A stretch of DNA of 36,291 nt, from assembly GCA_012719345.1 (NCBI GenBank), contig JAAYAN010000128.1, positions 1-36,291 of the forward strand, written 5' to 3'. The translations under genes and the position numbers were made by a program. Below, piece by piece: positions 1 through 36,291 of the stretch. Origin of the DNA: Ignavibacteria bacterium (GTDB taxonomy: Bacteria; Bacteroidota; Ignavibacteria; Ignavibacteriales; Melioribacteraceae). The first letter of the stretch is position 1, and each line of letters begins with the position of its first letter. Below the pieces are notes generated by a model that worked only from the letters and a program-made list of their open reading frames with translations, was not told the DNA's origin and made no database searches.

Positions 1-2
1 GG

Positions 3-110
3 GATGTTTGCGCAAGCTCAAAGGACGAAATCGAATCATTTATTCCGGAAGTTAAAATTGAACCCGTTGGGAAAAAGATGAAGATTATTGATGATTCGCC
101 GAATTACTGA
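3..110 (+). CDS. C-terminal end of an unidentified gene (partial)
   Basis: An open frame enters from the left edge and stops at TGA 108-110, giving about 35 residues ending in KKMKIIDDSPNY. The fragment is hydrophilic and has no motif I recognise, so I assign no function. It overlaps the start of the Omp85-like gene by about 20 bases, which suggests the two are translationally coupled in one operon. Confidence 0.6.
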   Translation, partial: DVCASSKDEIESFIPEVKIEPVGKKMKIIDDSPNY

Positions 111-1842
111 AACTGCATTATTCCTATTACTTTGCTTTAATCTTTCTGCTCAAAAAGTAACATCCGTAGAAGTAAGCGGTAATAAAGAGTTTTCAAAACA
201 GAATTATCTGCAATGGGCTGAAATTAAAGAAGGCTCTTTAATTTTTGAAGGCATTGAAGACACAGTAAAGAATAGAATAACTTCAAATTTGTTTCAAAAC
301 GGATATATCAACAGCAGCATAACAGTTCAAAATGTTCCGACCGATTCAGCAAGCTCAGTTCTTTATCTCAATATTTTGGAAGGTGAACCTGCATTATTAA
401 AGAAAATAGGAGTTTCCGGGAAAGATTCTCTTCTTGTTTCTTCAGTAAATTTTTTAGCGGACGAACTTAACGGTTTAACTTTTTCCGTTAGTTTAGTAGA
501 AAACTTAATTTCCCGAGCACTTGAATACTGCGAAGAAAACGGCTATCCTTTTGCCTCCGTTACAATATTATCAATAATTTTCAGGAAAGACAGCTCCGGC
601 TATTCCGAAGCAGATATTTTATTTTCTTTAGATGGAGGAATGTTCAGCCGGATAAATAAAATTGAAACAGAAGGAAATGATAAAACCAATTCGGACGTGA
701 TAATAAGGCAGACAAGAATACAAGAAGACGATGTTTACAGACAATCCGTAATAAACGCTGTCCCCTCCCGGCTTAACCGGCTTGCTTTTTTTGAAATTGC
801 AGAGGAGCCTCACTATTACTTCAACTCTAAAAACGAAGGTGTGCTAAAAATAAAAGTAAAAGAAAAAAGCACGAATAATTTCGACGGCATCATAGGTTAT
901 AATCCGGGTGATGAAAATGAGAAAGGTTACCTTACAGGCTTTATTAATATCAGTTTGCGAAATCTTTTTGGAACGGGACGCGCATTTGCAATAAAATGGG
1001 AGCAAATCGATCGTTCATCTCAAAATCTTGAATTAAATTACAAAGAACCTTGGTTCCTGAATTTTCCGCTTAATCTTAAATTCGGTTTATTTCAGCGGAA
1101 ACAGGATTCAACTTTTGTAAGGCGAAAAATAACTGCCGAGGCAGAATATCTTGCCACCGAAAACTTTTCGGCTTCTGTAATATTTTCCACCGGCGAAACA
1201 ATACCGGCAGAACTTAAAAACAAAAGATTTACTGTCTGGAAATCGGATAATACAGAAACAGGCGTGAATTTGAATTACGATATACGCGACGATATTTTTT
1301 CTCCCCGCTCCGGAATATTACTAAACAGTACATTTCTTGTAAGCAGAAAAAGAATTACCGGTCCCGAGGAATATTTAACTGATGAAACCGAGACGAAAAT
1401 TAATTTGAACAAGATTGAAATTGATTTTCACTTCTATCAGCAGATATTTAAAAACCAGATAATTGCATTAAAGCTTCACGGACGCGAACTTGCCGGAAAC
1501 AAGACCGAACTGAGCGACTTGTATCTTATGGGCGGAACAAACTCCCTTCGCGGATACAGAGAAAACCAGTTTGCCGGCAACAGAATACTTTGGGAGAATT
1601 TGGAATACAGGCTTTTACTTGGCGGAAGATCATTTGCATTTTTGTTTGCCGATGCCGGTTATTATTTGCGGAAAGAGGACATTGAATATTCGATTCCTGA
1701 AACCGAATCCTTTAAAACCGGATTTGGCGCAGGAATTAATATTGAGACAGGAATAGGAGTTATAAGCATCAGCTACGCTCTGGGAGAAGGAGATTCTTTC
1801 AGCAACGGGAAAATTCATTTTGGTTTGGTTAACGATTTTTAG
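91..1842 (+). CDS. Omp85-family outer membrane protein (BamA/TamA-like)
   Basis: This is an outer-membrane barrel of the Omp85 superfamily, which inserts or exports proteins through the outer membrane. The N-terminus is a signal peptide (hydrophobic LFLLLCF, likely cleavage after NLSA). Residues of roughly 25-270 are a periplasmic part with about three POTRA-like repeats. The remaining ~310 residues are rich in alternating aromatic strands, as expected for the 16-stranded surface-antigen (D15) barrel. The diagnostic Omp85 motif is present as SLRGYRENQF near residue 490. At 583 residues it is shorter than a canonical BamA with five POTRAs, so a TamA-like or accessory role is as likely as the essential BamA role. 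I chose ATG 91 over the TTG at 88. The start overlaps the upstream gene; the UbiA-family gene follows 20 bases after the stop. Confidence 0.88.
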   Translation: MIRRITETALFLLLCFNLSAQKVTSVEVSGNKEFSKQNYLQWAEIKEGSLIFEGIEDTVKNRITSNLFQNGYINSSITVQNVPTDSASSVLYLNILEGEPALLKKIGVSGKDSLLVSSVNFLADELNGLTFSVSLVENLISRALEYCEENGYPFASVTILSIIFRKDSSGYSEADILFSLDGGMFSRINKIETEGNDKTNSDVIIRQTRIQEDDVYRQSVINAVPSRLNRLAFFEIAEEPHYYFNSKNEGVLKIKVKEKSTNNFDGIIGYNPGDENEKGYLTGFINISLRNLFGTGRAFAIKWEQIDRSSQNLELNYKEPWFLNFPLNLKFGLFQRKQDSTFVRRKITAEAEYLATENFSASVIFSTGETIPAELKNKRFTVWKSDNTETGVNLNYDIRDDIFSPRSGILLNSTFLVSRKRITGPEEYLTDETETKINLNKIEIDFHFYQQIFKNQIIALKLHGRELAGNKTELSDLYLMGGTNSLRGYRENQFAGNRILWENLEYRLLLGGRSFAFLFADAGYYLRKEDIEYSIPETESFKTGFGAGINIETGIGVISISYALGEGDSFSNGKIHFGLVNDF

Positions 1843-1862
1843 GATATTTCGGTAAAAAAATA

Positions 1863-2711
1863 ATGAACTCAACACTTAATAAATTTACCGGATTGTTCAA
1901 AATTATCCGGCCTCTTAACTGCACAATTGTATTTTTAGTAATAGTTGCAGCAGCTTATTTTTATTCCAATAGCCGTGTTCAATTCCACATCATTTTTTTT
2001 GCAGCATTATCCGGATTCTTTGTTTCGGCAGCCGGAAATATTATTAACGATTATTTTGATTTGGATATTGACCGAATAAACCGTCCCGAACGTGTGCTTC
2101 CATCCGAAATTCTTGTACCGATGGAAGCCGTAAGTTATTATTTTTTTATATCAGTTCTTGCTTTGCTTTCTGCCTCTTTCGTAAATATTTACTGCCTTGC
2201 TGTTGTAATTTATACCACTGCCGGACTTTATCTTTATTCTGCACGGATAAAAAAAATCCCTCTTTTGGGCAATATTATTATTGCACATTACGCTGGTCTG
2301 GCTTTTATTTTCGGAGGTCTTGCAGCGGGCAATTGGGTAGTATGTATTATCCCTGCAGTCTTTGCTTTTTTAATTAATCTTATCCGCGAAATTGTAAAAG
2401 ACATTGAAGACATTGAAGGAGATAAAGCAAACGGCATTATTACTTTCCCGCAAAAATTCGGGATTAAAAATGCCAGAAATCTGATTTTCATTTTGACAGT
2501 AATTTTAATATATCTTACTTATCTGCCTTACAAATATTCAATTTATAAGATAGAATATTTTCTTGTTATAATGTGTGTTGTAAATGTTATGCTTGTTTTT
2601 TCGCTTAAATTACTGTATAACTTTAACAGCAAAAACGATTTATCAAAAATAAGCGGTTTGCTTAAAATTATTATGCTTGCGGGACTTTTTGCAATTTTTA
2701 CAGGAAAATAA
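1863..2711 (+). CDS. UbiA-family prenyltransferase, geranylgeranylglycerol-phosphate geranylgeranyltransferase-like
   Basis: This is an integral membrane prenyltransferase that joins an isoprenoid diphosphate to an acceptor. Both Mg-diphosphate binding motifs of the UbiA superfamily are visible: N62-D-x-x-D66 with D68 and D70 (NDYFDLDID), and D180-x-x-D183 with D187 (DIEDIEGD). About eight or nine hydrophobic segments are spread over 282 residues, the normal family length. The motif context (NDYFDLDIDRINRP, then EGDKANGIITFP) resembles the branch annotated as digeranylgeranylglyceryl-phosphate synthase rather than UbiA or MenA, but the acceptor cannot be proven from sequence alone. It sits two bases ahead of the rnhB start, so it is probably co-transcribed with rnhB and yraN. 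The ribosome binding site is weak. Confidence 0.8.
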   Translation: MNSTLNKFTGLFKIIRPLNCTIVFLVIVAAAYFYSNSRVQFHIIFFAALSGFFVSAAGNIINDYFDLDIDRINRPERVLPSEILVPMEAVSYYFFISVLALLSASFVNIYCLAVVIYTTAGLYLYSARIKKIPLLGNIIIAHYAGLAFIFGGLAAGNWVVCIIPAVFAFLINLIREIVKDIEDIEGDKANGIITFPQKFGIKNARNLIFILTVILIYLTYLPYKYSIYKIEYFLVIMCVVNVMLVFSLKLLYNFNSKNDLSKISGLLKIIMLAGLFAIFTGK

Positions 2712-2712
2712 A

Positions 2713-3333
2713 ATGCTGAAAAATTTTGATAATTCATTCTTAAGCGAAAAAATTAAAACTGTTGCCGGAGTTGACGAAGCAGGCAGAGGACCTCTTGCCG
2801 GACCTGTTGTAGCTGCAGCAGCTGTTTTCGATAAATCAAAAAAAATCGTGGGAATAAACGATTCGAAAAAACTTTCCGAAAAAGAAAGAAATATTCTGTA
2901 CGATGCAATAATATCAGAAGCTTCTTCGTACGGAATAGGAATTATGAACGAAGACATAATTGAAGAAATCAACATTTTACAGGCAACTCTTAAAGCTATG
3001 GAGCAGGCTGTTAAACAGCTTTGTTTAAAACCAGATATTATCCTTATAGACGGGAATAAATCGTTTGCATGCGATATAATTACTAAGACTATAGTAAAAG
3101 GCGACAGTAAATCCTTTTCAATCGCCGCTGCATCAATTCTGGCAAAAGTTACGCGCGACAGAATTATGGACGAAGCTCATAAAAAATATCCGCAGTACCA
3201 ATGGAACAAAAACAAAGGTTATGCAACAAAAGACCACATAAATTTAATTAAATTGCACGGTCCTTGTCCGTTGCACCGTAAAAAATTTTTACGAAACATT
3301 TTTCAAAACGAAGAACAAATAAAATTATTTTAA
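2713..3333 (+). CDS. rnhB: Ribonuclease HII
   Basis: The enzyme cuts RNA in RNA-DNA hybrids and incises at single ribonucleotides in DNA. The hallmark motif VAGVDEAGRGPLAGPVVA lies at residues 17-34 and gives catalytic D21 and E22. The other two acidic residues are D113 in LIDGNK and D149 in KVTRDR. The length of 206 residues is typical for the family. I chose ATG 2713, the first start after the upstream stop, which gives a short N-terminal lead before the core; a longer reading from 2677 would overlap the UbiA-family gene. The next gene, yraN, starts two bases after the stop. The rnhB-yraN pairing is a common bacterial arrangement. Confidence 0.95.
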   Translation: MLKNFDNSFLSEKIKTVAGVDEAGRGPLAGPVVAAAAVFDKSKKIVGINDSKKLSEKERNILYDAIISEASSYGIGIMNEDIIEEINILQATLKAMEQAVKQLCLKPDIILIDGNKSFACDIITKTIVKGDSKSFSIAAASILAKVTRDRIMDEAHKKYPQYQWNKNKGYATKDHINLIKLHGPCPLHRKKFLRNIFQNEEQIKLF

Positions 3334-3334
3334 T

Positions 3335-3697
3335 ATGACTGAATCAACAAAAAAAGCCGGAGATGCCGGCGAAGAAATTGCCGCGCAATATTTACAAAAT
3401 AAAGGATATCAGATTATTGAGCGGAATTACCGTTACGGACATGGTGAAATTGATATAATTGCCCGGATTAATGATACTCTTGTTTTTGCAGAAGTAAAAT
3501 CGCGCAGTTCTCTCGAATACGGCGAACCCGAATATGCAGTTACAAAAGCAAAACAAAATCAGATAAAAAAAATTGCGCAGGCTTATTTATTCGAAAAAAA
3601 TATTAACAATCAGGATTGCAGGCTTGATGTAATAGCAATAATGTTTATAGCAAAAAATAAATATACCCTTAATCATTTAGAAAATGCATTCAGCTAA
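3335..3697 (+). CDS. yraN: YraN/UPF0102 family protein, predicted endonuclease fold
   Basis: This small 120-residue protein belongs to the UPF0102 family, which adopts a Holliday-junction-resolvase/restriction-endonuclease-like fold; its biological substrate is not settled. Visible family motifs are GEEIAAQYLQNKGY at residues 12-25, RNYRYGHGEIDII with the catalytic-type E and D, and the VFAEVKSRSS block (E-x-K signature). It follows rnhB after two bases and almost certainly shares its transcript. A possible promoter for the mla operon follows in the 65-base gap. Confidence 0.92.
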   Translation: MTESTKKAGDAGEEIAAQYLQNKGYQIIERNYRYGHGEIDIIARINDTLVFAEVKSRSSLEYGEPEYAVTKAKQNQIKKIAQAYLFEKNINNQDCRLDVIAIMFIAKNKYTLNHLENAFS

Positions 3698-3730
3698 ATA
3701 AAACTTCACAAAAAAAGATGTAATTTTTTG

Positions 3731-3738
3731 TATTTTTG
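3731..3738 (+). promoter_or_regulatory. Possible -7 element (TAnnTTTG type) upstream of mlaE
   Basis: TATTTTTG matches the Bacteroidota-type -7 element TAnnTTTG and lies 24 bases ahead of the mlaE start, in the only gap of useful size between the rnhB-yraN group and the mla operon. I see no -33 TTTG at the expected distance, and the surrounding sequence is very AT-rich, so a chance match is possible. Confidence 0.3.
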
Positions 3739-3762
3739 TAAACTTAATTACAATATGATATT

Positions 3763-4569
3763 ATGAAAATTCCTATTCCCCGGAAAAAAAGGAACCTTAG
3801 CTTTTCGGATGCTATCTACAATTTTTTTGTTATGATTACCGGCTTAACAATATTTTCGATGGAATATTTTAAAAATCTGTTTGTTCCTCCTTACGATATT
3901 TCCGAAATAAAAAAACATATGGATGAGCTCGGCGTAAAAACTTTCCCGATTGTCAGCGTTACCGGTTTGGTAATCGGCGTTGTGCTTGCGTTGCAAAGCC
4001 AGCCGATTCTGGTTAAATTCGGGGCGGCTGATTTTCTTCCTAAGATGGTTGCCCTTTCTGTAATCCGCGAGCTTGGACCTGTAATTACAGCCTTGATTTT
4101 TGCCGGAAGAGTAAGTTCGGGTATCGGCGCAGAGCTTGGCTCGATGCGAGTAACCGAACAGATTGATGCTATGGAAGTAAGTGCTATCAATCCTTTTAAA
4201 TACTTGGTTGTTACCCGAATTACCGCTACTACCTTAATTCTGCCTATATTATCTACTTATGTGGTTTTTCTGGCTATTTTCGGAGGTTATTTTGCAATAA
4301 TTACAACTCAGGGAATGAACTTCGCATACTATCAGCAATCTGTTGTCAGTTCTGTTCAGTTTGGCGATTTTATCCCCGGTATCGGAAAGACATTAATATT
4401 CGGATTTATTGTAGGACTTGTAGGATGTTATAAAGGTTATATGGCAGAAGGCGGCACCGAAGGAGTGGGAAAAGCTTCCACAACAGCTGTAGTTTTAGCA
4501 TCGTTATTGATATTGCTTGTAGATACCGTATTAGTAAAAATCACACTTGTATTATGGCCGACAGTATAA
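3763..4569 (+). CDS. mlaE: MlaE-family permease of the phospholipid (Mla/MCE) ABC transporter
   Basis: This is the inner-membrane permease subunit of an MCE-type lipid transporter that moves phospholipids between the inner and outer membranes. At 268 residues with five or six hydrophobic segments it has the usual family length. The conserved MlaE core is evident: SVTGLVIGVVLALQSQ, then VIRELGPVITALIFAGRVSSGIGAELGSMRVTEQIDAME. The last 16 bases overlap the ATPase gene, and the MCE substrate-binding gene follows, giving the order E-F-D. The ATG at 3763 has no strong Shine-Dalgarno sequence. Confidence 0.94.
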   Translation: MKIPIPRKKRNLSFSDAIYNFFVMITGLTIFSMEYFKNLFVPPYDISEIKKHMDELGVKTFPIVSVTGLVIGVVLALQSQPILVKFGAADFLPKMVALSVIRELGPVITALIFAGRVSSGIGAELGSMRVTEQIDAMEVSAINPFKYLVVTRITATTLILPILSTYVVFLAIFGGYFAIITTQGMNFAYYQQSVVSSVQFGDFIPGIGKTLIFGFIVGLVGCYKGYMAEGGTEGVGKASTTAVVLASLLILLVDTVLVKITLVLWPTV

Positions 4570-5306
4570 TTTTAGTAGAAATATATAATCTTTCCAAAAG
4601 ATTCGGCGAACTTGTTGTTCTCGACAACATCTCGCTTAATGTGAAAAATGCTGAAAATCTTGTGGTTTTCGGACAAAGCGGCACAGGAAAAAGCGTCCTG
4701 CTGAAATGTATGATCGGCTTGCTTGAACCTGAAAACGGAGAAATATTTATTAAAGGGAAAGATGTGCTGAAATTGGGAATAAAAGAGCTGAACAATACCC
4801 GCAAATTTATGGGTTTCCTTTTCCAAAGCGCCGCTCTTTACGATTCGATGAGCGTCCGCGAAAATCTCGAATTCCCGCTTAAAAAACATTTTAATTTCAG
4901 TCCGAAAGAATTAAATGATAAAGTAATGCATACCCTTGAGCTTGTTTCTCTGGAAAATGCCGTAGAAAAAATGCCTTCGGAACTTTCCGGCGGAATGAGA
5001 AAAAGAATCGGGCTTGCCCGCTCTATTATTACCGATCCGGAACTGATGCTTTACGATGAACCCACTACAGGTCTCGATCCGATAACTTCAAAAGAAATAA
5101 GCGAACTTATATTGAATTTACAAAACAAGCTGAGGATGACATCTATAGTTGTTACGCACGATTTAATCTGCGCAGAAATTATTGCGGACAAAGCTATTTT
5201 CCTGAATAAAGGTAAAATTGTGCACGAAGGAACAATAACTGATCTTACAAATTCCAAAGACGCTTTTCTTCGAAATTTCTTCAGCCACGAAAGAATTAAA
5301 GAATGA
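4554..5306 (+). CDS. mlaF: MlaF-family ATPase of the phospholipid ABC transporter
   Basis: This cytoplasmic nucleotide-binding subunit powers the MlaE permease. Walker A is G40-QSGTGKS, the ABC signature is LSGGM at residues 144-148, and Walker B is LMLYDEP at 164-170, followed by TTGLDP and the H-loop in VVTHD. The 250-residue length is normal. The start MADS lies inside the last codons of mlaE, which indicates translational coupling. The gene is followed after 12 bases by mlaD with a strong ribosome binding site (AAGGAGAT). Confidence 0.95.
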   Translation: MADSIILVEIYNLSKRFGELVVLDNISLNVKNAENLVVFGQSGTGKSVLLKCMIGLLEPENGEIFIKGKDVLKLGIKELNNTRKFMGFLFQSAALYDSMSVRENLEFPLKKHFNFSPKELNDKVMHTLELVSLENAVEKMPSELSGGMRKRIGLARSIITDPELMLYDEPTTGLDPITSKEISELILNLQNKLRMTSIVVTHDLICAEIIADKAIFLNKGKIVHEGTITDLTNSKDAFLRNFFSHERIKE

Positions 5307-5318
5307 TAAGGAGATATA

Positions 5319-6353
5319 ATGTTTAAGAACCTTGCCGGAGCACGTTTGGGACTGTTCATTTTTTTAGGAACCGTTCTTTTTGCACTTGGTATTTTTCTGA
5401 TTGGCGACAAAGGAGCACTTTTTTCGAGCACCTTTAATGTTACCACCCACTTTAAAAATATTGAAGGTTTGCGGACAGGTGCAGCCGTAAGACTCAGCGG
5501 ACTTGATATAGGAAGCGTTAAAGAAATTTCGCTGATAACCGACAGCACACAAAAAGTAAAAGTTGTTCTTTCTATACGGGAAGATGTTAAGCATTTTATC
5601 CGGCTTGACAGTAAAGCAATTATCGAAACCGAAGGTCTTATCGGTGCAAAAATAATAAGTGTTACACCCGGCAACCCTGATTTTGAAATTGTTCAGGACG
5701 GTGGTTTTATTTATTCGGAAGAGCCGATTAATATTGGAGCAATTTTTAAGGAATCGCAGGGAACAATTGAAAACATCAGCGAATTATCCGGCGATTTTTC
5801 GGAAATTATTGCCAAAGTAAATGAAGGGAAAGGCACTATCGGGAAACTGATAAATGACGAAGAACTTTATAATTCTACTGTAAATATTACTAAATCTGCC
5901 GACCGTACACTTAACAAACTTACCGAAGATATGGCAAGTCTTTCTAAAATTGTTCTTACCCTCGGCGGAGGGATTGAAAGAATTATTAACAATGTTGACT
6001 CTGCAACAAACGATGTTAAAAGTTTGATGGCAAAAATTGATGAAGGGAAAGGCACTTTAGGCGCGCTTATTTCCGAAAGGAATTTGTACGATTCGCTTAA
6101 TTCTGTAATGTCGAATCTGATTAAAACAACCGGGGAAGCCCAGAAAGGCGCACGCGGTTTTGCCGAAAATATGGAAGCTCTTAAACATAACTGGCTTTTC
6201 AAAAGCTACTTTGAGGAAAGAGGTTACTGGGACAGCAGCGAATACGAAAATCAAATTGATAACAAAATCAAAGAGATTGATGTAAAATCGAAAGAATTGG
6301 ATGATAAAATTATTGAATTAAAAAAGCTTCAGAAAAAAATAAGTAAAAAATAA
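5319..6353 (+). CDS. mlaD: MlaD-family MCE-domain protein
   Basis: This periplasmic, membrane-anchored lipid-binding component of the Mla transporter has one N-terminal transmembrane helix at residues 10-29 and an MCE domain at about 37-118 (THFKNIEGLRTGAAVRLSGLDIG). A long helical tail of about 220 residues follows. Within the tail the motif EGKGT(I/L)G.LI....LY occurs twice, near residues 168-187 and 240-258; such repeats are seen in longer MlaD proteins. The C-terminus (about 300-344) is charged and predicted coiled coil. The Shine-Dalgarno AAGGAGAT lies just before ATG 5319. The protein is longer than the E. coli MlaD (about 180 residues). No mlaB or mlaC follows. Confidence 0.92.
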   Translation: MFKNLAGARLGLFIFLGTVLFALGIFLIGDKGALFSSTFNVTTHFKNIEGLRTGAAVRLSGLDIGSVKEISLITDSTQKVKVVLSIREDVKHFIRLDSKAIIETEGLIGAKIISVTPGNPDFEIVQDGGFIYSEEPINIGAIFKESQGTIENISELSGDFSEIIAKVNEGKGTIGKLINDEELYNSTVNITKSADRTLNKLTEDMASLSKIVLTLGGGIERIINNVDSATNDVKSLMAKIDEGKGTLGALISERNLYDSLNSVMSNLIKTTGEAQKGARGFAENMEALKHNWLFKSYFEERGYWDSSEYENQIDNKIKEIDVKSKELDDKIIELKKLQKKISKK

Positions 6354-6364
6354 AAGAGGGTTTT

Positions 6365-6820
6365 ATGAAGAAAATTATTATGCTTTTTACTGTTTTGCTG
6401 TTTTTAACAAATATTACTGATGCCCAGAAAAGAGGATTCGGTGTTGGAATTATTATAGGGGAACCTACAGGATTGTCCTTTAAATCTTTTATTTCGGGAA
6501 CAACTGCAATTGACGGAGCAGCTGCCTGGTCTTTCAGCGATCATCACAGCGCCTTTCATTTACACGTGGATTACCTTGTGCATAGCTACGATTTAATAAA
6601 TGTTCAAAAAGGAAGACTCCCTTTTTATTTCGGGATAGGCGCCAGAGTAAAAGCTGCAGACGATGCTCAATTCGGTGTGAGAATTCCTGTAGGATTATCT
6701 TACGAGTTTCAAAACTTCCCTTCCGATATATTTCTGGAACTTGCCCCGATAATGGATTTAGCACCCGCCACAAAATTCCGTATGAACGGAGCAATCGGTA
6801 TAAGATTTTACATTCAATAA
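6365..6820 (+). CDS. Small exported protein, probable outer membrane beta-barrel
   Basis: The 151-residue product starts with a signal peptide (MKKIIMLFTVLLFLTNITDA, cleavage before QKRGF). The mature part has alternating polar and hydrophobic residues with many glycine and aromatic residues and ends in RFYIQ, consistent with a small eight-stranded barrel. The opening FGVGIIIGEPTGLSFK resembles the BAPKO_0422/DUF3996 small-barrel type, but I cannot confirm family membership. It follows mlaD by 11 bases with a GAGGG ribosome binding site, so it is the last gene of the mla operon, and a terminator follows. The position suggests an envelope-lipid role, which is inference. Confidence 0.75.
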   Translation: MKKIIMLFTVLLFLTNITDAQKRGFGVGIIIGEPTGLSFKSFISGTTAIDGAAAWSFSDHHSAFHLHVDYLVHSYDLINVQKGRLPFYFGIGARVKAADDAQFGVRIPVGLSYEFQNFPSDIFLELAPIMDLAPATKFRMNGAIGIRFYIQ

Positions 6821-6828
6821 GAATTCAT

Positions 6829-6857
6829 ACCGGTCGGATTTGCCCAATCCGGCCGGT
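6829..6857 (+). terminator. Rho-independent-type terminator after the mla operon
   Basis: ACCGGTCGGATT at 6829-6840 pairs with AATCCGGCCGGT at 6846-6857 through 12 pairs (one G-T) around the five-base loop TGCCC. A T-rich run (TAATTATTTGTTCTCTC) follows, so termination of plus-strand transcription is likely although the T-tract is interrupted. Confidence 0.75.
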
Positions 6858-7014
6858 TAATTATTTGTTCTCTCTTTCTGCTTTTATAACCCTTTCCGCA
6901 ATTTTTAATTTTTGGGACTTAATTTCTCTTTATATTTAGTACAAAAAATTATATGAGCTTTTTGCGGACTTCAAATATTTTTACAAACCAGCAATAAAAA
7001 AAGAGGGAAAGAAA

Positions 7015-7851
7015 ATGAAGCAAAAAAACGCTATAAAACTATTTGAGCAAAAACAGGTACGCAGCCATTGGGACGAGGACAAAGAAAAGTGGTATTTTTC
7101 AATAGTGGATGTAGTGGGAATACTTTCAGACAGTATCGACCCACAAGCTTATTGGCGGAAGTTAAAACAACGATTAAAAGAAGAGGGTAACCAAACCGTG
7201 ACGGATTGTCACGCTTTGAAAATGACAGCTGCCGACGGGAAAATGAGGCAGACTGATGTGGCTGATACTGAACAACTTTTCCGACTGATTCAATCCATCC
7301 CATCCCCAAAAGCTGAACCTTTTAAAATGTGGCTGGCAAAAACGGGCAGTGAACGCATAGATGAAATAGAAGACCCGGAAATTGGGATTGAACGTTTGAT
7401 GGAAACTTATTTACGAAAAGGCTACAGCAAAGAATGGATTAACCAGCGATTAAAAAGTATTGATATTCGTAAAGAATTAACTGATGAGTGGGAAAATCGT
7501 GGAGTGCAGAAAGGACAGGAATTTGCAATTTTAACAGATGAAATTACAAAAGCCTGGAGCGGATTTACGACCAAAGAATACAAGAATTTTAAAGATTTGA
7601 AGAAAGAAAATCTTCGGGATAATATGACAAACATTGAGCTTGTACTCAATATGCTTGCAGAAGCTTCAACAACAGAAATTTCTAGAAAGAAAGAACCGAA
7701 TACATTTACCGAAAACAAGGAAATAGCGCGTAAAGGCGGAAATGTTGCTAAAGCTGCCCGTAAGCAGCTTGAAAAAACAACGGGTAAAACAGTTGTTACA
7801 AAGCTAAATGCTAAGCAGTTGCAAAATCCAAAAAACGAGTTAGAGGAATAA
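7015..7851 (+). CDS. Bro-N domain protein, phage antirepressor-like
   Basis: The 278-residue protein opens with a Bro-N (BRO family N-terminal) domain at about residues 5-105, recognisable from KWYFSIVDVVGILSDS and AYWRKLKQRLKEEGNQ. A conserved helical region follows (RLMETYLRKGYSKEWINQRLKSI, then QEFAILTDEITKAWSG). The C-terminus is basic, with KGGNVAKAARKQLE, and could bind nucleic acid. Such proteins are annotated as prophage antirepressors or DinD-like proteins; their function outside phages is poorly known. A purine-rich ribosome binding site (AGAGGGAAAG) precedes ATG 7015. No integrase, terminase or other phage gene is near it, so it is an orphan that may have arrived by transfer. Confidence 0.82.
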   Translation: MKQKNAIKLFEQKQVRSHWDEDKEKWYFSIVDVVGILSDSIDPQAYWRKLKQRLKEEGNQTVTDCHALKMTAADGKMRQTDVADTEQLFRLIQSIPSPKAEPFKMWLAKTGSERIDEIEDPEIGIERLMETYLRKGYSKEWINQRLKSIDIRKELTDEWENRGVQKGQEFAILTDEITKAWSGFTTKEYKNFKDLKKENLRDNMTNIELVLNMLAEASTTEISRKKEPNTFTENKEIARKGGNVAKAARKQLEKTTGKTVVTKLNAKQLQNPKNELEE

Positions 7852-7880
7852 TTTGTAATTTAATCGTACAGGTGTGTTTC

Positions 7881-7905
7881 TATTTTATTACAAACCAATA
7901 AAATA
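7881..7905 (+). terminator. AT-only inverted repeat, possible weak terminator
   Basis: TATTTTATT at 7881-7889 is complementary to AATAAAATA at 7897-7905 around the loop ACAAACC, and TTTTAATATTAT follows. The stem contains no G-C pair, so it would be a weak terminator for the Bro-N gene at best. Confidence 0.3.
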
Positions 7906-7980
7906 ATTTTAATATTATATAATTTTGTGCTAAATTGGCAATAATCAGATTTCAGATTTAGTTTAATTTTGCGGGACTTT

Positions 7981-10755
7981 ATGGCAAATTACTTTTTGAA
8001 CAGCAGATTGGCATCATTCTTTTTTGTACTGTTAATTTTTTACACAAATCTCTTTGCCCAAACGGGAACAATAAAAGGAACAGTTGTTGATTCGGAAACT
8101 GGAACGCCTTTATTTGGAATAAATGTATCTTTGCAAGACACTATTGTTAACAATTCAAAGACAAAAAAACCAAATATTCATCCCTACGATATTGCTGTTT
8201 CTAAAAAGATAACAAGAATTGTCCCAGGCCAATTATTGTTTAATCTATGTGATGAAAATCCTGCTGAATTAATAAGCAGAATGCCAAGTGTAACATTTTG
8301 CAGAAACGATGGCGAAATAAACAAAATAATTCTTCGCGGAATAATGCCGAATAGTATTCCAGTAACAATTAATGGAATAGAACTTCCTTCATCAAATTGG
8401 AAAGATAAAAGTTTTGATTTGAGTCTGTTCCCAATAGAAATATTCACTCATATTGATCCACAAACATCGATAAATCTTTATGATGATGTCAATTCTATTA
8501 GTGGATATGCAATTTTATCATTCTCTGAAGCTTCATCATTTCATAAGTGCCTTTTAAAAATTGGAACAACATATAATAAATTAGCTAACTTAAAAAAGAA
8601 TTATAGTGTATTAGGAAAATATGAAAAAAGATTTACCAATTTGGAAAGTCTAGGTTTAAGATTCATTTTTTCAGCGAAGAATAAAGAAACACCATACCAA
8701 ACCTCCAGCAGGAATTATTCCGGAGACTATACAACAGGTATAAATCTTTCTGATAATTTAAAGGAAAGCAGTCTTAATAATTACAATCTTATTCTTGATT
8801 ACTCTTCTGATTTTTGGAATGCCAGTTTTATGAATATTTTTAGTTATAAGAACAGCGAAATTGAAAGCAGAAGCAGTAACTACAATTTTGCTAATCACTT
8901 ATTTCCTTTCGGAATGAATTCCGGTATCTCACAGCAAAAGCAGGCAATAAACTTTTACGCGCTTACAAACCGATTCAATTTTGGAAATACAAAGATATAT
9001 TTTAATGCTACCTATATAAAACAAAGTTCAAAATATTACGGGAATTATTACAACTTCATCCAGTCTTCACCGGTTCAGGAAATTTCTTTTGAAGAAAGGA
9101 GATATGCAGACCCGGTGAATTTAATAAAAAAGTATAACACCATCTTAGATACTGAGGGCATTCCTGTTCAATATATCCAGCCCGAAAACACATATTTATC
9201 GGATTTAAACTATTTCGAGAATAAGATGTTTGATAAGAAGGTTAAAATCAAGACTGACTTGATACAGCAAATTAAAATAGCAAAAAAACTTTCTATCGAA
9301 TTAATAACCGGGTACAAATTTGATTATTTAAACAGGAGGAATTCAGCTTATGCAACAAGCTACAATTTGGATTTAGCAGAAAACAACAATAACCGCCAGT
9401 ATTTTGCACAATTGGCTTCTGAACATTTCGGTTACAATCCGGTTTCTGCTTCAAACAACGGAATTCCGGCAATTATTTTTTCAGACCCATCATTTACAAA
9501 TTTTGGAATTATTAAGAATAAATACTCAATCCCCTGGTCTGTGGATAATAATAAACTCGGCAAAATATTCGAGACAATAAAAAGTAACGATAAGAATAGT
9601 TTTAACGAAAACTATCTTTTATCGGGTTATCCTGATTATAACTTAAAAGAATACTTGAATGCCGCTTATTTTATGACAAGTTTTGATTTATTGGATTATG
9701 GTCTTTCAAGTATATTAAAAATTAATGCCGGAATAAGATATGAGAACTTGAATTCAAAGTTTTCTGGTATAGATAATTCACCGTTAAAAGATACTTCCCC
9801 ATTTAAAAATAGGTTTTCCCGTAAATTTGAAAAAGTTTTCCCATCAATAAATGTTCTATATTCTGTTTCAGATTATATGAAAATAAGGAGTTCTTACAAT
9901 AAAAGTTACAGTAAACCTGATTATATAAATTATTTGCCTCCTTCATACCATTCTTCGGTACATACTTACGTCCATAATCCGTTTCTTAAACCTGCAATTG
10001 CAAATAACTTTGATTTTGGCATTAATGTTTTCAGCAATGAAATGGGAATTTTTACAGCAAACGCTTTTTACAAAGAGATTGAAGATAATACTGTTTTTCT
10101 TGGAGAAGTTTCTCCGAATGCTCCGTTATTTGATGTTCCTGAAAAATTTCAGCAAAACTTAAATATCCTTCAGCATTTTAAAACTGACAATAATTTTATA
10201 GTGAACTTGCCGGTAAATAACTATAATAAAGCTTATTACAGAGGTGTTGAATTATCGTGGTTGACTGATTTTTGGTATTCAAACCACTATTCAAATAGGT
10301 TTACTTTGGATTTGAATTATTCATTTATTTCTTCAAATACAGTTTTACCAAGAATTGAAAGGAAAATTTATCCGCCGAACGTAAGACCAATTCGTCCCGG
10401 GTATAATTACATAACAATTCCTGTAAGAAACTTAAACCACCCGCAGACTTTATTCAACGCAGCATTAGGATGGGATTATAAAGCTTTCAGCGCACTTTTT
10501 GCATATCAGTATATCGGGCAAACTAATTTTTATAATGAGTTAAATGAACTGACCCAAGAATCACATCAAAAGCCAATATCACTTTTTGATATGAGTTTTA
10601 TGTACGAATTCCGTTTCCCTGTTAAAATCAATTTAAGCTTTAAGAATATCGGCAACCGGATTATTGAAAGCGAATTAAATAATCCTGCAATGCCGCTAAA
10701 CAGCGAGTATTACGGGTATTCAATAAACTTTGGCTTAGAATATGAATTTGATTGA
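7981..10755 (+). CDS. TonB-dependent outer membrane receptor with a truncated N-terminal domain
   Basis: This is a TonB-dependent receptor, an outer-membrane gate for siderophores, sugars or vitamins. A signal peptide (RLASFFFVLLIFYTNLFA, cleavage before QTG) is followed by the start of a carboxypeptidase-regulatory-like domain (GTIKGTVVDSETGTPLFGINVSLQ), which breaks off after about 28 residues. The sequence then runs into a plug domain (PAELISRMPSVTF, INKIILRGI, ITINGIELPSS-like elements around residues 95-150) and a long beta-barrel of about 700 residues rich in Asn, Tyr and aromatic girdles. The last residues are LEYEFD. ATG 7981 is preferred over TTG 7969 because it follows GCGGGAC and gives a clean signal peptide. 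No SusD partner lies next to it, so the substrate is unknown. Confidence 0.85.
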   Translation: MANYFLNSRLASFFFVLLIFYTNLFAQTGTIKGTVVDSETGTPLFGINVSLQDTIVNNSKTKKPNIHPYDIAVSKKITRIVPGQLLFNLCDENPAELISRMPSVTFCRNDGEINKIILRGIMPNSIPVTINGIELPSSNWKDKSFDLSLFPIEIFTHIDPQTSINLYDDVNSISGYAILSFSEASSFHKCLLKIGTTYNKLANLKKNYSVLGKYEKRFTNLESLGLRFIFSAKNKETPYQTSSRNYSGDYTTGINLSDNLKESSLNNYNLILDYSSDFWNASFMNIFSYKNSEIESRSSNYNFANHLFPFGMNSGISQQKQAINFYALTNRFNFGNTKIYFNATYIKQSSKYYGNYYNFIQSSPVQEISFEERRYADPVNLIKKYNTILDTEGIPVQYIQPENTYLSDLNYFENKMFDKKVKIKTDLIQQIKIAKKLSIELITGYKFDYLNRRNSAYATSYNLDLAENNNNRQYFAQLASEHFGYNPVSASNNGIPAIIFSDPSFTNFGIIKNKYSIPWSVDNNKLGKIFETIKSNDKNSFNENYLLSGYPDYNLKEYLNAAYFMTSFDLLDYGLSSILKINAGIRYENLNSKFSGIDNSPLKDTSPFKNRFSRKFEKVFPSINVLYSVSDYMKIRSSYNKSYSKPDYINYLPPSYHSSVHTYVHNPFLKPAIANNFDFGINVFSNEMGIFTANAFYKEIEDNTVFLGEVSPNAPLFDVPEKFQQNLNILQHFKTDNNFIVNLPVNNYNKAYYRGVELSWLTDFWYSNHYSNRFTLDLNYSFISSNTVLPRIERKIYPPNVRPIRPGYNYITIPVRNLNHPQTLFNAALGWDYKAFSALFAYQYIGQTNFYNELNELTQESHQKPISLFDMSFMYEFRFPVKINLSFKNIGNRIIESELNNPAMPLNSEYYGYSINFGLEYEFD

Positions 10756-10768
10756 GCGGGATTATACT

Positions 10769-10796
10769 GAGTAAGAGTAAGAAGTATGAGTAAGAA
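10769..10796. repeat. GAGTAAGA-type short interspersed repeat, copy 1
   Basis: Three GAGTAAGA words lie in 28 bases between the TonB receptor stop and the SPOR gene stop. The same word recurs at 12965-13002 around a palindrome. The copy lies in a 50-base gap between convergent genes and has no visible coding role. Confidence 0.55.
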
Positions 10797-10805
10797 AGAA
10801 AAACT

Positions 10806-11540
10806 TTATTGAGTTATTTCGGTTACTCTGGCAGAAATTTTTAATTTTTCATTAATCTTCTTTACCAATTCTTCTGCTTCCTGCTCGGTGCGGAATTTAC
10901 CGGTAGTAACAATATTAAAAATGCTGCCGCCTACATTCTTTTCGGTAATTACTGCATCATATTTTTCTTTTTTCAAATCGGCTTTCAGTTTTTCAGCATT
11001 AAATTTGTTGATAAAAGCTCCGGCTTGCACTGTAAATTTATACGCCGTTAATCCATTATCAGTATTTTCGGGAACAGGAACAGCATTTTCATTATTCCCT
11101 TCCGGAAGTTCAGCAGCAGCATTATCATTCTCTCCTGAAGATGGAGATTCTATCTTTTTTGCTAAAGGAATGTACTTTGAGCGCGGAAATTCCGATTCAA
11201 GCTTTGCAAACCATTCATTTGCTTTAACATAAAGTCCGGTTGAATAATAGTAAGAATAAATATTAAACATTGCTGCATCGGCAAAATAGTGGTCGGGAAA
11301 TTTTTCCAAAAATGCACTGTATTTATCCAATGCGGTTTTTCCGTCCTCTGTTAAAACTGCATCAAGGTAAAAGATATCGGGATCGGAAGAAACTTTTGAA
11401 CTGTTTTCTTTCAAATACTCGATTGATGATTTTAAGCTGCCCGATTCAATTTCTTCAAGTAATTCTATTACTTTTTCGCTCTGGCAAAAGATAAATGAAG
11501 AAAGAAAAATTATCTGAATAGAAATGATTTTAATTTTCAT
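10806..11540 (-). CDS. Exported TPR-like protein with C-terminal SPOR domain
   Basis: The 244-residue product has a signal peptide (MKIKIISIQIIFLSSFIFC, cleaved near CQ). A helical TPR-like region at about residues 25-130 resembles outer-membrane assembly/tol-pal tetratricopeptides (TALDKYSAFLEKFPDHYFADAA, YVKANEWFAKLESEFPRSKY). A low-complexity acidic linker covers about 131-165, and a SPOR domain about 167-243 (YKFTVQAGAFINKFNAEKL, then YDAVITEK). SPOR domains bind denuded glycan strands of septal peptidoglycan, so a periplasmic role in division or wall remodelling is likely. Its start lies seven bases after the miaB stop, so the two genes are probably co-transcribed. Confidence 0.88.
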   Translation of the reverse strand: MKIKIISIQIIFLSSFIFCQSEKVIELLEEIESGSLKSSIEYLKENSSKVSSDPDIFYLDAVLTEDGKTALDKYSAFLEKFPDHYFADAAMFNIYSYYYSTGLYVKANEWFAKLESEFPRSKYIPLAKKIESPSSGENDNAAAELPEGNNENAVPVPENTDNGLTAYKFTVQAGAFINKFNAEKLKADLKKEKYDAVITEKNVGGSIFNIVTTGKFRTEQEAEELVKKINEKLKISARVTEITQ

Positions 11541-11547
11541 AAATTGC

Positions 11548-12894
11548 TCAAGCTGTTAGCGAAACATTCAAATCTTTAATTTCTTTTTCGGTTAAGTCCC
11601 CGAAAAGCGTGCCGGATGTTGCTTTATTAATCTTCACTTTTACGTAATCGCCAAGTTTAATATCATCTTGTTTACTGAAAATTACTACTTTGTTCGTTCC
11701 GGTTCTTCCCATCAAAAACTCTTCCGATTTGCGGCTGAAGCCTTCAACCAGAACAACGTCTTCGGTTCCGATAAGCTCCTGATTCAATTCGTAAGAAATT
11801 TTCTGCTGGAGATCAATAATTTCCGTAAGTCTCCGCGATTTCACTTCTTCGTCAACACTATCCTGCATCTTAAACGCTTTTGTTCCTTCGCGCGGCGAAT
11901 ACTTGAACATAAAAGCCCCGTCGTACCGGACTTTTTTCATCAGCTCGATTGTAGCTTTATGGTCGTCTTCAGTTTCTGAAGGAAATCCGGAAATTATATC
12001 AGTCGAAAAACTTACACCTGGGATAATCTCTTTTGCTTTTTCTATCATTTTCAGATAATGCTCAACAGTGTAATTCCTGTTCATCAGTTCAAGTATCCGG
12101 TTGGAACCCGATTGAACCGGGAGATGAATATAATTACAGATATTGGGATTATCAGCAATGGTATAAATCAGTTTATCCGAAAAATCCCGCGGATGCGAAG
12201 TTGTAAATCTTATTCTAATTGAACGGTCTACAGCAGCGCAGGCAGCCAAAAGATCCGGAAAATCGTTCCCGTTATCGCTATATGAATTTACATTCTGACC
12301 TAGCAATGTAATTTCTTTAAACCCTCTTTCCGATAATTCTTTAATTTCTGCGGTAATTGAATTAAGCGACCGGCTTCTTTCTCTTCCTCGGGTATAAGGA
12401 ACAACGCAATATGTGCAGAAATTATCGCATCCTCTCATTACGGAAATCCACGCAGAAAGTCCGTCCTCGCGATAAGGAGTAATGTCGTCATATGTTTCTG
12501 TTCTCGATAATTTTACCCCTATTCCTTTTCCACCGGCAAACACATTATCAATAAATTCCGGCAATCTGCGGTATTCATCAGGACCAACAACAAGGTCAAC
12601 TATCTTCTTCTGATTGATTAATTCCTCGCGAAGCCTTTCAGCCATACAGCCTAAAATACCGATAACCGAATCCGGTCTTGCTTTCTTTATATTTTTAATA
12701 CTGTCGATTCTTCCGTAAATCCTCTGTTCAGCATTTTCTCTGATGCTGCAGGTATTCATCAAAATTATATCGGCATTATTTATTTCCTGAGTAAGATTAA
12801 ACCCTTTGCTTTTTAAAATGCTCATAACCAATTCGCTGTCGGCAACATTCATCTGACATCCATATGTTTCTATATATACGTTGCTTTTATTCAT
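11548..12894 (-). CDS. miaB: tRNA-2-methylthio-N6-dimethylallyladenosine synthase
   Basis: This radical-SAM enzyme adds the methylthio group to i6A37 of tRNAs reading U-starting codons. The N-terminal UPF0004 domain supplies the three cysteines of one iron-sulfur cluster: C13 (YGCQMN), C49 (NTCSIRE) and C83 (LGCMAE). The radical-SAM CxxxCxxC motif is C156, C160 and C163 (RGCDNFCTYCVVPYTRGRE). A TRAM domain occupies about residues 385-445. The MNTCSIRE and CVVPYTRGRERSR contexts point to MiaB rather than MtaB or RimO. I chose the start at 12894 (MNKSNVYIETYGCQMN), preceded by AGGA, giving 448 residues, the usual length; an in-frame extension to 13005 reads through an interspersed repeat and is not credible. 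Confidence 0.95.
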   Translation of the reverse strand: MNKSNVYIETYGCQMNVADSELVMSILKSKGFNLTQEINNADIILMNTCSIRENAEQRIYGRIDSIKNIKKARPDSVIGILGCMAERLREELINQKKIVDLVVGPDEYRRLPEFIDNVFAGGKGIGVKLSRTETYDDITPYREDGLSAWISVMRGCDNFCTYCVVPYTRGRERSRSLNSITAEIKELSERGFKEITLLGQNVNSYSDNGNDFPDLLAACAAVDRSIRIRFTTSHPRDFSDKLIYTIADNPNICNYIHLPVQSGSNRILELMNRNYTVEHYLKMIEKAKEIIPGVSFSTDIISGFPSETEDDHKATIELMKKVRYDGAFMFKYSPREGTKAFKMQDSVDEEVKSRRLTEIIDLQQKISYELNQELIGTEDVVLVEGFSRKSEEFLMGRTGTNKVVIFSKQDDIKLGDYVKVKINKATSGTLFGDLTEKEIKDLNVSLTA

Positions 12895-12964
12895 AAATTC
12901 CTGTAAATCCTTTCCTAAAATTGACTTGTAAAAATAGTTATTATAGAAGGCATAAACAAGGGAA

Positions 12965-13002
12965 AGAGTAAGAAGCCTGCCGGCAGGCAGGTAAGAGTAA
13001 GA
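12965..13002. repeat. GTAAGAGTAAGA repeat enclosing a 14-bp perfect palindrome
   Basis: AGAGTAAGA and GTAAGAGTAAGA flank GCCTGCCGGCAGGC at 12975-12988, a perfect 14-bp palindrome followed by AGG so that CCTGCCGGCAGGCAGG can be read. The GC-rich core is out of keeping with the AT-rich surroundings. The element lies about 70 bases upstream of miaB and is related to the copy at 10769-10796. Confidence 0.6.
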
Positions 13003-13005
13003 CAA

Positions 13006-13136
13006 AAAAAATAGAAGACTATTATTATAACTTCTTAATTATATTGCCTCTAATAAAAACGAGACAGCTATGCAAGGGCGAAAAGAAGGAGATGTGCAGT
13101 AGAACGTGTACTGCCCATAGTAAAGGAATAATATGG
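13006..13136. other. Gene-poor stretch between miaB and the FG-GAP remnant
   Basis: I find no gene here. GCAGTA at 13096-13101 and TACTGC at 13109-13114 form a short hairpin around GAACGTG. The stretch may be further debris from the adjacent pseudogene, but no family is recognisable. Confidence 0.4.
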
Positions 13137-13468
13137 CTACCTCAGGTATTCGTAAGCAGCTTTAATGAAATCGTCAAATCCGTCTTTGTTTACATTCCCT
13201 ATCCCTGTAAGATAGCCTGATAATGTAGCGTCCGGTTTATAGAAAAAACCTGTTCCCCTAAATAAACCTCTGAGAAATTCAGATTATTTTAATCCCGAAA
13301 AATTACGCAATAATCATCATAGCTATCTCCATTTATATCCCCAAGCGAATTTGCTCCGGTTAGTTTATTAACCGTGGTTCCGGTGTAAGTTTTAACAAGG
13401 TGAAGGCTGTCTTGAGCGTTAATTAAATGAAATAAATTAATGACTAAAAGTAAAATCAAAATTTTCAT
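13137..13468 (-). pseudogene. Decayed exported FG-GAP/integrin-like repeat gene
   Basis: A start at 13468 with a good ribosome binding site (AAAGGAAAT) opens a 59-codon frame: a signal peptide (MKILILLLVINLFHLINA, cleaved before QD), then an FG-GAP-like calcium-loop motif GDINGDSYDDYCV, and a stop at 13289-13291. After this stop, another frame encodes VYLG-type sequence and then YLTGIGNVNKDGFDDFIKA, a second FG-GAP unit, ending at TAG 13137-13139. Signal peptide plus two broken FG-GAP units in different frames indicates the remnant of a larger surface protein. It is far shorter than normal FG-GAP proteins, which carry many units. Sequencing error could explain one shift but not the small overall size. 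Confidence 0.7.
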
Positions 13469-13842
13469 ATTTATTTCCTTTATTAATTGCCCGCACCAAA
13501 AGAATTGCCCGCCGCGATAGTTTTATTATTTATTCAGCCTTCCCTGGCTATAAAACTTTTTCCCTTTTGTAAATAAAATTTACGTTAACAATAAAATATT
13601 TATAAAACAAGAATTATTTTAATTTTTGGCAAGAACATTATTAAGAAAATGGAGTAAATATGCGGTTTTTAGTGCAAAAGTATGTTAGTATTTTGTATCG
13701 TTTCCCATAAGTTTTTGCTATAAAAAGAAAGGGAACCTTATATGTAGAGACGTTCTATTTAACGTCTCTCTACTGTGTAAAATTTTACTGTCTGTAATTC
13801 AATTATATCACGCTTTCAGATATGTATATATATTACTGTAAT
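13469..13842. other. 374-base intergenic region
   Basis: This is an AT-rich stretch lying upstream of the FG-GAP remnant and downstream of the corrinoid operon stop. It holds the inverted repeat at 13744-13773 and the ribosome binding site of the pseudogene. I see no open frame of useful length, no RNA gene and no convincing terminator with a T-tract for the corrinoid operon. Confidence 0.5.
13744..13773. repeat. Inverted repeat GTAGAGACGTT...AACGTCTCTCTAC
   Basis: AGAGACGTT at 13746-13754 is a perfect complement of AACGTCTCT at 13761-13769 around CTATTT, and the outer GT/AC bases pair again past a two-base bulge. There is no T-run on either side, so it is not a standard terminator. It resembles a short palindromic interspersed element, perhaps also acting as a 3' end for the corrinoid operon. 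Confidence 0.6.
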
Positions 13843-14874
13843 TTATCTGCAGCTTTTAACAGCTTTAAGAAAAGCCATTATATTTTCCGTGCTTACATTC
13901 GGGGGCATTCCGCCGCCGCAGGACATAATTATCCGGCTTCTGTCTTCAAGAGAATCAATCAATTCTTTGGTTTTTTGTTCAACTTCTTCGGGTGTGCCGG
14001 CAGCTAAAACATCGCGCGGAGGCAGATTGCCCAGCATTGTAATGCTATTCCTTGTAAGTGTTTTTAGTTCGTTAAGATGAACGTCAAAACCCATATTGAA
14101 AAGATTGATACCCATTTCGGGCAGTATCGGCGCAGATACGCGGCAAGGCGCATCGTTGTGCAAAAATTTAACGGATACATCTCCCGAATAAATTTCCTTA
14201 AAATATGGAAGCCCGAATTCGCGAAATTCTGTTTCGCCTAGAAATCCGATAATATCATCAAGCATTAAAATTCCGTCAATTGTCGGAAAAGTCTTTCGTT
14301 GCAGCTCGTGCCATTCTTTCAAAAATTGCGTTATTTTTTTCATTAAAGTTTCAATTTTATCTGGTTGCATCATCATTGTTGTTAAAAGTTCGGTAGTGCC
14401 CATCAAATAACTTGCAATATTAAGCGGACCTCTTGAAACGGAAAATCTTATTTTGTGTCCGGCTGCTTCAATTTTTGGCTGGACAAGTTTTAATCTGTTT
14501 AACATAAAGGGCAGTATCCCGTCTTGAGCAGGATCAGGCTGATGAAGTTCGTCAATATCGTCTGCCGAGTTTATCATTTTGTATGCGTGAGGAAATTCAT
14601 TTTCAGGATAGCTGCATCTTGCACCAAATGCCGAAGGCTCGGTGCACATCCCGTACTCCGACCAGAATCCCGGCAAAAACATAATTTCCGGAAATTCGTT
14701 TATCGCCTTAAGGTTGGCATCAAAAAAGATTTCGTCGTTCGAAAAATAGTCGATAATATTTTTTCCGTACCAATTAGGCAGCCAGGGGCAGTCTATTATA
14801 AATCCTATTGGCATTGGATTAAAAACTTCACCGTTAATTACTCTTTTAAGTATGTCCCATTGTTTATCTGTCAT
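13843..14874 (-). CDS. UroD-family methyltransferase, probable methyl donor:corrinoid or methylcorrinoid enzyme
   Basis: The 343-residue protein has the uroporphyrinogen-decarboxylase (TIM barrel) fold shared by heme UroD and the zinc methyltransferases MtaA, MtbA and CmuA. Its place in a corrinoid operon argues for the methyltransferase role. H239 (FLHNDAPC) and C319 (MSCGGG) stand about 80 residues apart, like the first and last zinc ligands of MtaA-type HxC...C sites, but the position two after the histidine is D241, with cysteine at 244. The substrate therefore cannot be read off by homology. Its start overlaps the reactivation gene by 11 bases. It might take a methyl group from a small methylated compound and give it to the corrinoid protein. 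Confidence 0.8.
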   Translation of the reverse strand: MTDKQWDILKRVINGEVFNPMPIGFIIDCPWLPNWYGKNIIDYFSNDEIFFDANLKAINEFPEIMFLPGFWSEYGMCTEPSAFGARCSYPENEFPHAYKMINSADDIDELHQPDPAQDGILPFMLNRLKLVQPKIEAAGHKIRFSVSRGPLNIASYLMGTTELLTTMMMQPDKIETLMKKITQFLKEWHELQRKTFPTIDGILMLDDIIGFLGETEFREFGLPYFKEIYSGDVSVKFLHNDAPCRVSAPILPEMGINLFNMGFDVHLNELKTLTRNSITMLGNLPPRDVLAAGTPEEVEQKTKELIDSLEDRSRIIMSCGGGMPPNVSTENIMAFLKAVKSCR

Positions 14875-15622
14875 CAGTTACCTCTTTCTTGTTTAGTTCA
14901 GTTTGTTTCTTTTTTCTGTAAATACATTCTTTCATTAAACATGTATCGCACAAATAGTCGTTCCAGGTTACTTCTTTGCCAACACCTATTATTCCGCTTA
15001 CGGATTTAATCGGATTCATCAATGCGGATTCGTTTAAAGAAATTCCGCAAAAGTTCGCGGGCAAAATTGAAAAAAGTTTATGCTGCTCGGCAACAGACCA
15101 ATTGCAATAACCGGGACTATAACGATTTGTAATGTTTAAATCATCTTTTTCCATTTCATCGGAAATAAAGTTATGAAACATATCGGCAGCTTTTTCCGCT
15201 GCGGCAGATGCAACGGTATCAATTATAAATCCGAAAGCCGCGTCATTTTGTAATTCTTTCTTTGCCCATTTTTCCATTTTATCGCCAATTGTGCAGACGA
15301 AAATTACAGCTTTTTCACTTTTCTTAAGCTGGCTGTAAACAATCTTCCCGACATTAAAAACGTGTCCTTCTAATAATATATTATCTTTTGCTCCTTCCGG
15401 TTTTTCAAAATCCGCAATTTTATATCCGGCTTTTATTTCCGCAACAGAATAAAATTTATCAATTGCAATATCAATCATTTTGCCGAAATGCTCATCAATG
15501 GAATTAGTCGAATATCCCAAAGAACTAATTATTTCATCCTTTTCAAGGATCAGCTTTTCAATTTCGGACTTTACGGAATAACAATTTCCCTCAGCTTTTA
15601 CTTTTCGGGTGAATAAATTCAT
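14864..15622 (-). CDS. MetH activation-domain-like protein (corrinoid reactivation)
   Basis: The 252-residue protein resembles the stand-alone version of the C-terminal activation domain of cobalamin-dependent methionine synthase, which binds S-adenosylmethionine and re-methylates inactive cob(II)alamin. The family signature R-x-x-x-G-Y is present as RYSPGYCNWS at residues 167-176, and the mixed fold before it (VIFVCTIGDKMEKWAKKEL) matches. The C-terminus adds a cysteine cluster, C225-x2-C228-x4-C233, that could hold an iron-sulfur centre for electron transfer. The ATG overlaps the stop of the homocysteine methyltransferase gene, so translation is coupled. No separate ferredoxin gene is seen. 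Confidence 0.8.
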   Translation of the reverse strand: MNLFTRKVKAEGNCYSVKSEIEKLILEKDEIISSLGYSTNSIDEHFGKMIDIAIDKFYSVAEIKAGYKIADFEKPEGAKDNILLEGHVFNVGKIVYSQLKKSEKAVIFVCTIGDKMEKWAKKELQNDAAFGFIIDTVASAAAEKAADMFHNFISDEMEKDDLNITNRYSPGYCNWSVAEQHKLFSILPANFCGISLNESALMNPIKSVSGIIGVGKEVTWNDYLCDTCLMKECIYRKKKQTELNKKEVTDDR

Positions 15623-16506
15623 CGGTAACGGCTAACCTCTTTCACTATTGCTTTTATGTGACCGGGTGTAGTTCCGCAGCATCCGCCTATTATGTTTGCT
15701 CCTGCGTCAATCAGCTTAGAAATTTTAGGAGACATTTCTTCCGGCGTTTCAGGAAAAATAGTAATTCCGTCCGCATAAACAGGTTTGCCTGCATTAGCGT
15801 GAACAAGTATAGGAATATTTCCATCAGTGTTTCTTATTTTGGAAACTATTTCAACCATTTGGTCAAAACCGTTTCCGCAGTTTGCTCCTATAATATCTGC
15901 ACCAGCCCTAATAATTGCCGCTGTCATTTCTTCGGGAGCAATTCCCATCATCGTTTTATAATCCCCTGACATTGTCTGTTCAAACGTAAATGTACAAATA
16001 ACTTCAAGTCCGGGAATTTCCTTTGCCGCTTTTATCGCCAGAACCGCTTCGGAAAGATCGGACATCGTTTCAATGCATACTGCATCAATCCCGCCATCGC
16101 ACAAACCTTTTATCTGCACTCGAAATCCTTCAAGAAGTTCGTCTTCCGAAACTTCTCCCATCATCAGCATTACTCCTGTAGGACCAACCGATCCTAAAAC
16201 AAACTTATCATCGCCGGCTGCTTCGCGCGATATTTCTGCCGCTGCTTTATTCAGCTCATAAGTTCTTTCGGCAAGCTCGTAATGTTTCAACTTTTGCGGA
16301 CTTCCACCGAAACTGTTTGTTAGTATTAAATCCGCGCCTGCATCTATATAGCTTTGCGCTACATTTAACACTTTTTCCCGGTTAGTAATATTCCAAAGCT
16401 CGGGGCACTCTCCGGGCTCTAATCCGGATTTATGCAGAAAAGTCCCCCAGGCTCCGTCGGAAACAAGTATTTTTTTTTCTTTTAAAGCTTTTACTATCGA
16501 TTTCAT
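15619..16506 (-). CDS. Homocysteine S-methyltransferase, single-domain (MetH N-terminal type)
   Basis: This zinc enzyme transfers a methyl group to homocysteine to make methionine. The 295-residue product contains just the Hcy-binding barrel: DGAWGTFLHKSGL at residues 17-29, and zinc ligands C210 (GANCGNG) and C276-C277 (GGCCGTTPGH). It has no pterin-binding, cobalamin or activation domain, unlike full-length MetH (about 1200 residues). I chose ATG 16506, preceded by AAAGGAAT; a longer frame runs into the corrinoid gene. The upstream gene encodes the corrinoid protein, the likely methyl donor, ending 13 bases before this start. Confidence 0.88.
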   Translation of the reverse strand: MKSIVKALKEKKILVSDGAWGTFLHKSGLEPGECPELWNITNREKVLNVAQSYIDAGADLILTNSFGGSPQKLKHYELAERTYELNKAAAEISREAAGDDKFVLGSVGPTGVMLMMGEVSEDELLEGFRVQIKGLCDGGIDAVCIETMSDLSEAVLAIKAAKEIPGLEVICTFTFEQTMSGDYKTMMGIAPEEMTAAIIRAGADIIGANCGNGFDQMVEIVSKIRNTDGNIPILVHANAGKPVYADGITIFPETPEEMSPKISKLIDAGANIIGGCCGTTPGHIKAIVKEVSRYR

Positions 16507-16519
16507 TTGATATTCCTTT

Positions 16520-17191
16520 TCAGCTTGCTTTGTTAAATTTTGCAAGAAATTCAACGGCACTTTGCGGGTCGTGTGCGTAACCGTCAGCACCCATTTTTTC
16601 CGCAGCATCTTTTGTGAGTGGTGCACCGCCGACTAAAATTCTTATTCCGGGATATTGTTTTTTTATTTCCTGAACCGTTTTAGCCATATTTTCCATTGTT
16701 GTTGTAAGCAATGCGCTTAAGCCGACAATGCAATCAGGATTATTTTTAATTGTATCCAAAAATTTAACGGGCTTAACATCAACTCCTAAATCGTGAACTT
16801 CCCATCCGCTTCCCTCTGCAACCATCGAAACAAGGTTTTTGCCGATATCGTGAAGGTCCCCAGCTACTGTTCCAATTACAAACTTGCCTTTTGCTTTAAC
16901 GCTACCCGTCTGAAAATATGGTTTTAGATGAGCCATCACAGCTTTCATTGCTTTAGCTGCCATTAAAAGTTCGGGAACAAACACTTCATTTCTGCTGAAT
17001 TTTTCCCCTATTTTCAACATTCCTTTGTTGCAGCTTTCAAGAATATCCGCAGGATTCATTCCGCTTTCCAAAGCAATTTTTGTTAATTCATCACTTCCAT
17101 CCTGTCCTCTTAAATCCGGCGGATATGGTGATACTTTATCAACTTTTCCTCTTTCAATGCAGTATTCAATTTTATCAAGTAATTCGCTCAT
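16520..17191 (-). CDS. Corrinoid (B12-binding) methyltransferase protein, MtaC/MtbC-like
   Basis: The 223-residue protein carries a helical cap domain (about residues 1-95, including MLKIGEKFSRNEVFVPELLMAAKAM) and a Rossmann-like cobalamin domain. The base-off/His-on motif D-x-H-x-x-G is D112-L-H114-D-I-G117, so H114 should ligate cobalt. S159-x-L161 and the G188-G189 turn complete the B12 site. This size and architecture match the corrinoid shuttle proteins of methanol, methylamine and O-demethylase systems and the MetH cobalamin module. It is the first gene of the operon, with GAGG ahead of ATG 17191. The 91-base gap to the upstream xylan gene contains no evident terminator, so read-through is possible. 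Confidence 0.9.
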   Translation of the reverse strand: MSELLDKIEYCIERGKVDKVSPYPPDLRGQDGSDELTKIALESGMNPADILESCNKGMLKIGEKFSRNEVFVPELLMAAKAMKAVMAHLKPYFQTGSVKAKGKFVIGTVAGDLHDIGKNLVSMVAEGSGWEVHDLGVDVKPVKFLDTIKNNPDCIVGLSALLTTTMENMAKTVQEIKKQYPGIRILVGGAPLTKDAAEKMGADGYAHDPQSAVEFLAKFNKAS

Positions 17192-17282
17192 AAAAACCTC
17201 AAAATAACATTCTTTCTTAACTTTGTAGAAAATACATTATCACTTTTTAAATACTCAAATTGGCTGATATTTCTATTTTGCA

Positions 17283-18974
17283 TTATTTTTTCCTGTAAAT
17301 TTCGTCATTCCCTGTGTAGCTGAACCAGTTAAAAACAGCTTCATTTTCGCTCGTTTTTCCAAGCGAAGTGCAGTACATCGCAAAAATTCCACCGCAAAAA
17401 TCTCTTGGTATATCTGTGCTTATAAATTTCCCGTCTGCATCTTTCATCAAAACTTTCCAATCTTCGTTTCCTGCTTTGTAAGAAAAAGTATATTTATCCT
17501 CGTCGGCATCAATCTTAAACTGCACTTCGTCAGCATTTTTTTTCTCTCCGATTTTTTCTGATGCAATAAGTTCCATATCGTTTTCTGCATCCGGATTGGA
17601 TTTATAAAGCTGGATAACCGAATTGCCGGCTTCAACAGATTTGCACATATAATAAAAATGATCCTCATTTTGAAATGCTAGCAATCCGGCCTTCTCATTT
17701 TCTGCTTCCGGTTTAAATTCCATTGATGCAGATGCTGTTCCTATTGCATGTTGCTGCCTTCTTGCAATAAGACTTGGATTTGATAAGCCCGAACAGGTTT
17801 CAGGTCTTAATTTAATCTTTAACTTGCTTTCTTCAAGATTAAACCATTTCTCTTTAGGAGTTCTTAAAAATATCCAATCAGGATTTAATGTTGAATCATT
17901 AAATTCGTCAGTTAAACTGAAGTTTCCGCTGTAATAATTTGGTTCGTCGCTTGCTAAATCAGGAAACGGATGCGTATAAAAATGCTGAACTTCTTCAAAA
18001 TCAGGATTTATAATCGGCCAGCCGTTTTTCCATTTTACCGGAGTCATAAAAGTTTCGCGTCCGGTGTTGTAAAATCCGTCTTCGTAAGGTTTATATGGTC
18101 TGCATCCTAAAAATACTGCCCACCAATCTCCGTTTTGAGTTTGAATTAAATCCGCGTGACCTGTTGATGTTATTGCATTTTTTCTAGCCGGATCTAAATG
18201 TCTTTGGGTTAATATCGGATTATTTTCATAAGCAGTATAAGGACCCATTATGTTTGTGCTTCTGAAAATAACCTCCGAATGATCTTCTGCTGTTCCGCCT
18301 TCGGCAGCCATAAGATAATACCATTTATCAATTTTGTAAATATGCGGACCTTCAATCCAAATCGGTTTTTTCGAAAAATCTACACCGCCGTTAACAATTA
18401 CTTTGTTATCGCTTATAACTTTTAAATGCTCAGCATCAAATTCGTTAATTCTTATTGTCCTATGCCCTTCGTACAATGGTTTTTCATCCGGAGCAACGCT
18501 GTTATAAACAATATACGATTTGCCGTCTGCATCAAAAATCAATGAAGGATCAATTCCGTTAACTTCCGGCAAATATACAGGATTTGACCACGGTCCGGCA
18601 GGATTTTTTGCTGTAACTACAAAATTCCCCTTACCGCTTGTGTTTGTACAAGTTACGTAAAATAATCCATTATGAAAGTGAATAGCAGGAGCATATAAAC
18701 CGCCTGAAGTTATTGCTCCTTCTAAATCAAGCTGCTCAGGTCTGTCGAGAATATGTCCGATATTTTTCCAGTTAACCAGATTCTTACTGTGAAAGATTGG
18801 AAGACCCGGGAAATATGCGAATGTTGAATTAACAAGGTAATAATCGTCTCCAACCCTGCAAACACTTGGATCGGGATAAAAACCTGACATTACCGGATTT
18901 GTGTACGTCCGTTTTTGCGATGAACAATCAATATTTAATAGTAATATCATAAATAAACCAATAATTATTTTCAT
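17283..18974 (-). CDS. Exported glycoside hydrolase family 43, beta-xylosidase/arabinofuranosidase type
   Basis: The 563-residue enzyme has an N-terminal signal sequence; C17 might be lipidated but the residues before it (NID) are a poor lipobox. The five-bladed GH43 propeller supplies the base D35 (YPDPS), the pKa modulator D142 (GIDPS) and the acid E208 (WIEGPHIYK). A C-terminal beta-sandwich of the GH43_C2 type starts at about residue 355 and carries ARRQQH, which in related enzymes reaches into the active site. It probably removes xylose or arabinose from xylan fragments outside the cytoplasm. It ends the xylan operon; GH115 lies 22 bases upstream. Confidence 0.88.
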   Translation of the reverse strand: MKIIIGLFMILLLNIDCSSQKRTYTNPVMSGFYPDPSVCRVGDDYYLVNSTFAYFPGLPIFHSKNLVNWKNIGHILDRPEQLDLEGAITSGGLYAPAIHFHNGLFYVTCTNTSGKGNFVVTAKNPAGPWSNPVYLPEVNGIDPSLIFDADGKSYIVYNSVAPDEKPLYEGHRTIRINEFDAEHLKVISDNKVIVNGGVDFSKKPIWIEGPHIYKIDKWYYLMAAEGGTAEDHSEVIFRSTNIMGPYTAYENNPILTQRHLDPARKNAITSTGHADLIQTQNGDWWAVFLGCRPYKPYEDGFYNTGRETFMTPVKWKNGWPIINPDFEEVQHFYTHPFPDLASDEPNYYSGNFSLTDEFNDSTLNPDWIFLRTPKEKWFNLEESKLKIKLRPETCSGLSNPSLIARRQQHAIGTASASMEFKPEAENEKAGLLAFQNEDHFYYMCKSVEAGNSVIQLYKSNPDAENDMELIASEKIGEKKNADEVQFKIDADEDKYTFSYKAGNEDWKVLMKDADGKFISTDIPRDFCGGIFAMYCTSLGKTSENEAVFNWFSYTGNDEIYRKK

Positions 18975-18996
18975 AAAAACTCCAGATTAAATATTA

Positions 18997-21921
18997 TTAT
19001 TTTGAACAACATGTATTTTTCTTTATATAGCTCTGAGGAGCACCAAGGTAAGATTCTAATGATTCTCCAGTTTCAACTACAATTTTTTGCAAAACAACAC
19101 CCGGGTCAATAATCCGGAATTTAATTGTGTGTTTTCCCGGATTATCAATTTTAATTTCCGAATTTATAACAGCAATATTATTTGCAACCCATATCTCCCA
19201 ATCGCGCATAGTCAAATTTTCGTGCATATTTACAATTTTAAAGGGATTATCATCAACAGCAATGGCAAACCGTAAACCCTGATTGTTGTGGAAATTTAAT
19301 GTAGGAGATAAAAATGATTTTATTTTAAATGTCCCTTTGCTGAAAAAATATACATCATATTCAAGATCGGCTCCTTTTCCCTCGGCAGACTGCGGCTGTG
19401 CATTTCGCGGAAATATAGAAACTGCTGAAGATGTTTTTCCCAAATTTGGAATAACCTGCCAGTTAAACACTTCCGAATCTATCGCTCTCGAATGGTTTTC
19501 GGCTTCTATTGAAATATATCCGTTGCTTTCTACAAAACAACCGGTAATTTCCTTTTCTGCGATTTTGCGATTTATTGCTTTAATGTTAATTTTAATTTCT
19601 TTACCGGTTGCAAAGACTGTTATATAGCCTTCATTTACACCGTCCGCAACATTTTCCCAATCAATTTTTACACTGATTCTTTCTTTTAAAGTTATATGCC
19701 CTTTTTCGCTGCAAAGTTTTATCCAGGGCTGTGAGGTTTTTATTGAATACTCAAAAGGCTTGCGTCCTTTATTAAATATTTCTATGTAATAATTTTGCTT
19801 ATTAAAACTATCAAATTCAGGAAGATACAGGCATTTATTTTCAGGATAGAAATTTTTAGAACCTTCAACGCTAACACCGGCTTCAGAGGATTCAGGGACA
19901 TCAATAATTTTAACTTCCGGCATCACATTTTTATCCGGCTGCTGCCAGTAAGTGTACCCAATATGAGTCTGATCCATCATATGGCTCCATTTTCCGTCTG
20001 CAAGCACATTATTATAGTAATTTGTAATTTCGGCATCTTTCTCAATAAGTTCTTTAACTCTTTCGGCATAAAAGTTTGCTTCGGCTCTTCCCTGTTTTGC
20101 ATACAAATGGTTTTTTGCCGCAGCTAAATACATTTCATTCAAATTTGCGCTTGCTTCTGGCTGATGCATAACCAGCTGGTAAAAAGCATCTTTTAACTCA
20201 TTCGGAAGTTTTGCAGAAATTTTCTTAGCTTTGTCAACAATTTCGTTGTATTCGTTTACAACTGTTTCAAATTCCCTGAAGTTTACTAAGCTGTAAGTAT
20301 TCTTATCTAATAATTCCGGTTTTCGGCGGGAATTATATTTTGTGTATTTGTCCAGAATTTCTGCAATTTCCTTTGCGTATTCTTCTCCAAATTGTTCTGT
20401 CGCCCATAATCTTGTATATTCCGGCAATCTTTCAGCCGTCCACAATTCAGGGTTCCAAGCAAAATCTAAAAAGAAATCTATCGGGAATTCCATCGGTTTT
20501 ATATCGCCAACATTTACAAGCCAAATTTCCTTTACACCAAATTCGTACGCAAGATGCATTTGCTCCCAAACTCTTTCAATTTGATTTGTATTCAGCCATT
20601 TATAATTCCGCGGTCCGCCAACGTAATCGTAATGGTAATAAATCCCGTAACCGCCTTTCCGAGGTTCTTCGCCAAGTTTAGGAAGTTTGCGGATATTTCC
20701 CCAGTTATCGTCGCATAGCAATAAAGTTACATCGTCAGGCACACGCATCCCTTTATCGTAATAATCTTGCACCTCTTTGTATAAAGCCCAAACCTGTGGA
20801 ATTTCTGTAATTTCCTTTCCTGTTACTTCTGTAAGAATTGCACGCTGGTCGTTTACAATTTTCTGAAGTAGCGAAACGTTTGCATCATCGCTCATAGGTT
20901 CATCGCCGTCGCCCCTCATCGCAAGAGTTACAACGCTTTCATAATTCCCCATTCTTTCTATGCCTTTACGCCAAAACTCGCGAAGCACGCTGTCATTTTT
21001 CTCGTAATTCCATTTTCCATTTCCGTATCTGTGCCATTCGTCGTGCGCCCTCATCATCGGTTCGTGGTGGCTCGTGCTTACTACAACTCCCATTTCATCG
21101 GCTAATCTTGGATTTTCAGGATCATCATCGTAAAAACATCTACCCCACATTGCAGGCCAAAGAAAATTTCCTTTAAGTCTTAATATCAATTCGAAAACGT
21201 GTTCGTACATTTTGTGGTTGAACATTTCTGTGCCGAACTTTTTTTCAGCCCATCCTGATAATGCAGGCGCTTCGTCATTAATGAATATCCCTCTGTACTT
21301 TACTTTCGGCTCGCCGTCAGTATATTTTCCATCCACAAAATATAATTTATCCGATTTTTTTGCAGGAACATCAGCCCAATAATGCCAAGGCGAAACTCCT
21401 ATTTTTTGCGATAAGTCATAAATCCCGTAAATTGTCCCGCGTTTATCGCTTCCGGCAATAATTAACGCTTCATCAATTTTGGGAAATGGATTTTTAACTC
21501 TCTGAATTACAAACTTTTCATTTTTACTTTCTAAATCTTCCTTACTTATTTTCTCTCTTTTAATCAATTCATCAATGAATTTGCTTTTCCCGATTGTACC
21601 AATTATTATCAGCCCAGTATTTTCTGAAAGCACATTTAGTAATTGCGGTTTTTTCCCTATAACTTTTTCGAAATCAGCTTGCAAATGAGATGCAACGCGC
21701 AAAACACCCGGGAAATCATCTTTATCAACTAACAATGGAACTATTTTTCCGTCTTCTGCAAGAATGAAAATTCCCGGACTTTTAATATTTGTAATGTAAT
21801 TTTTACTGTCTGCATTTACTTCATTATAAATCAGCTGAAATACTAAAAATGAATAAAATATCAAACTCAGGCTGTTTCTAAAATTTCTAATTAAACGTTT
21901 ACTTAAAAATGTATAGAACAT
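18997..21921 (-). CDS. GH115 xylan alpha-1,2-(4-O-methyl)glucuronidase
   Basis: GH115 enzymes cut (4-O-methyl)glucuronic acid side chains from intact glucuronoxylan and oligosaccharides. The 974-residue length and multi-domain layout fit. After a signal peptide (LIFYSFLVFQLIYNEVNA), an N-terminal GH20-type alpha/beta domain precedes the catalytic barrel with VKYRGIFINDEAPALSGW, LKGNFLWPAMWG, STSHHEPMMRAHDEW and LAMRGDGDEPM (about residues 205-350). A helical domain and C-terminal beta-sandwich domains follow (ISIEAENHSRA near residue 790). The AGGAA ribosome binding site precedes ATG 21921. It shares a transcript with GH8 (42 bases upstream) and GH43. Confidence 0.93.
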   Translation of the reverse strand: MFYTFLSKRLIRNFRNSLSLIFYSFLVFQLIYNEVNADSKNYITNIKSPGIFILAEDGKIVPLLVDKDDFPGVLRVASHLQADFEKVIGKKPQLLNVLSENTGLIIIGTIGKSKFIDELIKREKISKEDLESKNEKFVIQRVKNPFPKIDEALIIAGSDKRGTIYGIYDLSQKIGVSPWHYWADVPAKKSDKLYFVDGKYTDGEPKVKYRGIFINDEAPALSGWAEKKFGTEMFNHKMYEHVFELILRLKGNFLWPAMWGRCFYDDDPENPRLADEMGVVVSTSHHEPMMRAHDEWHRYGNGKWNYEKNDSVLREFWRKGIERMGNYESVVTLAMRGDGDEPMSDDANVSLLQKIVNDQRAILTEVTGKEITEIPQVWALYKEVQDYYDKGMRVPDDVTLLLCDDNWGNIRKLPKLGEEPRKGGYGIYYHYDYVGGPRNYKWLNTNQIERVWEQMHLAYEFGVKEIWLVNVGDIKPMEFPIDFFLDFAWNPELWTAERLPEYTRLWATEQFGEEYAKEIAEILDKYTKYNSRRKPELLDKNTYSLVNFREFETVVNEYNEIVDKAKKISAKLPNELKDAFYQLVMHQPEASANLNEMYLAAAKNHLYAKQGRAEANFYAERVKELIEKDAEITNYYNNVLADGKWSHMMDQTHIGYTYWQQPDKNVMPEVKIIDVPESSEAGVSVEGSKNFYPENKCLYLPEFDSFNKQNYYIEIFNKGRKPFEYSIKTSQPWIKLCSEKGHITLKERISVKIDWENVADGVNEGYITVFATGKEIKINIKAINRKIAEKEITGCFVESNGYISIEAENHSRAIDSEVFNWQVIPNLGKTSSAVSIFPRNAQPQSAEGKGADLEYDVYFFSKGTFKIKSFLSPTLNFHNNQGLRFAIAVDDNPFKIVNMHENLTMRDWEIWVANNIAVINSEIKIDNPGKHTIKFRIIDPGVVLQKIVVETGESLESYLGAPQSYIKKNTCCSK

Positions 21922-21963
21922 ATATTTTTTCCTATTTATTCCTGGATACTTTTTAGATTTTTC

Positions 21964-23226
21964 TTAGAATATCTTCGGTTCGTAAATCTTAAAATTGCCG
22001 CTTACTTGGAGCATTGCAAGCATATATAGTAAACCGTCGTAGTATCGTCCTTCACCTTTGGGTATTTCCATTTCCCAAAGTTCTTTTACAAATTCTTTTT
22101 TAATTCCATCTGTTGCGGTCAAAGCGGCAACAGCATTCATTGCAACTAAACCGGGATTTTTACTATCGTTTTTTTTCTGTCCGTCAAGCGTATATAAACT
22201 TACATAATTTTCCATTCCCTGCGAATGAAAGAATTTCAGCAGTCTGTTGCTTTGTTCAACCGCCCATTCATCTGCTTTAAACCATTCATAATCTACTGCT
22301 ACATTCATTGCAACCCGCCAAGCGTCATATTGAAAATTGTCGGTTCCGCCGTTCCAAGGATTGATTCCTCTTCCGTCAAAATGAGCGTAATCCGGTGCTA
22401 AACCAGTTTTAGGATGAACTGCTTTTTTCAGGAATTCTCTGCTGGTTTTTGCAGCCTCAGCCCAAAATTTATTGTCCTGTTCAGCCCATTTTGCCCAAAG
22501 CTCGTAAAAATGCGGAGTATGATAACTTGGATCGGTAAAATCATCTGCTTCACCCGCAGGAACAAACACTACTTGCTTTTCCAGCTTATTAAACATATTT
22601 GTAATATCTTTTGGGTCGTCGGATTTCTCAATTTTGTTAAGCATATTTTTCAAAATATTATTTGCTTCTGCCGAGTAATTAAAAATTCCTTCGCCGTCGC
22701 CCCATCTGCCGGAAGCAAAAAACAAAGCTGTAACATACCATATTTCGCCGTCTGATGCAGAATTTGAATCAAGCTTTGTACCATCAGTTTTTGCCTGCCA
22801 TGCAAAATAACCTTCGCGGTTTTTTGTTTTGTGTTGCAAATAAGTCTTTGCCCATTTCCAAAGTTTATTGAATTCATCTTTTTTATCTAATTGAACGGCA
22901 ATCATCATTCCATAGGATATGCCTTCGGTTCTTACATCGTTGTGAATAAAATCTTGAATATATGCCATATCGTTATCAACAACATAAAACAACCGTTCAG
23001 TTAAACTATCGCCATAAAATAATTGCTGCCAAGCTTTATTTAATTTTTCATTTACTATTGTTGAATCGTTTCCAAGCAAGTCTGTAAATAAATTTTGATA
23101 TTTTCCCGAAACAAATGAACCTGATTTTTCATCTTTTGCTTTTGGAGAACAAGAAACAAGGAGAGTTGACATTAAAAAGACTAACACTATTGATAGTGAC
23201 AAAAATAATGCGACTGTTTTTTTCAT
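21964..23226 (-). CDS. GH8 lipoprotein, reducing-end xylose-releasing exo-oligoxylanase-like
   Basis: This 420-residue GH8 enzyme has a clear lipoprotein signal (STLLVSC, lipidated C26) and so is probably anchored in a membrane. The inverting alpha6/alpha6 barrel shows the proton donor E101 (DVRTEGISYGMM), D159 (SASDGEIWY) and the likely base D301 (FQYDAWRVAMN). These motifs and the length match Rex-type enzymes that take single xyloses from the reducing end of oligosaccharides, rather than GH8 cellulases. It is the first gene of the GH8-GH115-GH43 group, with AGGAAAG before ATG 23226 and a promoter-like sequence about 80 bases upstream. Confidence 0.9.
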   Translation of the reverse strand: MKKTVALFLSLSIVLVFLMSTLLVSCSPKAKDEKSGSFVSGKYQNLFTDLLGNDSTIVNEKLNKAWQQLFYGDSLTERLFYVVDNDMAYIQDFIHNDVRTEGISYGMMIAVQLDKKDEFNKLWKWAKTYLQHKTKNREGYFAWQAKTDGTKLDSNSASDGEIWYVTALFFASGRWGDGEGIFNYSAEANNILKNMLNKIEKSDDPKDITNMFNKLEKQVVFVPAGEADDFTDPSYHTPHFYELWAKWAEQDNKFWAEAAKTSREFLKKAVHPKTGLAPDYAHFDGRGINPWNGGTDNFQYDAWRVAMNVAVDYEWFKADEWAVEQSNRLLKFFHSQGMENYVSLYTLDGQKKNDSKNPGLVAMNAVAALTATDGIKKEFVKELWEMEIPKGEGRYYDGLLYMLAMLQVSGNFKIYEPKIF

Positions 23227-23303
23227 AATACTTTCCTCATTTATTACTTTTAAACATTATGCAAATTTATGAATTTGTTTATTTAAAACCTCTTTTTTAT
23301 GCA

Positions 23304-23335
23304 CAAATGTAATACGATTTAGTTTTTGTATCAAG
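23304..23335 (-). promoter_or_regulatory. Bacteroidota-type promoter ahead of the GH8-GH115-GH43 operon
   Basis: Read on the minus strand, CTTG (23335-23332) and TACATTTG (23311-23304) match the -33 and TAnnTTTG -7 elements with a spacing of 20 bases. The start site would fall near 23297, giving a leader of about 70 bases to the GH8 ATG. A second TAnnTTTG word (TAAATTTG) lies nearer the gene but has no good -33 partner. Use of this promoter type in this lineage is inferred. Confidence 0.45.
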
Positions 23336-23462
23336 AATTTAGGTAAGATAAATTGGAATCATTTAATTAAAAAAAGGGTGTAAATGATATTGGTTGTTAA
23401 GGAGGCAGGTTATTAGTAAAATAATATTTTAGCTGTGAAATGAAAAACAAATATTAACTTCG

Positions 23463-23509
23463 GAAAAAAAACCAGGGGGATTTCGGGCATAAACCTTACT
23501 CATCCCCTG
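23463..23509 (-). terminator. Rho-independent terminator after the GPH symporter gene
   Basis: On the minus strand CAGGGGAT (23509-23502) pairs with ATCCCCCTG (23481-23473) across a 20-base loop, with one extra C, and is followed at once by GTTTTTTTTCC. It ends the symporter transcript and makes GH8 the start of a separate unit. Confidence 0.75.
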
Positions 23510-23543
23510 ATAATTCTTATCTAATACAATAGATTCAATCTAA

Positions 23544-24956
23544 TTATTTATTAAAATGCCTTGATTCAATCTCGCGGTTTATTGCATCTATTTTATCGTC
23601 TTCCAGTTCATATTTCGAAATAATAAACATCGACAATGCAAGAAGTATTGCAGGTATTATAACAACAAGCCACAAAATACCGTTTTCAGCACTTGGTGCT
23701 TGTTTTTCAATATCAGCATTAAAATTCGTAATCGATAAAACAATACCCGGAATAACACCGCCCATAGCAAAACCGGCTTTAAAGAAAATTCCTGTCAAAG
23801 CATTAACAACTCCCGATATTCTTTTTCCGGTTTTCCATTCTCCGTATGAAATTACTTCAGGCACCAAAGCCCACATATATCCCGTTGCTACTATAACACC
23901 TGTTGACTTAATAAACTGAGCAACATAAATCAACCACAGTTCACTTTTAAGTGTCGGGGATACTGAAATAAAATATAACATCGCCATACCAATAATAGCT
24001 ATTGTTAAGAATACATAAAACAACCTTTTCTTCCCGATTGTTCGTTTAATTACCGGCACAAGCGGCAAGAATATAAATGCAGGAATTGACCCCAATGCAT
24101 TAAATATAGGCAAAGCATCCTGCCGTCCGATATTATACTGCATATAATAAGCTGATGCCGAGTTACCTACAGCCATCATAGCAAACGCGGTAATAAAGAA
24201 GAAAGCTAATACGCGAAGCGGTTTGTTTCGAACAAACTCTGTAAAAAGATCCGAATATTTAACCGTATCTATTTTATCGGAATCCATTACCACACGCTCT
24301 TTTGTTTGAGTAAAACAATAAATCAACAACAATAAACCAACAACAGAGTAAATGGACATAACAATAAACCATGCAGAAGAAGCAGCCGGTTTTGACCAAT
24401 CGTTATTTGGAGACATATGCTGGATTAAAATCGGTACACCGAACTGAACAGCAAGACCGCCAATATTTGCCATAAACATTCTAGTTGAAGTTAATACTGT
24501 AATTTCATCGGTATCTCGCGTTAGCGATGCATTTAAAGCTCCATAAGGTACATTTACCAAAGTGTATAAAAGAGAAAGGGTAACATAAGTAACATAAGCA
24601 TACCAAAGCTGTCCCGAAAAACCATTCCAAAAGGTCAGAATTGCTAAACCGGTAAGAGGAATTCCGCCTAATACCAAATAAGAACGATACTTCCCTAATT
24701 TAGGATTTCTTTTATCAACAAAAGCTCCCACAAAAGGATCCCACAATACGTCAACTAATCTTACAATTAAAAACATAAAAGCAGCGGCAGCCGGGTCGAT
24801 GCCGAATACATTTGTGTAAAAAAACAATAAATATGTAGCAACTGTCTGATAAATAAGATTCTGTGCCAAATCGCCTGCACCAAATCCAATGCGCGCTATC
24901 CAAGATAACTTGTAGAACCCCTTCGAGTTCAATTCACTTTCTGTTTTAATATCCAT
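23544..24956 (-). CDS. GPH-family sugar:cation symporter, probable xylo-oligosaccharide transporter
   Basis: The 470-residue membrane protein has about 12 transmembrane segments and the glycoside-pentoside-hexuronide:cation symporter signature near the N-terminus (RIGFGAGDLAQNLIYQTVATYLLFFYTN, then RLVDVLWDPFVGAFVDKRNPKLGKYRSYL). Relatives include MelB, XylP and XynT. Between a cytoplasmic beta-xylosidase and extracytoplasmic xylanolytic enzymes, it most likely imports xylobiose and short oligosaccharides with sodium or protons. The gene has its own terminator and a promoter-like -7 element upstream. Confidence 0.9.
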   Translation of the reverse strand: MDIKTESELNSKGFYKLSWIARIGFGAGDLAQNLIYQTVATYLLFFYTNVFGIDPAAAAFMFLIVRLVDVLWDPFVGAFVDKRNPKLGKYRSYLVLGGIPLTGLAILTFWNGFSGQLWYAYVTYVTLSLLYTLVNVPYGALNASLTRDTDEITVLTSTRMFMANIGGLAVQFGVPILIQHMSPNNDWSKPAASSAWFIVMSIYSVVGLLLLIYCFTQTKERVVMDSDKIDTVKYSDLFTEFVRNKPLRVLAFFFITAFAMMAVGNSASAYYMQYNIGRQDALPIFNALGSIPAFIFLPLVPVIKRTIGKKRLFYVFLTIAIIGMAMLYFISVSPTLKSELWLIYVAQFIKSTGVIVATGYMWALVPEVISYGEWKTGKRISGVVNALTGIFFKAGFAMGGVIPGIVLSITNFNADIEKQAPSAENGILWLVVIIPAILLALSMFIISKYELEDDKIDAINREIESRHFNK

Positions 24957-25037
24957 CTTGTTCCTTAAATTATAAATTCATTAATGATTACAATTAATTA
25001 TTTTTTTGAGTTTGTAAAAAATTCTGATTTTACCTTG

Positions 25038-25045
25038 CAAATATA
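25038..25045 (-). promoter_or_regulatory. Possible -7 element ahead of the GPH symporter
   Basis: On the minus strand TATATTTG fits TAnnTTTG and lies about 80 bases ahead of the symporter start, in the 266-base gap after the cytoplasmic GH43. I find no matching -33 TTTG at 19-21 bases, so support is partial. Confidence 0.35.
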
Positions 25046-25222
25046 ATTCGTTTTTTCTGTAATTACTTCATTCACACAATGAAATGTTTTATTCATACAC
25101 TTATTATTAACATAATTACTGAATAAATTTCAAAATGATTCTCAAACTTAAAGTACATAGGTGTTTTTCTTTAGCTTAAATTAAATTTATGCAAAACATT
25201 CTCGGATAAATCCAAAAACAAT

Positions 25223-26824
25223 TCAGGACTTAAACATTCCTTCTCTTTCTCTGTATTCAAAATAATCAAAATCAGCCGGTTTTTGCATTCCTGAAATATC
25301 TTGACAACACATTCCAACAAATGAACCGGTAAAATGGGCATCGCCTCCGCCTTCTTCAAATTCATCGGAAAGAGTGCTGTAATCAAAATCTTTACCTATT
25401 CTTATCCAATCTGTTCCGTTTATTGAATAAAATAATCTCAATTTATCATAATCAACTGTAAGACGAAGATATATATCATCCTTTACATTCAACTTAATTT
25501 TTTCATCAAGTGGGAAATCGGCATTGCCATTAATATTTGTCATTATATCAATGCATTTTCCCAATTTTTCATCCCAGGTAACATTTAAATAATAAAAATT
25601 CCTATTATCGTAAATACAGATTAATCCAGCCATCTGCTGAAAAGTATCCGGCTCGAATTCCATTTTTGTTTCGGCAGTGTAAAAAAAAGATTGCTGCCGG
25701 CGAGCTATTAACGACTGAGTATGATGAGAACTCAAAGATTCGCGCCCTTTAATTCGTAAATAGCCAGGACGTTCGGAAAGTGAATATGAGTTTTCATCAA
25801 GTTTAACACGCAAAAATTGAAAATTTATATCAAGTTTATCTGAATTAAAATCGTTTCTGGAATCAGCTTTTTCCCATTTATGCTCAGGCAATTTAGGAGC
25901 AGGAACAAGTACTTTGGGCTCGTTTCCTCCGCCTTCAAGTCTTATCCATCCGTCATTTGTCCATTCCATTTTCTGGATGGCAGTTTCGCGTCCCATCGTG
26001 CATCTTCCGCGTGATGGTATATGCCTTCCGCAAAGATGAACCATATACCATTCTTTATTCTGGGTCTCTACCAACGATGCATGACCGGCTCTTTGTAATT
26101 CCAAAGCTGGATTATAAAATGAAGTGAGAATTGGGTTGGCAGGATCCACTTCGTAAGGTCCGTCAATGTTTTTTGACCGGGACATAGTAACTGAATGACG
26201 AAGTACGGTTCCTCCTTCTGCAGTAAGCAAATAATAATATCCGTCTTTTTTATATAAGTGCGGACCTTCTACCAGCTGTATTCCGGTTCCTTTAAAAATA
26301 TTCTTAACAGGTCCGACAAGTTTTTTTTCTTTTTCTGAGTATTCCTGAAGTAAAATTCCGTTGAAGGGATTATGATTTTTTCTGTGATCCCATTGCATAT
26401 TAACCAGCCACTTTCTTCCGTTGTCATCATGAAATAATGAAGGATCGAAACCTGAGCTGTTCAGATAGACTGGTTCTGACCAATCCCCAAAAATATCTTT
26501 TGTAGTTACCAGATAATTATGCGAATCTTTAAATATCCCCCGGAATGTTTTCACATCTGTATAAATAAGGTAAAAAGTTCCGTTATTGTAAGAAAGACAC
26601 GGTGCCCATATTCCGCAAGAATTAGGATTTCCAGCCATATTAAGCTGGCTTGTTCTATTCAGCGGATGAGCAATAAGTTTCCAATTCACCAAATCTTTTG
26701 AATGATGTATCTGAACACCCGGAAACCACTCGAATGTTGAAGTTGCAATAAAATAATCACCGCCAACTCGTAAAATGGAAGGATCGGGATTAAAACCCGG
26801 TAAAATCGGATTAACTATTTCCAT
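25223..26824 (-). CDS. Cytoplasmic GH43 beta-xylosidase (GH43_11 type)
   Basis: The enzyme hydrolyses xylobiose and longer xylo-oligosaccharides to xylose. At 533 residues with no signal peptide it matches the well-studied cytoplasmic beta-xylosidases. The catalytic residues fall at D14 (NPDPS, base), D127 (GFDPS, modulator) and E186 (LVEGPHLYK, acid), the same numbering as in the Selenomonas ruminantium enzyme SXA as I recall it. The C-terminal GH43_C2 sandwich starts at about residue 325 and has ARRQQSF. It opens the xylan locus; GGAG lies ahead of ATG 26824. It is related to the exported GH43 at 17283-18974, so the locus has two GH43 enzymes in different compartments. Confidence 0.93.
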   Translation of the reverse strand: MEIVNPILPGFNPDPSILRVGGDYFIATSTFEWFPGVQIHHSKDLVNWKLIAHPLNRTSQLNMAGNPNSCGIWAPCLSYNNGTFYLIYTDVKTFRGIFKDSHNYLVTTKDIFGDWSEPVYLNSSGFDPSLFHDDNGRKWLVNMQWDHRKNHNPFNGILLQEYSEKEKKLVGPVKNIFKGTGIQLVEGPHLYKKDGYYYLLTAEGGTVLRHSVTMSRSKNIDGPYEVDPANPILTSFYNPALELQRAGHASLVETQNKEWYMVHLCGRHIPSRGRCTMGRETAIQKMEWTNDGWIRLEGGGNEPKVLVPAPKLPEHKWEKADSRNDFNSDKLDINFQFLRVKLDENSYSLSERPGYLRIKGRESLSSHHTQSLIARRQQSFFYTAETKMEFEPDTFQQMAGLICIYDNRNFYYLNVTWDEKLGKCIDIMTNINGNADFPLDEKIKLNVKDDIYLRLTVDYDKLRLFYSINGTDWIRIGKDFDYSTLSDEFEEGGGDAHFTGSFVGMCCQDISGMQKPADFDYFEYREREGMFKS

Positions 26825-27197
26825 ATTAAACTGACTCCAAATACAATTTACCCTGCCCTTTGGATAAATATTGAACTATTTTTATCTTCAGCTTTTTTAT
26901 AAAGCATAAACCGTTAAGTTTAATCTGTAAATTAATTTATTCTTTCAATGGAAAAAAAGAATAATCAAATCCACGCAACCTTTATTTATATCACTTCAAA
27001 ATATTATAAAAACTTTTAATAATAGATAATTTAATAATCAAATTCAATAAAAACCTGTAAAAACAAAAGAATTTAACTATAAGTTTTTACTAAATTTTTC
27101 TGCTAAGAATAAAGGCTCATTTTTTACGAATAGAAATTTGGGAGGAGTTTATAAAAACCTGCCTCTTAATAAGAGGCAGGGTAGATAGTATTAAAAT
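26825..27197. other. 373-base intergenic region between the xylan locus and the FKBP gene
   Basis: The stretch is strongly AT-rich. It contains the terminator of the FKBP gene at 27152-27180 and the leader of the GH43 gene. I see no regulator gene, no small open frame with a ribosome binding site and no convincing promoter motif. Confidence 0.5.
27152..27180 (-). terminator. Rho-independent terminator after the FKBP gene
   Basis: CCTGCCTCTT (27158-27167) and AAGAGGCAGG (27171-27180) form a perfect 10-bp stem with a three-base loop. On the minus strand the stem is followed by TTTTTAT, the normal terminator layout. Confidence 0.85.
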
Positions 27198-27884
27198 TTA
27201 TTTTAGTTTAATAAACTCTATTTTGAAGATTAAATACTGCCCCGGTTCAATATAACCAGGAATTCCTTCATCGCCGTATGCTTGTTCAGCAGGAAGATAA
27301 AGTTCCCAAGTTGACCCTTCCGGCATAATCGTAAATGCCATCTGAACGCCAATAATATTTGTATTAATTACTTTTTCAACAGGTTGTTCTTCAAACGTAG
27401 AATAAATCAATTTTCCGTCTATTGTTTTTAATTCCAAATTCATTAATGCTGTTTGTTCCGGTTTTGCAACTTTTCCTGTACCTTGTTGAACAATTTTATA
27501 AACCAAGCCTGATTTATCGAAAACCACGTTTTTATCTTCTTTAATTTTCTCGATAAATTTCTTTCCTGCATCGGTGTTTGTTTTAAGTTGTTCTTTCAGT
27601 TTTTCCGCACGTTTTACTTCCTGATCTTTCTGCAAACGAACTTTTATCGACATAACTTCTTCGTTGGTAAACAAATTTGTATCGCCCAGCGCATCAAGCA
27701 TACCCTGGTTAACAAAATCGGGATTAAGTGTGTTGCCGTTTTTCTTATGATAATCGGCAAAGTCGTACCCTACTAAGTAGCTTAAACTGTCGGTTATGTT
27801 CTTAAAATCGGGTTTTTCAATTCTTTCTTCCTTACACGAAAAGAAAGCAAATGAGACAAATAAAATAAATGCTAAATACTTCAT
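27198..27884 (-). CDS. FKBP-type peptidyl-prolyl isomerase lipoprotein
   Basis: The 228-residue protein has a lipoprotein signal (ILFVSFAFFSC, lipid attachment at C17). A helical dimerisation-type N-terminal region follows (about residues 30-118, DSLSYLVGYDFADY, as in FkpA/Mip proteins), then a C-terminal FKBP domain (about 120-228: GLVYKIVQQGTGKVA, TIMPEGSTWELYLPAEQAYGD, GQYLIFKIEFIKL). It should speed folding of exported proteins in the periplasm. A terminator follows the stop, and a nine-G tract lies about 43 bases upstream of the start. Confidence 0.9.
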   Translation of the reverse strand: MKYLAFILFVSFAFFSCKEERIEKPDFKNITDSLSYLVGYDFADYHKKNGNTLNPDFVNQGMLDALGDTNLFTNEEVMSIKVRLQKDQEVKRAEKLKEQLKTNTDAGKKFIEKIKEDKNVVFDKSGLVYKIVQQGTGKVAKPEQTALMNLELKTIDGKLIYSTFEEQPVEKVINTNIIGVQMAFTIMPEGSTWELYLPAEQAYGDEGIPGYIEPGQYLIFKIEFIKLK

Positions 27885-27926
27885 ATATTCTCCAGTAATT
27901 AAATTTTAACTAAATTTGGACTAATT

Positions 27927-27935
27927 GGGGGGGGG
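27927..27935. repeat. Nine-base poly-G tract upstream of the FKBP gene
   Basis: Nine consecutive G bases occur in the AT-rich gap between the FKBP start (27884) and the stop of the next gene (27944). Such a tract is unusual in this base composition and could change length by slippage, or could be an assembly error. Confidence 0.8.
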
Positions 27936-27943
27936 TACATATT

Positions 27944-28159
27944 CTATTGTATTCCGGTTCTTTCATTTTTTTGTATTTGATCGAGACCGTAATGACTGAG
28001 CAGTGTATCAATAGATTTCATTTTTTGTATCATTTCCGGAACACAATCTTTGGCATCGCCACCCGATTTTATTTTGCGAAGCCATTTGAAAATTTCATCC
28101 TGAGTATTTTTTAATTCTTTTGCCAACCTGAAAACAGTTGTATAGTCTTCACTTAACAT
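27944..28159 (-). CDS. Small hypothetical protein (71 residues)
   Basis: The frame has a clear ribosome binding site (AGGAAAA) ahead of ATG 28159 and normal amino-acid composition. The product is mostly helical and charged (VFRLAKELKNTQDEIFKWLRKI, MIQKMKSIDTLLSHYGL), with no signal peptide or membrane segment. I do not recognise the family. The gene lies between a GT2 gene and the FKBP gene on the same strand, about 60 bases from each. Confidence 0.65.
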   Translation of the reverse strand: MLSEDYTTVFRLAKELKNTQDEIFKWLRKIKSGGDAKDCVPEMIQKMKSIDTLLSHYGLDQIQKNERTGIQ

Positions 28160-28219
28160 TTTTCCTAATACCTAAAAAATTGTTTTGAAATATAATAAAA
28201 ATTAAAGAAAATTATCAGC

Positions 28220-28855
28220 TTAATTTGAATTAGTTATGCTGCCGGCTGTATTTCTATAATATATGTAAGTTTTAAAGTCGGTTTTAATGATATTTGCAAT
28301 GTCTTTAATCCTTTCAAAAAAGTCGGAATCCTCACTGTAATCGATATTGTTAAATCCTCCTGCGCTAATAAAAAGATCCTTTTTCACCACAAATGTTCCG
28401 CCTATTATACAATCGTCCAGATTAATTCTTTTGGTCCTGTCATTTTTATCCGGCACATGTTTATCGCCGATAATTTCAGCTGTACCGTACACTAAATCCG
28501 TATCTTTATGCAAATAGAATATTTCTATATTTCGTTCTAAATGGTCGGGTTTCCATTCATCATCGCTTCCTATAAAAGCAATGTATTTTCCACAAGCTGC
28601 TAAAATTCCGGTATTTAAGGTTAATGGGAGTTTTTTGTTCGAATGCCGCATATATCTTATTTTCGGGAATTTCTCCTGATATTCTATAATTAAGCTGAAG
28701 GTCTTATCGCTGCTTCCGTCATCTATTACCAGCAGTTCCCAATCTTTAAATGTCTGACGGATTACGGAATCGATTGATCTTCTTAAATATGAATACCTGT
28801 TATATGTAGGAAGAATAACTGAAACTAATGGATTTGTTTGCTTGTACAACTTCAT
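28220..28855 (-). CDS. Family 2 glycosyltransferase
   Basis: The 211-residue GT-A enzyme transfers a sugar from a nucleotide donor, most likely to a surface polysaccharide. Visible motifs are VSVILPTYNRYSYLRRSIDSV at the N-terminus, ELLVIDDGSSDKT, and the metal-binding DxD-like GSDDEW near residue 97. The GGFN block and ED near residues 178-190 are also family-like. The length is short but complete for single-domain GT2 enzymes. The donor and acceptor cannot be inferred. It faces a divergent plus-strand operon across a 104-base gap that must hold promoters for both. Confidence 0.88.
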   Translation of the reverse strand: MKLYKQTNPLVSVILPTYNRYSYLRRSIDSVIRQTFKDWELLVIDDGSSDKTFSLIIEYQEKFPKIRYMRHSNKKLPLTLNTGILAACGKYIAFIGSDDEWKPDHLERNIEIFYLHKDTDLVYGTAEIIGDKHVPDKNDRTKRINLDDCIIGGTFVVKKDLFISAGGFNNIDYSEDSDFFERIKDIANIIKTDFKTYIYYRNTAGSITNSN

Positions 28856-28959
28856 TTTAAAACCAATTTTAATAGTGATTAAAAGATTTTTTCATATATT
28901 TCACATTCTTTTTTAATATTAAAACATAATCAAATTTTTTCACTTTTTGGGATTTGCTT

Positions 28960-29196
28960 ATGAGCACAAGAGAACAAACGAAATATTTCGAATCACTTAA
29001 AAGATTTGAAAACAAGTTTTCGGACAAAGAAAGTTCTGAATACAAAATGTTTAAAAAGCGCCATATTGATGAAGAAGATTTGGACAAACTTTCGCTTGAA
29101 AAACTCAAAGCGCTATATAACAAATATTACGTAAACCGTGCAAAAAAAGATTTATCCGGTTTTTTTAAAAATTCAGATAAAAATGAAAATATATAA
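28960..29196 (+). CDS. Small hypothetical protein ahead of the DUF2723 gene
   Basis: The 78-residue product (MSTREQTKYFESLKRFENKFSD start) is charged and helical, with no signal peptide or membrane segment; LDKLSLEKLKALYNKYYVNR is an amphipathic helix. I chose ATG 28960 over TTG 28954; GGGA lies ahead of it. The DUF2723 gene starts 12 bases after its stop, so the two are probably co-transcribed. I do not recognise the family. Confidence 0.65.
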   Translation: MSTREQTKYFESLKRFENKFSDKESSEYKMFKKRHIDEEDLDKLSLEKLKALYNKYYVNRAKKDLSGFFKNSDKNENI

Positions 29197-29208
29197 TTAG
29201 AGGAAATA

Positions 29209-32178
29209 ATGAATCACAAAATAATTCACAGAGCGGTAGCAGCGTGTGTTTTTCTTATCACCGCAGTCGTTTATTTAATGACAGTTCAGCCAAATGTTAG
29301 CTTTTGGGATTGCGGCGAATTTATTTCATCCGCATATTATCTGCAAGTTCCACACCCACCCGGAACACCTTTTTTCCTTATATTGGGAAGATTATTTTCG
29401 ATGCTTCCAATCGGCGATAACGTTGCTTTCAGGGTCAATCTTGTTTCCGTGATTTCAAGCGCTTTTACAGTTTTATTCCTTTATCTTACCGCCGTTAAAA
29501 TAATTCAGTTTTATAAAAAAGATAACCCGAAAGGTCTTTTAGATAATGCAGCAACATATATTGCCGCTGCCATTGGAGCGCTTTCCCTAGCATTCAGCGA
29601 TACTTTTTGGTTTAATGCAGTTGAAGCTGAAGTTTATGCTCTGGCTACCTTTTTCATTGCATTTGTCGTTTGGATTATGATGGTTTGGAATGAAAAAGCC
29701 GACGAACCCGATAACGAGAAATATCTTATTTTTATCGCATACTTAATCGGACTTTCAACAGGAGTTCACTTGATGTCGGTACTTGCAATTGTTCCTATTA
29801 TGATGACAATTATGTATCGTAAATATTTCACCGACGATAAAGCTTTAAAAGTTTCCGGATATGTTTTTTTAGCTCACGCAGCCGTAATTATTATAATCTC
29901 TTTGATTATGTGGTCTTCGCAAACAGACGGACCATCTTCCCGAGAAGCGTACTATGCATTCGATTCCCGTTTTAAATGGTTTGCAGGCATGGTTTCATTA
30001 GTATTTATGCTTATTTTCTTTAAGAAAGTTTTTAACTGGAACTCAATTTATCTGCCAATGATTTTTGGAGCAATTGCCCTTTTCGGCACTTACCCGGGAA
30101 TAGTAAAGTATCTGCCTGAACTTCTTTACTCTTTAAGCGGTAACAGTTCTACCGCAGCAATTGCAGTGATAGCTTTACTATTAGGGCTGCTTGCTTATGC
30201 AATATACTATACTCATAAAAAAGAGATGAATACACTAAATCTTATTGCAAAATGCATACTTTTTGCAATACTTGGTTTCTCTTCATACACTTCAATTATA
30301 ATTCGTTCAAATTTAGATACACCAATAAATCTTAACAGCCCAAAAACTGTAAGTGCATTAGTAAAGTATCTTAACCGCGAACAGTACGGCGATTTCCCGA
30401 TTTTTAAAAGACGTTTTACAAACGAGCCTCATCAGCAGGGAGTGTTTACAAATTATTCAAGCGATCTCGATTTCCTTTACCGCTATCAGATGGATCATAT
30501 GTTTAACAGATACCTGATGTGGAATTACGTGGGAAGAGAATCTACTGAGCAGGATTGCGGCGTAAATGTTGCACCTTTTAACGGTTTTTTTAACTCCATA
30601 AATTCGGCATTGAATTTAAAATACCAGTTTAAGGGAGATATCGGCAATTCACTTTTGGGAATTCCATTTTTAATCGGGCTGCTTGGGTTGTATTTCCATT
30701 TCCGGAAGGATTGGAAAATTGCTTCGGTTTTTCTTGTAATGTTTATTTTCCTTGGATATTTAACTGCCTTTTACCAGAATCAGCAGGAACCCCAGCCGAG
30801 AGAAAGAGATTATTTTTACGTAGGCGCTTTTTTCGTTTTTTCAATTTGGATTGCCCTTGGCGTGCGCGGAATAATTGATATTTTTGTTGAAAAGTTTGCA
30901 GGTAAAAGTCATCAAAAAATAAGCATTGCAGGAGTCTTAGTTTTAGGCGTTGCTCTTATTCCTGCAAATATGCTTGCTGTTAATTATTTTGAACACGACC
31001 GTTCCAGAAACTATATTCCCTGGGATTATTCATATAACATTCTTCAAAGCGCAGCTCCAAACGCAATTATTTTTACAAATGGCGATAACGATACATTCCC
31101 GCTTTGGTACCTGCAGGATGTTGAAGGCGTAAGAAGAGATGTGCGAATAGCAAATCTTAGTCTGCTTAATACCGATTGGTACATAAAACAGCTTAAAAAT
31201 ACTGCGCCTTACGGTTCGCAAAAAATCAAAATGACTTATTCCGATTTTGAAATAGATAATATTTCAAATACCGGTTATATCCCTTGGACCCCGAAAGCTG
31301 TTGCAGTTGATGTTCCCAAAAACATTATAAACGAATTTAATGTAACAGATTCTTCGGTTACAAGTAAAGGCAAATTGGAATGGTATTTACCTGATTACGC
31401 AGGAATGAAGGTTCTTCGTATTCAAGACGCAATGGTTAAAAGCATAATTGATGCAAACAAATGGGAACGGCCTATTTACTTTGCTGTAACCTGCTCTGAT
31501 GATTCGCGCATTGGACTTGATGAGTATATGAGAATGGAAGGTCTTGCTTTCCGGTTTGTTCCGCAAAAAGCTCCGGCCAATAAAGAATATATGGATGAAG
31601 ATTTAATGTACAAGTTTTTATTCAACGAACCCAAAGGATACAGTAAAGATTATCAGCCTGGATTTAAATTCAGGGGATTAAACGATCCTACAATCTTCTT
31701 TGATGAAAACCATGTAAGAATGTGCCAGAACTACCGGAATTCCTATCTGCGCCTTGCTTTGCGATATTACAACAATATAATTGATTCGCAAAAAGTAATT
31801 TCGATTCTTGACAAAATGGAAGAAAAGATGCCCCGCCGTATAATTTCGATGGATGTAAGACTTAAGTTCGATATTTCCGAACTGTATTACAACGCGGGTG
31901 CACACAAACAATATAATGAACTTGCCAATGAAATTATTGCCGAACTCGAACCGTTATTGGCTAAGGGAATCGGGGAAGTTAACAGCCGTTATACTCCGTT
32001 CCGGATGCTGTGGGCAACATACGATTATTTGGGCAGCTACGATAAAAGCCTGGGACTTCTTTATAAACTTGAAGAGTTAAATCCCGGAAGCAACGAGATT
32101 AAAGCTTACATAAACGCTTACAAATCCAAAATTGCCCAAAGAGATTCGCAGCTCGCTAAATCGGGTTTAACTAAATAA
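29209..32178 (+). CDS. DUF2723-family polytopic membrane protein, probable glycosyltransferase
   Basis: The 989-residue protein has about 11-13 membrane segments in the first ~590 residues and a large exported C-terminal part. The N-terminal block SFWDCGEFISSAYYLQVPHPPGTPFF is diagnostic of DUF2723 (PF11028), a family linked to GT-C glycosyltransferases such as protein O-mannosyltransferases, with the acidic D-x-G-E in the first loop. The C-terminal third has TPR-like helices (about residues 880-970). A protein- or polysaccharide-glycosylation role in the periplasm is plausible; the donor lipid-sugar is unknown. A GAGGAA ribosome binding site precedes ATG 29209, and a terminator follows the stop. 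Confidence 0.88.
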   Translation: MNHKIIHRAVAACVFLITAVVYLMTVQPNVSFWDCGEFISSAYYLQVPHPPGTPFFLILGRLFSMLPIGDNVAFRVNLVSVISSAFTVLFLYLTAVKIIQFYKKDNPKGLLDNAATYIAAAIGALSLAFSDTFWFNAVEAEVYALATFFIAFVVWIMMVWNEKADEPDNEKYLIFIAYLIGLSTGVHLMSVLAIVPIMMTIMYRKYFTDDKALKVSGYVFLAHAAVIIIISLIMWSSQTDGPSSREAYYAFDSRFKWFAGMVSLVFMLIFFKKVFNWNSIYLPMIFGAIALFGTYPGIVKYLPELLYSLSGNSSTAAIAVIALLLGLLAYAIYYTHKKEMNTLNLIAKCILFAILGFSSYTSIIIRSNLDTPINLNSPKTVSALVKYLNREQYGDFPIFKRRFTNEPHQQGVFTNYSSDLDFLYRYQMDHMFNRYLMWNYVGRESTEQDCGVNVAPFNGFFNSINSALNLKYQFKGDIGNSLLGIPFLIGLLGLYFHFRKDWKIASVFLVMFIFLGYLTAFYQNQQEPQPRERDYFYVGAFFVFSIWIALGVRGIIDIFVEKFAGKSHQKISIAGVLVLGVALIPANMLAVNYFEHDRSRNYIPWDYSYNILQSAAPNAIIFTNGDNDTFPLWYLQDVEGVRRDVRIANLSLLNTDWYIKQLKNTAPYGSQKIKMTYSDFEIDNISNTGYIPWTPKAVAVDVPKNIINEFNVTDSSVTSKGKLEWYLPDYAGMKVLRIQDAMVKSIIDANKWERPIYFAVTCSDDSRIGLDEYMRMEGLAFRFVPQKAPANKEYMDEDLMYKFLFNEPKGYSKDYQPGFKFRGLNDPTIFFDENHVRMCQNYRNSYLRLALRYYNNIIDSQKVISILDKMEEKMPRRIISMDVRLKFDISELYYNAGAHKQYNELANEIIAELEPLLAKGIGEVNSRYTPFRMLWATYDYLGSYDKSLGLLYKLEELNPGSNEIKAYINAYKSKIAQRDSQLAKSGLTK

Positions 32179-32183
32179 AATTG

Positions 32184-32212
32184 AAAAGGCTGTTTTTAAC
32201 AGCCTTTTTTTT
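32184..32212 (+). terminator. Rho-independent terminator after the DUF2723 gene
   Basis: AAAAGGCTGTT (32184-32194) pairs with AACAGCCTTTT around a TTT loop, and eight T bases run to 32212. It is a textbook hairpin with T-tract, placed six bases after the DUF2723 stop and 12 bases before the GT9 start. Confidence 0.9.
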
Positions 32213-32223
32213 AAGGATTTATT

Positions 32224-33291
32224 TTGAAAATATTGATAATTGCACTTTCGGGCATTGGCGACGCTTTAATGTTTACGCCCGCTTTAAAAATATTAAAGGA
32301 ACAAATCCCTGACGCGGAAATTGACGCAATGGTTATGTACAGCGGAGTTAAAGATATATATTCCCGGCTGCCGCAAATAACCAATGTTTACTTACACGAT
32401 TTTCTTAAAAAAAGCAAAGCGGAATCGTTTAAGTTCGTTATAAATCTGCAGAAAAAATATGATGTTTCCATTAATGTTTATCCGTCAAACCGCAAAGAAT
32501 ACAACCTGATAAGTTTTTTAACAGGAGCCGGAAAAAGGATTGCCGTAAGTTATAAGCGGCAGGGATTTAGAAATTTAGAATTTTTAAACAATATAAGAAT
32601 TGAAGAAAACGACAATTTTCATAATGTTGAAACCAATATAAAAATGGTTGAATGTTTAACCGGCAATAAGATTGCTCAGCCGTTCCCTGGTTTAATGTTT
32701 CCTTTAAAAAGCGAAGAACTGCAATTTGCCGATACTTTTTTTTCGGATTACAACCTGAATACTTTTAAAAATATAATTGGTTTTCATCCCGGCTGTTCAA
32801 CCCTTAAAAATCATATTAACCGAAGATGGGAGCCAGCTAAGTTTGTTGAACTGGGCAAAAAGCTTATTTCCGCGGGGAATACATGCATTTTAATTTTCGG
32901 CGGTCCCGATGAATCCGCGTTAAAAAGTGAAATCTATAACGGAATAAATTCCGGAAAGTGCTTTGAAGTAAATGTGAAAAACCTTGCCGAAACAGCCGCG
33001 GTAATGAAAAAATGCTCGCTGTTTATTACCAACGATTCAAGCCTGATGCACGTTGCTTCGGCAATGAACCTTAAAACCGCAGCTATAATAGGACCTACAA
33101 ATACAAATTACATCCGCCCTTGGAACACCGGGCATAAAATATGCACGCTAAACCTTGAATGCTCCCCCTGCTTTTTCTATTCGCCCAAACCGCTTAATTG
33201 CAGCCGGCAGGATGTAAAATACAAATGCATAAAAGAGCTTTCGGCAGATTTTGTTTTTAAGGAAATAGAAGGTTTTATGGATGCGAAGTGA
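32224..33291 (+). CDS. Family 9 glycosyltransferase (heptosyltransferase-like)
   Basis: The 355-residue GT-B enzyme resembles ADP-heptose:LPS heptosyltransferases. The N-terminal KILIIALSGIGDALMFTPAL is the usual opening, GFHPGCSTLKNH contains the donor-loop, and the C-terminal domain shows ITNDSSLMHVASAM and the GPTNTNYIRPW motif. It probably builds lipopolysaccharide or another surface glycan in the cytoplasm. The start codon is TTG 32224 with AAGGA eight bases upstream; no ATG start lies near. The preceding terminator implies that the gene has its own promoter or depends on read-through. Confidence 0.92.
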   Translation: MKILIIALSGIGDALMFTPALKILKEQIPDAEIDAMVMYSGVKDIYSRLPQITNVYLHDFLKKSKAESFKFVINLQKKYDVSINVYPSNRKEYNLISFLTGAGKRIAVSYKRQGFRNLEFLNNIRIEENDNFHNVETNIKMVECLTGNKIAQPFPGLMFPLKSEELQFADTFFSDYNLNTFKNIIGFHPGCSTLKNHINRRWEPAKFVELGKKLISAGNTCILIFGGPDESALKSEIYNGINSGKCFEVNVKNLAETAAVMKKCSLFITNDSSLMHVASAMNLKTAAIIGPTNTNYIRPWNTGHKICTLNLECSPCFFYSPKPLNCSRQDVKYKCIKELSADFVFKEIEGFMDAK

Positions 33292-33330
33292 ATAAGATTT
33301 TTATAATTTATTAACTATTTTTGCAGAAAA

Positions 33331-33364
33331 ATAAAACCCCGAATCAATCGGGGTTTGTTTTTTT
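33331..33364. terminator. Bidirectional terminator between convergent genes
   Basis: AAACCCCGA (33334-33342) and TCGGGGTTT (33348-33356) form a nine-bp stem with loop ATCAA. TTGTTTTTTT follows on the plus strand and TTATTTTTC on the minus strand, so it can end both the GT9 and the T9SS-protein transcripts. Confidence 0.88.
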
Positions 33365-33384
33365 AACATATCTGTCTTTTAATA

Positions 33385-35154
33385 TTATCTTAGTAAACTC
33401 ATCTTTTTTGTCATTGTGTAATTTCCAGCTTCTATCTTGTAAAGATAAACTCCGCTTGAAAGAGCCGATGCATCAAAATCAACTTTATACGTTGCTGCAT
33501 TTTGCTGTTCATTTACTAAAGTTGCAACCTCTTTCCCTAATACATCATATACTTTCAACGTTACCATTGAAGCTTTAGGGATAGAATATGTAATAACAGT
33601 TGAAGGGTTAAACGGATTTGGAAAGTTCTGTTCCAAAGCAAACTCTTTTACTTCGTTTGAAATAACTTCTATAGCATCTGGACAACGAGGAAAATGATAA
33701 TAATAAGAATTTATGCCTTCATATTCACTTGCTTTCTGTGCTTCCCATTCAGCATACTGTGAAGGAAACCAGTTTAAGTCGCCTATTGGAAAACCTCCCA
33801 AACCGGCAGTTAAAAATTCAGGATTACTGTATGACAAATCTACAGGTATTGGGAAATCTGCATAAACAAAATAATCTACAATTGGAGTGAATACTAAACG
33901 CCAGTTTGGTAATGTGGCAACTGACGCTGTATCTACGCAAGCTAAAGCATAGGTTTTTAGATTATTCAGCTGAGTATTAAATAAATCCTGAGGCTCAGTA
34001 AAATTCGGCTGAACGCCTTCAATCCACTCTCCATTACAAAGGTAAGGGTAGTTACAATCATCTGCAAACATATCTGCAGTTCTGCTGTTCATTATAATTC
34101 TTTGCGAATACCATTCTGTTGTTAGATTAACGTGATTTTCTATTAAAGTTGGGATATAATCATCCCATATTGGCGACCAATAAACTGCATTTTTATCAGC
34201 ATAGAAAGTTATTCCGTTTTCCCGGGCAAGTGAATCATCATAAACATTTACTAATCCCATTGGTAAACCATCAACATCACCATATCCACTATCTTCAAAT
34301 TGGTTAAGCGAGCAATGTGCCTGAACATTTGAATTAACAAACAAGTTGTTTGTTAAGCTTATATTTCCGGTATTACCCATATTCATAAATAAACTGCCTG
34401 CACAGTTAATAAAAGTATTGTGGTTAAAAATAGATCTGTTAACAGTGTATCCGCTTCTGAATCTAAACAAGTCCCCTTGAGCATTAATAACTGTGTTATT
34501 TTCAAAAACTATAGTATCCTGATTTGCAAAATAATCAATAATTCCGCCGTTACGTCTGTAAGGCGATCCAACTAAATTAACAATATAATTATCTTTGAAA
34601 ATAACTTTTGAACCTGCTTTAGGATTAATCATACACCATTGATTATGCTCCAGAATACAATTTTGAACTGTTAATCTTGAATTTGGTTCACCGCCGAATA
34701 ATGTCCATCCAAGTAATCCGCCTGGGTTTCCTACATTTGCACTTATGTTCTTAACAAGGAGATCATATCCGCTTTTTATGCCCACATAAAAAAATGTGCC
34801 TTCACAAACATATCCGCTTAAAACTGCTGGGGAATCTTTACTTTTTCTTAACTTAATCGATTCATTGCTCTCACCCATAATGATAATTTTCTTTCCATTA
34901 GATGTTGTTGGAATATTTGTTACAGGGTACCACCCATTATCTTTCAATAAATAGACACGTCCATCCGGAACATTTACTGAGTCAGCATTAATTGCTTCGT
35001 ACAAAGAATTTGCCTGGTCTCCCATATCAGCGAAATCTTTAATTACAAGAGTATCACCTTTAATTTCGTCAACCCACTCTGCATAAGCTGCTTGACCGTA
35101 AGCTGCAACTTGTAATAGTACAAACAAACTGCAAAGTAACATCATTTTTTTCAT
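33385..35154 (-). CDS. T9SS-exported right-handed beta-helix protein
   Basis: The 589-residue protein has a signal peptide (MLLCSLFVLLQVAAYG, cleaved before QAAY). Residues of about 90-300 show parallel beta-helix character: repeated short strands with stacked Asn and aromatic residues (NSRLTVQNCILEHNQ, VIFKDNYIVNL, IVFENNTVINA, SIFNHNTFIN, ISLTNNLFVNS). A linker follows, and the last ~85 residues are a type A sorting domain (FALEQNFPNPFNPST start, YDVLGKEVATLVNE, LSSGVYLYKIEAG, ending KKMSLLR). It is therefore secreted or surface-attached by the type IX system. The beta-helix suggests carbohydrate binding or a lyase, but no catalytic signature is visible. GGAGG precedes ATG 35154. Confidence 0.9.
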   Translation of the reverse strand: MKKMMLLCSLFVLLQVAAYGQAAYAEWVDEIKGDTLVIKDFADMGDQANSLYEAINADSVNVPDGRVYLLKDNGWYPVTNIPTTSNGKKIIIMGESNESIKLRKSKDSPAVLSGYVCEGTFFYVGIKSGYDLLVKNISANVGNPGGLLGWTLFGGEPNSRLTVQNCILEHNQWCMINPKAGSKVIFKDNYIVNLVGSPYRRNGGIIDYFANQDTIVFENNTVINAQGDLFRFRSGYTVNRSIFNHNTFINCAGSLFMNMGNTGNISLTNNLFVNSNVQAHCSLNQFEDSGYGDVDGLPMGLVNVYDDSLARENGITFYADKNAVYWSPIWDDYIPTLIENHVNLTTEWYSQRIIMNSRTADMFADDCNYPYLCNGEWIEGVQPNFTEPQDLFNTQLNNLKTYALACVDTASVATLPNWRLVFTPIVDYFVYADFPIPVDLSYSNPEFLTAGLGGFPIGDLNWFPSQYAEWEAQKASEYEGINSYYYHFPRCPDAIEVISNEVKEFALEQNFPNPFNPSTVITYSIPKASMVTLKVYDVLGKEVATLVNEQQNAATYKVDFDASALSSGVYLYKIEAGNYTMTKKMSLLR

Positions 35155-35365
35155 CTAGCCCTCCTCAATTAAAAAATATTGTTTATTACCAATGTATTCT
35201 TCTTTTAAAAACAACCTTTTTTATTTTATGTGTTAAGTTCAATTTCAAACCTTATTTCTGATATTTATACTATTAAAATAAAAATAATAAACAACAATTG
35301 ATATTAAGTTTTTCCCGATTTGTTTGCAATATTAAATTTGAGTCTGTAAAATATTTCTGAAGGGT
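35155..35365. other. AT-rich leader of the T9SS gene
   Basis: This stretch separates the T9SS gene from the 21-bp array. On the minus strand TACATTGG differs from TAnnTTTG at one base, but its -33 partner is poorly spaced, so I do not call a promoter. No gene is visible. Confidence 0.4.
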
Positions 35366-35618
35366 GAATTTTTCTCCGCTTTCGCAGTTATTTTGTCCGG
35401 CGGTGTACTTATTTTCCGCGGGATTGGAGAAATTTTCTGCGAGGGCGCAGAAGTTTACTACGGCAACGCGCAAATTTTCTCTGATGCCGGACATATTTTC
35501 CACAGCTTCGCGGTTATTTTCTTCACACTCGGAGTAATTTTCCGCGTTAACGAAGAAAATATCCCCGATGACCGGGATTTTAACCCCGGCACCGGTGAAT
35601 TTTTCTCCGGCAAAAAGG
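35366..35618. repeat. Degenerate 21-bp tandem array, 12 phase-locked units
   Basis: On the plus strand a T-rich core (most often ATTTTC) recurs at exactly 21-base intervals. The core C-position falls at 35374, 35395, 35416, 35437, 35458, 35479, 35500, 35521, 35542, 35563, 35584 and 35605. Between cores the sequence is GC-rich and variable, often with CCG or GCG. On the minus strand the unit reads roughly GAGAAAATnnCnnCGnnnnCG. Because 21 is a multiple of three, it reads as heptads on both strands: minus, AENYSEC / EENNREA / VENMSGI / RENLRVA; plus, GEIF or VIF every seven residues. The array starts 23 bases after the stop of the 36126-35641 gene. Spacing is exact and there are no interleaved unique spacers of CRISPR type. 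Confidence 0.9.
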
Positions 35619-35640
35619 CTTACCGGAATATCTTGCTTGA

Positions 35641-36126
35641 TTAGTTTTTACTTGCGGTTACTTCTGGTTTTGCGGATTTGCTGATAAACCTCTGCTTAAG
35701 GTCGGAGGCAATAACTTTTGCAGCGGGGGCGTTTAACCTTGCAGCGTTTTTTACCGAATTATAATAGGAAAGAGCCGAAACATAAGCTTCGCTTCCGGAA
35801 AGCATTATTGTATCATCGAGAGATGAAACCAGCTGCTGCAAAGGACGAAGAAAAGCCTGCAGCGTTTCCACAGCTTCAATATCTTTCTTCATTTCTTCAA
35901 CATCAACATAAGCGGGTGTAAATTCCTTGTTTGTAGTAGCATATTCAAACGCTTTTTTTACAAACGGAATAGTGCCGTCGCCCATTTTAGGTATTGCCCT
36001 TCTTTCATCCGGGGTTATTGCTAAAAGATGAACAGCAAGTTTGTCGTTAATTACCTTAATTGCCGATTGAATTTCGGATGCGGTTTCGGCAGGAATACTT
36101 ACTGATATTTTGTTTTCTGCTACCAT
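35641..36126 (-). CDS. Hypothetical protein, conserved-looking (161 residues)
   Basis: A strong ribosome binding site (GAAAGGAG) precedes ATG 36126. The product has no signal peptide or membrane segment and is mostly helical (ETASEIQSAIKVINDKLAVHL, ITPDERRAIPKMGDGTIPFV, VETLQAFLRPLQQLVSSLDD, GSEAYVSALSYYNSVKNAAR), ending in a basic tail. It looks like a four-helix-bundle protein of a Bacteroidota/Ignavibacteria hypothetical family, but no function is known to me. It stops at TAA 35643-35641, immediately before the 21-bp array. Confidence 0.8.
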   Translation of the reverse strand: MVAENKISVSIPAETASEIQSAIKVINDKLAVHLLAITPDERRAIPKMGDGTIPFVKKAFEYATTNKEFTPAYVDVEEMKKDIEAVETLQAFLRPLQQLVSSLDDTIMLSGSEAYVSALSYYNSVKNAARLNAPAAKVIASDLKQRFISKSAKPEVTASKN

Positions 36127-36230
36127 TGTAACTCCTTTCTTTTTGTTATTGACAGGTTATTTATACCCGGTTATTGCCGGGATTATCTGTAACAAATATT
36201 AAAGTCTTTTTTTGCTGCTGTTATTAATAA

Positions 36231-36249
36231 GCCCCGAAGCAATCGGGGC
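36231..36249. terminator. GCCCCGA...TCGGGGC hairpin near the right edge
   Basis: GCCCCGA (36231-36237) and TCGGGGC (36243-36249) form a seven-bp stem with loop AGCAA. The hairpin is nearly the same as the one at 33337-33353 (loop ATCAA). Only weak T-runs flank it, so it may be the terminator of a gene beyond the window or an interspersed hairpin. Confidence 0.5.
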
Positions 36250-36256
36250 AAACAAT

Positions 36257-36291
36257 AATTCAAAATTAAACATTAAAAATTCAAAATTAAA
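36257..36291. repeat. Direct repeat of AATTCAAAATTAAA at the right edge
   Basis: Two identical 14-base copies occupy 36257-36270 and 36278-36291, separated by seven bases. The repeat may continue outside the window. The composition is simple and AT-only apart from one C per copy. Confidence 0.6.

Follow-up and report, generated by a model that had tools for sequence, protein, structure and literature searches.

Gene-linked 21-bp dyad arrays of constant spacing and variable sequence in Ignavibacteria and Bacteroidota: candidate docking elements for an adjacent gene product

The DNA analysed in this work, referred to as the window, is the whole of a 36,291-nucleotide stretch (contig C136) of an Ignavibacteria bacterium genome of 4.02 Mb in 323 contigs. 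The features considered are listed in Table 1 and include a gene for an uncharacterised protein, designated X, and, behind its stop codon, a row of 21-bp units. On the far side of this array, a gene starts approximately 210 bp away whose protein bears a T9SS sorting tail and matches a beta-helix below threshold; it is probably a chance neighbour of the array.

Table 1. Coordinates of features in the window and the analyses applied to them
Feature	Coordinates	Strand	Remarks
589-aa protein with T9SS sorting tail	33385-35154	-	
21-bp array, twelve units	35366..35618	.	autocorrelation, shuffles, consensus, dyad score
Gap between X stop and array	35619..35640	-	22 bp; intrinsic terminator search
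Gene X, 161 aa, uncharacterised all-helical family	35641..36126	-	homolog searches, AF2 model

Self-comparison of the window placed all twelve units of the array in a single phase. Identity was 0.556, 0.526 and 0.521 at lags of 21, 42 and 63 bp, respectively, and the mean of these values (0.534) was compared with 2000 shuffles (0.253, sd 0.017, maximum 0.314), giving a z of 16.5. When lags of 6-199 bp were ranked over the whole window, the top four (126, 84, 105 and 21) were all located at the array, and lags that are not multiples of 21 ranked next and were located elsewhere in the window. The twelve-unit array is confirmed as real. Its core columns carry T in 12/12 and 11/12 units and C in 11/12, followed by C in 11/12 and G in 10/12. 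The first-pass annotation had described a core recurring in all twelve units without a phase slip; the phase was kept throughout, whereas the core itself is degraded in units 10 and 11 (35556 and 35577). On the minus strand the consensus unit reads CCGnaGAAAATttCtnCG, with a dyad centred on an A4/T4 tract (dyad z 4.9; mirror control z -1.0). Tandem Repeats Finder did not detect the array, even at a score of 30, because the units share only about 55% identity, and similar arrays may therefore be overlooked. Open frames are present on both strands of the array, and a search of its open frame against plasmids returned no match.

The AF2 model of X (pLDDT 89.6, pTM 0.69) is all-helical, with a 55-residue helix and, in comparison with the HU fold, zero strands. 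Searches of Pfam, NCBIfam, PHROGs and PADLOC with the window X gave nothing significant (weak matches: NCBIfam E 0.061; PHROG E 0.18). A Pfam scan of 50 X members returned weak matches to 12 families, each in at most four members and the best (E 0.00043) in one member. Transposase matches, including IS200/IS605-like Y1, were absent from the 50 members in Pfam and from four members in PHROGs and PADLOC, and neither PF00216 nor PF18291 was among the matches of the window X and the 50 members. The best PDB sequence match was to part of IFT70 (E 0.0017), Foldseek with the X model gave no match at E≤0.001 (best E 3.6), and the best VIA Z was 5.2, a score that is uninformative for long helices; a convincing structural relative was not found by PDB sequence, Foldseek or VIA, although X may still adopt a known fold. 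No recognised DNA-binding domain is present in X, which is slightly acidic (mean net charge -2.8) and gave no hit to Par or Rep in the libraries searched. Purifying selection acts on X: changes concentrate at the third codon position in 7/7 pairs compared (3, 0 and 33 changes at the three codon positions in L124/L130; 4, 2 and 6 in the weakest pair, L127/L129).

Homologs of X were found in 8/79 genomes of the family, 31/395 genomes sampled phylum-wide and 20/60 genomes of genus g116, and the gene is multicopy and sporadic in its distribution. The 43 named loci are in Ignavibacteria, Reichenbachiella, Algoriphagus, Maribellus, Draconibacterium and others. A phage or plasmid origin was considered and rejected, as the 144-aa X of L126 had no match among 50,697 phage and 72,556 plasmid records and alignment A1 had no relative in viral contigs. 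With a possible defence island in mind, the 144 genes lying no more than two genes away from X at the named loci were classified, and the neighbour families listed (the first 25 of 106) included Vsr (3), cytosine methylase (2), HSDR_N (2), integrase (3) and Por_Secre_tail (5); in a comparison set of 142 genes from sampled stretches, scanned with PADLOC only, those listed (the first 25 of 55) included a single type I restriction enzyme and a single DpdE/ZorD-like protein. At L065, X adjoins genes resembling, by eye, Vsr, cytosine methylase and ATPases, in a restriction-type cluster. Por_Secre_tail was detected in seven upstream genes, which were chosen after BLAST similarity had been seen there, and an eighth protein was an IS110 transposase. 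A T9SS cassette was rejected as a description of the locus, since upstream genes at many other X loci appear by eye to be unrelated. In one Melioribacteraceae genome, L057:8733-10173 and L058:8842-10281 form a 1445-bp duplication, 91% identical, that spans the tail of the upstream T9SS gene, X and the 3' flank, and which may reflect exchange between the fronts of T9SS genes. Element ends were not found by empty-site comparison: the downstream gene was common to genomes lacking X, and the upstream side could not be aligned.

To examine flanking DNA, X loci from three homolog searches and the window genome were pooled and duplicates removed, yielding 91 distinct loci with a usable 3' flank; these do not represent 91 independent events, because many are related and some X are partial. 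With 29 lags (12-40) compared, the best period was 21 bp in 72/91 X 3' flanks, which bears out the earlier proposal that the spacing itself is conserved. A strong 21-bp period (score ≥0.48) was present in 59/91 3' flanks versus 1/83 5' flanks, and 21 was the best lag at any score in at most 4/83 5' flanks (top six lags). The first 71 loci alone gave 54/71 versus 3/63. Among overlapping tiles placed around X, 89/274 near the X 3' end were strong at 21 bp, compared with 3/738 elsewhere. Stretches that had not been selected for arrays contained one 21-bp array in 1.2 Mb from three genomes, at a stricter threshold of 0.52, and in 400 kb of G462, picked so as to cover three known sites, those loci were the only ones. 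The best period was other than 21 at 19/91 X loci. The first-pass annotation had proposed other copies in the same genome as a test; one of the two other X copies there has a flank of period 21 (contig C75, score 0.50) and the other (C92) does not. Several individual loci departed from the common form. At L093, a terminator-like hairpin (by eye) comes after the member of the X family, and behind the hairpin a 22-bp array takes the place of a 21-bp one; at L092 and L086 X relatives have repeats of 32 bp and 15 bp, respectively, directly 3' of the gene. At a locus shared by two genomes, approximately 3 units are present in one (L072, G017:C29) and approximately 13 in the other (L070, G041:C77); X is interrupted in G017, where the stretch contains an assembly gap, and truncated by the contig start in G041.

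Arrays at the 59 array-bearing loci were of much the same length, with a median of 11.2 units (IQR 9.0-12.8). At 33 of these loci X and the array are separated by an intrinsic terminator (0 in shuffles, five per locus), so that the array is probably outside the X message there, and this position argues for a DNA element. The suggestion that the array is a 3' UTR element is accordingly not supported in general; in the window, in contrast to those 33 loci, no intrinsic terminator was found in the gap. A G-rich unit, GAAGTGGGGAGGGGTACTTC, was found with up to 5 mismatches in 25/91 X 3' flanks and 0/83 5' flanks, a count that is not blind because the motif was derived by eye from some of the same loci. 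It is absent from the window array. In the 20/59 arrays that carry it, the unit occurs in a single orientation in 18 and lies within 65 bp of the distal array end in 19, L108 being the exception to the distal position. A search of 60 genus genomes with a shortened G-rich motif gave 20 matches (reversed control, 1), of which 7 were at X loci. The other 13 were at nine places without X, eight of them 21-bp arrays and one inside a gene. These eight orphan arrays (L181, L182, L184, L185, L186, L189, L192 and L195) are in Algoriphagus-like genomes; at L189 and L192, two arrays of different unit types are joined at an inverted pair of G-rich units. No clear X relic was found at the orphan arrays (X profile, best E 0.96), a weak tblastn match to X (E 0.001, 49 aa) lies approximately 2 kb from one of them, and one orphan array is in a genome rated 100% complete (G178), in which X was not found. 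The genes beside the orphan arrays encode, among others, a SAP-domain protein, an ApeA HEPN protein and VanZ, showing that such arrays have neighbours other than X.

Array sequence was compared among pairs of related X loci. Two pairs whose X are 98% and 95% identical have 24% and 14% of array 8-mers in common, and other pairs at 92-96% identity share 39-68%. Mean sharing was 0.41 over six X pairs more than 90% identical and 0.09 at 80-90%, and it is possible, on this comparison, that array sequence tracks X to some degree. At four loci with the same downstream gene, the array consensus sequences differ. Two aligned pairs of orthologous arrays differ by gaps of 21 bp and 42 bp with scrambled unit order, in keeping with the first-pass expectation that phase would be kept at homologous loci, and 42-bp dimers occur in several loci. 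Dyad symmetry of the consensus unit averaged z 3.02 (SE 0.23) and exceeded 2 in 41/55 arrays, compared with a mean z of 0.14 and 4/55 arrays for the mirror control. Unit sequence turns over much faster than X, with the period and dyad layout persisting. A protein-coding heptad repeat, also proposed in the first-pass annotation, was rejected: 23/55 arrays have no open frame, the mean number of open frames is 0.84 compared with 0.91 in column-permuted controls, and an open frame is thus not maintained across arrays.

A second array-linked gene family was met by sampling the window genome, where an array at L256:1472-1610 (G000 contig C56, about 21.47 kb) lies directly behind a HU-HIG gene. Its protein matched PF18291 (E 2e-29, 102.6 bits versus a cut-off of 26.2) and PF00216 (E 7e-9), and the best 3' period of the gene is 21. 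A search with this protein found the gene in 2/57 family genomes, the 3' flank of the other gene having a weak best lag of 21 (0.45). A PF18291 search of 61 genomes returned 30 loci; the six closest relatives all had a best 3' period of 22 (0.43-0.58), and 23 remoter loci had no comparable 21- or 22-bp period, two of them with a best lag of 21 at background (0.36-0.37). A broader search, for which the close HU-HIG genes were aligned, found members in 17/296 genomes from 10 genera. When 20 HU-HIG loci, five of which belong to one genus, were tested on 400-bp flanks with a shorter window, the best 3' period was 22 in 16/20 and 21 in one (window genome); in the 5' flanks the best lag was 21 in three and 22 in one. 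All ten genera are represented by one or more HU-HIG array loci, weak in some (0.46 in g115 and g157). Arrays are short at the 15 clearer loci, with a median of 3.7 units; a terminator stands before 12/15 of them under a looser rule without a shuffled control, and the G-rich unit is absent from all. Dyad symmetry had a mean z of 2.21 (SE 0.41; mirror 0.55; n=11). By these comparisons HU-HIG is a second, unrelated family with an X-like layout, at 22 bp. It belongs to the HU-HIG subfamily (PF18291) of the HU/DNABII proteins, whereas X itself is not an HU protein, and the open-access matches listed included none bearing the name HU-HIG. HU-type proteins bind and bend duplex DNA.

A chromosomal structuring or regulatory element, one of the classes named in the first-pass annotation, is still the best class for the array. 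Within it, our tentative choice, made with somewhat less than even confidence, is that the array is a cis DNA element that would serve as a docking array for a multivalent DNA-binding protein, likeliest the product of the adjacent gene. Each unit would comprise two helical turns carrying two half-sites in opposite orientation, so that successive sites would all face the same side of the helix and some 11 units would form a regular lattice. The likeliest binder would be X for 21-bp arrays and the HU-HIG protein for 22-bp arrays, and it would read spacing and dyad geometry while depending little on exact sequence. Binding by X might build a local nucleoprotein structure acting in autoregulation, anchoring or compaction. 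In favour of docking are the linkage of arrays to genes and their rarity elsewhere, a period fixed by family, dyad symmetry with independently varying half-sites, the terminators before many arrays, the G-rich end unit and the purifying selection on X. Because two unrelated genes have the same layout, each with its own period of nearly two turns, docking of an architectural protein is the economical reading. The low array similarity between the X pairs that are 98% and 95% identical argues against X reading a fixed site. Against docking are the acidity of X and its lack of a known DNA-binding motif or convincing structural relative, the arrays without X, and the loci with a best period off 21, as well as, for the second family, the shortness of its arrays, the five loci from a single genus and the few 5' flanks with a best lag of 21 or 22.

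Tandem sites spaced by one or two helical turns and adjoining the gene of the protein that binds them are familiar from ParR/parC centromeres and from plasmid iterons with Rep. In those systems the site sequence is conserved and is read by the protein, whereas in the present arrays period and dyad persist and sequence turns over, the unit sequence not being conserved with the protein even where X is 98% identical (24% of 8-mers).

The main rival, which we consider unlikely but a serious contender, is that the arrays are REP/BIME-like mobile or recombinogenic repeats that settle behind the terminators of accessory genes, with X and HU-HIG as passengers or helpers of their spread. PMC2817692 and PMC3733652 describe REP/BIME with RAYT as palindromic intergenic units of alternating orientation, in rows downstream of genes and with one linked protein gene, and the X-linked arrays are likewise dyadic, intergenic and often behind terminators. 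The oriented end unit, the orphan arrays near unrelated genes, the multicopy and sporadic occurrence of X and the 1445-bp duplication that includes X with its 3' flank and the T9SS tail region upstream would also suit such repeats. However, X had no significant transposase match in Pfam, PHROGs or PADLOC, and in particular lacks the tyrosine transposase match of a RAYT. REP/BIME are of high copy, usually >100 per genome (PMC2817692), whereas arrays of the present kind are few in the DNA sampled, differ in sequence from one another and are not copies of each other. The same papers place repeats of 20-40 bp on both flanks of the gene in inverted pairs, in contrast to the tandem 21- or 22-bp period found here behind the gene. 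A period fixed by gene family (21 versus 22) is not predicted by mobile repeats.

An RNA function is improbable, whether the hairpins were lined up in a 3' extension of the X message or in a small RNA of their own. Consensus units are self-complementary, and in the 27 arrays with a consensus A/T run of at least 4 the A-run is on the X-sense strand in 22 and the T-run in 5, a strand asymmetry that could suit a transcript and that the docking model leaves unexplained. However, double changes in the half-sites within 42 arrays numbered 204 compared with 207.5 expected (mean z -0.16, SE 0.19), and two versions of the test revealed no stem covariation above controls; the half-sites vary independently, which fits protein half-sites and not individually maintained hairpins. 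The terminators that precede many arrays also oppose this reading, and Rfam gave no match over the array in the window or in 13 scanned loci, where only tRNA was matched.

A neutral minisatellite, that is, a 21-bp ladder without function kept by slippage and unequal exchange, has little chance of being the explanation. The 21- and 42-bp gaps, the scrambled unit order of the two ortholog pairs and the 42-bp dimers are what such exchange would leave, and the minisatellite alternative of the first-pass annotation is apt as a description of unit gain and loss. It does not account for why the arrays follow one gene family, X, in many genera, nor for the oriented end unit, a dyad layout whose sequence is particular to each array, or the 22-bp ladder of the second gene family.

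The first-pass annotation had also suggested curved DNA, and intrinsic curvature, in which phased A-tracts would bend the locus without a specific protein, fits the window better than it fits the arrays at large. Using wedge angles from the literature, the window array has a predicted bend of 1.05 deg/bp, compared with 0.29 in full shuffles (z 5.3), and a z of 2.0 against period-preserving controls; A/T dinucleotides across arrays cluster at 10.5 bp (mean z 1.0, SE 0.24). Over 42 arrays, however, bend did not exceed period-preserving controls (mean z 0.10, SE 0.16), and 28/55 arrays lack a consensus A-run or T-run of at least 4. Conserved curvature was rejected on these results, and intrinsic curvature is a quite improbable account of the arrays. 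Very improbable is a row of weak terminators protecting X from antisense transcription: X-sense A-runs would be U-runs in antisense transcripts and terminator-like units (16 antisense, 9 sense) exceed column-permuted controls (0.8 and 0.4), but tandem terminators were rejected because no more than 25 of 571 units, both strands counted, resemble terminators.

CRISPR, TIGR-Tas and integron attC arrays share with the present ones a position beside a conserved gene and, in some arrays, one conserved end. They differ in that no unique spacers were seen here, units being homogenised within an array, and in that no effector or integrase is constantly beside the present arrays. The nearest known systems differ from the arrays in a defining feature, namely RAYT with high copy number for REP/BIME and conserved site sequence for iterons and centromeres. 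Gene-linked arrays of this kind were not described in the open-access literature, among the matches listed. The results suggest a partnership between certain genes and adjoining DNA that has apparently gone undescribed.

A general class of self-docking genes in Bacteroidota and Ignavibacteria is possible, although doubtful. Each would consist of a gene for an architectural DNA-binding protein, a terminator and a tandem dyad array, spaced by two helical turns, on which the gene's own product would assemble, with the geometry set by the family (21 for X, 22 for HU-HIG), the sequence nearly free and the array renewed by unit exchange. In that case X would be a new family of nucleoid-associated proteins. 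If the arrays are mobile repeats instead, they would still constitute a repeat class with a protein partner that was not found in the literature searched. If they are docking arrays, the conserved information in a bacterial DNA element would be its spacing and not its sequence, and the period of an array would be a readout of the geometry of whichever protein uses the array. An unannotated family present in 31/395 genomes would gain a testable function, and the study of HU-type proteins would gain a new handle.
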